Part shown: piece by piece, positions 1 through 62,968 of the stretch
Numbering within the stretch: the first letter of the stretch is position 1
Layout of the letters: every line of letters starts with the position of its first letter
Assembly (NCBI GenBank): GCA_029556545.1
Contig: JAKQEQ010000045.1
Location: forward strand, 1 to 62,968
Origin: Candidatus Hydrogenedentota bacterium
Lineage (GTDB): Bacteria; Hydrogenedentota; Hydrogenedentia; Hydrogenedentales; JAGMZX01
DNA length: 62,968 bases
Reading direction: 5' to 3'
The notes under the pieces: generated by a model
What the model was told of the DNA's origin: nothing
Database searches by the model: none
The model's input: the letters and a program-made list of their open reading frames with translations, nothing else
Program-made: the position numbers and the translations under genes

Positions 1-297
1 GGTACGGTGCGCTTCCAGTGGTACAAGGACGACGGCACGAAGGCGTTTGTGCCGCTGGCTGACGATGCCTTGCATACGGGCACGCAGACGACGGAGATGA
101 CCTTCGTCGAGATCGCGCAGGAAGACGAGGGCCTGTACCAAGTGGTGGTGTCGGACGACTTCACCAGCATCGAGTCGCAGGCGCAGTTGACGGTTGGCAC
201 GGCGTTGCCGGTGGCCGGTCTTGCCGGCGTTGCGGCGTTGGCGCTTGCCAGCGCGTTGGCGGGCGCGGGCGCGTTGCGGCGTCGCCGGCGGTGCTAG
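1..297 (+). CDS. C-terminal end of an Ig-like surface protein with a sorting or anchor tail (5' end outside window)
   Basis: The reading frame is open at the left edge and stops with TAG at 295-297, leaving about 98 residues. The first part is an Ig-like fold: FQWYKDDG, then DEGLYQVVVSDD, the usual Trp and Tyr core positions of bacterial Ig domains, ending in a QAQLTV strand. After that comes a short LPVAG motif, a hydrophobic Ala/Leu/Gly stretch of about 20 residues, and a terminal RRRRRC. This tripartite tail resembles the exported-protein sorting signals of PEP-CTERM or MYXO-CTERM type, but I cannot assign it to a named class. The protein is probably extracellular and anchored in the envelope. 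The rest of the protein is unseen, so its binding target is unknown. Confidence 0.75.
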   Translation, partial: GTVRFQWYKDDGTKAFVPLADDALHTGTQTTEMTFVEIAQEDEGLYQVVVSDDFTSIESQAQLTVGTALPVAGLAGVAALALASALAGAGALRRRRRC

Positions 298-329
298 GCA
301 GCCCGCTTCGCATCTGATTGCGTAGTCAG

Positions 330-365
330 GCCGCCGGTCCTGAAATAGGGGCCGGCGGCTTTGTG
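330..365 (+). terminator. Rho-independent terminator of the upstream gene
   Basis: An 11-bp stem (GCCGCCGGTCC at 330-340 with GGGCCGGCGGC at 349-359, one G-T pair) closes an 8-nt loop and is followed by TTTGT. It lies 33 bases after the stop of the Ig-like gene. The intron-like RNA begins immediately after the short T run. Confidence 0.75.
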
Positions 366-918
366 TGTGCCAGGCATGGCACTGTTCTTATGATGTGTAA
401 GTCTCTCTGCAGGCCCGGATAGGGGGAACTGTTAGCTGGACGGCAAGGGTGTCCACCGCGAGGTGGAATCTGAAGGATGCCGAAGGCAAATCGGCAGCTC
501 AATGAACAGAAATCGCATAGGAGGAAACGTACGCACCGGATGAGAAGGCCATTATCTTCAAGGAAATGCGCCAATTGGACATTCGAAGCGCTTGACTAAT
601 AGATACGGCGTAAGCTTCGTTGCATCCTCCGCCGGCAATGGGAGCGTGTCTACACCCGTCCTCAGAGCCTGATGGGACGTGGCTTGGACGCAGAGGGCGC
701 ATAGCGCTGCGCCACTAGCGGGCGCGACCCATGACGGAACGCCGGGGGCATTGCACATGAATCAGGCCTTCCCCAATAAGAACTTTGACAAGAGTGGACT
801 CGCATCGCTGCCCGATCAACTACACAGACTTCAACGTACAACATGAACCGTCGTGGTACGGAACCGTATGCCCGGTGGTGCGGAAGGATGGGGGGGACAA
901 CCCCGCCTCCCGCCCAAC
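365..918 (+). ncRNA. ORF-less group IIC intron, probably degenerate
   Basis: No protein gene fits 298-1024. The stretch carries group II intron landmarks in the correct order. There is a GTGTG 5' end with the GTGTGCCAGGCATGGCAC stem (365-382). Domain I pieces follow: GGAACTGTTAGC (425-436), GCAAGGGTGTCC (443-454) and GTGGAATCTGAAGGA (463-477), then a GAACAGAAATCGCATA segment. A domain V-like hairpin GAACCGTCG...CCGGTGGTG lies at 844-882, and a domain VI-like C-rich end runs to about 918. From memory, these match the Oceanobacillus iheyensis class IIC intron in sequence and order. Only about 280 nt separate the two ends, so the usual reverse transcriptase/maturase of about 420 residues is absent. 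The domain V triad reads CGT where IIC introns have CGC. The 3' boundary is approximate. Confidence 0.85.
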
Positions 919-1024
919 CGAACGAGCAGTGCGTCTACGGTGGTTCTCGGCGCGACTTCGCTTCGACGGACTGGTAAAATAGAAGCAAGGATGAACACGA
1001 TCGCTGGAACGCGGAGGGGCTAGC

Positions 1025-2365
1025 ATGGAAGGCATAGACCGGCGGGAGTTCTTGAAGCAAAGCGCGGCGGCGGGTGTGGCGGCGGGGGCGCTCGGGTTTT
1101 CGATGCACGCGGCGGGCGCGAATGAGCGGGTGATCCTGGGCGTGATGGGCTGCGGCGGGCGCGGCTGCTACATGGCCGAATTGTTCGCGAAGCGCAGTGA
1201 CGTCGAGATCCGGCACGTGGCGGACCCCGACCTGCGCCGCGCGGATCGGTGCGCGAAGAACATCGAGGGGCTGACGGGCAGGCGCCCCGCGGTTGCGCAG
1301 GATTTCCGGCGCATGCTCGACGACGGCGAAATAAACGCGCTCATCAACGCGACGCCGGACCATTGGCACGCCCTCGGCACGATCCTGGCCTGCCAGGCGG
1401 GCAAGGACGTCTACGTCGAGAAGCCCACCTCGCACAACATCTGGGAAAGCCGGAAAATGGTCGAGGCGGCGCGCAAGTACGGGCGCGTGGTGCAGGTCGG
1501 CGCGCAGAGCCGCAGCGGGGCGTACTGCCGCCGCGCCTATGAGTACATCCAATCCGGCGAACTGGGCGAAGTGCACTTTGTCCGGGTCCTGAACAGCAAG
1601 GTGCGCGGCGAGATAGGGCGCAAGCCGGACGCCGAGCCGCCCGAAGGCGTGGATTACGACATGTGGCTCGGGCCCGCGCCGATGCGGCCGTTCAATGAGA
1701 ACCGCTTCCACTACGCGTGGCACTGGTTCTGGGACTACTCCGGCGGCGACATCATCAACGACGGCGTCCATCAGATCGATCTCGCGCGATGGATGATCGA
1801 CAGGCCCTATCCGAAAAGCGTCACGTCTGCGGGCGGCATTCACTACTTCAAAGACGATCAGGAAACGCCGGACACGCACACGGTCAATTGGGACTACGAC
1901 GGCCTCACGATGGTCTTCGAACAAACGTTGTGGACGCCGTATCTCAAGAAGACGGACTTGCCCGCGCGGGATGCGGACGGCGTGCCGAACTGGCCGTTCA
2001 ACGGTACGCGCATCGAAATCTACGGCAGCAAACAATGGCTCTTGCTGGGCCGTCACAGCGACGGTTGGCAGGTCTTCAACGCGGACGGCGAGTCACTCGT
2101 CGCGGAGACGGGGCAATTCTCCGCAATGCAGCAGGCGCACGTCGCCGATTTCATTTCGTGCATGCGTTCGCGCGAATTGCCGCGCGCCGACATCGAGCAG
2201 GTCCATTATTCGACGCTGCTGTGCCACTATGGGAACATTGCCTACCGCACGGGGCGGCGGCTGCGCATCGACGCGACGACGGAGGGATTCGTCGATGACG
2301 ATCAGGCGAACGCCCTGGTGAGACGCGCATATCGGTCGCCGTGGGTCGTTCCGGAGGAGGTGTAG
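1025..2365 (+). CDS. Tat-exported Gfo/Idh/MocA family oxidoreductase
   Basis: 446 residues. ATG at 1025 follows GGAGGGG by five bases. The N-terminus has a twin-arginine signal (RREFLK at 6-11, then an Ala/Gly-rich stretch to about residue 32), so the enzyme probably folds in the cytoplasm and is exported. A Rossmann GCGGRG motif sits at 42-47, the family EKP motif at 132-134, and the C-terminal Gfo/Idh half contains DGVHQIDLARW. The family uses NAD(P) to oxidise or reduce sugars, inositols and related hydroxyls; the substrate cannot be read from the sequence. The stop is two bases before the sulfatase start, and both carry Tat signals, which suggests a co-transcribed polysaccharide-degrading pair. 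Confidence 0.9.
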   Translation: MEGIDRREFLKQSAAAGVAAGALGFSMHAAGANERVILGVMGCGGRGCYMAELFAKRSDVEIRHVADPDLRRADRCAKNIEGLTGRRPAVAQDFRRMLDDGEINALINATPDHWHALGTILACQAGKDVYVEKPTSHNIWESRKMVEAARKYGRVVQVGAQSRSGAYCRRAYEYIQSGELGEVHFVRVLNSKVRGEIGRKPDAEPPEGVDYDMWLGPAPMRPFNENRFHYAWHWFWDYSGGDIINDGVHQIDLARWMIDRPYPKSVTSAGGIHYFKDDQETPDTHTVNWDYDGLTMVFEQTLWTPYLKKTDLPARDADGVPNWPFNGTRIEIYGSKQWLLLGRHSDGWQVFNADGESLVAETGQFSAMQQAHVADFISCMRSRELPRADIEQVHYSTLLCHYGNIAYRTGRRLRIDATTEGFVDDDQANALVRRAYRSPWVVPEEV

Positions 2366-2367
2366 CC

Positions 2368-3804
2368 ATGCGGGGTACGCGCCGCGACTTCCTGAAGACC
2401 ATGGGCGCGGGCGCGTCCGCGCTGGCCTTGGGCGGCGGCGCTGCCCGTCCGCCCGCCGCGAAAGCGCCGAACATCCTCGTGCTGTTCTCGGACGACCAGC
2501 GCTTTGACACGATTCACGCGCTGGGCACCCCGCACATTCAAACGCCGCATCTCGATGCCCTCGCGGCGCGCGGCACGGTCTTCACAAACGCCTGCATCAT
2601 GGGATCGACTCTGCCCGCCGTGTGCGCGCCGAGCCGCGCCATGCTGCTCACCGGACGTTCCCTCTTCCGCTTGCCGGAGTCCATGCTGCACCCCGGCAGT
2701 ACGCCGCCCGTCTCGGGGCCGGATCCGTGTCCCACCTACCCCGAACACCTGCGCACCCACGGATATCGCACCTTCGCGACCGGCAAATGGCACAACGGTA
2801 AGGAGTCGCTCGCGCGCGGGTTCGATGACGGCGCGACGATATTCTTCGGCGGAATGACCGACCACGACAAGATGCACGTTTTCGATTTCGATCCCGCGGG
2901 GACCTATCCGCAAGAGAAGCGCCTCATCGGGGACCGGTTTTCGAGCGAGTTGTTCAGCGACAGCGTCATCCGCTTCCTGCGCGAATACGATGCGGACGCG
3001 CCGTTCCTCGCGTATGTCGCGTATACGGCCCCGCATGACCCGCGCATGCCGCCGGAGCCTTACGCCCGCGCGTATCCGCCGGACCGCGTGCCCCTGCCGC
3101 CGAACTTCCTGCCGGAGCATCCGTTCGACAACGGCGAACTACGCATCCGCGACGAGGAACTCGCGCCGTGGCCGCGGACCCCCGAGGTGGTGCGCGAGCA
3201 CCTGGCCGCGTACTACGGCATGATCACGCATCTCGACGCGCAAGTCGGCCGCGTGCTCGACGCGCTCGATGAAACCGAACGGTCCGGCGACACGATCGTT
3301 GTGTTTGCCTCCGACAACGGTCTTGCCATCGGCAGCCACGGGCTGCTCGGGAAGCAGAACCTCTATGAGCACAGCGTGCGGGTCCCGCTGATTCTAGCCG
3401 GACCGGGAATCCCGGCGGGGGTGCGCCGCGACACGTTGTGCTATCTGCACGATCTCTTTCCCACCCTGTGCGGGCTGGCCGGGACGCCCGCGCTCGAAAC
3501 TTCGGAAGGCAAGAGCCTCGCACCCGCCCTCGATGACCCTGCCGCGACGATTCGCGATTCCCTGTTCTTCGCATATCGCGACGTGCAGCGGGCCGTGCGC
3601 ACGCCGCGTTGGAAATTCGCGCGCCACGAAGTGGGGGGGAGGCGCACGCTGCAACTGTTCGACCTGGAAAATGACCCGCATGAATGCGTGAATCTCGCCG
3701 CCCGCGTGCACCACGCCGACCGCGTCGAGGAGATGAACGCGCTGCTGCGGCGGTGGATGACCGACGTCGGTGATCCGTGCCTGGCGACGTGGTTCGGCGC
3801 GTAA
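2368..3804 (+). CDS. Tat-exported type I sulfatase
   Basis: 478 residues. ATG at 2368 is chosen because GGAGGAGG (2353-2360) sits just upstream; a GTG nine codons earlier lies inside the previous gene. The Tat signal is RRDFLK (5-10) plus a hydrophobic stretch. Mature features are PNILVLFSDDQR (metal-binding Asp pair) and CAPSR at 86-90. The latter is the C-x-P-x-R motif whose Cys86 is converted to formylglycine. Downstream are TGKWHNG, APHDPR and the DNGLAIGSHGLLGKQNLYE block typical of family S1. It hydrolyses sulfate esters, most likely on polysaccharides given the neighbours. No formylglycine-generating enzyme is in the window. The exact substrate is unknown. Confidence 0.93.
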   Translation: MRGTRRDFLKTMGAGASALALGGGAARPPAAKAPNILVLFSDDQRFDTIHALGTPHIQTPHLDALAARGTVFTNACIMGSTLPAVCAPSRAMLLTGRSLFRLPESMLHPGSTPPVSGPDPCPTYPEHLRTHGYRTFATGKWHNGKESLARGFDDGATIFFGGMTDHDKMHVFDFDPAGTYPQEKRLIGDRFSSELFSDSVIRFLREYDADAPFLAYVAYTAPHDPRMPPEPYARAYPPDRVPLPPNFLPEHPFDNGELRIRDEELAPWPRTPEVVREHLAAYYGMITHLDAQVGRVLDALDETERSGDTIVVFASDNGLAIGSHGLLGKQNLYEHSVRVPLILAGPGIPAGVRRDTLCYLHDLFPTLCGLAGTPALETSEGKSLAPALDDPAATIRDSLFFAYRDVQRAVRTPRWKFARHEVGGRRTLQLFDLENDPHECVNLAARVHHADRVEEMNALLRRWMTDVGDPCLATWFGA

Positions 3805-3881
3805 CCGCTGAGGCTTGCGCGCGCCGCAGGCCAAACATTACCCTACCCCTTCAACGGCCCACCGGCGGCGGAAAGGCGCGC

Positions 3882-4829
3882 ATGAAAAATCAGTACGTGA
3901 ATCGACTTCAAGAAGGGGACACGGTCAACGACTATTTCGTCGCGGTGCGGAAGGACCTCCGCCCGAAGCAGTCGGGCGGCCATTTCCTCGGCATGGTGTT
4001 CAAAGACAAGACGGGCGACATCGGCGGGGTGCTTTGGAACAACGCGGCGGAAGTGGCGCGCCTCTTCGAGGTGGGCGACGTGGTCAACGTGCGCGGGCGC
4101 GTGAACGTGTATCAGGGCAACCTGCAAATTCAGGTGGACCAGGTGCTGCCCCTGCGCGAAGGGGACTATAGCCGCGAAGACCTCATCGCCTCGACGGATA
4201 GCGCGAGCGAGGACCTGCGCCGATTTCGTGCGATACTCGACACCATCGAGAACCAATGGCTCAAGCGTCTTGTGACGATGTTCCTCGAAGACGAGCCGCT
4301 CATGCAGCGCTTCGCGACCGCCGCGGCCGCGAAGAAGTGGCACCATGCCAGTCGCGGCGGACTCGTGCGGCATTGCTACGAGATGGCGCGCATCGCGCAG
4401 ACGATGTGCGAACTGTTCCCCGAGATGGACCGTGACATGCTCTTGAGCGCCGTCTTCTTCCATGATCTCGGCAAACTGAACGAGATGTCGCAAGACCTCT
4501 TCGTCGATTACACCACGGAAGGCAAGCTGATCGGTCACGTGCAAATCGGCGTGGACATGGTCCAGGACCGCATCCGCGAAATCGAGGGGTTCCCGTCCAA
4601 CCTGCGCATGGAACTCATACACTGCGTCCTGTCGCATCACGGCGAGTACGTCAACGGCGCGCCGGTCCTGCCGAAGACGCTCGAAGCCATCGCCCTTTAC
4701 CACATCGACAACCTCGACGCCCAGACCTCCGCCGTCGCCCGCGTTATCGAGGAAACGCGCGGCAAACGCCAGACCTGGTCGGACTTCCTGCCGCTCATCA
4801 ACCGGGTTATCTACGCCAAGGAACGGTAG
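3882..4829 (+). CDS. YhaM-like 3'-5' exoribonuclease (OB fold plus HD domain)
   Basis: 315 residues from ATG 3882. An in-frame ATG 35 codons earlier overlaps the sulfatase gene and encodes an unconserved Arg-rich leader, so it was rejected. Residues 1-92 form an OB-fold nucleic-acid-binding domain (GGVLWNN, VNVRGRVNVYQGNLQIQV). Residues 150-315 form an HD phosphohydrolase domain with H164 (LVRHC), the H194-D195 pair (FFHDLGK) and a later SHHGEY metal ligand. This order and length match YhaM/CBF1 family 3'-5' exonucleases acting in cytoplasmic RNA or DNA turnover. It sits among catabolic genes on the same strand, 77 bases after the sulfatase, with no obvious functional tie to them. Confidence 0.85.
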   Translation: MKNQYVNRLQEGDTVNDYFVAVRKDLRPKQSGGHFLGMVFKDKTGDIGGVLWNNAAEVARLFEVGDVVNVRGRVNVYQGNLQIQVDQVLPLREGDYSREDLIASTDSASEDLRRFRAILDTIENQWLKRLVTMFLEDEPLMQRFATAAAAKKWHHASRGGLVRHCYEMARIAQTMCELFPEMDRDMLLSAVFFHDLGKLNEMSQDLFVDYTTEGKLIGHVQIGVDMVQDRIREIEGFPSNLRMELIHCVLSHHGEYVNGAPVLPKTLEAIALYHIDNLDAQTSAVARVIEETRGKRQTWSDFLPLINRVIYAKER

Positions 4830-4961
4830 GTTCGGGCGATAATGCGGGCGCAAGTGCGCTGCTTTCGCCAGGATGACCTTTGCCCCGCCCATGGAGTACA
4901 CTTGCACCTCGTATGACTTGTCCCGTCGGGGAAAGTCGCGAACAGCGAGGGAGTTACCATC

Positions 4962-6872
4962 ATGCGGCGTTCATCACGATTCCTGTTCCTGGTAGGGGTG
5001 TTTGCGTTCTTCCTGCTTCCCGTGTTTGCGCGGGCGGACGTGCAACTCGGCGTGCATTCCGCCGTGACGCCGGAGCCGCGCGAGGACGACTGGTGGGTAA
5101 AGCGGTTCGAGGCGATGAACGCCCGCGTCGCGCAGGGGAACGTGGACCTGATTTTCATCGGCGATTCGATCACGCAGGGCTGGGAAGGCTCCGGCAAGCC
5201 GGTCTGGGAGGCTTATTACGGCGACCGGAACGCCGTGAATCTTGGGATCAGCGGCGACCGCACGGAGCACGTCCTTTGGCGTCTCGAAAACGGCAACATC
5301 GCGGGTATCGCGCCGAAGGCCGCCGTCATCCACATTGGCACCAACAATCACCAGAAGAACAGTGCCGGGGAAATCGCCGAAGGCGTCACCGCCATTGTCG
5401 AAATGCTCCGCGCACGGCTGCCGGAAACGAAGATATTGCTGCTCGCGGTCTTCCCGCGCGCGGACAAACCGCAGGAAATCCGGGACAAACTCGCGGAAGC
5501 AAACCGGACGCTCGCCGGCCTCGATGACGGCGACCGGGTGCGCTTCCTCGATATCGGGCGCTGGTTCCTGACGGATCAAGGCGAGTTGACGAAGGACGTG
5601 ATGCCGGACCTGCTGCATTTGAGCGAGGAAGGTTACTGGCGTTGGGCGCGGGCCATCGAACCGACCTTGGCGGAGCTTCTTGGCGCGCCGGACAACACGC
5701 CGCCGAAAGGCTTTGTCGCGTTGTTTAGCGGGGAGGACCTGAGCGGCTGGAAGGGGCTTGTCGAGGACCCGGAGAAACGGGCCAAGATGCCGCCCGAGGA
5801 ACTTGCCGCCGCGCAAGGCAAGGCGGACGACCTCATGCGCGCGCACTGGAACATCGTTGATGGCGCGTTGGCCTACGATGGCCAGGGCAACAGTCTGTGC
5901 ACCGCGCGCGACTACGAAGACTTCGAGATGCTCGTGGATTGGAAGATCGGCCCGGATGGCGACAGCGGCATCTACTTGCGCGGATCGCCGCAGGTGCAGA
6001 TTTGGGACCCGGCCCGCTGGCCCCAGGGTTCCGGCGGCCTCTACAACAACAAGGAGAACCCGAGCGACCCGCTGGTGTGCGCGGACCGGCCCATCGGCGA
6101 ATGGAACCGCTTCCGTATTCTCATGATCGGCGAGAAGGTCACCATCTACCTGAACGGCAAGCTGGCGGTGGACAACGTGGTCCTCGAAAACTACTGGGAC
6201 CGGAGCAAGCCCATCTACCCGAGCGGGCAAATCGAGTTGCAGCACCATAATTCGCCGCTGTGGTTCAAGAACATCTACATCCGCGAGATTCCGCGCGGCG
6301 AAGGCTGGCGCGACCTCTTCAACGGGCGCGACCTGAGCGGTTGGGAACAGGTCGGCGGCGACGCGCCCTGCTGGAAGGTCGAGAACGGCCAACTGTACAC
6401 GGACGGCGCGGAAGGCTGTGGCTGGCTCTCGACCACCGAGGAATTCAGCGACTTCGAACTCGAACTCGAATTCCGCGTGCCGGTGAACGGCAACAGCGGC
6501 GTGTTCATTCGCGCGCCGCGCGAGGGCAATCCCGCTTTCGAGGGCAGTGAAATTCAGATTCTGGACGACTACGGCCCGGACTACGCGGAACTCAAGCCGT
6601 GGCAGTTCTGCGGCAGTGTCTACGCGACGGTCGCGCCGAGCCGGCGCGTCACGCTCCCGGCGAACACGTGGCAGAAGATGCGCATCCGCTGCGAAGGGCC
6701 GCGCGTCAACGTCTGGCTCAACTGCTGCACCATCGTGGACGCCGACCTGAGCGAACACCTCGACAAGCTGCCGGACCATCCCGGCCTGACGCGTACCGGC
6801 GGCTTCATCGGCCTGCAAAACCACGGTTCGCGCCTCGATTTCCGCAACGTCCGCATTCGTCCGTTGAATTGA
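4962..6872 (+). CDS. Secreted SGNH/GDSL hydrolase with two DUF1080 domains
   Basis: 636 residues. ATG 4962 follows AGGGAG and a hydrophobic signal peptide (residues 1-25, cleavage near FARA|D). Residues 60-240 are an SGNH esterase: GDS at 67-69, ISGDR near 97, GTNN at 126-129 and DLLHLSEEGY near the end supplying the Asp/His. Two DUF1080 (3-keto-disaccharide hydrolase, concanavalin-like) domains follow, beginning GFVALFSGEDLSGW near residue 250 and GWRDLFNGRDLSGW near 445. Both keep the DFEL/DFEM...GNSG(V/I)(F/Y) core. The protein is probably a periplasmic or extracellular carbohydrate esterase/glycoside-active enzyme, joining de-esterification with glycan binding or cleavage. It precedes xylA by 30 bases. 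Confidence 0.9.
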   Translation: MRRSSRFLFLVGVFAFFLLPVFARADVQLGVHSAVTPEPREDDWWVKRFEAMNARVAQGNVDLIFIGDSITQGWEGSGKPVWEAYYGDRNAVNLGISGDRTEHVLWRLENGNIAGIAPKAAVIHIGTNNHQKNSAGEIAEGVTAIVEMLRARLPETKILLLAVFPRADKPQEIRDKLAEANRTLAGLDDGDRVRFLDIGRWFLTDQGELTKDVMPDLLHLSEEGYWRWARAIEPTLAELLGAPDNTPPKGFVALFSGEDLSGWKGLVEDPEKRAKMPPEELAAAQGKADDLMRAHWNIVDGALAYDGQGNSLCTARDYEDFEMLVDWKIGPDGDSGIYLRGSPQVQIWDPARWPQGSGGLYNNKENPSDPLVCADRPIGEWNRFRILMIGEKVTIYLNGKLAVDNVVLENYWDRSKPIYPSGQIELQHHNSPLWFKNIYIREIPRGEGWRDLFNGRDLSGWEQVGGDAPCWKVENGQLYTDGAEGCGWLSTTEEFSDFELELEFRVPVNGNSGVFIRAPREGNPAFEGSEIQILDDYGPDYAELKPWQFCGSVYATVAPSRRVTLPANTWQKMRIRCEGPRVNVWLNCCTIVDADLSEHLDKLPDHPGLTRTGGFIGLQNHGSRLDFRNVRIRPLN

Positions 6873-6902
6873 GGCTGAGTGGAAGAAGAAGGAGTATCCG
6901 CC

Positions 6903-8216
6903 ATGCCCGAGTATTTCCCTGAAGTCAAGGCGATCAAGTACGAAGGCCCCGACTCGCGGAACCCGCTTGCGTTCCGCCACTACAACCCGAAGCAGAAGGT
7001 GCTCGGCAAAACCATGGCCGAACATCTCCGTTTCGCCGTGTGCTACTGGCACACCTTCAAGAACCTCGGCGGCGACATGTTCGGCGTGCCGACCATCGTC
7101 CGGTCTTACGCGCAAGGGTCCGACCCGATGGTTATCGCCGATCAGACGATGCGCGCCGCCTTCGAATTCTTCACGAAACTCGGCGTCGGCTTCTGGTGTT
7201 TCCACGACACCGACATCGCGCCCGAGGCGGATACGCTCGCCGAGACCAACAAGCGCCTGGACCGCATCGTCAAGCTGGCGAAAAGCCTTCAGAACGACAC
7301 GGGCGTAAAACTGCTCTGGGGCACGTGCAACCTGTTCTCCCATCCCCGCTTCATGTCCGGCGCCGCTACGAATCCGTCGCCGGACGTGTTCGCCTACGCC
7401 GCCACGAAGGTAAAGAAAGCCCTGGAGATTACCAGATACCTGGACGGCGCGGGCTACGTGTTCTGGGGCGGCCGCGAAGGCTACGAAACGCTCCTGAACA
7501 CCGATATGAAGCGCGAATTGGACCACCTGGCCCGGTTCCTGCACCTCGCGGTGGACTATAAGAAACAGATTCGCTTCAAGGGGCAATTCTATATCGAGCC
7601 GAAACCGAAGGAGCCGACAAAACACCAATACGACTTTGACGCCGCCAGTTGCCACGCCTTCCTGCAACAGTACGGCCTTGTGGGCCACCTCAAACTGAAC
7701 ATCGAGGCGAACCACGCCACGCTCGCGGGCCACGCCTTTATCCATGAACTGGCGTATTGCGTCGCGAACGGCATTCTCGGCAGCGTCGACGCCAACCGCG
7801 GCGACGAATTGCTCGGCTGGGACACGGACCAGTTCCCGACGAACCTCTACGACACCACGCTGGCCATGTACTACATTCTCAAGGGCGGCGGCTTTACCAC
7901 GGGCGGCCTGAACTTCGACGCCCACGTGCGCCGGCAGTCCATCGACCCCGTGGACCTCTTCCACGCGCACGTCGGCGCGATGGACGCCTTCGCGCGGGGA
8001 CTCAAGATCGCCGCGCGGCTGCTCAAAGACCGGCCATTCGAGAAGTTCATCGCCCGGCGCTACGCCGGATGGGACGGCGGCATCGGCAAGCAGATCGAGC
8101 AGGGCAAGGCGGGCTTTGCGGAACTTGAAGCCTACACGATGAAGCGCGGCGAGCCGAAGACCGTCAGCGGGCGCCAGGAGATGCTCGAAAACATCCTGAA
8201 CGACTACATCGCGTAG
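6903..8216 (+). CDS. xylA: Xylose isomerase
   Basis: 437 residues from ATG 6903, with AAGGAG at 6888-6893; an upstream in-frame start at 6879 lacks a site. It converts D-xylose to D-xylulose (and glucose to fructose) in the cytoplasm. All active-site positions fall at the E. coli numbering: H101 and D104 in FHDTD, metal ligands E232, E268, H271, D296, D307, D309 and D339. Length and motifs ([27 protein letters not shown]) are class II XylA. Neither xylulokinase nor XylR is in the window. The gene follows the SGNH/DUF1080 gene by 30 bases on the same strand, consistent with one transcript that releases and then isomerises xylose. Confidence 0.98.
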
Positions 8217-8223
8217 TCGTCCG

Positions 8224-8760
8224 TCAGCCGATTACCTCGTCGTTCGCGGCGCGGCCCGTGAGATACGGGCGGAGAAGCGCGGCCCAGCGGCCCACGCGGT
8301 CCACGGTCAAGTCGCTCTGGTTCTCCTCGTCGATGACCAGACCGACGAAATGATCGCCTTCCAGCGCGGCGGAGTACGCGAAATCGTAGCCGTCCGCGGG
8401 CCACGCGCCGATGATTTCCGCGCCGCGCTCCCGTGCCGTATCATGCAGGATGCGCAGCGCGTTGACAAACAGCCCCGAGAATGCCTTGGCGTCGCCCAGC
8501 CCGAACAGCGCCACTTTCTTCCCGCGAAGGTCCAGTCCGTCCATCTGCGGCAGGAAATGCGCCCAATCCCGCTGCAATGCACCCCGTTCCCAGGTGGACA
8601 CGCCGAGAATAAGGACATCCGCGTCCTGGAGGTCTCTCGTGGAGGCAACGGCGATGTTGTTCACGTCGCTCAGGAGGTCGCCCAAGGCGGCCTTGATAAG
8701 GTGGGCAGCGCTCTGCGTGTTGCCGTTAGTGCTACCGTAGAAGAGCTTTACGACCGCCAT
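8224..8760 (-). CDS. Flavodoxin
   Basis: 178 residues. ATG at 8760 (minus) has GGAGCGG upstream. A longer frame extends 52 codons further, but that part is basic, low-complexity and lacks a site. The N-terminal FMN phosphate loop is GSTNGNTQ (about residues 9-16), followed by the flavodoxin core LILGVSTWERGALQRDW, KVALFGLGD and GDHFVGLVIDEENQSDLT. The 178-residue size and the loop after residue 120 match long-chain flavodoxins. These are cytoplasmic one-electron carriers used with reductases and radical enzymes. It is convergent with xylA (8 bases apart) and has no redox partner beside it. Confidence 0.93.
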   Translation of the reverse strand: MAVVKLFYGSTNGNTQSAAHLIKAALGDLLSDVNNIAVASTRDLQDADVLILGVSTWERGALQRDWAHFLPQMDGLDLRGKKVALFGLGDAKAFSGLFVNALRILHDTARERGAEIIGAWPADGYDFAYSAALEGDHFVGLVIDEENQSDLTVDRVGRWAALLRPYLTGRAANDEVIG

Positions 8761-9133
8761 ATGACCCGCTCCGTGGCAGTCCCAACGCCCCGCACAGGTA
8801 AGAGTAGCAGGCGCCGCCCCGGTCCTGCAAACAGAGCGTCGCGGAAAGCCGTCGCCGACTCGAAAACCGCCATATCGGCGGGAGCTAATCTCCGCCTGTA
8901 TACGTGTTTGAACCAAACGCCGCGAAAAGGCATTTCAGGTTCGTACAACACACGTCCTGGGATGTGCGCGAATCTTACTGGATTCCCGCTTTCGCGGGAA
9001 TGACGGATACGGCGTATCTGCTCCGCTATGTCGTCATTCCCGCGAAAGCGGGAATCCAGAATCCGCTCTCGGCGGACCGCAACACGCGTCTTCGCCGAAC
9101 ATGAATGTCGCGGGTCGTCTTGTCTTGGAATCG
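8761..9133. other. Intergenic region with a REP-like pair, no gene
   Basis: Between the flavodoxin start and the MFS transporter stop there is no frame with coding character. Open frames across it on both strands are shadows made partly of the REP-like palindromes. The flavodoxin promoter should lie in the left part, but I see no clear -35/-10 pair. Confidence 0.6.
8978..9059. repeat. REP-like inverted pair (REPIN-like)
   Basis: A 28-bp element (8978-9005) and its perfect reverse complement (9032-9059) flank a 26-bp spacer. Each copy itself contains the short palindrome ATTCCCGCTTTCGCGGGAAT. The same element recurs at 15129-15156, with degenerate copies at 15078-15103 and 58047-58069. Confidence 0.85.
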
Positions 9134-10816
9134 TCAGCCGCCGGATTGCTCGATCGCGATGATTTTCCAGTCGCCGGCGCGCGGCGCGAACGTGAGATCG
9201 AGCGTTATCGACCCGAACGCGCCGTACAGGGTCACGGGGCACACCAGCACCTTGTCCGGCTCGACCGTGAATTCCGTCTCGGCAACATCGACTTCGAGGT
9301 CTTCGAGGTATCCCATATCCTTCGCCTGGGTGAGAAACTCCTCGATTCCCGCCTTGTCGGTATTGTCGATGCCCACGGCATCGTCCGCGAACAGGGCCAC
9401 GACGGCCTCGATATCCTGCGCCTCGAAGGCCGCTTTAAGTTTGAGCCCCTGCTCACGGACCTGATCGATCACCGCTTGTTGCGCGGGCGACACGGACGCC
9501 GCCGCGTCCGGCTCGACCGTGGCCGCTTCCTCGATGGCGGGCTCTTCGACCGCGGGCGCGGCCTCTTCCACAGGCGCCGGGGTCTCGACTATCTCCTCGA
9601 CCGCGGCGGCGGGCTCAGCTTCCGTTACAGGCATTTCAGGATGGAAGAAGAGGATGAACGCCACGGCGCACGCGATGGTCAGCACGCACGGGATAAGGAA
9701 GATGGGCCGCCACCGGAATTTGCCTTCGGGCGTCTTGAACACATCGAGGATTATCCCCGTGAACTGCGTGCCGATGAAGTTGCCCAACCCGAGGGTCACG
9801 ACGACGATAAGCGCTTGCGCGGAACCCCGGATGTCCGGCGGCGCGACCTTGTCCACGAATATCTGGCCGGCGAAGAAGAAGAAGGTGTAGCCGATACCGT
9901 GGAACCCGAGCGATGCTATCACGAGCCAGATGGGCCGCATGATGGCGAAGATAATGTAGCGCAGCGGCCAGGCGACCACGCCCAGCACCAGCACCCAGAC
10001 GATGCCCAGATGCTTCAGCCCGAGCGGGAGCAGAATCGCCATGCCGACAATCTCGCACAACTGGGCAATCGTCATCACCGCCGGCACATTGTGATTCTTC
10101 ACGCCGATGTCTTCGAGGAACGGCGCCGTCGGCACGTAATAGAACTGCAATTCCGTCGTGACCACGAACGAAATCACCAGGAACACCAGGAAGGACGGCT
10201 CGCTCAGCATCTTCAGCGCTTCGAGGAACGCCAGCGGGTTGCCCGGCTGGTCCGGCGGCGGCGTGTGCGGCAGGAACAGGCAGTAGCCGCCCATGACCAA
10301 CGAAAGGACGCCCGCAATGAGTAGCGAGTCGGACGTTTTTTCGAGGTCCTTGCCGAAGCGGCGCCATCCGGTGAGGCCCCACCCCGCGATAATCCAGCCG
10401 AGGGTGCCCCAGACCCGAATGCCGCCCGCCTGCGCGTCAGGGTCGGTGAGGTGGCTGAGCATGAGCGAATTCACGAGGGCGAGCGTCGGCGCATAAAGCA
10501 ACGAATACAGCCCCATCAATACGAATATCCCCCAAAAACTACGCTGGCGCGCCGCGATAAGCAGCAAGACGCCGCCGGCAAGGTGGACGGCGGCAAGGAA
10601 GTATTCCGTAGCGACCCAACGGTCGGCGATCTGGCCGCCGATGAACGGCGACACGATGCACGCCAGCCAGAGCGTGGCGTAGACCCAGCCGGTCTGCTTC
10701 CCGCTCAGCTTCATCGGTCCGAGCAGGTAGGCCGCCAGCACGGGCGCCCATGCGCCCCAGATGGCGAACTGCAAGAACATCATGACGCTCAATTGACTAT
10801 AGAGTACCGTGCTCAC
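9134..10816 (-). CDS. MFS transporter (nucleoside:H+ symporter-like) fused to an NTF2/SnoaL-like domain
   Basis: 560 residues. GTG at 10816 is preferred because AAAGGAGA lies just upstream. Residues 1-395 are a 12-helix major-facilitator protein. FLQFAIWGAWAPVLAAYLLG at the start, FIGGQIADRW, and IRVWGTLGWIIAGW match the NupG/XapB symporter family, so the cargo may be a nucleoside or small glycoside. Then comes an acidic Ala/Pro/Glu linker (about 396-441, repeats of PAVEE type). The last 120 residues read as an NTF2-like fold: LKAAFEAQDIEAVVALFADDAVGIDN, with DWKIIAIEQSGG at the end, as in SnoaL/DUF4440 proteins. That tail would be cytoplasmic if the usual topology holds. The gene is divergent from the Nudix-CPBP gene. 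Confidence 0.87.
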   Translation of the reverse strand: MSTVLYSQLSVMMFLQFAIWGAWAPVLAAYLLGPMKLSGKQTGWVYATLWLACIVSPFIGGQIADRWVATEYFLAAVHLAGGVLLLIAARQRSFWGIFVLMGLYSLLYAPTLALVNSLMLSHLTDPDAQAGGIRVWGTLGWIIAGWGLTGWRRFGKDLEKTSDSLLIAGVLSLVMGGYCLFLPHTPPPDQPGNPLAFLEALKMLSEPSFLVFLVISFVVTTELQFYYVPTAPFLEDIGVKNHNVPAVMTIAQLCEIVGMAILLPLGLKHLGIVWVLVLGVVAWPLRYIIFAIMRPIWLVIASLGFHGIGYTFFFFAGQIFVDKVAPPDIRGSAQALIVVVTLGLGNFIGTQFTGIILDVFKTPEGKFRWRPIFLIPCVLTIACAVAFILFFHPEMPVTEAEPAAAVEEIVETPAPVEEAAPAVEEPAIEEAATVEPDAAASVSPAQQAVIDQVREQGLKLKAAFEAQDIEAVVALFADDAVGIDNTDKAGIEEFLTQAKDMGYLEDLEVDVAETEFTVEPDKVLVCPVTLYGAFGSITLDLTFAPRAGDWKIIAIEQSGG

Positions 10817-11024
10817 GACCGTTTCTCCTTTCGCTGGTTCCCGACCCGGCAACACTGCCACTTCCGCGCGTCCCCGCTCGAAGCGCGGTCTCTAATGATA
10901 GAAAGTTGCGCCGTTATTTGCAATATGCGGGTGCGCGCGCGACGCGCCTTTACATTCCGCGCGGCATTCCTTATCCTGTGGCCTCTTCGTGAGGCATATC
11001 TCCGGCGATGCTTTGGGACACGGC

Positions 11025-12416
11025 ATGGAACACTGGGCTGAAAATCGGGTTGTCTATGACGGGCGCGTGGTGCGGCTGCGAGTCGGCGACGTGACCCTGG
11101 ACAACGGTGATCGCGCACTCCGCGAGGTGGTCGAGCATCCCGGCGGAGTGTGCATCTTGCCGTTCACGGGACATTCGGTGGTTCTGGTGCGGCAGTACCG
11201 CATCGCGGTCGAGAAGTATGTACTCGAGGCGCCCGCGGGCAAGCTCGAGGGAGAAGAAGACCCGGAGACGCGCGCCCGGCTCGAACTCGAGGAGGAAACG
11301 GGTTTACGGGCGGGGTGTCTGGTCCCGGTAAGCTTCGCGTATGCCTCCGTGGGCTACTGCAACGAGCGCATACACCTCTACCTGGCGCTGGACCTCGAGA
11401 AGACAGCATGCCGCCCCGACCCTGATGAGCGCATCGAACTGGTCGAGGTCCCGCTCGACGAGGCGCGCGAAATGCTCGCGGCGCACGCCGTCCACGACGG
11501 CAAGACCATCATCCTCTTGTATGCGTTGTTGCAGTATCTGGACCGGCAACAGGCGCACGCGGTCCCGGAAGAGGCCCGGCCCGCCGCGGCGCGCAAGCAG
11601 CCCTTCCCGGGGGTAAGCGGCGCGATCGGGCTTGTCCTGCTGGCGTTGGCCGTGCAGGTATTTCTGGCGGCCGGGGTGCATCTCGTGGGCGAACTGATCG
11701 AGAGGCCGCTGCTAACGCACCCGTTGAGCCTGGGGCTGATGAACCTGCTCAGCATGGCCGTGCCGCTGGCCTTCGGGTTGGCGCTGCTGCCCTGGCCGTG
11801 GCGCGGCGTATTCGGGCGGCTTCGGTTCGCGCCGGGGCTTATCGTGCCCGCGGCGCTGGCCGTATTCGGGCTGCACTTCGTGTTCTCCGAGATCAGCAAC
11901 TACATGCTGCAACTGGTCGAGCCCTCCGAGAACGCTCTGCAATTCATGGACACCCTCATCGGGGAAAGCGCGCCGGTCTGGGCCACGGCGCTGACGCTGG
12001 TCGTGCTTGCGCCCATCGGCGAGGAACTTCTGTTCCGCGGCCTGATCCTGCACGGCTTACGCGCGCGATATAACGCGGTCTTCGCGGTCGTCACGGTCAG
12101 CCTGCTCTTCGCCGTGCTCCACCTGAACATCTGGCAGGCGCCGGGGGCGCTGGGCGCGGGGCTGCTCTTCGGCTGGTGGCGTCTTCGCGCCGGCTCGATC
12201 GGCCTGTGCATCTTTGGCCACGCGGTGCTTAACGGGTTGGGCCTCATCGGCGGGCGGCTGCTGCCGTGGGAGATTCCCGGGTACAACGCGGACCCGATCT
12301 CGGGGATGTTGCAACCGTGGTGGCTGACGGCGTGCGGCGCGGCGCTGGCCGTAATAAGCATGGTCTGGCTCGCGGTCCGGTTCCGAAACAGGCCGAAAAC
12401 CGCGCCCGAGATTTGA
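11025..12416 (+). CDS. Nudix hydrolase fused to a CPBP (CAAX/Abi) intramembrane protease
   Basis: 463 residues from ATG 11025. A GTG 12 codons upstream is possible, and neither start has a strong ribosome site. Residues 1-180 are an ADP-ribose-pyrophosphatase-like Nudix domain: VVLVRQYRIAVEKYVLEAPAGKLE, then the Nudix box G-x5-E-x7-LELEEETGL. The usual Arg of REx is Leu here, while the catalytic glutamates remain. After a linker, residues 200-463 form several membrane helices with CPBP motifs: E333-E334-x3-R338 (GEELLFRG), H366 in FAVLHLN and FGHAVLNG. CPBP proteins are Rce1-like intramembrane proteases. The two parts are in one uninterrupted frame. aspS follows 78 bases downstream. Confidence 0.88.
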   Translation: MEHWAENRVVYDGRVVRLRVGDVTLDNGDRALREVVEHPGGVCILPFTGHSVVLVRQYRIAVEKYVLEAPAGKLEGEEDPETRARLELEEETGLRAGCLVPVSFAYASVGYCNERIHLYLALDLEKTACRPDPDERIELVEVPLDEAREMLAAHAVHDGKTIILLYALLQYLDRQQAHAVPEEARPAAARKQPFPGVSGAIGLVLLALAVQVFLAAGVHLVGELIERPLLTHPLSLGLMNLLSMAVPLAFGLALLPWPWRGVFGRLRFAPGLIVPAALAVFGLHFVFSEISNYMLQLVEPSENALQFMDTLIGESAPVWATALTLVVLAPIGEELLFRGLILHGLRARYNAVFAVVTVSLLFAVLHLNIWQAPGALGAGLLFGWWRLRAGSIGLCIFGHAVLNGLGLIGGRLLPWEIPGYNADPISGMLQPWWLTACGAALAVISMVWLAVRFRNRPKTAPEI

Positions 12417-12494
12417 AGTTTCGACCCGCCGACAGGTAGTATACGGTCCTTCTCTCGGGAGACCGTCCACACAGACTCCGGAAGGGCGAAAAGC

Positions 12495-14276
12495 ATGCAT
12501 CCGTTCCGAACCCATACCTGCGGCGCGCTGCGCAAGGGCGACGCGGGCCAGAGCGTCCGGCTGTCCGGCTGGGTCCACCGCAAGCGGGACCACGGCGGCG
12601 TTATCTTCATCGATCTTCGCGATCATTACGGCCTGACGCAGATCGTGGTAAACCCGGACCAGCCCTTTTTCGCGGAAGCGGAGAAGGTGCGCAACGAGAG
12701 CGTGATCACGATCACGGGCGTTGTGACGGGGCGCACGCCCGAGACCGTCAACCCGAACCTTCCCACGGGCGAAATTGAAGTTGTGGCCGCCGAGTTTCTG
12801 GTCGAGTCCGCCTGCGACGTCCTGCCGTTTCCGGTGAATCAGGACCTCGAAACGGCGGAGGATGTGCGGCTGGCGCACCGCTTTCTCGATCTCCGCCGCG
12901 AGAAGATGCACCGGAACATCCTGCTGCGCTCGGCGGCATGCGCGGTGGCGCGGGATCAACTCACGAGCCGCGGGTTCACCGAGTTTCACACGCCGATCCT
13001 GACCAGTTCCTCGCCCGAGGGCGCGCGCGATTACCTGGTGCCGAGCCGCTTGTACCCCGGCCAGTTCTACGCGTTGCCGCAGGCGCCGCAGCAGTTCAAG
13101 CAATTGCTGATGATCTCGGGGTTCGACCGGTATTTCCAGATTGCGCCGTGTTTTCGGGATGAAGACTCGCGCGCGGATCGCAGTCCCGGCGAGTTTTACC
13201 AGATCGATATCGAGATGTCGTTCATTACGCAGGACGACCTCTTCCACGAACTCGAATTGCTCATGGTGCGCCTGTTCAAGGAACTCTCGAACAAGCGCAT
13301 TCTCGCGGACCCGTTCCCGCGCATCCCGTACCGCGAGGCGATGGAGAAATACGGCGTCGACAAGCCGGACCTCCGCTTCGGTCTCGAAATCGTCGACTGC
13401 ACGTCTGTCTTCGCGGGCTGCGAACTCAAAATATTCAGCGGCCAGGCGAAATCCGGCGGCGCGGTAAAGGTGATCAACGCCAAGGGCGCCGCGGCGCAGC
13501 CGCGCAAGTTCTTCGACGACGCGGAGCGCTGGGCGAAGGGCGAAGGCGCGCAGGGGCTTGCGTGGGTGGCCTTCCGCGAGGGCGCGATGCGCGGCCCCAT
13601 CGTGAAGTTCCTCAGCGAAGGCGAGAAAGCGGAACTGACGCGCGTCATGGGCGCGGAAGAGGGCGACGCGTTGTTTTTCGGCGCGGGAAAGCGGCCCGAG
13701 ACGAACGCGCTCATGGGCAAGGTGCGCGGGTATCTGGGCCGGCAACTCGGCCTCATCGACCCGAACGACTGCGCCTTTTGCTGGATCGTGGATTTTCCCA
13801 TGTTCGAGTGGAATGAGGATGAGAAGAAGATCGACTTCTCGCACAACCCGTTCAGCATGCCGCAGGGCGGCCTCGAAGCGCTCGAGACGATGGACCCGCT
13901 CGACGTGCTGGCCTTCCAGTACGACATCGTGTGCAACGGCGTCGAGTTGTCCTCGGGCGCCATCCGCAACCACCGGCCCGACATCATGCTGAAGGCGTTC
14001 GCGATCGCGGGGTACGACGAGCACACCGTGAAGTCCAAGTTCCCGGCGCTCTGGAGGGCGTTCCACTACGGCGCGCCGCCCCACGGAGGCATCGCGCCCG
14101 GCCTCGACCGCATTGTCATGCTGCTGGCCGACGAGCCGAACCTCCGCGAGGTCATCGCCTTCCCGCTCAACCAGAAGGCGCAGGACCTGCTCATGGGCGC
14201 GCCCGGCGAAGTGACGAAGAAGCAGTTGGACGAGTTGTCGCTGCGCATTGTCCCGCCGCGCGAACCGAAGCAGTAG
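12495..14276 (+). CDS. aspS: Aspartyl-tRNA synthetase
   Basis: 593 residues, class II synthetase charging tRNA-Asp. ATG 12495 follows GGAAGGG. The N-terminal OB anticodon-binding domain ([21 protein letters not shown]) leads into motif 1, the [20 protein letters not shown] segment and motif 2 ([19 protein letters not shown]). A bacterial GAD insertion follows, and motif 3 is GLDRIVMLL near the C-terminus. The [16 protein letters not shown] and [14 protein letters not shown] wording is the version I associate with alphaproteobacterial AspRS rather than the commoner SPQLFKQ/DRQPEFTQ type. The gene is convergent with queC. Confidence 0.98.
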
Positions 14277-14298
14277 GCGATACGTCGCGCGGGCTTGA

Positions 14299-14988
14299 TT
14301 AGGCGCGCTGCTCCAAGGGGTCTTCCGCGCCCGCTTCGTGAAAGGCGTTGCGTCGTTCGACACATGTGGGACACGTCCCGCACGGGCGCTCCCCGCCCCG
14401 ATAACAGCTCCAGGTCCGCGTGAAATCAACTCCCAGTTCGAGGCCGAGGCGCACCGTGTCGGCCTTGCGTTTCTCGATGAACGGCGCGTGGACACGTACT
14501 GCGTCGCGGCGATTCAAGGCAAGCGTGTCGTTGATCCGGTCGACAAACGCGCGCGTGCAGTCCCAATACCCGTACTCATCCTGCGCCTGCGCGCCGTAGA
14601 AGACGTCGCGGATGCCGCGCGTCTCGGCATACGCTGCGGCCATCGAGATCAGCATCATATTGCGATTTGGCACATAGGTCGGCGGCTGGTCCAATTGTTC
14701 CGCCGCGAGCGCCACGAGATCGGGCACCGCGTCTCCGCCCGCGATGAGCGCCGAACCGGGCCGAAGCACGTCGCCCAGGAACGACACATCGATGACGCGG
14801 TGCTCGACGACGCCCGCCGCCGCCGCCTGAAACCGGGCGCATTCGAGTTCGAGCCGGTGCCGCTGGCCGTAGTCGAAACTCAGCGCGTGCACCGGCGCGC
14901 ACCCGAGCGCATTCGTCGCGTAATGCGCCAAAACGCTCGAATCGATGCCGCCGCTTAACAACACGACGGCGGGCAATGGCTCGGTCAT
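14299..14988 (-). CDS. queC: 7-cyano-7-deazaguanine (preQ0) synthase
   Basis: 229 residues. ATG at 14988 has GGCGGAG upstream; a start 23 codons earlier adds only a charged leader. QueC makes preQ0 from 7-carboxy-7-deazaguanine, ATP and ammonia in the queuosine pathway. The ATP PP-loop SGGIDSS is at 12-18. The C-terminal zinc site is CYRGGERPCGTCPTC, with four cysteines spaced C-x8-C-x2-C-x2-C. No queD, queE or queF is adjacent, so the rest of the pathway lies elsewhere or preQ0 is imported. I looked for a preQ1 riboswitch in the leader and did not find one. Confidence 0.97.
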   Translation of the reverse strand: MTEPLPAVVLLSGGIDSSVLAHYATNALGCAPVHALSFDYGQRHRLELECARFQAAAAGVVEHRVIDVSFLGDVLRPGSALIAGGDAVPDLVALAAEQLDQPPTYVPNRNMMLISMAAAYAETRGIRDVFYGAQAQDEYGYWDCTRAFVDRINDTLALNRRDAVRVHAPFIEKRKADTVRLGLELGVDFTRTWSCYRGGERPCGTCPTCVERRNAFHEAGAEDPLEQRA

Positions 14989-15531
14989 GTTTCTCCGCCT
15001 TCGTTTATTGCAGGGGGCGAAGCGCCCATGCTCGTTATTCCGATCGGATTCTGTCAACGTTCATATTCCACGCGTTGCGGACTCCCGCTCGCGCGGGCAT
15101 GGCGATAACCGTCCATATTCGCCCGCTCCGTCATTCCCGCGAAAGCGGGAATCCAGTATGGCTCGGCCACGTGGGAAACCATACACAATCTCCGCCACGA
15201 GCATTCGTTGCGTCCACAGCGAATCCGACTTGATGCAATTCTAATGCATCTCGCCAGGGAATTCCGCGTTTGCGCGCCATCGGCCACGAGGGCCGAACTA
15301 TTGCTGAGGTTGCGGCGCTTTGCCGTACGCGCCGAGTGTTATGGGACTTTCTCACGGGCGTATATAGTACCTGGTCCCCCGTGACAAACGAAGGGGCAAA
15401 CTGTATTCTCGTGGGGACGGCGCCATCCTTACGCATGGCGCAACGTGGAAAAGGCAAGAAATACCGTCACGGAAGGCGGCGCGAGCGCGACGTCGCTTCA
15501 AGGGAGTGTCATTCAGATGGGAGATGAGACC
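14989..15531. other. Intergenic region with a REP-like pair, no gene
   Basis: This is the 543-base gap between divergent queC and the secreted propeller gene. It contains the second REP-like pair (15078-15156). A TTGACA on the minus strand (15052-15057) could be a queC -35 box, but its -10 partner is weak. An imperfect TCACGGG...CCCGTGA hairpin lies near 15352-15384. Open frames here have no coding character. Confidence 0.5.
15078..15156. repeat. REP-like inverted pair, one arm degenerate
   Basis: 15129-15156 is identical over 28 bp to the right arm of the pair at 8978-9059. 15078-15103 is a degenerate copy in the opposite orientation, with the core ACTCCCGCTCGCGCGGGCAT. The spacer is again about 25 bp, so the paired architecture is kept. 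Confidence 0.75.
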
Positions 15532-17880
15532 ATGCGTTACGGACTCGTTGTCTTATGTTTGTCCTGTACGGCGGCGGCGCAGATTATGGACGATTCGTGG
15601 AAGCAGCCGCTGGCGGTGAAGGAGGCGGCGCTCGAACGAAACGGTGTCGAGCGGCACAACATCCTCGGGTTGTACCCGTCGCAGGTGGAGGCGCCGCTGG
15701 ACGGGTCGCCGGTGGACAACTCGACGCTCGGGATCGGGAACATCGCGCATTCGGTGTGCTGGACGGCGAATTACCTCGCGGGCGCGTCGTTCCGATACGC
15801 ATCCCTGAAGAAGAGCGGCGCGCCGGAGGAGCCGGTCGCGGCGGCGAAGGCGCGGGCCGACGAACTGTTCGAGGCGGTGTATCGCTGCCAGTTGGTGACG
15901 GGCGTGCGCGGGCTTCAGGCGCGGGGCTACGCCATCGGGCACGGGGAGTCCTACGAGGAGCGATGGGACGACCGCACGCGGAACGAGTGGCATCAGGGCG
16001 CGGGGGAGTACGCGAACCTGCGCTGGCGCGGCGACCCGAGCCACCACAATTACAGCGATTCGAGCCACGGCCTGATGCAGTATTGGCGTCTGGCGGCGGA
16101 AGCCGAGCAGAAGGACCGCGCGCGCGAGGCCATCGACGCGCTGGTGAGCTATTGGGTCGATAACGACCTGATGATCTACAAGCTCGATCGGTCGCGGCTG
16201 CCGACGCCGATCCTCGGGTTCACCGACGGGCGCACGCTCGACACGCGGGTGATGATGGCCATCGCGGCCGCGAAATATGCGCACCACGTCACCGGCCACG
16301 AGAAGTTCAAGGCGGTGTACGACGAGTTGACGAAGCATTACGGCGTGCGCGGGTTGCGGCAGTTCGCGCCGGGCAAGGACTTCGACGACGCGGAACACGT
16401 CTTCTGTCATCTCGAAAACCTGATGCAAATCGAGACTGACCCGGAATTGCTAGCGGGGTATCGCGTCGTGCTCGATGCCTTGTGGCAGGCCCACCGGGAC
16501 GACGGCCAGAGCCTGTTCACGTACATCTACGCCGGGCTGACGCCGAACGCACCGGACATCGAGAGGCCGCTCGAACAGGCGTTGCGCGCGCTCCAGACGT
16601 GGCCCACGGACACCACGCTGCAACCGCGCATGAACAACCTCACGAAGAAGTACGGCCCGCCGTTCCCGGTCTATGCCGCCGCGTGGGACAACGAGTACAT
16701 CTGGAAGGGCAACCTGCTGCGCGGCGACGGCTGGCTCTCGCGCATCGTCACCGACCTGGACGCGCCCGAAGAGGACCCGATGGTTCTCTACGCCGTCGAG
16801 GAGGACGGCAGTGTCTACCAGTCGCGCGACGGCGCGGCCACGCCCGCGGGCTGGCGGCCCATCGACGACAAGTTGCCGTCCCGGGTGCGCGCGATTGCCG
16901 CCGGGCCGCGGGTGCGCATGGTGTACGTCGCTTGCGAGGACGGGTTCTACAGCAGCATGACGGGGGGGTATACGTGGCGGCGCATGCCGGTCCCGCAGGA
17001 CGGCGGCCGACCCGTGGACGTGCAAGTTGATCCCAACGATCCGTTCGTGCTCTATGCGACGACCACGCGCGGCGCATATCGCAGTCCGAACCACGGCGAG
17101 GAATTTCTCGGCCAGAGTTGGGAGTCGCTGACTGAAGGACTGCCCCACGCCGGAGACGCACAGTACCACGTCGCGCCTGCGACGTCCGAAAAGCCCGGCC
17201 GGGTCTACGCCATCCTCGACGATATCTGCTTCTCACGCCGTCTCGATGAGACGGCGTGGCAACGCGGCGGCATCATCGGCCTGCGCCAATTCGCGGGCGA
17301 ATACGTCGACGCCTATCCTTGGTTCGCCCTCGATCCCGCCGATCCCGACCACGCATTCACCGGCATGAAGACCGATTTCGGCGGCATGGGCACGAAATCG
17401 CTGCTGCAGGAGACGCGCGACGCCGGCCTGACCTGGACCAACGACGTCGAGGCGCTTTACGAGAAGTTTCACACCAGCGGGCTGCTCGTGGTGCTGGCGT
17501 CGCTGCTCGGCGGGGACATCAGCGCGCCCGTGATCGACCCGCGCGACCCGAACATCGCCTACGCGGGGACCCAGGGCGGCGTGCTCAAGTCCGCGAACGG
17601 CGGCCAGACGTGGGACAAGTTCGGCATCGGCCTCGAAATACCGTGGGCGCGCACCGTGTTCGCGCCGCGCCACAGCCCCTGGCTCTTCGCGGGAACGCCG
17701 GCGGGCCTCTACCTCTCGAAGGACGGCGCGAAGACCTGGGAGCCGGCGCACCTCGTGCTGCAGTTCATCAAGAACACCCGCCGCGAAATCGGCGGCGCGG
17801 CATACATCGACGCCTACTGGCGCGCGCGCTACTACGCGCTGATCACGGAGGAAATGGCGAACGCGCCGTACGCGGAGTAG
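15532..17880 (+). CDS. Secreted protein with an alpha-helical toroid-like N-terminus and Asp-box beta-propeller repeats
   Basis: 782 residues. ATG 15532 is chosen because it starts a signal peptide (MRYGLVVLCLSCTAAAQ) and has GGGAGATG upstream; a start 29 codons earlier would bury it. Residues 20-420 are helix-rich with repeated Trp/Tyr/Asp/His positions (HNYSDSSHGLMQYW, HVFCHLENLMQIE), reminiscent of alpha/alpha-barrel glycoside hydrolases or lyases. No catalytic pair can be named. From about 420 on there are Asp-box/BNR-type blades, clearest in SANGGQTW near 687 and SKDGAKTW near 729, with DPNDPFVLYATT-type strands as in sialidase or VPS10 propellers. Probably an extracytoplasmic glycan-acting or glycan-binding protein. 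It stands alone, convergent with the methyltransferase gene. Confidence 0.8.
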   Translation: MRYGLVVLCLSCTAAAQIMDDSWKQPLAVKEAALERNGVERHNILGLYPSQVEAPLDGSPVDNSTLGIGNIAHSVCWTANYLAGASFRYASLKKSGAPEEPVAAAKARADELFEAVYRCQLVTGVRGLQARGYAIGHGESYEERWDDRTRNEWHQGAGEYANLRWRGDPSHHNYSDSSHGLMQYWRLAAEAEQKDRAREAIDALVSYWVDNDLMIYKLDRSRLPTPILGFTDGRTLDTRVMMAIAAAKYAHHVTGHEKFKAVYDELTKHYGVRGLRQFAPGKDFDDAEHVFCHLENLMQIETDPELLAGYRVVLDALWQAHRDDGQSLFTYIYAGLTPNAPDIERPLEQALRALQTWPTDTTLQPRMNNLTKKYGPPFPVYAAAWDNEYIWKGNLLRGDGWLSRIVTDLDAPEEDPMVLYAVEEDGSVYQSRDGAATPAGWRPIDDKLPSRVRAIAAGPRVRMVYVACEDGFYSSMTGGYTWRRMPVPQDGGRPVDVQVDPNDPFVLYATTTRGAYRSPNHGEEFLGQSWESLTEGLPHAGDAQYHVAPATSEKPGRVYAILDDICFSRRLDETAWQRGGIIGLRQFAGEYVDAYPWFALDPADPDHAFTGMKTDFGGMGTKSLLQETRDAGLTWTNDVEALYEKFHTSGLLVVLASLLGGDISAPVIDPRDPNIAYAGTQGGVLKSANGGQTWDKFGIGLEIPWARTVFAPRHSPWLFAGTPAGLYLSKDGAKTWEPAHLVLQFIKNTRREIGGAAYIDAYWRARYYALITEEMANAPYAE

Positions 17881-17898
17881 CGAACGCCGCCGTGCAGG

Positions 17899-19128
17899 CT
17901 ACGGCAGGACGCGCAATTCCGGGATCGGCACGACAAAACGCCCGCCCCAGTCGCGGATATGGGCCATCTGGTCCATGATTTCGTCTTTGAGGTTCCAGGG
18001 CAGGATGAAGAGGTAGTCGGGCCGGTCCTCGGCCACGTATTCGGGCGCGCGGATGGGGATGTGCGTGCCCGGCAGGTGGAGCCCTTGCTTGTGCGGGTTG
18101 CGGTCGACGGTGTACCGGATGTCGTCGGGCGTCGCGCCGCAATAGTTGAGCAGCGTATTCCCCTTGGCGGGCGCGCCATAGCCCGCGACGCGCTTGCCCT
18201 CCCGTTTCGCGCTGGCGAGGAAATCGAGCGTCTGCCGCTTTACCCGCTCGATCTTCGCGCCGAAGTCGGCGTAGTAGTCGAGGCCCGTCATGCCCGCAGC
18301 GCGCTCCCGTTCGCGTAAGTCAGGCACAGAGTCCGCGATTGGGCGCGGATCGTCATCGTGCTTCGCATAGATGCGCAACGATCCGCCGTGGGTGGACAGT
18401 TCCTCGACGTCGAACAGCGTCAGCCCGTGGGCGGCGAAGATTTTCAGGACCACGTGGAACGAGAAGTAGCTGAAGTGTTCGTGGTAGATGGTGTCGAATT
18501 GGTTCTCCGACACCAGCCGGTGCAGGTGGGGAAATTCCATCGTGACCGTTCCGCCCGGCTTGAGAAAGCGCTTGATCCCCTCGACGAGGTCGTTCGGGTC
18601 CGGCGTGTGCGCGAGCACGTTGTTGCCGAGTATCAGGTCCGCGGGACCGCGTTCCGCGAGCAGCGTGTCCGCCGTGCGCGCGCCCCAGAACGCGACCAGC
18701 GTCTCGATGCCCTTGGCCCGCGCCGCCTCGGCGATATTGCGCGCGGGCTCGATGCCCAGGCAGGAGATGCCCCGTTGCTGGAAGTATTGCAGGAGATAGC
18801 CGTCATTCGAGGCTATCTCGAGGACGGAGGCGCGCCCGTCCAGGCCGAGGCGATCGGTGATCATCGCGACGTATTGGCGCGCGTGTTCGAGCCAGGTCGT
18901 CGAGAACGAGGAGAAGTAGGCGTACTCGGTGAAGATGTCCTTGCCTGTCGCAACCACCCCGATATGCGCGAGCAGGCATTCCTCGCACACGAACAAGTCC
19001 AGCGGGTAACGCGGCTCCGGTTTGTCCAATTGGTCCGCGCGCAAGTAGGCGTTCGCCAGCGGCTGATCGCCCAGTGCCGCCACCAGCCGCTGCTGTGGCG
19101 AATTGCAGAAAATGCAGTCGGTCTTCAA
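17899..19128 (-). CDS. Nucleotide-sugar C-methyltransferase family protein
   Basis: 409 residues. I place the start at TTG 19128: GTGGAGGAA lies five bases upstream and the TTG overlaps the previous gene's TGA (TTGA). The N-terminus is a zinc-binding domain (CIFC, later CEEC). A SAM-binding class I core follows (VLEIASNDGYLLQYF, then GNNVLAHTPDPNDLVEGIKRFLKPGG), and a C-terminal domain contains GYGAPAKGNTLLNY. This three-part layout is that of TylC3/NovU-type sugar C-methyltransferases, which add a methyl to 4-keto-deoxysugar nucleotides. It is the last gene of a three-gene minus-strand operon with an SDR and a CTP:glucose-1-phosphate cytidylyltransferase, so the substrate is probably a CDP-sugar. 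Confidence 0.88.
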   Translation of the reverse strand: MKTDCIFCNSPQQRLVAALGDQPLANAYLRADQLDKPEPRYPLDLFVCEECLLAHIGVVATGKDIFTEYAYFSSFSTTWLEHARQYVAMITDRLGLDGRASVLEIASNDGYLLQYFQQRGISCLGIEPARNIAEAARAKGIETLVAFWGARTADTLLAERGPADLILGNNVLAHTPDPNDLVEGIKRFLKPGGTVTMEFPHLHRLVSENQFDTIYHEHFSYFSFHVVLKIFAAHGLTLFDVEELSTHGGSLRIYAKHDDDPRPIADSVPDLRERERAAGMTGLDYYADFGAKIERVKRQTLDFLASAKREGKRVAGYGAPAKGNTLLNYCGATPDDIRYTVDRNPHKQGLHLPGTHIPIRAPEYVAEDRPDYLFILPWNLKDEIMDQMAHIRDWGGRFVVPIPELRVLP

Positions 19129-20153
19129 GATTTCCTCCACCGCAATTCTTCGTCGATTTGGCCCGTTTCCTGGAGGTGCTTGATCTGGCGCAGGCGCGTG
19201 TACAGCCGGCCCTGGAACTGCTCGTCCTTGAGGGCAAGGCGGCGGAACGCATCCAGAAACTCGGTAATCGCGTCGTCCACTGTAAACCGGGCGCGCTCGA
19301 AGCCGGGGAGTCGGGTCTCGATCTTCGTGAAGTCCACGTTGTAGGTGCGCGTATCGCCGTCGCTGCTGCCGAACGAAACTTCGCACTCCGGCATCTGCCG
19401 CTGCACCTTGTACGCGATGTCCCGAATCTGAAGGTTGTTCTCGGTCGATCCGACGTTGAACGCCTGGTTATGGACCGCTTCGCGCGGCGCTTCGAGAGCG
19501 CACACGAAGGCGCGGGCAATGTCCTTGACGTGGACGAGCGGCCGCCAGGGCGTGCCGTCGCTCGTCATCACGATTCTCCCGGCGGTCCAAGCCCAACCGC
19601 AGAGGTTGTTCACGACGATATCGAAACGCAGACGCGGCGACACGCCGAAGGCGGTGGCGTTGCGCAGGAACGTGGGGGAGAAGGAGTCGTCCGTCATTGC
19701 GGCGAGAGCCTGTTCAAAGTCGATCTTCGATCGCGCGTAAGGCGTTTGCGGGTTGGCGGGCGCGTCCTCCGTGAGGCCCAGCGCGCCGCCCTGACCGTAG
19801 AGGCTGCACGACGAGGCGAACAGAAAGCGCGGCACGCCGGCTTCCTTGGCGAGTTGGGCGAGGCGTATCGAGCCGTGCGTGTTGATGGTCTCCGTCAGTC
19901 CCGGCCTGAGATTGCCCAACGGATCGTTCGAGAGCGCCGCGAGGTGCATGACGGCGTCATGTCCTTCGACGTCCTCGCGTTGCGTGTCGCGCAGGTCGCG
20001 CCGCACAAGGGGAATCGGTGTGGGCGGCGCGCCGAAATCGCAATCACTGAAGTAACCGGTGTCCAGACCGGTGACTTCATGGCCATGTTCGAGTAAGGCG
20101 TCGCGCAAGACCGCGCCGATGTACCCTTCACTTCCGGTCAACAGAACCTTCAC
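19125..20153 (-). CDS. NAD-dependent epimerase/dehydratase (extended SDR)
   Basis: 342 residues. The Rossmann motif TGSEGYIG is at the N-terminus, followed by VMHLAALSND, SSCSLYGQGG and the catalytic YARSK (Tyr-x3-Lys). The C-terminal part binds the sugar (NVGSTENNLQIRDI). The family epimerises, dehydrates or reduces nucleotide sugars. The gene is 30 bases downstream of the cytidylyltransferase and overlaps the C-methyltransferase by four bases, so it most likely works on the CDP-sugar made next door. I cannot tell epimerase from 4,6-dehydratase or reductase by eye. Confidence 0.9.
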   Translation of the reverse strand: MKVLLTGSEGYIGAVLRDALLEHGHEVTGLDTGYFSDCDFGAPPTPIPLVRRDLRDTQREDVEGHDAVMHLAALSNDPLGNLRPGLTETINTHGSIRLAQLAKEAGVPRFLFASSCSLYGQGGALGLTEDAPANPQTPYARSKIDFEQALAAMTDDSFSPTFLRNATAFGVSPRLRFDIVVNNLCGWAWTAGRIVMTSDGTPWRPLVHVKDIARAFVCALEAPREAVHNQAFNVGSTENNLQIRDIAYKVQRQMPECEVSFGSSDGDTRTYNVDFTKIETRLPGFERARFTVDDAITEFLDAFRRLALKDEQFQGRLYTRLRQIKHLQETGQIDEELRWRKS

Positions 20154-20183
20154 GGTGCATGTCCTTTCCGTCGCGCGGCGGTG

Positions 20184-20972
20184 CTAGCGCCACAGCTTCC
20201 ACGGCGCTTCACCATCGGCCCACATCTTGTTGAGCGCCTCCATGTCGCGCACATGGTCCATGCAGTGCCAGAAGCCCTCGTGTCGCCGCATGCGGACCTC
20301 CCCTTGGTCGGAAAGCTGCTCGAGCGGCCCGTACTCGAAGTCCTGCTCATCGCGGTCCTCGATATAGTCGAACACACCGCGGTGTATGACATAATAACCG
20401 CCGTTGATCATGGCGGCCTGGCTGCGTTCCTTTTCACGGAACACGACGGATCCGTCGCGTCGCGACCGGATTTCGCCGAAGCGCATGCTCGGGATCACGC
20501 CGGTCACGGTGACCATCTTGCCGTGGTTTCGATGGAATTCCAGGTGCCCCGTGAGATCGATATCGCATACGCCGTCGCCGTAGGTCATCATGAAGAGGTC
20601 GTCCTCGGGCGGGATGAAGGGCTCGATCCGTTTGAGGCGCGCGCCTTTCAGGGCGTTCAATCCCGTATCGACCAGCGTTACCTTCCAGTCGTCACGCTCG
20701 CCGCGATACCCGTGTACGTCGATCTTGCTTCCATTGGCGAGGTCTATCGTGAAATCGTGGGTGTGCAATTGATAGTGAATGAAGTAGTCGCGGATCATCT
20801 CGCCCTTGTAGCCGAGCGCCAGGATGAATTCCTTGAAACCGTAATGCCCGTAATGCTTCATGATGTGCCAAAGGATCGGCTGCTCGCCAATCTTGACCAT
20901 TGGCTTCGGGCGGAACTCGGTTTCCTCCTTCATGCGGGAACCGACCCCGCCGCACATGATGACGACCTTCAT
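20184..20972 (-). CDS. rfbF: Glucose-1-phosphate cytidylyltransferase
   Basis: 262 residues. ATG at 20972 follows GAGGGGAAG; a start nine codons earlier has no advantage. It makes CDP-glucose from glucose-1-phosphate and CTP, the first step to CDP-deoxysugars of surface polysaccharide. The signature GGVGSRMKEETEFRPKPMV is at 8-26, PILWHIMKHYGHYGFKEF follows, and VTLVDTG, LKRIEPF, TYGDGVCD, INGGYYV and EGFWHCMD are all as in RfbF/DdhA. It is the first gene of the operon with the SDR and the C-methyltransferase. The usual partner, CDP-glucose 4,6-dehydratase, is not recognisable as a separate gene here. Confidence 0.95.
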   Translation of the reverse strand: MKVVIMCGGVGSRMKEETEFRPKPMVKIGEQPILWHIMKHYGHYGFKEFILALGYKGEMIRDYFIHYQLHTHDFTIDLANGSKIDVHGYRGERDDWKVTLVDTGLNALKGARLKRIEPFIPPEDDLFMMTYGDGVCDIDLTGHLEFHRNHGKMVTVTGVIPSMRFGEIRSRRDGSVVFREKERSQAAMINGGYYVIHRGVFDYIEDRDEQDFEYGPLEQLSDQGEVRMRRHEGFWHCMDHVRDMEALNKMWADGEAPWKLWR

Positions 20973-21082
20973 ACACTTCCCCTCTTCCTGTTGATGCACA
21001 TGGGAGACTTACTGGATCGACGCGCAGTATAACATGCACGCCCCTTCCTCCCACACGAGGGCCTGAGCCCCCGCGGACACGC

Positions 21083-22651
21083 TCATCCCCGATGCCGGCC
21101 TTCCTCCGCCTCGGGAAAAGCGTCGCGTATGGCAAGTATTTCCTCGAGGTTCGCGAAGAACACGTCCGTCAGGTCCGGGTCGAATTGCTTGCCCCGTTCC
21201 TCGCGGAAGTAGCCGAGGATGCGGTCGAGTTCCCAAGCCGGTTTGTACACGCGTTCGACGCCCAGCGCGTCGAAAACGTCCGCAATGCCCGTGATCCGAC
21301 CGTAAATATGAATATCCTTGCCCCGGCGGCCGTGGGGATAGCCGCCGCCGTCAAAACGTTCGTGGTGATGCAGCGCGATGATGGCGGCCGACTGAAGCAC
21401 CCGGCCCTTGGCGACTTTGAGCATGTCATAGCCGATGGTCGTGTGCGTCTTGATGACGTCGAATTCCTCGGGCGTAAGTTTGCCTGGCTTGTTCAGGATG
21501 GCGTCGGGTATGCCGACCTTCCCTACGTCGTGCAACGGAGAGGCAAGGCGGATGATTTCCGCCTCCTCGATGGCCAGACCGCTCTTTCGGGAGAGCAGCT
21601 TCGAGTATTCGGCCACGCGCTTCACGTGATTGCCGGTCTCGCGCGATCGCGTCTCGACGATCTCCCCGAGCGTGAAGACGATTTCGCGTTGCGCGTCCTC
21701 GATGTCCTTGAGCAGGCGCACGTTTTCGAGGGCGGCGGCGCCGTGGTTCGCCACGATGCTCAGCGTCTTGAGGTCGCCCTCGGTGAATTGGCCGCCGCGC
21801 TCTTTCTCCGTGACGTTGAGCACCGCCAATACCTGCGGGCGCGACGCCTCGCGAACGCCCGGATCGCCGATGGGCGCCGACTTGCGCTCGAGCGGCACTG
21901 AAATGAAGGAATGGTCCTTGAGTCGCTTGCTGATGCGCACAATGTCCGGGTTTTCATGAATGTCCGTGACCAGGAGCGGACGCACATTCTCGGCCACCCA
22001 ACCCGAGATGCTGTTCGCCATGTCCACGGTCGCGTCCTGCCAGTCTTCCGGCAGCCCGATGCTCGACGCGACCCGCAACGTTCTGCCGTCATCGGACACC
22101 GTCATGATGGAGCCGCGCTTCGCGCCCACCCGAGCGAGCGCCGCCCGCAACAGGTAATCGAGGAGCCGGCGTTCGTCGCGGATCGATGCGATGGTCTCGC
22201 TGATATGGAACAGTTCGGTTATTTCGAGCAGGCGCGCGTTCTCGGTGGTGAGGCGGCGGCGCTCGAGCGCGTTGTTGACCGCGAGCTTAATCTCACTGAG
22301 ATTGAACGGCTTCAGAACGTAGTCGTATGCGCCTTCCTTCACGGCCGCCCGGGCCGTGTCCAGCGTCGCATAGCCGGTCATGACAATGCACACGACGGAC
22401 GGCGCCACCTTGCGCGCCTCGCGAATCAAGGTAATGCCGTCCATCTCCGGCATCATGATGTCCGTAAAGATGGCCACAAGGTCGCCGTCGGCGCGGAGTT
22501 TCTCGAGGGCGACCCGGCCGTTCGGGGCCGACTGCACCTCGAAACCCTCGTCGCTGAGGATATCGACGAGCAATTCCCGGATCACGACCTCGTCGTCCAC
22601 GACAAGTATCTTGTGTCTCCGCTCCATCGGGTTCTGCGCGATTGCGGCCAT
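21083..22651 (-). CDS. Response regulator with receiver, GAF and HD-GYP domains
   Basis: 522 residues. Residues 14-130 are a receiver domain with the acidic pair D19-D20, phospho-acceptor D64 (FTDIMMPEMDG), and a later Thr and Lys (MTGYAT, LKPF). A GAF-like sensor follows (about 140-310), joined by a helix containing ENVRLLKDIEDAQREIVFT. The C-terminal HD-GYP domain has HDVGK, HHERFDGGGYP and ITGIADVFDAL, the metal ligands of cyclic-di-GMP phosphodiesterases. The output is therefore probably c-di-GMP breakdown controlled by phosphorylation and a GAF ligand. No histidine kinase is adjacent. It lies 52 bases after argH on the same strand. ATG 22651 is used; a second Met eight codons in lacks a ribosome site. 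Confidence 0.93.
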   Translation of the reverse strand: MAAIAQNPMERRHKILVVDDEVVIRELLVDILSDEGFEVQSAPNGRVALEKLRADGDLVAIFTDIMMPEMDGITLIREARKVAPSVVCIVMTGYATLDTARAAVKEGAYDYVLKPFNLSEIKLAVNNALERRRLTTENARLLEITELFHISETIASIRDERRLLDYLLRAALARVGAKRGSIMTVSDDGRTLRVASSIGLPEDWQDATVDMANSISGWVAENVRPLLVTDIHENPDIVRISKRLKDHSFISVPLERKSAPIGDPGVREASRPQVLAVLNVTEKERGGQFTEGDLKTLSIVANHGAAALENVRLLKDIEDAQREIVFTLGEIVETRSRETGNHVKRVAEYSKLLSRKSGLAIEEAEIIRLASPLHDVGKVGIPDAILNKPGKLTPEEFDVIKTHTTIGYDMLKVAKGRVLQSAAIIALHHHERFDGGGYPHGRRGKDIHIYGRITGIADVFDALGVERVYKPAWELDRILGYFREERGKQFDPDLTDVFFANLEEILAIRDAFPEAEEGRHRG

Positions 22652-22685
22652 TACTGCCTTGTCTGCCTCCGTCCTCCGGTTGCCG

Positions 22686-22712
22686 GCCTCTAGCCTCTAG
22701 CCTCTAGCCTCT
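22686..22712. repeat. Heptamer tandem repeat (GCCTCTA) containing the argH stop
   Basis: Three full 7-bp GCCTCTA units and a partial fourth, running across the end of argH. The argH TAG stop lies inside the array. Confidence 0.8.
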
Positions 22713-24080
22713 CAAACGTCCGCGCGCCCGACGCAGGGCGGCGCGCACGCGACGTGGCGCCGTGCCGCCGGGGTGGTCGCGACGGCGCACGACGGCCTCG
22801 AGTCGCAGCGTTTCTGATATACTCTTGTCAAACAACGGCGAGAATTCGCGGAATTCCTTCAAGGTCATGTCCGGCAGTCGTTTGCCGTCCCGAATACACT
22901 GCAAAACGATCTTTCCGACCAGTTCATGAGCCTCACGAAACGGCATGCCGCGCGCAACGAGATAATCGGCGACATCCGTCGCCTCCATGAAGCCTTCGAG
23001 CGCCGCCTGACGCATGGCGGCGGCGTTCACGCGCACGGAAGGCAACATTCGCGTCATGACTGCGAGACAAACCTGCAGCGTGTCGGAGACGTCAAAGATC
23101 TGCTCCTTGTCCTCCTGCAAGTCGCGGTTATACGTCAACGGCAAGCCCTTCATCAACGTGAGCAGGGCCATGAGGTCGCCGTACACCCGGGCCGTCTTGC
23201 CGCGCACGAGTTCCGCCACGTCCGGGTTCTTCTTCTGCGGCATGATGCTCGACCCGGTGGTGAAGGCGTCGCCAATCTCGATGAAACCGAAGCGAGGCGT
23301 CGACCACAAGATCAGTTCCTCGCACATCCGCGAGAGATGCATCATGCATATCGCCGCCGCCCCGCAGAACTCGATGAGATAGTCGCGGTCCGATACCGCG
23401 TCCATGCTATTGGCCGCGACGGCGCGGAAGCCCAGTTCGCGGGCCACTTGCTCGCGATCTATCGGGTGCGGCGTTCCCGCGAGGGCGGCGGCGCCCAATG
23501 GAAGGACGTTGACGCGCTCGCGGACTTCGGCAAAGCGGTCGCGGTCGCGGAGAAACATCTCAACGTACGCGTGAAGGTGATGGCCCAATAGTACGGGTTG
23601 CGCCGGTTGCAGGTGCGTGAAGCCGGGCAGCACCGCCTCACAATGCTTCTCCGCGAAATCCAGCAGGTTCCCGCAAAACTCGCGGATCATCCCGATCACG
23701 GCGTCGATCTGGTCCCGCAGCCACAGACGCACGTCGGTGGCCACTTGATCGTTGCGGCTGCGCGCTGTATGCAGCCGCTTTCCCGCGTCGCCTATGCGAG
23801 CGACGAGCGCGGCCTCGATGTTGGTGTGGACGTCCTCCAGGGCGGGGTCCCACGCGAACGCGACCTTCGCGATATCGCGCGCAATATCGTTGAGACCGCG
23901 AATAATCTTGCGCGCGTCTGCGCGCGCGATGATTCCCGTGTCACCGAGCATGCGCGCGTGGGCGATGCTGGCGCGGATATCCCACGGCGCGAGGCGCGCA
24001 TCGAACGCGACCGAAGCGCCCAACGTCTCGACCAGGCGGTCCGTCGTTCTTTCGAACCGACCTCCCCAGAGTTTCGCCAT
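22704..24080 (-). CDS. argH: Argininosuccinate lyase
   Basis: 458 residues. ArgH splits argininosuccinate into arginine and fumarate, the last step of arginine synthesis. Diagnostic stretches are MAKLWGGRF at the start, ALEDVHTNIE, HTARSRNDQVATD, GFTHLQPAQPV and the family signature GSSIMPQKKNPD. The C-terminus after LRLEAVVRRRDHPGG is Arg-rich and ends within a 7-bp tandem repeat, so the last few residues may vary between strains. argG is not in the window. The REC-GAF-HD-GYP regulator follows on the same strand. Confidence 0.97.
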   Translation of the reverse strand: MAKLWGGRFERTTDRLVETLGASVAFDARLAPWDIRASIAHARMLGDTGIIARADARKIIRGLNDIARDIAKVAFAWDPALEDVHTNIEAALVARIGDAGKRLHTARSRNDQVATDVRLWLRDQIDAVIGMIREFCGNLLDFAEKHCEAVLPGFTHLQPAQPVLLGHHLHAYVEMFLRDRDRFAEVRERVNVLPLGAAALAGTPHPIDREQVARELGFRAVAANSMDAVSDRDYLIEFCGAAAICMMHLSRMCEELILWSTPRFGFIEIGDAFTTGSSIMPQKKNPDVAELVRGKTARVYGDLMALLTLMKGLPLTYNRDLQEDKEQIFDVSDTLQVCLAVMTRMLPSVRVNAAAMRQAALEGFMEATDVADYLVARGMPFREAHELVGKIVLQCIRDGKRLPDMTLKEFREFSPLFDKSISETLRLEAVVRRRDHPGGTAPRRVRAALRRARGRLRG

Positions 24081-24185
24081 TTACCAGCCTTTCTGCTTTG
24101 CAACTCCCCCTACGCGGGCGGATGATACCTGAACTACGTCCCAAAAACCCAAAAGGACCCGGCCGCCGCCTGGCCCCTTGGACTC

Positions 24186-24230
24186 GTCCGATTTGTCAGA
24201 TCGGTCCGATCAGTCCGATCTGTCCGATCG
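24186..24230. repeat. 9-bp tandem array (TCCGATCNG), five units
   Basis: Units are TCCGATTTG, TCAGATCGG, TCCGATCAG, TCCGATCTG and TCCGATCGG, filling the gap between argH and the end of the giant surface protein gene. The same unit is found inside the alpha-2-macroglobulin gene at 58003-58038. Confidence 0.9.
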
Positions 24231-24239
24231 GTACGCCGC

Positions 24240-27200
24240 CTAATTGCGCCTGCGCCGTACGAGAACGGCCAGCGCCGCCGTAACCACGGCCACGAGCGTA
24301 TTGCCCGCCGCCAGGCGCCGCCCTTCGGGCCGATCGAGGTTGACCTTGCCGCAGCCGCCGCAGCAATCCGGCTTCGGCGGCTCATTGCCCGTGCGCATCG
24401 CGAAGATGATTGACGCTTGTTCCGCGCCGCCGACGGTCACCGTCTGCGTCATGGGCGCGTATCCGGCCGCCTCGACGCGCACCGAGTATTGCCCCGCGGG
24501 AATTGCCGAGAAGGTGTATACGCCGTCCACGTTGTCGGTTACCGGCTGGGCGCCGCCGGGCTGAATCGACGCGGCCCCGTTCGTAATGCGCGCCCGGGTC
24601 GTGGCGTCCCAGACCGTGGCGATAATCGACGAGGGAAACAGGCCGGATCCCTTGGCCAGGAACGGCTCGAACACCGCGGGTCCCTGGATCAGCGCGTCCA
24701 CCTGCGCGGCGTTGTCCGTGTCCCAGTCATTATTCTGCATGACGATGGGCTCGGCCCGCTGGTTCACCACGGCGCTGCCGCCCACGTTCTCGAAACGGTT
24801 CCAGCCCGAATTGGCGTCCGTTACGGCGCCGAAGGTATTCACGCCGGGGTCGAACTCCGGTTCACGGAACACGATGCCGTCGCCCTTAATGCCGGAGAAC
24901 TGCGTGCGCCGGATCAGCGGTATCGCGCCCGTTACCTCAACGCCGGTTGCGAGGTTGAACAGGACACAGTCCGTCATACGGGCGAATGCCGGGCCGATGC
25001 CGTCAAAGCGGACGCCTGTGGCCGCGCCGCCGGGACGGCCCGCGACCACCACGCCGCGCAGTTCCATATCCTCGTCGCCGATGACGATGAGCGGCGCGCC
25101 CGCCTGCTTGCCCGGCGATTCCCGCACTTCGAGATTCACCAGTTTGGCGCCCTTGGCCCCGTACACTGTGCCCTCGATTACGGTGGCGTCTGCTTCCGCC
25201 GCCAGCATATGGAAGCCTTCCGCGAGGCGCACATCCTCCTCGAAGACGCCCGGGAGCAGAACGCAGTTCACCGGCATCTCGGCCGTCGGGGTCTGTTTGC
25301 CGGCCATCGGCATCGCCGATTGCACGCTGTCGATGGCGGTCTGAACATCGCGATACGGCCTTTCCGGACTCCCGTCACCCTGCGGTCCCGGAACCGGCGA
25401 GATGTAGTAGCTGCGCCACGGGCTCAAGCGGTCGCGCGGATTCGAGCCCGCGTGGAATTCTGCCAAGTTCGTCATCCCATCCCTGTCCAAATCGTGATCG
25501 GGGCCAATCGGCCTGTTCGGGTTCTGCGGGTCCGTCACATTGAACGGGTCTAGCCGGTACTCGATCTCAAACAGGTCCGACATGCCGTCGCCGTCCGTGT
25601 CGGGAGTGTTCGGGTCCGTGCCGTAGAGCGAAACCTCATCGGCGTCGGTCAGGCCGTCGCCGTCCGTATCCACGCGCACCTCGGGCCGGGCGCTGAGCTG
25701 GAAGTCAACAGATATGGTGGCCGTCAAGCTGGGCACAAAAACGTCCTGCATCGATGACTGATACCCCTCCGCCGTGACGTATACCTGGTGATTCCCGACG
25801 GTCGGCACAATAACTTGATACAGACCGTCCTCGTTGTGCGAGACCACCCACCTGCCGGGTTCGACGCGAACGACGGCGTAGCCGACTGGCGCGAGCGTGT
25901 CCACACTCCGCACGCGAACATTGAGCAGGGCGCCCGCCGCTGGCGGCTCGCCTTCCCCCTCGCCCTCGCCGGGACAATTCGGTCCTTCGATGAGCACCGT
26001 CGCCACGCATGTGCGCGTGTTCCCCGAAGCGTCGATTACCGTCAACAGGACCGCGTTCAGACCGACGTTGTCGCAATCAAACGTATCCGGCGTCACAGCG
26101 AGGGTAACGACGCCGCAATTATCCGCGCTGCCATTATCAATCTGCGCCGGGCTGATAATGGCCGTGTTTGTCGTTCCAAGCACGATGGTGATGTCGCGGC
26201 AAATCGCCGTGGGCCGCGTCACATCCTGAACGGTGACCGTGGCGTTGCACGCTGACGTGTTACCGACGCCGTCAGTGGCCGTAAGTGTTACCACGTGCGC
26301 GCCTAGATCCCCGCAATCAAACGTGTTCGGCGTGACCGCGAGCAGAGGCGGACCACAGTTGTCGGTGCTACTGTTATCGACGTGCCCCGGCATGATGGCG
26401 ACTTGTCCCTCGGCGTTCAGATTGACCGTAGCATTGCGGCATCGCGCCACGGGCGGCGTCGTGTCCACAATCCGCACCGTGCGTGTGGTCGTCGCCGCAT
26501 TGCCCGAAGCGTCTTCAACACGGTACGTGACGGTGTATTGCCCCGCCGCGCCTGTGTTGAGCCCGCTCGTGTCCACTTCGACGAACTCGGTCAGATCGCC
26601 ATCGCACGAATCCGTCGCCGTCGCGCCGGGGTCCGTGAAGACCGCGCCGCACTCGAGTTGCAGCGGGTTCGCCCCGATCAGTGTTAGCGTCGGCCGCATC
26701 GAATCGACTACCAGGACGGTGCGCGTCGCCGTCGCGACGTTCCCCGAGTAGTCATCGACGGTGTATACGACCGGATAGGCGCCCGGCGTGTCCGGATCAA
26801 CCGCCCCCGCATCGACGTTGATGAATACGGTCAAGTTTCCGTCGCAGGTGTCCGTCGCCGTGGCGCCCGGGTCGTTGAAGACGCCGCGGCATTCGATTTG
26901 CAGCGGGTTTGCCCCCAGCAAGGTCACGTTCGGACGGATCGTGTCCACGACCTCGACCGTGCGTTTCTCGATGGCCGTATTGCCGGCCGCGTCCGTGACC
27001 GCATACTCGACCTCGTAAGTGCCCCGCGCGCCCGTATCCACCGGGTTTGCCACCTGGATTTGCGGCGTGAGGTTGCCATCTACGTCATCCCACGCCGTCG
27101 CGCCGGCATCCACGTACAGAGCGCCGCACTCGACCACTACGGGATTCTCACCCAGTATGGTAATAAGGGGCGACGTCAGGTCCTCAAACTCGGTGAGATC

Positions 27201-30200
27201 GGTGGTCACGAGTATGGTTTGACCCGCGGGACCGTTCGCGCGCGCGATAACACGACCCGAGATCGTGACTACGGCCGCCTTGGCCACGTCGGCGCGCACC
27301 CGATACGTGAACGTGAAAGGCAGCGCGGGCAAGGGCCGCAGCCACGCGAAGAAGAGCGTGCCCGCGTCGCCCGCCTCGGGCAGCAGGAACGCGCCGCCGT
27401 CGTCCCCGACGGACTCGACGAAAGACCAGCCGGCGGGCAAATTTTCCCGCAGGCCGAACGTGCGCAACGGCGTCGTATCCGTTTGCCCAATCGTCACCGT
27501 AATGTCCACCGTCTCTCCAGGGTGAAACAGGCCGTTCTCGCCGCCGGTGCGCGCCAGCGTCATTACGGGCGCCGCGCCCAGCGCAACGGGCAGGCCGAAA
27601 CCGTCTTCGCCGCTCGCGTCCACCACGTAAGACGGCGCCGTGGCGAGTTGGAACGTCCGCAGGAGTTCCTGAAAGCTGATGATCCAGTTCTGCAACGCGT
27701 AGTCGCTGTCATGCGGCGTGCAGTTCTGGTCACCGGCGCCTGGGGCGTAGCCATCCGGCGTGCCAACCTCGCAACGGTAGGCGTTGCCCTTGAATAGTTC
27801 GATAACGCGAAGCGCCTCATCGTAAGTGACGTTGAAATTGCCGTCCGTGTCGGCGCTGTGCGGCCGCTGTTGATCGACGCAGCCGGTAACGTTGACGGTC
27901 CGTCGCGCTTCCGCCGCGTTGCCCGACGTATCGGTCACGACGTAGACCACCTCATAGGTCCCGTTGCGGCTTGTATCTACGGCGGAGGCGTCCACGACAA
28001 TCGCCGTGCTCAGGTCTCCGTCGCAGTTGTCGGCGGAGGTGGCGCCGGGCTCCACGTAGGCCGCGTCGCAGGCCAACGCCAGCGGGTTGGCGCCGTTAAG
28101 CGTGATGATGGGCGCGGTCACATCCCTCACGGTGACCGTGGCGGTGCACTGGGCCGTGTGGTTGCTGGTGTCGCGCACGGTCAGCGTGACCGCGTGATCG
28201 CCCAGGTCGGCGCAAGTGAAGCTCGTGCGCGACGCCCCACGCGCGGCGATGCCGCAGTTGTCCGTGCTGCCGCCGTCGAGATCCGCCGCCGCGATGGTGG
28301 CTATGCCGAGGGCGTTGAGGTCCACCACGAGGTCCCGGCAGACGGCGGTGGGATCGATACTGTCCACCACGGTCACCGTCGCGTTGCATCGGGCGGTGTT
28401 CCCGCTCGTGTCCTCGACCGTCAGGACGACGTTGTTCGCGCCGAGGTTCGCGCAGGTGAAGGTGCTCGGGGCCACGGATCGCGCCGCGAGACCGCATCCG
28501 TCAACGCTCCCATTGTCCACGTCCGCCGAGGCGATCGTCGCTATCCCGCTTGCGTTCAGTTGGACGGTAACGTCGCGGCAGACCGCCGTCGGCGGCGTGT
28601 TGTCCACAATGGTCACGGTGGCGCTGCATTGTGTGCTGAGTCCCGCGATGTCGGTAACGGTGAGAGTGACGGTGTTCGCCCCGAGATTGGCGCACGTGAA
28701 CGTATTCGGCGTCGCGAGGAGCCCGAGTATACCGCAACTGTCCAGGCTGCCGCCGTCGATGTCTATCGCGTCGAGCACGGCCTGGCCCGAGGCGTCGAGC
28801 GCCAGCGTGAAATTCTTGCAGATCGCCGTCGGGTCTATCGTATCGACAATACGCACGGTGCGGACGGCCTGCGGTGCTGCTTGGCCGACAAAGTCTTGAA
28901 CGTCATAGGTAAGCTGATATGTCGCCCCGAGAACCGAGGTGTCCACCGTATCGCCGCCCACCTGCACGTTGATGCTGAGGTCGCCGTCGCAGGCGTCCAG
29001 TGCGGTAAACCCCGGGTCGCTAAAGACGGTTCCGCATTGCACGTCTATATCGCCGCCCACGAGCGTAAGCGCCGGCGGGTTGTCGATGACATTGACGGTT
29101 CGCGTGGCCGCGCCGAGTTGGCCGCCATCGTCCACGACCGAGTAAGTTACCGTGTAAGCACCGCCCTGGTTCGGCTGGACATTGCTCACGGTGCTGATCC
29201 GCGCCGAGAGGTCCAGACCACAGGCATCCAGCGCCGTGGCGCCGGGGTCCGAATAGGTCGGACTGCACTCGATATCCAGCGGGTTGTCTCCTTGCACCGT
29301 GATCACGGGCAACGAGAGGGACTCATATGCGCCGAGGTCGTAAGTCGAGCACGGGAGCGGCAGCCGCAATCGACCCTCGATGTCGTAGATTACGTTTCCG
29401 CGGGAGACTTCCGCGGCTGTGGCGACGCCCGCGTCTATGGCTTCGGATTCCGGCTTGAGACGCAGATCGCCCATGTCCGTTGCGCCGGGGTCGCGCACAA
29501 AGGCGGGATTGCCGTTGAACACGTTCGTTACGACGCCTAACAGTGTCGAAGTCCCCTGAACCAGGCAGGCCTCGAAGACGGACGTTCCCGGGAGCAGATC
29601 GAAGATATCATTTATGATCGTATTGCCGCTTTCCGCGAAGATGCAGTTCGTAACGCGCATGGTGTACGTGGCGAACGACATGTCGTTCACCACGTGGTTG
29701 CCCTGGAGCACCGCCGTATTCCGCGCGAACGTGCAGTTCGTGATCACCGTCTCGTTCGCGAACGAATAGACGGCCCCGCCGGACATCAGGGCGCTATTGT
29801 TGACGAAGACGCTGTTGACGATGCGTAACTCCCCGTTCCGCGTGTAGATGGCTCCTCCGAATTCGATGGCCGAGTTATCGTAGAAGAAGCAGTTGGCCAC
29901 GTCCATCCAGATGGTGGTATATGTCGGTTGGAAGTACAGTCCGGCGCCATTATTGATGCCGTTTCCGTTTCGGATGACGAATCCGTCCAGCCGTGCCTCG
30001 GACGCCCCCACGAAAATGACCTCTCCCGGGCCGGGGCTTTCCACGATCGTCGGGTTCGCGATCCAGTCCCGCTGGTCGCGCGACCCTTCCGTGCCGTTGA
30101 AGCCGCCGTAGAGCGATACTCCCGTCGGAATGGCAAGGTCGTTCTCGGGGTACACGCCCCCCGCAACCCAGATTTCGTCGCCCATCGCGGGCGGAATCGC

Positions 30201-32561
30201 GGCGTAAACGGCGTCGGCGATGCTGGGATACGCGTTCTCCCAACTCGATCCGTTGCCCGCGCCGCCCGCTACGTTTACGTTGACGTAAATGGGCTGTTTG
30301 TCACCGCGCAACTCGAATACGAAGGCGTCGGTCGCGCTCTTATGAACCGCCTGGAATGGGTTCAACGTCGGGAAATTCGGCGAATCGGTGGCGCCGACAC
30401 AATAGACCCGATTGCTCAGGGTCATCGCCACGTTCAGCAAGCGGTCGCTGTGCCGCCCGCCGAGTAATGTGCCGAAACGCAAGACTCCGGCCAGTATCAG
30501 GTCCGGCGACCCGAAGTTCAACTCCAGCAGAAGCCCGTCATAAGCGAGCGGGTCGTCGTCCGGTTCCTGACCGGGGTTCAACGCGTCCTGAAACCGTCCC
30601 ACCATGAGCGCGTCGGGGAACTGTTCCGGCTTCGAATTCGAGAACCCGCAGGCGAAATGGCGCTGCGTTCCCGCCGCCATGCGCAGCAGCCGGTCATCGC
30701 CCTCGCCGCCAAGATACGCGGAGAACTGGAGGTTGAAGTCGTCAAGACCCCCGAAGTCCAACTTGGCGCCGAACCCGTCCTTTGATGCGCCGCCCAAACC
30801 GTTGTTCAGCGCGCCGAGTACGCCGTTCACGCCACCCGGAAGCGTGGGCGAATTCGTCTCACCGACAAGGAACAGCTTCGTAGGGATGGTAAACCCCTCG
30901 TTCGAGATGTCGTGAACGGCGTCATCGCCCGGGCCACCGAAATACGAGCAGTACCGCAATACGTCGGTCGGGTCCGTGGCGACCATGTTCAGCGTCGCGA
31001 AAAAGCCGTCCCGGTCGCCGCCGCCGAACCCGGGTTGCAGCGCGTTTCCCTGTTGCGGCAGCCCCGCGCGGGCCCACCCCCCGATAATCACGCGGTTCCC
31101 GTCGCGGAAGGCGATGCCCTCGGCCCTGGCGTCGGGCGCGCCCAACCAACTCGAGAAATTCACGGCAGGCGGCGTTGCCGGCGCGGCCGGATTGTAGGCT
31201 ATCCGCGCGGCGAAGGCGTCTGTGAACGGCTGGGCGCCCGGCCCGACAAAGGGCACGGCCGCAGTCGGCAGGTCCGTCGAAGACGTATAGCCGGCGATAC
31301 AGGGGTTCGTTGTGGCTTGCACCACGCTGACCGCGGTGATAACGTCGTTATCCGAACCCCCGAAATAGGTCGAAAAGGCGAGGGACTTGTTCCTCGCGTC
31401 GTACCCGATGATGAATCCGTCGGTCTTGCCGGTGGCGCCGGTATTGTTGAGCAGCGTTTCGCCGTTGATCGGGTTGAGGATCGGGAAGTTCGGGGAGGCC
31501 GTCGCGCCCACGAGATAGACCAATGGGGCGGAGCCCAAGTCCACGAGCGACATGTCCCGTGGAACGTCATCGGCCGCGCCGCCGAAGTACAGCGCCCACA
31601 CCAGCCCGAATTCGCCCGTCACGCTCGGGTCCAGGCGCAGAAGAAAGATGTCCCGGCCGCTGGACCTTTGCGTGCCCTCGGTCTCGGGAAAATCCGTCGA
31701 GAGCGTTGACCCGGCCACGTAGATCTGCCGCTCGCCGCCCGCCAGTTCGAATCCGCCCACCGCCCACCCCTCGTCATCAAGGGAGCCTCCCAAGAACGTG
31801 CTGTACGTCAATACCGGATCGATGACCAGCAGGCGCGCCGTGTCGTAGGCGTCCACGGCAAATCCGACCTCAAACTCCCCGTAGCGCACGTAGTGGGCCG
31901 GGACCTGCAGGCGTTCTCCCGCAACTTCCTGGTATGCCTCGGGGGGATGATGCACGAACGCGCCCCCGTCCATCGTTACCAGCAGCGCGCCATCCGGCAG
32001 CAAATCGATTGCCTGCGCGCCCTCGAAGGTCATCCGCACCTTGCCGGGGTCCGCGCCCGGCGCGACCTCGAAGTCGAACTCGATCTCTCCCTCGCGGCCG
32101 TAATACACCAAGTCCACCCCGGGAAACACAGCGGGGTATCGCACGCGCCCGTAAAGCGGGACATTCTCGCGCCAAAGCGCCGGGTCGTTCCCGAGGAAAT
32201 ACTGGGCCCGCGCCGCGAGCGGCGCTTCGCCCACCAGCCGCGAATGCGACGAAACCGCTTGGTCTTGGGCCTTGCCGCCGGGGAAGCGCACCCCCAGCGT
32301 TTCCGAGGGTGCGCCGTCCCGCCCGGGAAAACTCAGGATCGCGCCGTCGTCCGACAAGTACAGCCGATACCCCGACCCCCGCGCGAGAAAGGCGGCGGAT
32401 TCGCCCATCTGGCCTACATTCGGCTCGAAACAGAGCGGCATCCCGTCGAGGACGCGGATAGCCTCGTCGGGCGGCATGGCTGCCGCATCGAGGGCCGCCC
32501 ACGCGCCGATTGCGGCTACGATGCCCACCGCCAACGCCGGGAATATCGGGTCTTTTCTCAT
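24240..32561 (-). CDS. Giant modular surface protein (SBBP, beta-helix, DUF5011/HYR, EF-hand/dockerin-like, TSP3)
   Basis: 2773 residues from ATG 32561 (GGAG ten bases upstream; a TTG six codons earlier is possible). Order: signal peptide (1-28); DUF7948/SBBP propeller region (about 30-755) with at least six FGG..DD repeats; parallel beta-helix (about 757-1070) with GGAIYTRNG and GGAVYSF turns; Ig-like DUF5011 and HYR modules (about 1080-1555 and 1780-2195, roughly six DUF5011-like and five HYR-like). Between these blocks lies a segment with an EF-hand loop DTDGNFNVTYDE and a DSDY half-motif (about 1560-1640). Then EGEGEGE (about 2195), a carboxypeptidase-regulatory fold, TSP3 calcium repeats (about 2294-2380), a second beta-helix, another regulatory fold, CCGGCG, a hydrophobic helix and RRRRN. 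Exported and probably envelope-anchored; ligand unknown. Confidence 0.9.
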   Translation of the reverse strand: MRKDPIFPALAVGIVAAIGAWAALDAAAMPPDEAIRVLDGMPLCFEPNVGQMGESAAFLARGSGYRLYLSDDGAILSFPGRDGAPSETLGVRFPGGKAQDQAVSSHSRLVGEAPLAARAQYFLGNDPALWRENVPLYGRVRYPAVFPGVDLVYYGREGEIEFDFEVAPGADPGKVRMTFEGAQAIDLLPDGALLVTMDGGAFVHHPPEAYQEVAGERLQVPAHYVRYGEFEVGFAVDAYDTARLLVIDPVLTYSTFLGGSLDDEGWAVGGFELAGGERQIYVAGSTLSTDFPETEGTQRSSGRDIFLLRLDPSVTGEFGLVWALYFGGAADDVPRDMSLVDLGSAPLVYLVGATASPNFPILNPINGETLLNNTGATGKTDGFIIGYDARNKSLAFSTYFGGSDNDVITAVSVVQATTNPCIAGYTSSTDLPTAAVPFVGPGAQPFTDAFAARIAYNPAAPATPPAVNFSSWLGAPDARAEGIAFRDGNRVIIGGWARAGLPQQGNALQPGFGGGDRDGFFATLNMVATDPTDVLRYCSYFGGPGDDAVHDISNEGFTIPTKLFLVGETNSPTLPGGVNGVLGALNNGLGGASKDGFGAKLDFGGLDDFNLQFSAYLGGEGDDRLLRMAAGTQRHFACGFSNSKPEQFPDALMVGRFQDALNPGQEPDDDPLAYDGLLLELNFGSPDLILAGVLRFGTLLGGRHSDRLLNVAMTLSNRVYCVGATDSPNFPTLNPFQAVHKSATDAFVFELRGDKQPIYVNVNVAGGAGNGSSWENAYPSIADAVYAAIPPAMGDEIWVAGGVYPENDLAIPTGVSLYGGFNGTEGSRDQRDWIANPTIVESPGPGEVIFVGASEARLDGFVIRNGNGINNGAGLYFQPTYTTIWMDVANCFFYDNSAIEFGGAIYTRNGELRIVNSVFVNNSALMSGGAVYSFANETVITNCTFARNTAVLQGNHVVNDMSFATYTMRVTNCIFAESGNTIINDIFDLLPGTSVFEACLVQGTSTLLGVVTNVFNGNPAFVRDPGATDMGDLRLKPESEAIDAGVATAAEVSRGNVIYDIEGRLRLPLPCSTYDLGAYESLSLPVITVQGDNPLDIECSPTYSDPGATALDACGLDLSARISTVSNVQPNQGGAYTVTYSVVDDGGQLGAATRTVNVIDNPPALTLVGGDIDVQCGTVFSDPGFTALDACDGDLSINVQVGGDTVDTSVLGATYQLTYDVQDFVGQAAPQAVRTVRIVDTIDPTAICKNFTLALDASGQAVLDAIDIDGGSLDSCGILGLLATPNTFTCANLGANTVTLTVTDIAGLSTQCSATVTIVDNTPPTAVCRDVTVQLNASGIATIASADVDNGSVDGCGLAARSVAPSTFTCANLGANNVVLTVEDTSGNTARCNATVTVVDSIDPTAVCRDLVVDLNALGIATIAAADLDGGSTDNCGIAARGASRTSFTCADLGDHAVTLTVRDTSNHTAQCTATVTVRDVTAPIITLNGANPLALACDAAYVEPGATSADNCDGDLSTAIVVDASAVDTSRNGTYEVVYVVTDTSGNAAEARRTVNVTGCVDQQRPHSADTDGNFNVTYDEALRVIELFKGNAYRCEVGTPDGYAPGAGDQNCTPHDSDYALQNWIISFQELLRTFQLATAPSYVVDASGEDGFGLPVALGAAPVMTLARTGGENGLFHPGETVDITVTIGQTDTTPLRTFGLRENLPAGWSFVESVGDDGGAFLLPEAGDAGTLFFAWLRPLPALPFTFTYRVRADVAKAAVVTISGRVIARANGPAGQTILVTTDLTEFEDLTSPLITILGENPVVVECGALYVDAGATAWDDVDGNLTPQIQVANPVDTGARGTYEVEYAVTDAAGNTAIEKRTVEVVDTIRPNVTLLGANPLQIECRGVFNDPGATATDTCDGNLTVFINVDAGAVDPDTPGAYPVVYTVDDYSGNVATATRTVLVVDSMRPTLTLIGANPLQLECGAVFTDPGATATDSCDGDLTEFVEVDTSGLNTGAAGQYTVTYRVEDASGNAATTTRTVRIVDTTPPVARCRNATVNLNAEGQVAIMPGHVDNSSTDNCGPPLLAVTPNTFDCGDLGAHVVTLTATDGVGNTSACNATVTVQDVTRPTAICRDITIVLGTTNTAIISPAQIDNGSADNCGVVTLAVTPDTFDCDNVGLNAVLLTVIDASGNTRTCVATVLIEGPNCPGEGEGEGEPPAAGALLNVRVRSVDTLAPVGYAVVRVEPGRWVVSHNEDGLYQVIVPTVGNHQVYVTAEGYQSSMQDVFVPSLTATISVDFQLSARPEVRVDTDGDGLTDADEVSLYGTDPNTPDTDGDGMSDLFEIEYRLDPFNVTDPQNPNRPIGPDHDLDRDGMTNLAEFHAGSNPRDRLSPWRSYYISPVPGPQGDGSPERPYRDVQTAIDSVQSAMPMAGKQTPTAEMPVNCVLLPGVFEEDVRLAEGFHMLAAEADATVIEGTVYGAKGAKLVNLEVRESPGKQAGAPLIVIGDEDMELRGVVVAGRPGGAATGVRFDGIGPAFARMTDCVLFNLATGVEVTGAIPLIRRTQFSGIKGDGIVFREPEFDPGVNTFGAVTDANSGWNRFENVGGSAVVNQRAEPIVMQNNDWDTDNAAQVDALIQGPAVFEPFLAKGSGLFPSSIIATVWDATTRARITNGAASIQPGGAQPVTDNVDGVYTFSAIPAGQYSVRVEAAGYAPMTQTVTVGGAEQASIIFAMRTGNEPPKPDCCGGCGKVNLDRPEGRRLAAGNTLVAVVTAALAVLVRRRRN

Positions 32562-32763
32562 GCCCAAGTCACTCCGCAACTTTTCCCACTATACGTAGTA
32601 TATCCGAAAACGGCCAAAACCCCAAGTCGTTCCGCAAAACAGCCACCTCACCGACCGCGTTTCTTACACGCGCCAACGGCCAAGCCAAGCCCCGCTTTCA
32701 CGGCCAACGAAGCGCGCGGGCTGCCGCGCGAAGCCGCCGAGAATGTCGGGGTCGGCGACAGAC

Positions 32764-32970
32764 CTAACGCTTCGGCAAGCTAATGACCTGAATACGTCCT
32801 GGTACCGGTTCCACATGCTTCTTGTCCAGCAGACCGGGATTGAGGCTCAGGGCGAGGTCCGTAAACGCGCAGAACACCTCGATGCGCTCAGCGACCGGCA
32901 ATGATCGAAACCATCGGGTCTTGGCCTCGATGGTTTCCTCCGCCCAGTCATGGGAAACGTAGCCTTGCAT
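32764..32970 (-). CDS. Small conserved-looking protein of unknown function
   Basis: 68 residues, starting at ATG 32970. The sequence has ordinary composition with a helix-rich pattern: EAKTRWFRSLPVAERIEVF, then FTDLALSLNPGLLDKKH and a C-terminal PVPGRIQVISLP strand. I recall similar short proteins (RWF-x-SL-x(3)-ER ... NP ... PVPGR) in other bacteria but cannot assign a role. There is no export signal. It lies between the start of the giant surface gene and the aldehyde dehydrogenase, with a weak ribosome site and no partner gene next to it. Confidence 0.55.
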   Translation of the reverse strand: MQGYVSHDWAEETIEAKTRWFRSLPVAERIEVFCAFTDLALSLNPGLLDKKHVEPVPGRIQVISLPKR

Positions 32971-33018
32971 GGCTGCAGCTTACCAGACCCCGCAACGGGC
33001 ATCAATCGGGGGACCAGG

Positions 33019-33111
33019 ATGGACGAAATGGACGGAATGGACGGAATGGACAGGACAGACGATGGCAGGGGAATCTAGTCCATCCTGTCCATATCGTCCA
33101 TCCGGTCCATA
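33019..33111. repeat. Inverted 9-bp tandem arrays (ATGGACGGA and GTCCATATC types)
   Basis: Four ATGGACGNN units (33019-33054) face three and a half GTCCATNNN units (33079-33111). The two arrays are reverse complements in type, so the transcript could fold into a long hairpin upstream of the aldehyde dehydrogenase gene. Confidence 0.9.
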
Positions 33112-33182
33112 GGCTTGTCCCTCGCGGAACCCGCTACGTATAATCACCCTCTGCTTTGCCGAGCAAACCCGAGGGATCTGTC

Positions 33183-34577
33183 ATGACGAAAGAACTGCGC
33201 GTAATCAATCCGTACACCGAGGAAACCGCACTTACCCTGCCCATGCTCGCGCCCGGCGACGTGGACCGCGTCGTAAGCAGCGCGCGCAAGGCGTTCGAGG
33301 GCTGGCGTTGGTCCACGTCCGCCGAGCGCCGAGCCCTGTGCGAGCGGTTCCTCGATGCCTTCGACGGCAACCGCGACGAAATCGCCCGGAATATCTCGCT
33401 GCAGATGGGGCGGCCCATAAAGCACGCGCACAACGAGGTGAACACCACGCTCGACCGCGCCCGGCACATGATCGCCATCGCCGAAGAGACGCTGCGGGAC
33501 GAGTACCTGCCGGAAAAGCCGGGTTTCGTGCGCTATATCCGCCACGAACCGCTCGGTGTCGTGCTCGATATCGCCGCGTGGAATTATCCGCTCCTCATCG
33601 CCGTCAACGTCATCGTGCCCGCCGTGCTCGCGGGCAACGCGGTCATCATCAAGCATTCGAGCCGCACGCCCCTATGCGGACGCGCCTTTGTCGACGCCTT
33701 CGAGAAAGCCGGCGCGCCCGAGGGTCTTGTCCAGGACATCTACGCCGATCACGCGGTCACCGAGGGGTTCATTCGGCATCCGGGCGTCAACTACGTCTCC
33801 TTCACCGGGTCCGTGCGCGGCGGCCATGAGGTGGTTCAGAGCGCCAGGGACAAATTCATGCACGTCGGTCTCGAACTCGGCGGCAAGGACCCCGCTTACG
33901 TCTGCGCCGACGCCCCGTTCGACTTCACCGTCGCGAACACGGTCGATGGTGTGCTCTACAACGCGGGCCAGTCTTGCTGCGCCGTCGAGCGCATCTACGT
34001 CGAGCAATCGATTTACGACCGATTTGTCGAGGCTTACGTCGCCGAAACCCGCCGCTATGCCGTCCTCGGCGACCCGTCGACCGAGAGAACCACCATGGGG
34101 CCGATGGCGACCAGGTCGGCCCCGGCGTTTCTCGAAGGGCAGGTACGCGACGCCGTGGCGCGCGGCGGGCGGCTTGTGGTGGGGTTCGACGAGTTCGTCA
34201 AGCCCGCTACGGGCTGGTTTTGTCCGCCGGCGGTGGTCGCGGACGCGCCCCAGGACTGCTCGCTCATGCGGGAGGAGAGTTTCGGCCCCGTCGTCGGCAT
34301 TCTGCCGGTCGCGAACGACGAGGAAGCCGTCCGCCTCATGAACGACAGCCCCTATGGCCTTACCGCGTCGGTCTGGACCGCGGACCTCGATCGCGCCAGG
34401 CGCATCGGTGAACGCATCGAGACCGGGACTTTTTTCATGAACCGCTGCGACTATCTCGACCCGGCCCTGCCCTGGACCGGCGTCAAGGACACTGGCAAGG
34501 GCGCCAGCCTGTCGCACTACGGCCTGCTCCAGCTTACGCAACTCAAGAGCATGCACCTCCGCGTCGCGATGCCGTGA
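33183..34577 (+). CDS. NAD(P)-dependent aldehyde dehydrogenase
   Basis: 464 residues from ATG 33183 (GAGGGA upstream); an ATG nine codons earlier lacks a site. It oxidises an aldehyde to the carboxylate in the cytoplasm. The oxyanion Asn134 lies in AAWNYP, the general base Glu231 in LELGGKDP, and the nucleophile Cys265 in NAGQSCCA. FTGSVRGG is the cofactor loop and EESFGPVVGI the C-terminal family motif. Length and motifs are those of class 3/succinate-semialdehyde-type enzymes, but the substrate is not readable. It is convergent with tyrS (16 bases). Confidence 0.94.
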   Translation: MTKELRVINPYTEETALTLPMLAPGDVDRVVSSARKAFEGWRWSTSAERRALCERFLDAFDGNRDEIARNISLQMGRPIKHAHNEVNTTLDRARHMIAIAEETLRDEYLPEKPGFVRYIRHEPLGVVLDIAAWNYPLLIAVNVIVPAVLAGNAVIIKHSSRTPLCGRAFVDAFEKAGAPEGLVQDIYADHAVTEGFIRHPGVNYVSFTGSVRGGHEVVQSARDKFMHVGLELGGKDPAYVCADAPFDFTVANTVDGVLYNAGQSCCAVERIYVEQSIYDRFVEAYVAETRRYAVLGDPSTERTTMGPMATRSAPAFLEGQVRDAVARGGRLVVGFDEFVKPATGWFCPPAVVADAPQDCSLMREESFGPVVGILPVANDEEAVRLMNDSPYGLTASVWTADLDRARRIGERIETGTFFMNRCDYLDPALPWTGVKDTGKGASLSHYGLLQLTQLKSMHLRVAMP

Positions 34578-34593
34578 AAATCGAGCAGCGCGG

Positions 34594-35868
34594 TTACGCC
34601 GTGAAGCGAAGCAGGTGGTAGTTCCGTTTGCCCGTGCGGACCACGGCGATATCGCCGGCGAGGCACGCGGCCGGCGTCAGCTTGGCGTCCTCCGCGTCGA
34701 TGCGCTCGTTGTTCAGGTACAGGCCGCCGTTCTTCACAAGCCGCCGCACCTCGCCCTTGCTCGAAAACACGCCCGCCTCGACAAGCGCGTCGAGCAGCAG
34801 GCGGTCCCCGCCGAGCGCCGCCCGTGGCAAGGTCGCGCTGGGCGCCTCGCTGAAGACGTCCTCGAGCGTTGCCTGGTCCAGCCCGCGCAAGTCCCCGCCG
34901 AACAACGCGTCGGACGCCTTGACCGCGTTCGCAAGCGCCGCCGCGCCGTGTACCATGCGCGTGGTTTCCTCGGCCAGTCGGCGCTGCGCCGCGCGCTTGT
35001 GAGGTTCCTCGGCCACGGCGCGGTCGAGTTCGGCGATGGCCTCGTGATCGAGGAATGTGAAGAACCGGATCAGCCGCGGCGTGTCCGCATCCGCCTGGTT
35101 GATCCAGAATTGATAGAAGCGATACGGCGAGGTGCGCCCTGGGTCCAGCCAGACGCTGCCGCTTTCGGTCTTGCCGAACTTCGTGCCGTCGGCCTTCGTG
35201 ATGAGCGGGAACGTGAGGCCGTAGGTGTCCTTGCGCAGCAGGCGGCGGGTGAGGTCCATGCCCGCCACGATGTTGCCCCACTGGTCGCTGCCGCCAATCT
35301 GGAGCCGGCAATCGTGCTGCCCGCATAGATGCAGGAAATCATAAGCCTGCAACAGGCTGTAGCTGAACTCCGTGTACGAGATGCCATGCTCGCGGTCTTC
35401 GAGCCGCTGGCGCACCGAGTCCTTCGTCAGCATGGCGTTGACGCTGAAATGCTTGCCGATGTCGCGGAGGAAATCGAGCAGCGGCAGGCCGCAGAGCCAG
35501 TCCGCGTTGTTGCGCAGCGTGGCCGCGTGTGCGCCTTCGAAATCGAGAAACTGCTCGAGTTGCCGGCGGATACCGGCCACGTTCGCCTCGACCTGCTCCT
35601 TCGTCAGCAGGCTGCGTTCATCAGACTTGCCGCTCGGGTCGCCGATAAGCCCCGTGCCGCCGCCGACGAGCGCGATGGGGGCATGGCCCGCCCGCTGGAA
35701 CCGGGCAAGACCGAGCGCGGGGAGCAGATGCCCGATGTGCAGGCTGTCCGCCGTCGGGTCGAACCCGCAATACAGCGTCATCGGTCCCTTTTCGAGCTCG
35801 GCGGCCAGTTCCTCATGGGTGACCTGATGCACAATGCCGCGCCAGGTCAAATCTTCGAACAGGGTCAT
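34594..35868 (-). CDS. tyrS: Tyrosyl-tRNA synthetase
   Basis: 424 residues, class I synthetase charging tRNA-Tyr. ATG 35868 has GGAGGCGC just upstream. CGFDPTADSLHIGH puts the HIGH motif at 44-47. GGSDQWGNIVAG is the tyrosine pocket and KFGKT (about 231-235) stands for KMSKS. The last 60 residues are an S4 RNA-binding domain (GEVRRLVKNGGLYLNNERI). All of this matches bacterial TyrRS of the TyrS type. No T-box leader was noticed in the 283 bases upstream. Confidence 0.98.
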   Translation of the reverse strand: MTLFEDLTWRGIVHQVTHEELAAELEKGPMTLYCGFDPTADSLHIGHLLPALGLARFQRAGHAPIALVGGGTGLIGDPSGKSDERSLLTKEQVEANVAGIRRQLEQFLDFEGAHAATLRNNADWLCGLPLLDFLRDIGKHFSVNAMLTKDSVRQRLEDREHGISYTEFSYSLLQAYDFLHLCGQHDCRLQIGGSDQWGNIVAGMDLTRRLLRKDTYGLTFPLITKADGTKFGKTESGSVWLDPGRTSPYRFYQFWINQADADTPRLIRFFTFLDHEAIAELDRAVAEEPHKRAAQRRLAEETTRMVHGAAALANAVKASDALFGGDLRGLDQATLEDVFSEAPSATLPRAALGGDRLLLDALVEAGVFSSKGEVRRLVKNGGLYLNNERIDAEDAKLTPAACLAGDIAVVRTGKRNYHLLRFTA

Positions 35869-36151
35869 AATGCGCCTCCACAGCGGTGCTTCTCACGGCC
35901 CGTACGCCACGTGCGGACGTTGCCTGTACCGGGCAAGGACGCACAAGCATGGTTTCGGGGAAGGCGGCACGCGCCGTCCGGCTACTCTACCAAAGCGCCG
36001 GAAAATCGCGCAAGAACCGTTTGGACGGCCAACAGGCAACCACGCGATGGGATCATCGCGCGAGCACGGTGAGTGGATTCGCGGCGGCTTGCGCGGCGTT
36101 CACAAATCGCATACGATACACCACGTCAGACCAGCGTAAGGGAAGCCCGTC

Positions 36152-36358
36152 ATGAAAACGGTGATGGACGAAGCAAGACTGAAACAACTAGTCAAAGAGG
36201 CCCTTATTGACATTCTCGACGAACGGCGCGAGTACCTTTCCGAACTGCTTGTTGAAGCCATCGAAGATGTAGCCATGGTGAGGGCCATTCAGGAGGAGGA
36301 GCATACGCCGGAAGTCGCCAGGGACGACATTCTGCGCCGCTTGGACGACGTCTCGTGA
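36152..36358 (+). CDS. Antitoxin-like small protein of a RelE/ParE-type locus
   Basis: 68 residues; ATG 36152 follows AAGGGAAG. Acidic and helical: LKQLVKEALIDILDERREYLSELLVEAIEDVAMVRAIQEEEHTPEVARDDILRRL. The pattern V(E)xIEDxAxxRAIxE...T..V.R..I is what I recall for short antitoxins paired with RelE/ParE toxins. The next frame starts at GTG within its stop (GTGA overlap), the classic antitoxin-toxin arrangement, but that toxin is truncated. It may therefore be an orphan antitoxin. Confidence 0.7.
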   Translation: MKTVMDEARLKQLVKEALIDILDERREYLSELLVEAIEDVAMVRAIQEEEHTPEVARDDILRRLDDVS

Positions 36359-36510
36359 AGGCTGTCTTCGTCGCTGGTTTCGAAAAGGACCTGAGGCGGG
36401 TTCGCGACCGGCGGATTCGCGAGTCCGTGCGCGCGCTCATGATTGTCTTCGCTGCGTCCTTCGTGATGAATGGGGTCAAAGACACAACGTACCGGGAGTG
36501 GCCTGTATGA
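36355..36510 (+). pseudogene. Truncated RelE/ParE-family toxin
   Basis: The frame starts with GTG overlapping the antitoxin stop and reads MKAVFVAGFEKDLRRVRDRR..., the usual start of RelE/ParE toxins (first strand plus first helix). After about 28 residues the family pattern is lost and the frame runs through unrelated sequence to TGA at 508-510 of the 36-kb block (36508-36510), for 51 residues in all. RelE/ParE toxins normally have 85-95 residues, with the catalytic or inhibitory surface in the missing part. The final codons overlap the start of the URO-D family gene. Confidence 0.65.
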
Positions 36511-37661
36511 CAAATCGTGAGCGGGTAGATGCAGTATTGAACTATCAGTCCTATGACAGGCTGCCCATCGTCCATTTCGGGTTCTGGAAGGAAACGCTCG
36601 AAAAATTCGCGGACGAAGGACACATTACCGACCAGGAAGCGAAGGACTGGGGCGACGGCAACCCGACGGACGCCGTCATCAGTGAACGGCTCGGGTTCGA
36701 CGCGAATTACTACTCGGCGTTTCATCCGGAGACCTTCTTGCGCCCGGTTTTCGAGCGGGAGACGGTCGAGGAGATGCCGGACGGGTCGCGGAAGGTCCGT
36801 AACGAGTTTGGCGTTATCGAACTCGAACGGACCGGCGCGGGGTCGATTCCGGCGGAGATAGACCACCTGCTCAAGGGCCGCGCGGATTGGGAAGAACACT
36901 ACCGCCATCGCTTGGCGTACTGCGAAGAGCGTATCACGGAACAGAAGGTTCGCGTGAATGACGAGATGGTGTTGTGGAGCGAGGGCGGCCTCGAGTTCCT
37001 GCGGGCGGACACGAGAGGATACCATTACGGCCTGCATTGCGGCAGCCTGTTCGGCACGATTCGCAATGTGCTCGGGGTGACTGGCTCCAGCTATCTCTAC
37101 GCGGAGGATGAGGCGCTCTACACCGAGATCATCGACACCGTCGGCGAACTTTGTTACACCGTTGTCGCGAAGGCGCTCGCCTCCGGCGCGAAGTTCGATT
37201 TCGCCCACTTCTGGGAGGATATCTGCTTCAAGAACGGGCCGTTGGTCATTCCGTCGGTCTTTGCCGAGAAGGTCGGGCCGCACTATCGTCGTATCACGGA
37301 ACTCGTGCGAAGCTACGGCATCCGGATCGTGTCGCTTGACTGCGACGGCTGCATCGACGCCCTCGTCCCGATCTGGTTCGAGAACGGCGTGAACACCATG
37401 TTTCCCATCGAGGTGGGCACGTGGAACGCGAGCATCGCTCCGTGGCGCGATCAGTACGGTCGCGAACTGCGCGGCGTCGGCGGCATGAACAAGAACGTGT
37501 TGTCCCGCGACTTCGCCGCCGTGGACGCCGAGATCGAGCGGCTTAAGCCGTTGGTCGCGCTCGGCGGCTACCTGCCGTGCCCGGATCACCGGCTGGCCCC
37601 GGACGCGAAATGGGACAACGTGCGCTACTACTGCGACCGCATGCACGAGGAATTCTCGTAG
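36507..37661 (+). CDS. Uroporphyrinogen decarboxylase (URO-D) family protein
   Basis: 384 residues from ATG 36507 (GGGAG upstream); a GTG three codons earlier is the alternative. MTNRERVDAVLNYQSYDRLPI is the standard opening of the non-haem URO-D family, and DFAHFWEDICFKNGPLVIP together with SLDCDGCIDALVPIWFENGVN follow the TIM-barrel pattern. True HemE motifs (FAGAPWTLA) are absent. It is therefore more likely a corrinoid- or methyl-transfer-type homologue such as MtaA/CmuA-like proteins. No corrinoid protein is adjacent, so the substrate is open. Confidence 0.85.
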   Translation: MTNRERVDAVLNYQSYDRLPIVHFGFWKETLEKFADEGHITDQEAKDWGDGNPTDAVISERLGFDANYYSAFHPETFLRPVFERETVEEMPDGSRKVRNEFGVIELERTGAGSIPAEIDHLLKGRADWEEHYRHRLAYCEERITEQKVRVNDEMVLWSEGGLEFLRADTRGYHYGLHCGSLFGTIRNVLGVTGSSYLYAEDEALYTEIIDTVGELCYTVVAKALASGAKFDFAHFWEDICFKNGPLVIPSVFAEKVGPHYRRITELVRSYGIRIVSLDCDGCIDALVPIWFENGVNTMFPIEVGTWNASIAPWRDQYGRELRGVGGMNKNVLSRDFAAVDAEIERLKPLVALGGYLPCPDHRLAPDAKWDNVRYYCDRMHEEFS

Positions 37662-37753
37662 CGCCGGGCGCGGCTCGGCTTGATTATGAGGCGCGGAGAA
37701 GCAAGGATTTCCCAACATAAGACGACCTACGGGGAGGCGAACGACGGTGCTTG

Positions 37754-37780
37754 GTCCATATCGTCCATTCCGTCCATCTT
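37754..37780. repeat. 9-bp tandem array (GTCCATATC type), three units
   Basis: Units GTCCATATC, GTCCATTCC and GTCCATCTT, the same family as at 33079-33111 and 52432-52458. Confidence 0.85.
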
Positions 37781-37806
37781 CCTTGGTGTGCGACTCTTGG
37801 GATGAC

Positions 37807-37884
37807 ACGAGTACGATTACGATAACGAGCACGAGCACGAGAACGAGAACGAGAACGAGAACGAGAACGAGAACGAGAACGAGG
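37807..37884. repeat. Hexamer tandem array (ACGAGA), 13 units
   Basis: Thirteen contiguous 6-bp units of the form ACGANN. The left five vary (AGT, ATT, ATA and two AGC endings), seven are exact ACGAGA, and the last is ACGAGG. The array ends 11 bases before the GTG start of the YfhO-like gene, and its last unit plus the next base supplies GAGGA, the only ribosome-binding sequence in sight. Confidence 0.95.
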
Positions 37885-37895
37885 ACCTTTAAGAC

Positions 37896-40598
37896 GTGGA
37901 AATGAAAACGGCAAGCGAACCCCGATGGGGCTGGATATCGGCGTTCCTGCTCGTCGTTCTAGTGGCGACGGCGCTGGGCATTACGTATCGGGAAGTTTTT
38001 ATCGGCGATCACGCGCGCCTATCGGGTCGCTATGACGTCTACCGCGAGGTCGGGCCGCTGTGCTATTACCTGGACCACTGCCTGCATCGCGGGGAACTGC
38101 CGCTGTGGAATCCGCTCACCTTCTGCGGCATGCCGTACATTGCCAACCCCGTCACGGGCGCGCTGTATCCGCTCAATCTCTTGCGCAGCGCGATCTCGTT
38201 CGACCCGACGCCACTCAAGACGCAGATCGGCCTCGTGGTGCTGGTGGCCCTGCATCTGCTCGTGGCGGGTATCGGCATCCTCTTGCTGGCCCGAACCTAT
38301 GGGCTCAGCCGCGCCGGCGCGCTGGCCGCCGCCCTCGTCTTTCTCCTGAGCGCCATCTGGGTGCGGCGCATCTGCGAATATCATTTTATCTTCATGGTGG
38401 CATGGCTGCCGTGGCTCTTGCTGCTGGCGCGCGGCGCGGTCAACGCGCCGAACGTCTGCCGGAAGGCGCAATACGGCATTCTGGCCGGATTGATCTTCGG
38501 GCTGAGCATGCTTACCGGCGCACTCAATATCGCGCCGTACATGGCGGTCTGCGTCGTCGGGTATGTGTGCCTCCAGCGCGTACTGCGCCCGGACCAGACC
38601 GCGGCGCGCGTCTCGATCCGTCGCATTCCCGGCGCGCTTGTCGGGGATGCGCTGTTCGTCGCGTTATTCCTGGGCTTCGCCGCGCTCGCCGGGATGGCGC
38701 TCCTGCTGCCGGGCAGCGAACTGGCCGGTATGAGTTCACGCGTGAAAGACAGCGACTTCACCCTCGCCGTGCCGCATTACGCGAAGACGTGGCAGCAATT
38801 GTTTCACGATTTGATTCGCTATCCCGGCACCAGGTGGGAAGTCGAGGACATTCGCGGCGCGGGCATTGCCGCGTTGCTCCTGGCGCTCGTGGGACTGACG
38901 CACCGGCATCGCCGCGCCGTTCTGTTGAACCTCGGGCTATTCTTGGTCCTGTTCGACTTGAGCATGGGACCGCCCGCGCCGCTCTCGCGGTTCTTTTACG
39001 CCCTTTCGCCGATACAGATGATCGCCTCGACGCGCGCCTTCGATTTCGCGCTGTTGCCCGCGGCGTTCCTGGCCGGATTCGGCCTGGACGCCGTAACCGG
39101 TCCGTGGCGCGGGCAGTCGGCCTCCGATGCGACGGGAGCGGGCCGACCGTGGCGGGCGTTCTGCCTGCGCATGTTGGTGATGGTGCGCGACGCCGCCGTT
39201 CTTGTCGTGGGGGCGTTCTTGCTGTATTCGTTGAAGCCGTTGCTGGGCGGCGAATACATCGGGCTCGGCGGCGACGGCGCGATCCTGCGGACCTTGGCGC
39301 TCGCGGTCCCCGGCGTGGCGTTGTGCGTCATGGTGATGGCCGGTTGGCTGGATTTCCCTCGCTTCTGGCGGGTCGCATTGCTGTTGGCCGTGGTCGGAGA
39401 GACGCTGGTGTGGAACGCGGAGTACGTGCCGGCCATGCTCTATGCGCAGGAATACCAGCGCTACGGGAATCGCAATTTCAGCACCGAATTCTGGGCCGAT
39501 AACGCGCGCGGTGTTGACGACTTTCAGAATCGACATCTATACGAACTGCGCGGCGTCATGCACGGCTACGAGCCCGTGTATATCGAGCGCGTCCGCGAGA
39601 CCTTGTCGGGAGACGCCCGCGGTTCGCGATACCAGCGCAGCGTCAAGGACTACGAGATCACGCAGCAAAACCACCGCGGAAACCTGTTCCTGAAACGCCA
39701 ATTCTGGCTCGCGCGCCAAGTTGTGCGCGCGCCGTTGATCGGCAAGCACAGCCTGTTTCCCGCCGCGACAACCGTGTTCTTGCCGGAGGCCGAGGACGTG
39801 CCCGTCCCCGAAGTCCGCGTCGAGGAACTATCGCGCAGCAGCATATCGACGGACGACGCGGAACGGCACGGCGAACGCACGGACCTGCTCGACGCCGCAG
39901 CGCGCGAGCGCCTGGACGACCGCCTGCGGCCCGGGCGCGTCGAGCGCACCTTCGAGTTGCCTGAGATCGACACCGGGGGCCGGCACAGCGCGCTGGTAAT
40001 TGTCTTGCGCTCGCCGCGCGCCGTGGCGGTGCAGCCGCGTTTTCGGGACGCCGACGTGAACCGGCGTCAGGACGGAAAATTCGCGACCCTGAAGTCGTGG
40101 GGCGAGGCCTGGCGGACGGTCGAGATTCCGTTGCCGCAATTCGAACGTGTTCGCGGGACCGTTACGTTCCGGGCGGCCGACGGGCAAGCGCCCATCGAGG
40201 TCGCCGAGTTGTACCTCCTCTCAGATATGCAGGACGAGGGTGAGCGCATCCACGTGCTTGCCCGGTCGGCGAATCGGGTGCTCGTCGAAGTGACGGACCT
40301 GCCCGGCCACCGCATACTCACTAACCTCGACGCGTGGTATCCCGGCTGGCGGGCCTACATTGACGGCAAGGCCGCGCCAATCCTGCGCGCGAACGACGCC
40401 TTCAAGGCGGTGATCGTGCCGCCGGGGACGCACCGCGTCGCGTTCGTGTATCATTCCTGGAGGGTCTATGCCGGCATCGCGACGACCCTGTTCGCGGTCG
40501 TCGTCGGGCTGGTTGCCGTGGCGTGGCTGGGCCGTGCGGCGCGCAGGCGCCGCGAAGAGGCGGCCTCAGCCCGCGACGCGGAAGGAGTAATCGCATGA
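37896..40598 (+). CDS. YfhO-like polytopic membrane protein
   Basis: 900 residues. Start is GTG 37896 (GAGGA ten bases upstream) or ATG 37902 two codons later. About a dozen membrane helices fill residues 15-510, with the GT-C-like first loop GDHARLSGRYDVYREVGPLCYYLDHCLHRGELPLWNP. The last 350 residues are extracytoplasmic and end in TNLDAWYPGWRAYIDGKAAPILRANDAFKAV, the hallmark of the bacterial YfhO family, then one helix and an Arg-rich tail. YfhO proteins are linked to lipid-carrier-dependent glycosylation of cell-wall polymers; the donor and acceptor here are unknown. It overlaps the nitroreductase start by four bases. Confidence 0.88.
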   Translation: MEMKTASEPRWGWISAFLLVVLVATALGITYREVFIGDHARLSGRYDVYREVGPLCYYLDHCLHRGELPLWNPLTFCGMPYIANPVTGALYPLNLLRSAISFDPTPLKTQIGLVVLVALHLLVAGIGILLLARTYGLSRAGALAAALVFLLSAIWVRRICEYHFIFMVAWLPWLLLLARGAVNAPNVCRKAQYGILAGLIFGLSMLTGALNIAPYMAVCVVGYVCLQRVLRPDQTAARVSIRRIPGALVGDALFVALFLGFAALAGMALLLPGSELAGMSSRVKDSDFTLAVPHYAKTWQQLFHDLIRYPGTRWEVEDIRGAGIAALLLALVGLTHRHRRAVLLNLGLFLVLFDLSMGPPAPLSRFFYALSPIQMIASTRAFDFALLPAAFLAGFGLDAVTGPWRGQSASDATGAGRPWRAFCLRMLVMVRDAAVLVVGAFLLYSLKPLLGGEYIGLGGDGAILRTLALAVPGVALCVMVMAGWLDFPRFWRVALLLAVVGETLVWNAEYVPAMLYAQEYQRYGNRNFSTEFWADNARGVDDFQNRHLYELRGVMHGYEPVYIERVRETLSGDARGSRYQRSVKDYEITQQNHRGNLFLKRQFWLARQVVRAPLIGKHSLFPAATTVFLPEAEDVPVPEVRVEELSRSSISTDDAERHGERTDLLDAAARERLDDRLRPGRVERTFELPEIDTGGRHSALVIVLRSPRAVAVQPRFRDADVNRRQDGKFATLKSWGEAWRTVEIPLPQFERVRGTVTFRAADGQAPIEVAELYLLSDMQDEGERIHVLARSANRVLVEVTDLPGHRILTNLDAWYPGWRAYIDGKAAPILRANDAFKAVIVPPGTHRVAFVYHSWRVYAGIATTLFAVVVGLVAVAWLGRAARRRREEAASARDAEGVIA

Positions 40599-41137
40599 AG
40601 GAACTCATGGACATCATTACGGGGCGTCGCAGCGTGCGGCGGTATCGGGACGAGGCCGTGGGGGAGGAGGCGCTGGCCCAACTGCTCGAGGCGGCGCGCT
40701 GGGCGCAATCCTGGGCGAACACGCAATGCTGGGAGATCATCGTCGTGCGGGACGCGGCGGTGAAGGTCGCGCTGCAAGAAGCGATACCCGAGGGCAACCC
40801 AGGTCGCCGCTGCGTCGAGAGCGCGCCGGTCTTGCTGGCGGTCTGCGGCAAGCGGCGCGTTTCCGGCTTCTACCAAGGCAACGCGCTGACCCGTTTCGGC
40901 GACTGGATGCTTTTCGACTTGGGCGTCTTGACGCAGAACATCGCGTTGACGGCCCACACGCTCGGCCTCGGCTCGCTGGTGCTCGGCCTGTTCGATCACG
41001 ACGCGGCGCGAAAGACGCTCGGCGTGCCCGAGGACTTCGAGATCGTGACGATCATGCCGATCGGCTATCCCGCGGGCGACGTGCCCGCGCCGCCGCGCCG
41101 CGAGGTCGCGCAGTTCACGCACCAGGACCGGTTCTGA
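40595..41137 (+). CDS. Nitroreductase family protein
   Basis: 180 residues. ATG 40595 overlaps the upstream TGA (ATGA) and has GGAAGGAG six bases before. MKELMDIITGRRSVRRYRDEAV is the FMN-binding N-terminus of the family. WAQSWANTQCWEIIVV and GDWMLFDLGVLTQNIALTAHTLGLGSLVLG follow, with IMPIGYPAGD near the end. These are FMN-dependent NAD(P)H oxidoreductases; the physiological substrate is not evident. Translational coupling to the YfhO-like gene is clear, but a functional link is not. Confidence 0.92.
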   Translation: MKELMDIITGRRSVRRYRDEAVGEEALAQLLEAARWAQSWANTQCWEIIVVRDAAVKVALQEAIPEGNPGRRCVESAPVLLAVCGKRRVSGFYQGNALTRFGDWMLFDLGVLTQNIALTAHTLGLGSLVLGLFDHDAARKTLGVPEDFEIVTIMPIGYPAGDVPAPPRREVAQFTHQDRF

Positions 41138-41197
41138 AACCGGTCACGGGCAAGATGCCCGTGCCACGTCATACGGCTACGCTTCACCTACTTAGGG

Positions 41198-42466
41198 TTA
41201 CGCGTTCACAGCCGCACCCACGCCGAGCACCGCCACGCGGAATCCCGCCAAGGTCCAATCCTCGTGTTCGAGCACGTTATGCGTGTCGAGCAGGAGATTG
41301 GTCCGCATCTGTCGGGCCACCTGGCGCGGATTGAGGTACTTGAACTCGTCGTGCGCGGTGAGCACCAGCAGCAGGTCGGCGTCGTGGAGGCATTCTTCGA
41401 GGGAAACGAGTTCGTGGGGGCCTTTCTTCACGTGCGGGTCGTAGACGGCGCAGCGCAGCCCCTCTGCCTTGAGCAAGTCCACGACGTGGACGGCGGGACT
41501 CTCGCGGATGTCGTCGACGTTTCCCTTGTACGCTTGGCCGAGCACGGCGATCTTCGGGTCTTGCAGGTCGCCGAGCAGGTCTCGAACGCGGCGCACCACG
41601 TGCGTGGGCATGCTGTCGTTGCGCTGCCGGGCCAAGCGGACCATCGCCGCGTCGTCCGGGAACTTCTCGACGAGAAACCACGGATCGATGGATATGCAGT
41701 GGCCGCCGACGCCGGGTCCGGCGCGGTGCACCGCGACGCGTGGATGCCGATTTGCGAGTTGGGCGCACTCCCAGAAATCGATGCCGAGACGCTCGCAGAG
41801 CACCGCCACCTCGTTCGCCAGCGCGATATTCACGTCGCGGTACGTATTCTCCAGTATCTTGACCATCTCGGCCGTTGTCGCGTCGGTGAGGAAGAGTTCG
41901 CCGTCGACGAAGCGGGCGTAAAGATCGCGCGCCTTCCGAGCCGCGGCGCGGTCATAGCCGCCGATGACCCGGTCGTTGTGAATGAGTTCCTTAAGAATCT
42001 TTCCCGGCAGCACGCGCTCGGGGCAATGGGCCAGGTGAATTTCCTTGCCGACGCTCAGGCCGGACCGTTCGAGGATGGGACGCAAGAGGTCGCGGCACGT
42101 GCCCGGCGGCGAAGTGGACTCCAGAATGACCAGCACGCCGGCCCGGAGCAACGGCACAATCGATTCCGCCGCGCGCGTGACGTAACTCATGTCCGCCGTC
42201 TTGCGCGCCGTGAGCGGCGTCGGCACGGCGATAATGAATACGTCCGCTGCCTCGGGCTCGCGGGCCGCCCGGAGGTTGCCCGATCCGATGGCGGCGCGTA
42301 CGACGGTCTGCAGGCCGGGCTCCTCGATGTGGATGTTGCCCTCGTTGACCGTGTCCACGACGCGTTGGGAAACATCGACCCCCACGACCTTGAAGCCGTT
42401 GGTCGCAAGCACGCTCGCCGTGGGCAATCCGATGTAGCCCAACCCCAACACGCAGACTTCCTTCAT
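41198..42466 (-). CDS. wecC: UDP-N-acetyl-D-mannosaminuronate dehydrogenase (WecC-like)
   Basis: 422 residues; ATG 42466 follows AAGGAA. Rossmann GLGYIGLPTA at 8-17, then EEPGLQTVV, AVPTPL, ILESTSPPGT, CPERVLPGKILKELIHNDRVIGG, ENTYRDVNIALANE and LANRHPRV. The catalytic Cys257 lies in GPGVGGHCISIDPWF, and YKGNVDDIRESPA is the C-terminal nucleotide-sugar motif. The wording follows E. coli WecC more closely than Ugd. It oxidises UDP-ManNAc to UDP-ManNAcA for surface polysaccharide. The UDP-GlcNAc 2-epimerase (wecB) is not adjacent. Confidence 0.9.
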   Translation of the reverse strand: MKEVCVLGLGYIGLPTASVLATNGFKVVGVDVSQRVVDTVNEGNIHIEEPGLQTVVRAAIGSGNLRAAREPEAADVFIIAVPTPLTARKTADMSYVTRAAESIVPLLRAGVLVILESTSPPGTCRDLLRPILERSGLSVGKEIHLAHCPERVLPGKILKELIHNDRVIGGYDRAAARKARDLYARFVDGELFLTDATTAEMVKILENTYRDVNIALANEVAVLCERLGIDFWECAQLANRHPRVAVHRAGPGVGGHCISIDPWFLVEKFPDDAAMVRLARQRNDSMPTHVVRRVRDLLGDLQDPKIAVLGQAYKGNVDDIRESPAVHVVDLLKAEGLRCAVYDPHVKKGPHELVSLEECLHDADLLLVLTAHDEFKYLNPRQVARQMRTNLLLDTHNVLEHEDWTLAGFRVAVLGVGAAVNA

Positions 42467-42599
42467 GCGGCATTCCTTATTCGGCTGTAAGCTTCCATCC
42501 GTCGCGCATCTTCCGGGAAGCGCCCGGTAGACGCGGCCGGAAGGATGGCGCCATCATAGCCGAGGGCATGGCCTTCGCAAAAACAACACGGTCGCTGCC

Positions 42600-43319
42600 T
42601 CAGGGCGAGTCGGAAGGCTCGAAGACCGGCGCACCGCAGACTTCGCGTTCGAGACCCCACTGAAGATCGTTGAGGCGGGCTTCAATTTCGCGGCGCGCCT
42701 GCTCGACGTTCTCCGGGGCATCGTCGCGAGGCGGCGGAATCGGCGGCCCGCAGGCGCCCAGGACGCGCGCGAACGGTTTCGGGAAGGGGAATCGGTCCCA
42801 CGATCGCAGCCGCCAGCACCGGTCCACGGCGAAGGCGAGCGGCACGACGGGCGTCTGCGTGCGCGCGGCGAGGATGGCGATGCCCGGCTTGGCGATGCGA
42901 CGCGGCCCGCGGGGGCCGTCGAGCGTAAACCCCACAGTGACGTATTCCAGGGCCTTCGCGAGGTTGACCAGGGCGTCGGAACCCCCGCGCGAAGAGGATC
43001 CGCGCACGGCCTCGATGCAGAAGCGGTTGATGATCCGCGTGGCCAGTTCGCCGTCGAAGCTATAGCTGGTGAGGCTGTGATAATTCGAGTGTCTGAACAC
43101 GAAGACGCCGAGCCCGAGGCACTCATGCCAAATCGGGATGATGGCGCGGCCCCGCGCCGTGACGTCTTCCAGGTAATGGCGGTCGCGAAACTCGAAACGG
43201 CAGGTGCGCGCAAGCAGCTTGAAGACGGCCGCTATCGGCGCGGGCGCGACGGCGAGAACCAACCGCTGCCGGAACGTGAACGGCTGCGGACTCTCATATT
43301 GAAGGCCGGGGAATTTCAA
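42600..43319 (-). CDS. Lysophospholipid acyltransferase-like protein (DUF374)
   Basis: 239 residues. The frame starts with TTG at 43319 overlapping the panE stop (TTGA), so translation is probably coupled; no clear ribosome site is visible. IPIWHECLGLGVFVFR carries the acyltransferase His, FDGELATRIINRF and GFTLDGPRGPRR follow, and AKPGIAILAARTQTPVVPLAFAV is the DUF374/LPLAT core. Members acylate lipid A precursors or lysophospholipids at the inner membrane. A hydrophobic stretch at about 20-38 may anchor it. Confidence 0.88.
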   Translation of the reverse strand: MKFPGLQYESPQPFTFRQRLVLAVAPAPIAAVFKLLARTCRFEFRDRHYLEDVTARGRAIIPIWHECLGLGVFVFRHSNYHSLTSYSFDGELATRIINRFCIEAVRGSSSRGGSDALVNLAKALEYVTVGFTLDGPRGPRRIAKPGIAILAARTQTPVVPLAFAVDRCWRLRSWDRFPFPKPFARVLGACGPPIPPPRDDAPENVEQARREIEARLNDLQWGLEREVCGAPVFEPSDSP

Positions 43320-44191
43320 TGGTGTTCGAGGCCGCGGACGAGTTGGTAGACCACGCGCGTGCGCGGGGCCGGCAGCGACGCCAACTGCGCGCGCCGCAGG
43401 ATTTCACCGCTGATGGCGTCGATCTCGGTGGGCTTGCCCGCGCGGATATCCTGTAGCATCGAGGAAATATTCGAGGCGGTGTTACGGCACACCTCCTCCG
43501 TGGTCTCGACGAGGCTCTGGGCGAAGCGGTAGCCTTCGGTCGAGGCCACCTTCGCGGCCTCGACGACCAGGTCGCGCATGAGCTGCCGCACGTCCTTGAG
43601 TTCGAGGAGCATGCCGTTCGGGACGTTGAGGATGGCGGTGAGCGGGTTGATTGCGGCGTTCACGGCCACCTTTTCCCACACGAGTTGGCCCGGCGCCTCC
43701 GTGGCCTCGACGTCGAAGCCGGCATTGCGCAACGCGTTCACGGCCTCTTCCGGGCTGCTCGAAGTCCATGCGCCGAGGCACGTCGCGCCGGTGCCCGCGT
43801 GCCGCACGTGGCCCTCGCCCAAGGCGGTCGCGCCTTCCGATGTGACGCCCACGAGAACCCGCGCGCTGCCCACCATCGAGCAAAGCGTCTCCACGTTGCC
43901 CAGGCCGTTTTGCAGCGTCAGTACCGGCACTTCGGGGGGGAAACGCAGGCGGCCCGTCGAGTACGCTTTCGTCAAGACGATGACCAGATCGACGGCGGGC
44001 GGCACGGCGGTGACCACCTCGGGCTTGGCGGTCCAGACGCCCTCCTCATCTTCCACGCGGACGCCGCTCGTGTTCAGACGCGCGGCGCGGTCCGCCTTGT
44101 AGTCGACGAGAAACGTTTTTGTACCGCCGCGCGCGAGTCGGGCGGCGAACAGGCACCCCATGGCTCCGGGACCAACTACGGCAACCTTCAT
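43316..44191 (-). CDS. panE: 2-dehydropantoate 2-reductase
   Basis: 291 residues; ATG 44191 follows GGAGG. The NADP-binding GPGAMG motif is at 7-12, VDLVIVLTKAY and TLQNGLGN follow, and the C-terminal helical domain has WEKVAVNAAINPLTAILNVPNG, the ketopantoate reductase signature with the catalytic Lys, then DIRAGKPTEIDAISGEI. It reduces ketopantoate to pantoate for coenzyme A. It overlaps the DUF374 gene by four bases and follows the SPOR gene by 19. Related ketoreductases cannot be fully excluded. Confidence 0.92.
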   Translation of the reverse strand: MKVAVVGPGAMGCLFAARLARGGTKTFLVDYKADRAARLNTSGVRVEDEEGVWTAKPEVVTAVPPAVDLVIVLTKAYSTGRLRFPPEVPVLTLQNGLGNVETLCSMVGSARVLVGVTSEGATALGEGHVRHAGTGATCLGAWTSSSPEEAVNALRNAGFDVEATEAPGQLVWEKVAVNAAINPLTAILNVPNGMLLELKDVRQLMRDLVVEAAKVASTEGYRFAQSLVETTEEVCRNTASNISSMLQDIRAGKPTEIDAISGEILRRAQLASLPAPRTRVVYQLVRGLEHH

Positions 44192-44210
44192 CGAGTGGCC
44201 TCCTCCGCGC

Positions 44211-45068
44211 TTATGGGAGCGTTTTCACAAAACAATCCTTGAACTCCTTTTGCTGCCGCAAGGCGTCTCGCGCCGCCAGCGCCGCGGCGCGATCAGCGAA
44301 GCCGACGACCACCACGGCGTAGCTCTGCCCCTCATTATATTGCAGAATGACGGATTCCCAACCTTGGGCCTTAAGCTTGCTTTGGCATGATGCCGCGCCC
44401 TCGATACGGCGGTCTCCCGTAAGCGACACGACCTGGACGCCATAGCCCGTCGGAACCGCTTCCGTGGCGGCTTGGACAGGCGCCGGCGGCGGCGTGGGAG
44501 GGGGCGGCGGCGCGGCTTCCGCCACTGCGGCTGGTTCCTCGGCGGCCGGCGGTTCCTCCGGCGGCGGTTCGAGAGGCACGAGCGCCGGCGGCGGCGGCGA
44601 GGGCGCGGCGGCAGCCGTTGGCGCGGCAACATCTTGCGGCGGTGGCTCCACCGAGACGTCCGACTCATCAGGGGCAGCTGCCGGGGGCGCGGGTGGCGGC
44701 TCTTCGGCGGGCTGCGTCTCGTCCACGTCCGGTGTCGCAGGCAACGGCGGCAGATCGACCACAGGCGTATCCGGCGGTTGGTCCGCCGTCGCACGGTCCG
44801 GCGCCGGCGGCAGGGAAACCGGTTCGGGGACCCGGGGCGACACTTGCACGCCCTGGCCGCCGGCAATGACGGTATCCGCCGCGGGCGTCGCCGTCTCTTT
44901 CAAGGATCGGTCGTATTTCCCCACGAGGACCCCGAGTAGAAACGCGGCCAGCAGAACAAAAAGCGACACACATATGCCGATGATCAGTTGGCCGGGCGTA
45001 AACTGCGCGGTCAGCTTGTCCTCGTCATCGTCGTATCTCGAACTATTCCGTTGCGGCATCATGACCAT
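44211..45068 (-). CDS. SPOR-domain membrane protein
   Basis: About 285 residues. Four in-frame Met codons cluster at the start; I use 45068, nine bases after GAGG. An acidic cytoplasmic head (RYDDDEDKL) precedes one membrane helix (LIIGICVSLFVLLAAFLLGVLV). A Pro/Ala/Glu-rich linker of about 130 residues follows, then a C-terminal SPOR domain (YGVQVVSLTGDRRIEGAASC...YAVVVVGFADRAAALAARDALRQQ). SPOR domains bind peptidoglycan stripped of stem peptides at the division septum, so a role in division or wall remodelling is likely. It overlaps the zinc-ribbon gene by 26 bases. Confidence 0.88.
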   Translation of the reverse strand: MVMMPQRNSSRYDDDEDKLTAQFTPGQLIIGICVSLFVLLAAFLLGVLVGKYDRSLKETATPAADTVIAGGQGVQVSPRVPEPVSLPPAPDRATADQPPDTPVVDLPPLPATPDVDETQPAEEPPPAPPAAAPDESDVSVEPPPQDVAAPTAAAAPSPPPPALVPLEPPPEEPPAAEEPAAVAEAAPPPPPTPPPAPVQAATEAVPTGYGVQVVSLTGDRRIEGAASCQSKLKAQGWESVILQYNEGQSYAVVVVGFADRAAALAARDALRQQKEFKDCFVKTLP

Positions 45069-45609
45069 GGCCATCAACCTCGGCGTTCCCGTCGTCACCG
45101 GCGGGCTCCGGGCTTTCGAGTTCCTCGAGGCGCGCGATCAGGCGGCGCCTTCCGGCTTCCATTTCCGGATAACTGAAGCGCGGGTCGCGCACCTCGATCA
45201 GGCGGTTGCCGATGCGGTCCGCGTACAGGTAGAGGCGCGCTTCCCCCTCTTCTTCGTCGGATTCCTTGATCAGGCGGAAGACCTTCTGGCGGCGGAGCAA
45301 CTGTGCCGCAAGAAAGGCCTTTGCCTGGTCCACGCGATCTTCCTGCTCGACCGCCTCATAAAACAGGCGGCGCAGCGGCGAGAATACCTCTGGCGGCTCC
45401 TGGTCCGCAACCTTGGGATCATAAAAGCTCAATGTCCACAGGGAATACGCGCCGGAGGCGCGGTCCGCCGCCCAGCACGCGTCGCAGTAGTCCTCCCGTT
45501 CGAGACTGCCTTCCGTCGCGCGGACGAGCGAATGCACTTCCTCGTCATGCTCGAACGTCCGATCGCAAACGCAACATGTTCTGCCGGTCTTGCTGATCCT
45601 GATTTCCAT
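45043..45609 (-). CDS. Zinc-ribbon-like protein of unknown function
   Basis: 188 residues from ATG 45609. Cys pairs C12-x2-C15 (with an extra C13) and C42-x2-C45 in TCCVCDRTFEHDEEVHS and YCDACWAADR could bind one zinc. The middle, SLWTLSFYDPKV...SPLRRLFYEAVEQ, and the Lys/Arg/Glu-rich end are helical, with acidic residues at the C-terminus. No family name comes to mind. It is translationally linked to the SPOR gene, and an AsmA-like gene lies 47 bases upstream, which hints at an envelope-related or regulatory role. Confidence 0.75.
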   Translation of the reverse strand: MEIRISKTGRTCCVCDRTFEHDEEVHSLVRATEGSLEREDYCDACWAADRASGAYSLWTLSFYDPKVADQEPPEVFSPLRRLFYEAVEQEDRVDQAKAFLAAQLLRRQKVFRLIKESDEEEGEARLYLYADRIGNRLIEVRDPRFSYPEMEAGRRRLIARLEELESPEPAGDDGNAEVDGHGHDAATE

Positions 45610-45656
45610 GCGATGGCTACACTATCCCTGATTCGCGAACGCGCGAGATCGCCGGA

Positions 45657-48600
45657 TCATCGCCCGACGCCCACAATAGCGCCTCCGATTCTAAAGAGAT
45701 CGATGAGGACTTGTCTAGGCGTGTCGAGGACGCGAAACGCCTCGGTCCCGAGTTCCGCCGCGCCACTGACAACCGTCACTCCGAGCGGCGGCAGACCCAC
45801 GACCTCGCCACTGGGCTTGAACGTCGGGCCGGTAATGCGGAAGGTCAACGCGATGTCGTTCTGCGAGAGCCGGTGGCCCGCCACATTGAAGTAATCTGTG
45901 AAGACCGGCATACGGGCGGCGACGTCCGGACTCAGCACGACATTGATGAGGTAGTCCATGTCCGCGCCGAGGGCGATGTGGCCTTCGCCGGTGATGATGA
46001 TGCCTTTAGAGACCAGGCGCATATTGCTGGTGTGGACACGATCGCCGTCGAGCCGCACGTCGAAATCGAGTTCCGAGAAGCGCAGCGAAGGGGGGAGGGT
46101 GGTCAAGTCGCCGCCGAGAAATTCCTGAAATTGGGCAAAGAGAAAATCGGCGCTGAACTCGCCGTCGCGGAAGTTGAAGGATCCCGTGCCGGCGAGCGTG
46201 CCCGGGTCGTCGCGGTCGATCTGGTAGTCGATCTCTCCCGTAAGCCGGCCTTCGAGCACGCGCGGCAGATGGATGTGATCGATCAGCATCGAGGCGGGGA
46301 TGTCGCGCCATTGGGCGCGGGTGTGGGAGAGGTTCTCGGCTTTCTCAAGCCTGTAGCTTCCCTTGAGGTCGCCACTGCCCACCTGCGCGCTGAACGCCTG
46401 GATATCCGTGTGGTCGTCGTCGAATGCGCCTGTGGCCGTAAACTGAGTGCCCTTCCAGGGTGGGGCCGCGAGGCGGTCCACCGCGACGTCGAAGGTCCAC
46501 GACCGCGGTTGCTCGGGATACTTCTCGAGCAGTACCGGGTCCGTGCGCAGCGGCAACAGCCACGGCTCGTCGAAGGGCGGCATGCGCCCGTCTCCGACGG
46601 TCACGCGCAATACGGCGGTCCGGTCTTCCTTTTGCTCGTTATGCAGTGTGACGCGCACAGAGGCGTCCCTCGCGACGACCGGCTTCTCGCTGCCTTGAGG
46701 CAGGAAGGCGATCTCGTCGAAACGGCCGCCAACGTCGATCACCGCCGCGTCGGGCTGGTCACCGGCGCGCTTCCACTCGAAGAAGCCGTCCATGCCGCTG
46801 CCGCCGCTTATCGTGTAGGGGATACGTATGCACTGGCCTACCTCGACCACGTCCAGGCGGTCCGCTTTCGCGCGCGACGCCATAAGCCGATAGCGCCCAT
46901 TGTGGTAGGCCATTTCTATCGTGGCGTTGCCCGTCGAGGTGCCGACGGCGAACGCACCGGACATGCGGATGCGCTTGCGCGGCACGATGTCCACGTTAAC
47001 GCCGTGGAGGGTCGCGCCGACGCCCGCCCGTTTGTAGAACCACCAGTCGTGCTCGATGGCGGCCTGGGTCGCGTCGACGGCGAGATCGAGGACGTAGTGG
47101 TCGGGCTCGAATGTTCCCGTACACCGGGCCGACGCGGACCCCGCGATTTCCGTTTCTTTGATGCCCTTGCCGAGGAGGGTTCGCTCGATGTTCGCGAGCG
47201 TGCCCTGCGCCTCGAAGGATCCGCGCCGTTCCTCGATGACGTAGCGGACGCGCCCCACGAAGGGGTTGCCGGTAAGCTGGAGATTGATCGGGTCGACGGT
47301 GAGCACGCCGTCGCCGATCTTGAGTTGCCCCGTGATGTTCTGGGCGCGAATACCGGCCTTCTCGTGGGCGATTGTGCCGCCGGTGACGGAAGCGCTGCCC
47401 CCGGTCACGCCCGCGGTCGAGGACCACGCCACCGTGGCTCCGCCAAGCGACAACGTGGCTGTGGGGAGTGTGTCTTTGTCGGGTTGGAAAGTAAACGTGC
47501 CCGCGCCGAGCCGTGCTTCCGCCGTGACGGCCAGGTCCGAGGCCGCGCCGACGGCGTGGACGCGCACCCCGCCCGCTTCGTCGAGGGCGAACGCGAGGGC
47601 GCCGAGCCCTTCCAGTTGGAGCGGCAGAGCGCTCGACAACGCCTCGGCGAGCGGCAGGTCCTCGACGCTCAGGGCAAGATCGACGTGGGGCGGTCCCGCC
47701 GCGAACGAAATACGGCCGTCGAGACGTCCCGTGAGTTCCATCGTATGCAAGAGGGCGGTATCGAGGGTGAGTTCCCGGGTTTCGATATCGTAATTGGCCA
47801 ACGCCGTGAGCGATCCGGAGAGTGGGGGAAGGAAGGACGGTTGATTCTGGATCGCGACATCTTCGAATCGGGTCTGAACATGGAGCATTACGGTGCGATT
47901 GGGATAGCCGTCGATGCGAAGTTTGGCCTGAGCGCCGCCGGATCGCAGAATCCTTGACGCCTCCGGAAACAGCGCGCCGATCGCGGCCCGGGTGAGGCCG
48001 TCGCATTCCGCGCGGACGTTGAAGTCCTGCGGACCGCCGTAAAGGACGTCGGCGTGGAACGCAGGCGGCGCGTCCGCCGCCGCGTGGGCAACCGTTCCAC
48101 TGATCTTGCCCGCAATGTCCGTGGCGTCGCTGAGTCGGGAAACGTCGAAGGCGATTTCGTCGAGGACGACGTCGGGGCCGTCCCATAACCCCTTGAACTC
48201 GATGCGGCATTGTTCGCCCAACACGCGGAAGGCCGCGCCGGACGCGCCCGCGGCGAGTTCCAAGCCCGTGGCAGCGGCGTGTTGCGACGGTGTCCGACGC
48301 GACTTGCTTACGGTGACGCGGGCGTCATTGACCTCGATGCGCTGCATGCTTAGGGCGCCGGAGATCAGGTCCGTGAGGTTGATCACGATGCGGCAGGACG
48401 GGACCCGGATGTGGGCGTCGACGCCGGACGGCAAGGCGACCCAAGCCTCGACGTCCTGAACCCGCAAGGCGCTGAGGCCGTCGATCGAGACGCCGCCGGT
48501 CCGGAAGCGCGCGCCCACGCGTTCGGCGATCCGATCTTCCACCAAGGTGCGGACCGTCTCCAACTCGTGCTTGGCGAAGAGAATCCCCCCCGTCGTCGCC

Positions 48601-48689
48601 GCCGCCGCAAGCAGCAACGCCAACAACCCCAGCCGCGCCCATACCGCGCGACGCGCCTCGCGCCGCGTCCGGCGTCGCCGGGTCTGCAT
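45657..48689 (-). CDS. AsmA/TamB-like large periplasmic protein
   Basis: 1010 residues from ATG 48689. A short Arg-rich head and one N-terminal membrane helix (residues 16-38) are followed by a long beta-rich periplasmic region. Repeated strands such as VSIDGLSALRVQDVEAWV, LTGRLDGRISFAAGPPHVDLALSVEDLPL, AGTGSFNFRDGEFSADFLFAQFQEFLGG and HTSNMRLVSKGIIITGEGHI are typical of AsmA-family C-terminal repeats. The end, RITGPTFKPSGEVVGLPPLG, also fits. Such proteins are thought to bridge the membranes and carry phospholipid. No partner gene is evident. There is no strong ribosome site. Confidence 0.82.
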   Translation of the reverse strand: MQTRRRRTRREARRAVWARLGLLALLLAAAATTGGILFAKHELETVRTLVEDRIAERVGARFRTGGVSIDGLSALRVQDVEAWVALPSGVDAHIRVPSCRIVINLTDLISGALSMQRIEVNDARVTVSKSRRTPSQHAAATGLELAAGASGAAFRVLGEQCRIEFKGLWDGPDVVLDEIAFDVSRLSDATDIAGKISGTVAHAAADAPPAFHADVLYGGPQDFNVRAECDGLTRAAIGALFPEASRILRSGGAQAKLRIDGYPNRTVMLHVQTRFEDVAIQNQPSFLPPLSGSLTALANYDIETRELTLDTALLHTMELTGRLDGRISFAAGPPHVDLALSVEDLPLAEALSSALPLQLEGLGALAFALDEAGGVRVHAVGAASDLAVTAEARLGAGTFTFQPDKDTLPTATLSLGGATVAWSSTAGVTGGSASVTGGTIAHEKAGIRAQNITGQLKIGDGVLTVDPINLQLTGNPFVGRVRYVIEERRGSFEAQGTLANIERTLLGKGIKETEIAGSASARCTGTFEPDHYVLDLAVDATQAAIEHDWWFYKRAGVGATLHGVNVDIVPRKRIRMSGAFAVGTSTGNATIEMAYHNGRYRLMASRAKADRLDVVEVGQCIRIPYTISGGSGMDGFFEWKRAGDQPDAAVIDVGGRFDEIAFLPQGSEKPVVARDASVRVTLHNEQKEDRTAVLRVTVGDGRMPPFDEPWLLPLRTDPVLLEKYPEQPRSWTFDVAVDRLAAPPWKGTQFTATGAFDDDHTDIQAFSAQVGSGDLKGSYRLEKAENLSHTRAQWRDIPASMLIDHIHLPRVLEGRLTGEIDYQIDRDDPGTLAGTGSFNFRDGEFSADFLFAQFQEFLGGDLTTLPPSLRFSELDFDVRLDGDRVHTSNMRLVSKGIIITGEGHIALGADMDYLINVVLSPDVAARMPVFTDYFNVAGHRLSQNDIALTFRITGPTFKPSGEVVGLPPLGVTVVSGAAELGTEAFRVLDTPRQVLIDLFRIGGAIVGVGR

Positions 48690-48756
48690 AGCGCCGTCGC
48701 CGGGGCGCGCGACTTCGCGGGATGGCAGCCGGCCGGGATCGCCGGTCGGCTCTGGA

Positions 48757-49827
<1,071 letters not shown>

Positions 49828-49945
49828 GCCTGCGTCTCCTTCCGGTTTCCGCCTTGTTTCACGCGGTCCGCGTTGTGGCCGATCCCCTCCGCCGCACGAT
49901 TCCCGCCCTCGAAAAAACCACTGAACAAAAATTCACCATATGGGT

Positions 49946-49974
49946 ATCTTGCCACAACCCCGCCGCGCTGTCAA
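49946..49974 (-). promoter_or_regulatory. Candidate recA promoter
   Basis: On the minus strand a perfect TTGACA (49974-49969) is followed after 17 bases by CAAGAT (49951-49946, three of six -10 matches). Transcription would begin about 110 bases before the recA ATG. The -10 is weak, so this is tentative. Confidence 0.4.
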
Positions 49975-49992
49975 CCCGACGCTTCGGCGCGC

Positions 49993-50046
49993 GTTCCCAA
50001 GTACAACTTGGGAACGAGGAAACGGGGGGTAACTTGGGAACGAGGA
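49993..50046. repeat. Palindrome GTTCCCAAGT-ACA-ACTTGGGAAC plus a direct repeat of its right arm
   Basis: The 10-bp arms (49993-50002 and 50006-50015) are perfect. AACTTGGGAACGAGGA is repeated at 50005-50020 and 50031-50046. The motif resembles the common GTTCCCA...TGGGAAC REP-like elements and lies between pbpC and the recA promoter. Confidence 0.85.
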
Positions 50047-50068
50047 GACGGAGCGCGGCGGCGCGGGC

Positions 50069-52414
50069 CTATGCGCCCTGCTTGAGTTCAAGGAAGGGTC
50101 TTGGCGAGACGACCTCGAAGCGGGCCTCGTCCGATTCGCCGCGGCCGTTCATGCAGGCGATGACGTGGTCGCCGAGTGGGAGCTTGAGGTTGAGGGGCGC
50201 GTCGTGGGCCGAAACGCCGACGTAGCGGCCATCGAGGTACCAGTGCAGGGGCTCGTCGGCGTCGGTGGACGCCTTGAGCCGGATGAGGTCGCCCTTGGTC
50301 TCGCCGGTGAGGATGTATTTGCCGCCGTTGGTGGGGGACAGCACGCGGAGGTTGCGCCGTGTGCTTGCCTGGGTCCCGACGGCGGCGCGCGGGGCTGCGG
50401 GCGTCTTTACGCGGGCGAGGTCCCAGCCGATGGCGGTGGCGGGCCAATGTGCGATCACGGCTTGGCCGCCCGCGCGCGCGCGGTGGACGTCGCAGCGGCG
50501 GTGCAGGTATTGCTTGCGCGCGACGAGCGTCTCGTTCGTCTTGGGGCAATGCTCGCTCGCGGGCAGGCCGGACGCGGCACACACGGCCACGCGGCGCACC
50601 GCATCGTCCATCGCCGGCCAGGCGGGCGCGTTCACCGGAGGCAGCGACCGGAACACGCGCGCGGCAATCGGAAGCGCCGCCCGCGCGCCGATCAACCGCC
50701 GCGAGGACTTGCCCGTGTTGTTGCCGACCCAGACGCCGACGACGTAGTGGCGGTTGTAGGCGAATGCCCAGGCGTCGTGGTAGCCGGTCGAGGTGCCGGT
50801 CTTCCAGCACACGCGGGGCTGGACGCCCCGGGCGCGGGTTAAATGCTCGCGCGGTTCCAGGGGCAACGGTTGTTCCAGCATGGCGTAGAGCGTCAGCGCC
50901 GCGCCGCGGGACAACACCGGCGCAGGGCCCGGGCGCGGTGTGTCGGCGCGATACGCGAGCGGGCGGTAATCGCCGAGGCTCGCGAGCATGGTGTACGCGC
51001 CGGCGAGTTCTTCGAGGCGGACCTCGCAATTTCCCAGCGTCAGGCCGAGTCCGTACTGTTCGGGGGCCATCGTGAGCGTGGTCAGGCCCAACGCGCGCAA
51101 GAACTCCTGAAACGCCGCCGCGCCGATCCGGTGCTGCACGGTCAATGCCGGCACGTTCAGCGACAATTTCAGGGCCTCAGTCGCGCTGATCAGGCCGCGA
51201 TACTCGCCGTCGAAGTTGCCGGGGTTGTACGCCCCGAAGTCCATCGTGTCGTCGAGCAACATCTCGGAGGGATAGAGGACGTCGCGGTCGATGGCCAGCG
51301 CGTACAGGAACGGCTTGAGCGCGGACCCGGGCGACCGCGCGGCGCGGCACAGGTCCACTTGGCCGCCGCCGGGCGTGCGGAAGAAGTCCGCCGATCCGAC
51401 GCGCGCCAGCAGCGTGGCCGACGCCGCGTCCACGACCACCGCCGCCGCGTTGGTCACGTCGCCCTCGAAGCGGTTCAGGGCGCGCTGGAGCATCCCTTCG
51501 AGTCGTTGCTGCACCGCGGCGTCGAGGGTGGTGCGCACGTGGCCCTCGGCGCTGATCGCGTCGCGCAAGCGCATCGCGAGGTGCGGCGCGAGTTGCGGGA
51601 ATTCGCGCCGGCGCGCCGCCACCGGCTCCGCAACGGCCCGGTCGTGCTGTTCGCGCGTGATGTAGCCTTCGGCCAACATGCGGCCGAGCACGTAGTCGCG
51701 CCGGGCGCACGCACGGTCCGGGTGCGCCAGCGGCATGTACGCGCCGGGCGCCTTGGGAAGCCCCGCCAGCAGCGCCGCCTCCGCGATCGTCAATTCCGAC
51801 GCGGGCGCGCCGAAATAGCGCCGTGCGGCGGCCTCCGCGCCGACGAGGTTCATTCCATAGGGCGCGTTATTGAGGTAACTGCGCAGGATCGCCTGTTTGT
51901 CGGCGCGGCGTTCGAGCCGCAGCGCATTCCACGCCTGCCGCGCCTTGCCCGCGATCGATCGCGAGTCGCCCTGCGTCAATTTCACGACCTGCATCGTAAT
52001 CGTGGACGCCCCCGAGACGACGCGCCGCCCCAGCAGGTTCTGCCACGCGGCGCGCGCAATGGCTAGCGGGTCCACGCCGCGGTGCGCATAGAACCGCTGG
52101 TCCTCCGCCGCCAGCGTGGCCTGGATCAGCCACGGGCTGAAGGCGTCGAGGTCACGCTCGAAACACCATTGCTCGTCCGCGTTGAGGAACGCGTAGAGCA
52201 GGCGCCCGTCGCGGTCCGTCATCTCGCCCGATGGCCGCGCAGCCAGGTAGGGCGCGGCGTCGAAAGGCTGCCGCAACAGCCACGCCCCCGCCGCAAGGCC
52301 CGCGAGGACGATCAGCGCCATCATCACCACCAGCCCCAAGACGCACTTCAACAAGCGCCCGCGCCGCGAGACGCCCGAGAGGGGACCGTTCGGCTCTGGT
52401 GGACACGCCGCCAT
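50069..52414 (-). CDS. pbpC: Penicillin-binding protein 1C
   Basis: 781 residues; ATG 52414, AGGAG nine bases upstream. One membrane helix (about 22-48) is followed by a GT51 transglycosylase domain (LAAEDQRFYAHRGVD with Glu104; GASTITMQ; YLNNAPYG). The transpeptidase domain has S364-x2-K (SALK), S418-L-N and K538-TGTS. The C-terminal beta domain is BiPBP_C-like (LSPTNGGKYIL, HWYLDGRYVG). It polymerises and may cross-link peptidoglycan in the periplasm. It directly follows the alpha-2-macroglobulin gene, the standard bacterial pair. Confidence 0.96.
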   Translation of the reverse strand: MAACPPEPNGPLSGVSRRGRLLKCVLGLVVMMALIVLAGLAAGAWLLRQPFDAAPYLAARPSGEMTDRDGRLLYAFLNADEQWCFERDLDAFSPWLIQATLAAEDQRFYAHRGVDPLAIARAAWQNLLGRRVVSGASTITMQVVKLTQGDSRSIAGKARQAWNALRLERRADKQAILRSYLNNAPYGMNLVGAEAAARRYFGAPASELTIAEAALLAGLPKAPGAYMPLAHPDRACARRDYVLGRMLAEGYITREQHDRAVAEPVAARRREFPQLAPHLAMRLRDAISAEGHVRTTLDAAVQQRLEGMLQRALNRFEGDVTNAAAVVVDAASATLLARVGSADFFRTPGGGQVDLCRAARSPGSALKPFLYALAIDRDVLYPSEMLLDDTMDFGAYNPGNFDGEYRGLISATEALKLSLNVPALTVQHRIGAAAFQEFLRALGLTTLTMAPEQYGLGLTLGNCEVRLEELAGAYTMLASLGDYRPLAYRADTPRPGPAPVLSRGAALTLYAMLEQPLPLEPREHLTRARGVQPRVCWKTGTSTGYHDAWAFAYNRHYVVGVWVGNNTGKSSRRLIGARAALPIAARVFRSLPPVNAPAWPAMDDAVRRVAVCAASGLPASEHCPKTNETLVARKQYLHRRCDVHRARAGGQAVIAHWPATAIGWDLARVKTPAAPRAAVGTQASTRRNLRVLSPTNGGKYILTGETKGDLIRLKASTDADEPLHWYLDGRYVGVSAHDAPLNLKLPLGDHVIACMNGRGESDEARFEVVSPRPFLELKQGA

Positions 52415-52431
52415 CAGCGCTAGCTCCTATT

Positions 52432-52509
52432 GTCCATATTGTCCATATCGTCCATTCGTTTGTTGTGGCCGGTCTCCCGACCGCGTCACGGTTCCGACCG
52501 AAGGTCTCC
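52432..52509. repeat. 9-bp array (GTCCATATC) joined to a GGCCGGTCTCCCGACC repeat
   Basis: Three nonamer units (52432-52458) are followed by a GTGGCCGGTCTCCCGACC block and GTTCCGACCGAAGGTCTCC (52465-52509). The second block is repeated inside the next gene at 58175-58270. The element fills the gap between pbpC and the alpha-2-macroglobulin gene. Confidence 0.9.
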
Positions 52510-52527
52510 ACCGTCTATTTGCGTGCG

Positions 52528-55500
52528 CTACCTGATCTCGACGGTCTCGGGCACGCCCGCGCCGCGCACCGCCGCGTCGTACATGCACTCGACCCGCGCG
52601 CCGGGCCGCTGGAACGCGCCCGGCGTCACCGCGCGCACCACGTAATAGACGTGATGTTCGCCCTTTTCGAGCGCGTTGAACGCGGCGATAAATCGGTCGT
52701 CGCGCACCTCGAGATGGGTCGGCGTTACGGCCTCAGGCATCTTGATGCCCGCGAGCAGGTCGGGGTCGAGGCGCGGATTCTCGATCTCGAATCCCGCTGG
52801 CAGGCCATCGTCAACGATGACGTTCTTCGAGTCGTCCCGGACCTTGATCCCGATGTCTACCACGTAACTCTCGCCGTGGGCGAAGCCGCCCTCCACCGCG
52901 TCGCCGGTACGCACCGATCGCATCGTGCGCGTCACGGTGAAGCCCTCGCGAACCTCGCGAATATCCGCCTGGGTCGGTGTGCCTCCCACGGTGAAGCTCA
53001 CGAAGATGGGACCCTTGCCGGTATTGGTCACGGTGTACGCGCCGCCGGGACCCGCGTGCTCGCCACGATAGGCCTCCCCGACGCCGATCTTCGTCGCGCC
53101 CTCCGGCCCGGTGACGGTCGCCGCCGCCTTGCCCGTCTGCTGTTCGATCCGCTGGAAGTACATGGCCAAAGCCGTGACAATGAACGCGGTCTCCTGAGTC
53201 GAGCCGTAGCGCTGGGTCTCGATGTAGCGCGTAAGCCGGTTCACCAACTCGAAGCACGCCGGGTCGTCGCCGCCCATCTGCATCAACGCCAGCAGCTTGA
53301 TCGCCGTGTTGCGAATGTCCGAGTTCAACGTCCCGTCCTGCTCGGTGACCTGGTACGGCTCGGACGGCGCGGAACTCAGGTACAGCCTTACCCGGTCCGT
53401 ATCCTGCGTGTTGAGGGCCAGCGCCGCGGCCAGGAGATAGCGCGCCGATGTCGGCAGCACCAGCGCATCGAAGCGCTCGATGCCGCGGATCGCGTCGATA
53501 TCGCCGTCGATCGCCAGCACGTAGTGCGCATATGCGCGCTGGTGCAAGGCCGATTCCGTCGAGCAGTAGCGGTACATGTCCGAGTTGGCGTCCCAGTTGT
53601 TTCCGACGCCCCGCACGTATTCCTGCAGCGCCTTGAAGGCGTCGTCAGGTACGCGCAATTCGCCGTCCCGTTTCGCCAGCGTCAGGAAGTGACAGGCGTA
53701 AACTGACCCGTAAGGGTAGGAAGTACTCGCTCCGGGCCACCCGCCCAGTCCGCCGTCGCCGGTCTGCATCGAGAACAGCCGGTCCACGCCCGCCTGCAGA
53801 TAGGCGTCCACGGCCCAGTCCTTGTCGAACGCGGTCCCGATCAGCGCCTTGTTCCGCCGCAGCAGGTACATGGGCAGGCATCGCGACGTGGTCTGCTCGA
53901 CGCAGCCGTAGGGATAGCCCACCACGTGCTTGAGCGCGTCGCGCAGCCGTAGCATCGGGTCGGCGCTCACGGAGATATCGAGCGTCGTGTTCACCGCCTC
54001 GATGTAGTGCGAGTTCTTGAACGTGCGGCTCTCGCCCGGCCCAATCACCGCGAGTTCGTGCGTCGTCTCGTACATTGCCGGCGGCCGCACCGGAATCGGC
54101 GCTTCCTCCGTCAGCGTCTCGACCACCGCGCCCGCGGCGTCCAACACCTCGACCCGCCAATGGATGGTCCCCTGGCCCATGCCCATGCCCGCTGCAAAGT
54201 CGCCGATGGCCGCCGCCTCGCGCGACGGCTCGACGGCGATTTCCTTCGCGCCGTCGCCGCCCGCCAGCGCGCCCTCGGCCCGCCAGCTTACCCGCGCCGT
54301 GCAGGGCGCGTCCGTCGTGTTGAACACGACCGCCCGGCACTGGAACCGGTCGCCCGGCATCGCGAAGCGCGGCATGCTCGTGCGCAGCATGTAGGGCCGC
54401 CGCACGTAAATGTTCCCGCTTCCGGCCCCGACCGCGTCCCGCGTGCACGCCACGGCCACCAGACGCAATTGTCCCGAATACTCCGGCACGGAGAACGTTA
54501 CGCGACCCTGGCCGTTCTCATCCGTGCGGACCACGCCCGACCATAGCGCCACCGGCTTGATCCAGTTGTCGCCCACGAATGGCGCGTCCTTGCCGAAGCG
54601 CCGCGCGATCGCGTCGCCGCCGATCGGCGTCTTCCCGAAGTCGTAGGCCACTTTATCGTAGTAGTGGGCGCGGTTGAACTCAGGCCGCCGCGACCGCAGC
54701 AGCCACGCATACGGGTCGGGCGTCGTGTAATCGGTGAGCGCGTGGATGCCCTCGTCCACCGCCGCGACCGTGACCTCCGCCGCCACGGGCGCGCCCGTGT
54801 GGTCGCGCGTCTCGAGGGCCACGCTCCAGTCCGCGGCGGGCCGCGTTTCTTCCGGCAGGTCCGGAAACGCGACGGCGAGCGACCGGCGCGGGTTCCGCAC
54901 CCCCACGTTCGTCATGGCGAAACTGGCGTACGGATAGACATGCGCCGAGTCCTCGGACGCCTTATGCACCACCGTCGCCTCGACCCACACGTTCGGCACT
55001 TCCGCGTCGCTCACCGCGAAACGGACCACGCCCACGCCGTCCACAAGCCGCACGGACTGCGCCCGGCTCAAGTGCTCGCCCTGCACCACCACGTACCCGA
55101 TGCCGTCGAAGGGCGATTCCAGCCGCGCCTCGACCTCCTGGCCGACGGCGTACTCCTTCTGATTCAGGGTCAGCTTCAGCAGGCTGGGCCGGGCCTGGTC
55201 CGCCAGTTCGACCCGCCCGCCCCAGTGGCCGTAGAACTGTTGATCGCTGTATTGCTTTGTCGTGTCCGAGACCACCTTGACCCGGTAATACCCCCAACGC
55301 GGAATCGGGAAGACCGTCGATCCCCGGCCCTCGGACAACGCCACCTCCCGGCGCTCGAGTTCCTGAAACGCCTTTGTCCACTGCCAATCGTTGTACCCGT
55401 GATACTCGCGGACGTAGTAGCTCCATTCCTCCCGTTCGAGGATCACCTGCACGCTCTCCAGCGGCGCGGGCGACTCGTCCGGCTGAATCGCCGCGACAAA

Positions 55501-58410
55501 CACCTCGACCCCCTGCTTGTCCGCAGCCTCGGCGCAGCGCAGCCCGAGACAGACCTCGCCGGGGAAGATGGTCGCCTCTTGCGTCGCGGTGACCGCGCGG
55601 CCGCCCAATTCGAAGACCCGGCCCCGCACCAGCGCGCGCAGCGGGAACGTCGCTTCGCCCGGAACTTCCACGTCGACCGTGAACGCGGCCCGTCCCTCGT
55701 CATCGGTCTTGGCCGAACCCGCCGAGATGATCTGTCCCTGGAAGTCGCCGCTGTTCGTGAAGCGGTAGTCCTTCCACCGCTCCGTGCGCAGCGCCCCCTT
55801 CAGCAGCGCGACCTCGACCTCGCACTTGCGGTCGCTCGCGGGCGCGCCGAATAGATGCCGCGCTTGCACCTGGACCGACTGTTGCGCGCCGGGCGCCCAC
55901 AGCGTTTGATCGAGCATCGTCTCGACGGCGATCCGGTTCGGCACAAATTCCTCGACGCTGAAGTAGTACATCCCGATCGGCCTCGCGCCGCCCGGCGTGC
56001 TCAACTGCACCGTATACCGGCCCGTCGGGTCCATCTTGTCGGTCTGCAAGTCATGGCCGCCCGTCCCGAGCGCGGACAAGGTCACCGCCTCGGATACATA
56101 CACCGAACCGTTCGGACGACGCACCGTCAACTTCAGCGGTACGCCCTCGATCGCGTCCCCGTAGTTCGTCCGCACCAGCCAATGCAGGTGCGCCGTCTCG
56201 CCGGGGCGGTACAAGTCGCGGTCCGCGTAGATGAAGGCGTCGTAGCCGTCCTGGTCGAAGCGCGTCATCTCCTCGCTGTACGTCACCGGGTCGTCGTCGC
56301 GCCGTTCAAGTTCGAGGAAGGTGTAATCCTTCTCCGTCTCCACCACGACCACCCGCGGCGTGCCGAGCCCGGTATTCAGCGCGCGCAGCGTCGCGATGCC
56401 TTGCGCGTCCGTGTTTGCCACGCCAAGTTCCTGATTCTTCTCCGAGTACACCGTGACTTTTGCACCGGCCATCGGTTCGAGGGTGGTCAAATCATGGGCG
56501 AATACAACTACTTCCTCGTCCTGCCAGTGGGCGAGTACGCCGATATCCGTCCAGACGACGATCTTGCCCGACCATGAGTCCGCGACGCTGAGGCGGAACA
56601 CGCCGCGCCAGTCGTCCGCGAACAAATCCCGCAGGTCCACCGCCGTGCGCAACAGCGTGTCCGGTGCGTCCTGGAAGGTCAGCGTTTGAGTCGCGAGTGT
56701 CTCGGCCCAGCGCTCGCTGAACTCCCCCGATCTGCCGTCCTGAAGCGACTCGATCGCCACGGCGATGTTCGACGGGAACAGGCGCGACACCGTGATCGCC
56801 GTCTCCTTCAAATTCCGCGACTCGACAAAGAACTCCGTACCCTGCCGTCGCGGGAAGTAGTACTTGCCCGCGTAGCCGAAGCCCGCGCCTTTTACGCGCG
56901 GCACGATCTCGAGCGGAATCTCCAATCGCTCGGATACTACGTACTCGCCGGTGTTGTCCGTCAGCCCCGGCTGCACCACCATACGGTACAACCCGCCGGA
57001 CCGCCAGTCGCCTGTGGCCGAGAAAGACGACCAGCCTTCATGGTGGAATTCGAGGTTGGCCACCTCGGGTTCAATCGTCACGTATTGCCGGACCGCATCG
57101 AGACTGACCGGCTGACTAAGGTAGAACCGCAGCGAAACGCCATCCTTGCCTCGCTCGTTCCACCAGTGGGACTCGAAGCGCAGCGGTTTCTGCGCGCGGC
57201 GGAACTGCTTCTTGTACGGCTGCCGCAACACTGAAAGATTCTCGGCGGTCAGTCCCGCGTCAATCGTCAACGCAAAGGTCTGGTTTGCGCCGAGCCGCTC
57301 AGGCAACGAAGCGACATGCTCCGGCAAGGTCCCTTCCGTCACGACTGTGAGCGGGATGCTTCGATGGTCCGCCTCATCCTCGATATGCAGCCGGGCGGCA
57401 AGGTCCTGCGCGGCCACGCTTGCCGAAAACTTGAGGCGCAGCCGCATCTCCTGACTGCCGGATGCCTGCAGCTCCGCCTTCTCCACCCGGAGCGCATCCT
57501 TCGCGGGGAATCGGAACTCCTTTGGCTGTTGCGTGGCAATCCGGCGCGTCCCGTCGGGGATGCCCGCCGCGACGTTGATGGTCACCGGCAACGCCGTGTT
57601 CCCTGCCATGCGCACCCGCGCGTACAGCGCGCCCGGGTCGCTCCCCGGCTCGATCGCGGCTGTGACGGGCCGATTATGCGCGTCCACGATCGTCACCCGT
57701 TCCCGCAATCCTTCGAGGTCCGGCGGGAACGAGAAATTCAGGCCCAGGACCACCGTTTCCGGCGATTGCTCGATAAGCCACATGCGTTCCGGCGTGAACG
57801 CCTGCGTCGTGAGCACCAGCGGCGGCGCCTTCGGGTCCGGCGCCTGTCCGGCCGCGCCGCGCAACTTAGGGTTTGGCCGCACAAGAAGGATCAGCGCGCC
57901 GAGATTCTCGCGGTTTTGCGCCGTGAATTGGACGCAGTTCTCCCGAATGGCGAACCCACCCTCGATCGGCGGGTCGAGTATCAGCGGCGAATCCGCGCCG
58001 CCTCGCGATCCGTCCGATCCGTCCGATCTGTCCGATCTGTCGCTGCTCATCCCCGCGAGAGCGGGGATCGTTTCCCCCGAGACCGCGACCGGCGCGTTAA
58101 AGAACACGTGCAGGTGTCCGGTGAAGTATTCGCCTTCAAGCGGCACACGGCCCACGACAGCCAGCGTTCCCTCCTTTGTGGCCGGTCTCCCGACCTCTGT
58201 TGCGGCCGGTCTCCCGACCTCTGTTGCGGCCGGTCTCCCGACCGCGCCACCGTCCCGACCGAAGGTCTCCGCCGCCGTCGCCTCCGCGCGGCCGCCCGCG
58301 TCGCCGTGCGTCGTTTCGCCGTGCCGGCCCGCCAACCACGCGAGCGCCGCGACGAGAACAAGGATAACGAGCGCTTGCTTGGAACGCCTGAAGAGACTTC
58401 GAATGCTCAT
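52528..58410 (-). CDS. Bacterial alpha-2-macroglobulin with thioester
   Basis: 1960 residues. ATG 58410 follows AAGGGG; a start 25 codons earlier lacks a site. An N-terminal membrane segment (13-28) has no lipobox Cys, unlike E. coli YfhM. Residues 48-79 and 115-136 are low-complexity sequence made of inserted DNA repeats. MG domains follow, with YADRDLYRPGETAHLHWLVRTNYG as the bacterial A2M signature. The thioester is intact: Cys1503 in YPYGCVEQTTSR, in a helical TED domain, and the C-terminus has VDIGIKVRDDSKNVIVDDGLPAGFEIENPRL. The protein probably traps foreign proteases in the periplasm, and its neighbour PbpC would repair the wall after attack. Confidence 0.95.
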   Translation of the reverse strand: MSIRSLFRRSKQALVILVLVAALAWLAGRHGETTHGDAGGRAEATAAETFGRDGGAVGRPAATEVGRPAATEVGRPATKEGTLAVVGRVPLEGEYFTGHLHVFFNAPVAVSGETIPALAGMSSDRSDRSDGSDGSRGGADSPLILDPPIEGGFAIRENCVQFTAQNRENLGALILLVRPNPKLRGAAGQAPDPKAPPLVLTTQAFTPERMWLIEQSPETVVLGLNFSFPPDLEGLRERVTIVDAHNRPVTAAIEPGSDPGALYARVRMAGNTALPVTINVAAGIPDGTRRIATQQPKEFRFPAKDALRVEKAELQASGSQEMRLRLKFSASVAAQDLAARLHIEDEADHRSIPLTVVTEGTLPEHVASLPERLGANQTFALTIDAGLTAENLSVLRQPYKKQFRRAQKPLRFESHWWNERGKDGVSLRFYLSQPVSLDAVRQYVTIEPEVANLEFHHEGWSSFSATGDWRSGGLYRMVVQPGLTDNTGEYVVSERLEIPLEIVPRVKGAGFGYAGKYYFPRRQGTEFFVESRNLKETAITVSRLFPSNIAVAIESLQDGRSGEFSERWAETLATQTLTFQDAPDTLLRTAVDLRDLFADDWRGVFRLSVADSWSGKIVVWTDIGVLAHWQDEEVVVFAHDLTTLEPMAGAKVTVYSEKNQELGVANTDAQGIATLRALNTGLGTPRVVVVETEKDYTFLELERRDDDPVTYSEEMTRFDQDGYDAFIYADRDLYRPGETAHLHWLVRTNYGDAIEGVPLKLTVRRPNGSVYVSEAVTLSALGTGGHDLQTDKMDPTGRYTVQLSTPGGARPIGMYYFSVEEFVPNRIAVETMLDQTLWAPGAQQSVQVQARHLFGAPASDRKCEVEVALLKGALRTERWKDYRFTNSGDFQGQIISAGSAKTDDEGRAAFTVDVEVPGEATFPLRALVRGRVFELGGRAVTATQEATIFPGEVCLGLRCAEAADKQGVEVFVAAIQPDESPAPLESVQVILEREEWSYYVREYHGYNDWQWTKAFQELERREVALSEGRGSTVFPIPRWGYYRVKVVSDTTKQYSDQQFYGHWGGRVELADQARPSLLKLTLNQKEYAVGQEVEARLESPFDGIGYVVVQGEHLSRAQSVRLVDGVGVVRFAVSDAEVPNVWVEATVVHKASEDSAHVYPYASFAMTNVGVRNPRRSLAVAFPDLPEETRPAADWSVALETRDHTGAPVAAEVTVAAVDEGIHALTDYTTPDPYAWLLRSRRPEFNRAHYYDKVAYDFGKTPIGGDAIARRFGKDAPFVGDNWIKPVALWSGVVRTDENGQGRVTFSVPEYSGQLRLVAVACTRDAVGAGSGNIYVRRPYMLRTSMPRFAMPGDRFQCRAVVFNTTDAPCTARVSWRAEGALAGGDGAKEIAVEPSREAAAIGDFAAGMGMGQGTIHWRVEVLDAAGAVVETLTEEAPIPVRPPAMYETTHELAVIGPGESRTFKNSHYIEAVNTTLDISVSADPMLRLRDALKHVVGYPYGCVEQTTSRCLPMYLLRRNKALIGTAFDKDWAVDAYLQAGVDRLFSMQTGDGGLGGWPGASTSYPYGSVYACHFLTLAKRDGELRVPDDAFKALQEYVRGVGNNWDANSDMYRYCSTESALHQRAYAHYVLAIDGDIDAIRGIERFDALVLPTSARYLLAAALALNTQDTDRVRLYLSSAPSEPYQVTEQDGTLNSDIRNTAIKLLALMQMGGDDPACFELVNRLTRYIETQRYGSTQETAFIVTALAMYFQRIEQQTGKAAATVTGPEGATKIGVGEAYRGEHAGPGGAYTVTNTGKGPIFVSFTVGGTPTQADIREVREGFTVTRTMRSVRTGDAVEGGFAHGESYVVDIGIKVRDDSKNVIVDDGLPAGFEIENPRLDPDLLAGIKMPEAVTPTHLEVRDDRFIAAFNALEKGEHHVYYVVRAVTPGAFQRPGARVECMYDAAVRGAGVPETVEIR
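58003..58069. repeat. In-gene TCCGATCTG array plus REP-like palindrome
   Basis: Four 9-bp units (58003-58038) encode the SDRSDRSDGSDGS stretch of the alpha-2-macroglobulin. A REP-like TCATCCCCGCGAGAGCGGGGATC (positions 58047-58069) follows and encodes the preceding residues. Both families otherwise occur between genes. Confidence 0.85.
58175..58270. repeat. In-gene 24-bp repeat (GCGGCCGGTCTCCCGACCTCTGTT-type), three copies
   Basis: Three copies of a 24-bp unit containing GGCCGGTCTCCCGACC, the last followed by GTCCCGACCGAAGGTCTCC. They encode an eight-residue repeat, GRPAATEV, near the N-terminus of the alpha-2-macroglobulin. The same block is intergenic at 52465-52509. Confidence 0.9.
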
Positions 58411-58670
58411 TGCCGTACCCCTTTGGTTCTGAGGAAACGCACCTGCCGCCTCGATTCTGACTCCGAACGGGGCCGCCGCCTCCACCTGACGCCTTTAATA
58501 CATACCTCAAACGGAAAGTTCCGCCGCTCCGCATATCGCGGGGCCGCCGACCACAACTCGGGAAAACCTACCGTTTTTCGGAGAGTTTGTCACGCGCCAT
58601 GCATTGCAGGCGCGCGTGCCGCCGGTCGGCCAACGCGACCGCCCACTCTGCACTCATCACTCTGCACGCA

Positions 58671-59738
58671 TCACTCTCCGATCACCTCGGCCAGCACATC
58701 CCGATGATCCGTGATCCAGCGGCAAGTGTCCTCCAGGATTGCCCGCGCATCCCGCTGCGGCCGCCAGCCCGTGGCCGCCGCAACCTTGCCGTAATCCGTC
58801 ACGTAGATGCGGATATCCCCGGCGCGTGTCTCCGGGACCGACCCAATCTCGATCTGCTTCCCCGTCAATTCTCGGCAAAGCGCCGTCATTTCGGCCAGCG
58901 AGACGCTTCCCGTCCGTCCGCCGCCCACATTGAAAGTCTGGCCCGACAGCGCGTCCAGGTGTTCGACTTCGTGCGCTATCAAGTCCACCAGGTCCTCGAT
59001 GTGCAACAGGTCCCGCACCTGCTTGCCCGCGCCGCCGAATCCGATGTAATCCAGCCTGCCGCCGATCACGTGCCGCGCCGCCCACAGCGCCGCCACGCCT
59101 TGGTCCGTCTTGCCCATTTGCCACGGCCCCGCGATGACCCCGCACCGGTTGATTATCCCGCGCAGGCCGTACATGGCCAGATACTCTTCGAGAATCAACT
59201 CCGAGCACAGTTTCGTCGCCCCATACAACGACCGCGACCCCTCCATCGGAAACCGTTCGGAAATACCCGCCTCGGAAACGCCCGGCGTCGCCTGGGCCGC
59301 CGCCAATTCGTAGCGGGTCTCCTGTTCCTCGAAGGGCAGTGCATTCAGGGTCTCGATGGGATATACCCGGCTCGTCGACAGGAAGATCATGGCCGCGCCG
59401 TGCCGCCGCGCGTGTTCGAGGCAGTGCAACGTCCCCGTCAGGTTCGTGTTCAACACGTAGGCAGGCGACTCGCCATACCCCGCCAGCACCGACGGCTCCG
59501 CGCTGCACTCGACGATCAGGTCCGCCTTCCCGACCGCCTCCAGGTCCTCCGGATTGCGGATATCGCCGTGCATGAACGCAACGCCGCCCGACCGCAGCCG
59601 CGCGAGGTTCAATTCCGATCCCCGCCGCCGCAAGTTGTCCAGGGCCGTTACGCGCGCGCCCGGCAACCGCGCGCGCAGTCCAAGCGCCACCCACGACCCC
59701 ACAAACCCGGCGCCGCCCGTCACCAGCATGTGCTTCAC
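58671..59738 (-). CDS. NAD-dependent epimerase/dehydratase, CDP-paratose 2-epimerase-like
   Basis: 355 residues; GTG 59738, with GAGGAGG seven bases upstream. TGGAGFVGSWVA is the NAD motif, DNLRRRGSELNLARL and FMHGDIRNPEDL are wording I associate with CDP-paratose/tyvelose 2-epimerases, and SLYGATK carries the catalytic Tyr-x3-Lys. NVGGGRTGSVSL is the sugar-binding side. It probably inverts a nucleotide sugar for surface polysaccharide. The only cytidylyltransferase in the window is 38 kb away (20184-20972), so a shared CDP-sugar pathway is possible but unproven. Confidence 0.87.
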   Translation of the reverse strand: MKHMLVTGGAGFVGSWVALGLRARLPGARVTALDNLRRRGSELNLARLRSGGVAFMHGDIRNPEDLEAVGKADLIVECSAEPSVLAGYGESPAYVLNTNLTGTLHCLEHARRHGAAMIFLSTSRVYPIETLNALPFEEQETRYELAAAQATPGVSEAGISERFPMEGSRSLYGATKLCSELILEEYLAMYGLRGIINRCGVIAGPWQMGKTDQGVAALWAARHVIGGRLDYIGFGGAGKQVRDLLHIEDLVDLIAHEVEHLDALSGQTFNVGGGRTGSVSLAEMTALCRELTGKQIEIGSVPETRAGDIRIYVTDYGKVAAATGWRPQRDARAILEDTCRWITDHRDVLAEVIGE

Positions 59739-60193
59739 GACCCGTCCTCCTCGCGCGCCATCCTACAAGACCCAGGAATGACCGTCAACCCCCACGGCGT
59801 TTCCTTAGCAGCCGTTGTTGGATGCGTGCGCGCTCTGGACTTGCTGCCACAAGCGCCCCACGCATGAGCTGGTTCGCTTGACTACTGGTTTCTCGGCGGC
59901 GTCGACAAGATGCGCGGCTCTAAGAGGCAGGCTGCCGTCTTGATGATTCCGGGGTGGCCGTGTTCCCGGTTTATGAACGCCCCAACCAGCGTCTTAGGCT
60001 CGTAGATGCAGGTGCTGACGTACATACGAGGGGGGCAGTATTTCGCCACAGATGCGGCGTCGGGTGGAGAGCAGGTGCTTGCTCTGGCCGGCACTGTCGT
60101 GTGCTGCCAAGCGGATAGGGCCGCGGCGGCCTGTATCCCTTCTTATATGGTCCAAAATGGAGCAACTCGCGAACGGTCGGAGATTTTCAACCT
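59739..60193. other. Intergenic region without a convincing gene
   Basis: 455 bases between divergent genes. A 70-codon minus-strand frame (59882-60094) has a somewhat protein-like C-terminal half, but no ribosome site and no family I recognise. I see no clear promoter, terminator or structured RNA. GGAG at about 60179-60182 serves the downstream gene. Confidence 0.5.
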
Positions 60194-62968
60194 ATGAATT
60201 CCACAAGAACACTTGCGGCAATGCTCATGGTCTTTGCGGTAGTCGTCGGCGCGGCGCGCGCCGCGGATGTAACCTTCAACGACGCAGCGCTTGAACAAGC
60301 CATTCGGGACGTTTTCAACGACAACGGCTGGACGCTGAGCACGCCGCCACAGGATACGGAGCTTGCGCGCCCCGAATTTACCCAATTGGATGCGCGGAAC
60401 CTGGGCATCAGCGACCTGACGGGCCTCGAAGCCTGTACCTCCCTCGAGGAATTGAACCTCGGGCTGAACCAGATATCGGACCTGACGCCGCTCAGCGGTC
60501 TCACGGCGCTGACTTGGCTCGACCTCGGGTTCGGAACCAACCCGCTGGCGGACGACCCAGGGGATGACTTCAACCCGTTGCAGACGGGCACGAACCGCAT
60601 TTCTGATATCTCGCCGCTGGGCGGGCTGACCAACCTCGAATACCTCAGCCTCATGGGAAACGACCTTCTGACCAGCATCGCGCCCATCGCCACCATGGCC
60701 AGTCTCGCGGAACTGTGGTTGGCTTCGAGCCCGATTGCCGATTTCTCACCCCTGACAGCCCGGGCCTCGACCCTGATGATCTTGGCTGTCTTCGCGTGCG
60801 GGGTTCAGGACGCTGATATCGCCATCTTCAATACGTTGACCAATATCCAGGGACTCGCGTTCATCGGCGAGTTCGGGCTGACCGATATCAGCGGTCTGAC
60901 CGCGATCAACCCCGGCATAGTCTTTGTTCTATGGTTTGTCCCCAATGTCACCGATGTCAGCGTTGTTGCGAACTACACCAACCTGTCCATGATGCTCGTC
61001 CTTTCGGGCCTGGGGATCGGCGCGCTGCCGGACCTGTCTGGCATGCCAAACATCGAGGACTTGAAAATCTCCGATAACCCGAATCTCTCGGACATCTCGG
61101 GGCTTACCGGGGTTACCGGGCCGAAGTATTTATTCGCGGAAAACTGTCAGATCGTCGACATCAGCCCGCTGGCAGCCATGAGCAACCTTGAAGAATTGAT
61201 GATTCAAAACAACCAGATCACAGATATCCAGGCGCTGGTGGACAATCCAGGACTGGGCGGCGACGACTCCGTGGATATTCGCGATAACCCCCTCACGCAG
61301 GACGCGGCGTGCAACCAGTTGCCTGCCCTCCGCGCCAAGTTCAATGACCCATTCAGGGTCCAATCCAACGCGGTCTGCGGCGACGCCAGCTTCCTCACGG
61401 TCAATGTGGTCGGCACGGGCACGACCTGGCCGGAGCCGGGGACACATCCATACGCCGAAGACGAAATGGTGTTTATCAACGCCTACACCATTTCCGGAAG
61501 CGGCTATGCCTTCTCCCATTGGGAGGGCGACGCGACCGGCACGAATCCGGGTGTTCAGGTGACCATGGACGGTGACAAGACTGTGACCGCGGTATTCGTG
61601 ACTCCCGGGGACTTCACGCTGACGTTGATAAAGGCAGGGGCGGGGAATGGTTTTCTGAATCCTGAGCCGGGGGTGCATGCCGCCCTTGCTGACCGCAACA
61701 TCTTTCTAAGCGCGAACCCGGAACCGGGAAGCTACTGGGGCGGTTGGTCGGGAGACGTTACCAGCGGCAATTTCTTTGAACAGGTGACGATGGACAGCGA
61801 CAAAACCGTCACCGCCACGTTCACGACGACTGGCTATACGCTGTCCACGGCCGTCAATGGCAACGGCAACCTCAATTATTGGCCGGGCAACTACCGGTTT
61901 GCGACTGGCGCGGTGGTCACACTGAACGCCTTCGGCAATTTCGGTTGGGTCTTCGATCACTGGGAGGGCGACGTGCCCCCAGGAAGCGAAAACGATAATC
62001 CGCTCGACGTGACGATGGACCAGGACCGGTTCATTACGGCGGTCTTTACCGATACGCCCCCGGTGTTTCTGACCATTATCATCGAGGGGACCGGTAGTAC
62101 GAATCCGCCCGGCAGCCCCGCCCCCGGCACGCAGCATGCCTATACACAAGGGCAATTCGCCTTCCTTGAAGCCTTCTATGGCACGGGCGGCTGGGCATTC
62201 AGCCACTGGAGCGGCGATATCGACGGGAACAGCCCCACCAGCTACCGCATCTCCGTAAACATGGATGTAAGCCGCACCATCACCGCGCATTACGTCGCGG
62301 CGGATTGGACGCTGACGCTGGATTACACGGGTAACGGATCGCTGTGGCCGGGCGCGGGTGTCTACGGCTTCGTGAACAACGGCGAGGCCGAATTCGGCGC
62401 AAACCTCGTGAGCGGCGGGGACGCCTTCGACCAGTGGACCGGCGACTTGCCTGAGGGGCGCGACCCGCAGGAGACGCATCACCGGTTCCCGATGACGCAG
62501 GACCGTGTGCTGACGGCGGTGTTTGTGCTGGCGGACTGGTCGCTGACGATTAATGGCATCGTGGGCGGCGGTTCGGCTTACCAGGACCCGCAACCGGGCG
62601 TTTACGGCTACCTCGATGGCCGTTTGGGCCGGGCGGAGATACGTCCGGACCCCGGCGCGTTCTGGGGCGGCTGGTCCGGCGACATCGACACCTACGACTT
62701 CATCGCGCGTCCGCTGATGGATAGCGACAAATCGGTGACGCCGATGGTGACGGCGACGGGCTACTTCCTGAACCCGAGCGTGTCTGGCCCGGGGGCCACG
62801 TCGCCGAGCGGCGCCATCGGATACACGGCGGGCGCGACGCCGACGCTGGTGGCGGTGCAGAACAGCGACGGGCGGTTCAGCCACTGGACCGGCGATTTGC
62901 CGCCGGGCGCGGACATTAACGACCCCGAGTTGCCGCTGGTAATGGACCAGAATCGGAACATCACCGCC
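60194..62968 (+). CDS. Secreted leucine-rich-repeat protein with InlB B-repeat-like modules (3' end outside window)
   Basis: At least 925 codons, open at the right edge. ATG 60194 begins a signal peptide (MNSTRTLAAMLMVFAVVVGAARA). Residues from about 55 to 365 are internalin-type leucine-rich repeats (ISDLTGLEACTSLEELNLGLNQ, ISDLTPLSGLTALTWLDLGF, ISGLTGVTG). From about 395 a module of 75-85 residues repeats seven times, each ending like VTMDGDKTVTAVFV or VTMDQDRFITAVFT and containing HWEGD or GWSGD. This is the divergent InlB B-repeat/bacterial repeat domain; the seventh is cut by the edge. Probably a surface adhesion or matrix-binding protein. Confidence 0.9.
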   Translation, partial: MNSTRTLAAMLMVFAVVVGAARAADVTFNDAALEQAIRDVFNDNGWTLSTPPQDTELARPEFTQLDARNLGISDLTGLEACTSLEELNLGLNQISDLTPLSGLTALTWLDLGFGTNPLADDPGDDFNPLQTGTNRISDISPLGGLTNLEYLSLMGNDLLTSIAPIATMASLAELWLASSPIADFSPLTARASTLMILAVFACGVQDADIAIFNTLTNIQGLAFIGEFGLTDISGLTAINPGIVFVLWFVPNVTDVSVVANYTNLSMMLVLSGLGIGALPDLSGMPNIEDLKISDNPNLSDISGLTGVTGPKYLFAENCQIVDISPLAAMSNLEELMIQNNQITDIQALVDNPGLGGDDSVDIRDNPLTQDAACNQLPALRAKFNDPFRVQSNAVCGDASFLTVNVVGTGTTWPEPGTHPYAEDEMVFINAYTISGSGYAFSHWEGDATGTNPGVQVTMDGDKTVTAVFVTPGDFTLTLIKAGAGNGFLNPEPGVHAALADRNIFLSANPEPGSYWGGWSGDVTSGNFFEQVTMDSDKTVTATFTTTGYTLSTAVNGNGNLNYWPGNYRFATGAVVTLNAFGNFGWVFDHWEGDVPPGSENDNPLDVTMDQDRFITAVFTDTPPVFLTIIIEGTGSTNPPGSPAPGTQHAYTQGQFAFLEAFYGTGGWAFSHWSGDIDGNSPTSYRISVNMDVSRTITAHYVAADWTLTLDYTGNGSLWPGAGVYGFVNNGEAEFGANLVSGGDAFDQWTGDLPEGRDPQETHHRFPMTQDRVLTAVFVLADWSLTINGIVGGGSAYQDPQPGVYGYLDGRLGRAEIRPDPGAFWGGWSGDIDTYDFIARPLMDSDKSVTPMVTATGYFLNPSVSGPGATSPSGAIGYTAGATPTLVAVQNSDGRFSHWTGDLPPGADINDPELPLVMDQNRNITA

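Follow-up and report, generated by a model that had tools for sequence, protein, structure and literature searches.

Positions 365-918 of the window, the whole 62,968-nt stretch of Hydrogenedentota DNA analysed here, are almost certainly the relic of a class C (group IIC) intron that carried a reverse transcriptase (RT), was internally deleted and has drifted unconstrained. An intron of ~1.85 kb with its own RT would have entered by reverse splicing, behind the terminator of a gene for an Ig-repeat surface protein. One deletion would have begun immediately past the EBS1 loop of domain I and reached into the 5' part of the RT gene, a second would have run from that 5' part to the last ~60-85 RT codons, and the remaining sequence would have drifted without constraint. 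The relic probably neither splices nor moves; we infer that it is inactive because domains II and III and J2/3, which is part of the active site, are gone. The original prediction had labelled the element an ORF-less group IIC intron, a label we replace with that of an RT-carrying intron that has suffered internal loss and still contains a dead piece of its RT. Its parts are as follows.

325-362, + strand: intrinsic terminator hairpin of the upstream gene, the insertion target (GGCCGCCGGTCC...GGGGCCGGCGGC TTT; read directly)
365-561, + strand: intron 5' end and 5' part of domain I, through the putative EBS1 loop (GGCCATTATC); from the relatives' alignment, RF02001 and the 5' consensus
562-584, + strand: RT-coding island (codons around GKG.R.LGI, N-terminal RT region); from DNA alignment to relatives
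582-842, + strand: RT/maturase C-terminal pseudogene fragment; from DNA alignment, tblastn and translation
843-880, + strand: domain V, triad C-G-T instead of C-G-C; nhmmer profile match 844-910, 3e-15
881-918, + strand: degraded domain VI and 3' end (CCCGCCCAAC); from alignment to relatives, the profile match ending at 910

Intron identity and insertion site

Group II intron sequence occupies 554 bases on the + strand at 365-918, as seen in BLAST alignment to full-length introns of related genomes, and the boundaries at 365 and 918 are consistent with the alignment to relatives. The element opens with GTGTG at 365, and positions 365-379 (GTGTGCCAGGCATGG) match the class C 5' consensus GUNYGCCNRGCAUGG (PMC4028801) with zero mismatches. 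The domain I signature lies at about 443-475, and domains V-VI stand at 843-918, in the expected order. When the whole 63 kb window was compared with all Rfam families, RF02001 (group-II-D1D4-3) matched 452-556 on the + strand at 54.1 bits (cut-off 32; E = 4.5e-8 for this entire search), and no other family matched above its cut-off. Weak matches to NsiR4, mir-326, Pxr and others scored under their cut-offs and are attributed to chance.

RF00029, Rfam's general model of domain V, had no match in the window even at E = 10, a silence that carries little weight because this model misses most of the relatives too. None of 80 relatives was caught by a strict domain V regular expression. As the test for domain V, both were replaced by an nhmmer profile built from the relatives, which matches 844-910 (E = 3e-15). 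The succession of a GTGTG 5' end, a domain I signature and a domain V/VI within 554 nt, as originally read, is thus borne out by RF02001, the 5' consensus and the profile. The proposed Rfam check recovers the domain I region, and domain V is found by the relatives' profile.

The intron sits directly 3' of the terminator hairpin and TTT (325-362) of the Ig-repeat surface-protein gene, a hairpin left unlisted by a simple terminator scan because its T-run is short. Introns in three other genomes (G006, G034 and G035) and a stub in the sister species G040 likewise stand behind hairpins. IIC introns prefer sites behind terminators (PMC4424553, PMC4028801), and insertion directly behind a terminator (or attC), as expected of class C, is what we find here. 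The ends, the RT class of the relatives and the terminator-linked site support an origin in class IIC, and the earlier assignment to that class fits all three.

Window positions 1-361 are 99.2% identical to G000:C164:1948-2308 (L064), part of a second copy of the gene in the same genome, with 3 mismatches, all silent. That copy has the same hairpin and no intron, and the identity ends at the intron 5' boundary. The two upstream gene copies likely reflect recent duplication or gene conversion, although the window starts at a contig end, where assembly effects are possible. We found no precise empty site in the sister species G040, where the downstream gene is present at 84% and the upstream context is different. 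A separate class C 5' stub of ~113 nt does occur in that species (L053 832-945, G040:C73), behind another terminator, with a hydrolase-like gene starting after it; it is evidently another dead remnant in the same genus.

The putative EBS1 loop of the window copy is placed partly by comparison with the O. iheyensis intron sequence. With this mapping, the putative loop CATT does not pair with the 5' exon TTTGT, whereas the same loop in the G034 copies pairs ATG/CAT with the exon. In the O. iheyensis intron, EBS1 is AUAA and the exon UUAU (PMC3669008).

Internal deletions and the dead reverse transcriptase

Alignment with longer relatives breaks the element into three blocks. Window 365-561 corresponds to the first ~196 nt of the near full-length intron L039 (78.3% identity) and of L041 (78.6%). 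Window 560-584 corresponds to a stretch of the RT gene, intron positions 765-789, in the copies from G041 and G034 alike (84% over 25 nt), and window 582-910 to L040 (G041) from the RT C-terminus through domain VI (80.9% DNA identity over 329 nt). The deletion junctions on either side of the RT island lie at about 561/562 and 581-585. What is retained comprises intron positions 1-197, the island of 20-25 nt of RT codons, the last ~60-85 RT codons and domains V-VI. About 1.3 kb is absent from an intron of ~1.85 kb, apparently through two internal deletions.

The first deletion starts just past the EBS1 loop in domain I and ends within the RT ORF. The RT ORF of group II introns sits in domain IV (PMC4424553), so that deletion of the span from domain I to the ORF has taken the 3' part of domain I, domain II, J2/3 and domain III; J2/3 and the triad make up the active site (PMC3669008). 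A functional group II intron has domains I-VI all present, and here the 3' part of domain I, domain II and domain III are deleted. The Rfam results are of the same kind: RF02001 scores 54 bits in the window versus 124-150 bits in the best-preserved relatives, its alignment in the window contains many non-standard pairs in the 3' strand, and RF01998, which covers the next intron segment and scores 50-63 bits in the best-preserved relatives, is absent from the window.

The original prediction saw no reverse-transcriptase frame. This holds for an open frame, but from 582 to about 842 the sequence is a C-terminal piece of an RT, interrupted by stops. In the relatives' frame, 579-749 corresponds to RT residues 380-436, with 61% protein identity over 57 residues and four in-frame stops (TAA, TAG, TAG and TGA) by tblastn, and in the alignment an extra G produces a +1 frameshift near 751. 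The RT homologue in L041, open to the contig end, contains both RVT_1 and the maturase domain GIIM. Of its solved relatives, the GsI-IIC RT is the closest (489 bits; next 362). Placed by similarity, the RT of the relatives would belong to class C.

Two of these relatives have peculiarities of their own. The RT gene of L039 (858-2692, G034:C92) apparently lacks a short segment after the FFD motif, and the copy looks broken. In G041 (L041 1534-2142), the intron adjoins an IS200/IS605-type TnpA-like frame, recognised by eye.

Domain V, the 3' end and divergence

The domain V triad reads CGT rather than CGC, as had been noted from the outset. In the domain V-VI alignment, the position where the window has T is C in all 74 comparable relatives, which come from many phyla, and CGT is therefore a private change of the window copy. 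The change leaves a U-G pair, and the domain V hairpin still folds. Group II triads follow the rule AGC or CGC (PMC4424553), and the CGT of the window is neither. In a single copy with other lesions, we read it as probable damage rather than as a variant.

The branch-point region is CTAC in all relatives whose match extends that far and CCGC in the window. The 3' end (CCCGCCCAAC) departs from the class C consensus CCUACYCGAU (PMC4028801) at four of ten positions, UA included. The element is IIC by descent, and it falls short in three features tested for a functional group II intron (domains, triad and 3' end).

In a three-way distance comparison, the window branch has a length of 0.166 in domain I, 0.183 in the RT piece and 0.134 in domains V-VI, all rough estimates from small regions; the G041 branch has about 0 change in domains V-VI. 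On these rough figures, the ribozyme and the dead ORF appear to have changed at much the same pace (0.13-0.18). The RNA may nevertheless have been under some selection, as the 5' end, the EBS1 loop and the domain V hairpin are still recognisable in this one copy.

Retention of the remnant for a new role, as a small structured RNA or as a spacer or terminator element between the two genes, would be in keeping with the intact 5' end and the folding hairpin of domain V. We nonetheless consider it very improbable, given the similar divergence of ribozyme and dead ORF, the single copy in the genome and, in the sister species, the lack of an orthologous copy upstream of the downstream gene's ortholog. 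Scarcely any credence attaches to a minimal RNA, consisting of the IIC 5' domain I half and domains V-VI without domains II-III, that would still be transcribed and kept behind the terminator.

Mobility and comparison with known introns

The host genome is a 6.1 Mb draft of 195 contigs, 96% complete. RVT_1 has no match in it, with positive controls, although in a draft an RT might sit on a missing contig; the window relic is the only match in an RT protein search of this genome, and 365-918 has no second DNA copy there. The search of the genome for full-length copies with a maturase, proposed along with the original reading, therefore came back empty. Among 68 genomes of the phylum searched with 365-918, matches occur in 12, the host's own included. 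No match in the 67 others crosses the deletion junction, and the exact junction sequence was not found elsewhere in genome_contigs. Neither a related intron-encoded protein (IEP) in the genome nor copies sharing the junction, the marks of an ORF-less intron mobilised in trans, were found.

Full-length introns do occur elsewhere in the phylum. L047 1019-2930 (G035:C62) is a full-length class C intron behind a terminator, with consensus ends, and extra copies of its 5' end at other G035 sites suggest recent activity. Distant DNA matches on plasmids only reiterate the class C picture.

If the element were instead a working ORF-less IIC intron that the RT of a relative splices or mobilises in trans, as in Thermosynechococcus, its ends, domain V and terminator site would fit, and related genomes of the phylum do hold full-length copies. 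Against it, the putative EBS1 loop, as placed partly by comparison with the O. iheyensis intron, would not pair with the 5' exon now in place, both the RVT_1 and the RT protein searches leave the own genome without an RT, and the junction is shared by none of the 67 other genomes. Natural ORF-less introns, moreover, keep all but the domain IV ORF (PMC2882425), whereas the deletion here starts in domain I and domains II-III are gone. We regard this reading as hardly tenable. Of the two histories originally offered, mobilisation in trans is set aside, with no RT, no second copy, no shared junction and a deleted core, and the decaying remnant is upheld by the deletions, the stops and frameshift, and the changes in triad and branch region.

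The internally deleted relic shares with class C introns such as the O. iheyensis intron and GsI-IIC the 5' consensus, the domain I signature, the layout of domains V-VI and the site behind a terminator, and the RT of its relatives is nearest to that of GsI-IIC. It differs from them in lacking domains II-III, J2/3, the 3' part of domain I and most of the RT, in its triad (CGT, not CGC), and in its changed branch region and 3' end. The ORF-less introns TeI3 of Thermosynechococcus and C.te.I1 of Clostridium tetani resemble it in having no intact RT frame, and C.te.I1 also in residing in a genome without an RT, but both keep their ribozyme domains and splice, whereas the relic has not kept those domains. 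In trans-mobilised introns of the TeI3 type, the ORF in domain IV is lost and the rest kept (PMC2882425). The relic is better compared with TeI3n, a fragment from which a large internal portion has been deleted (PMC2882425), than with TeI3.

Truncated and fragmentary copies form the majority of bacterial group II introns (PMC4424553, PMC4028801), and the relic has no essential difference from them: it has a large internal deletion with both ends kept, it is a single copy, and its genome holds no full-length counterpart. It is an unremarkable new case among truncated group II introns, an ordinary genomic fossil. It adds a data point to a picture in which class C introns entered Hydrogenedentota at sites behind terminators and later disappeared from single lineages, and it serves as a warning that an internally deleted relic can pass for an ORF-less intron when its ends are intact and a domain V hairpin is present.
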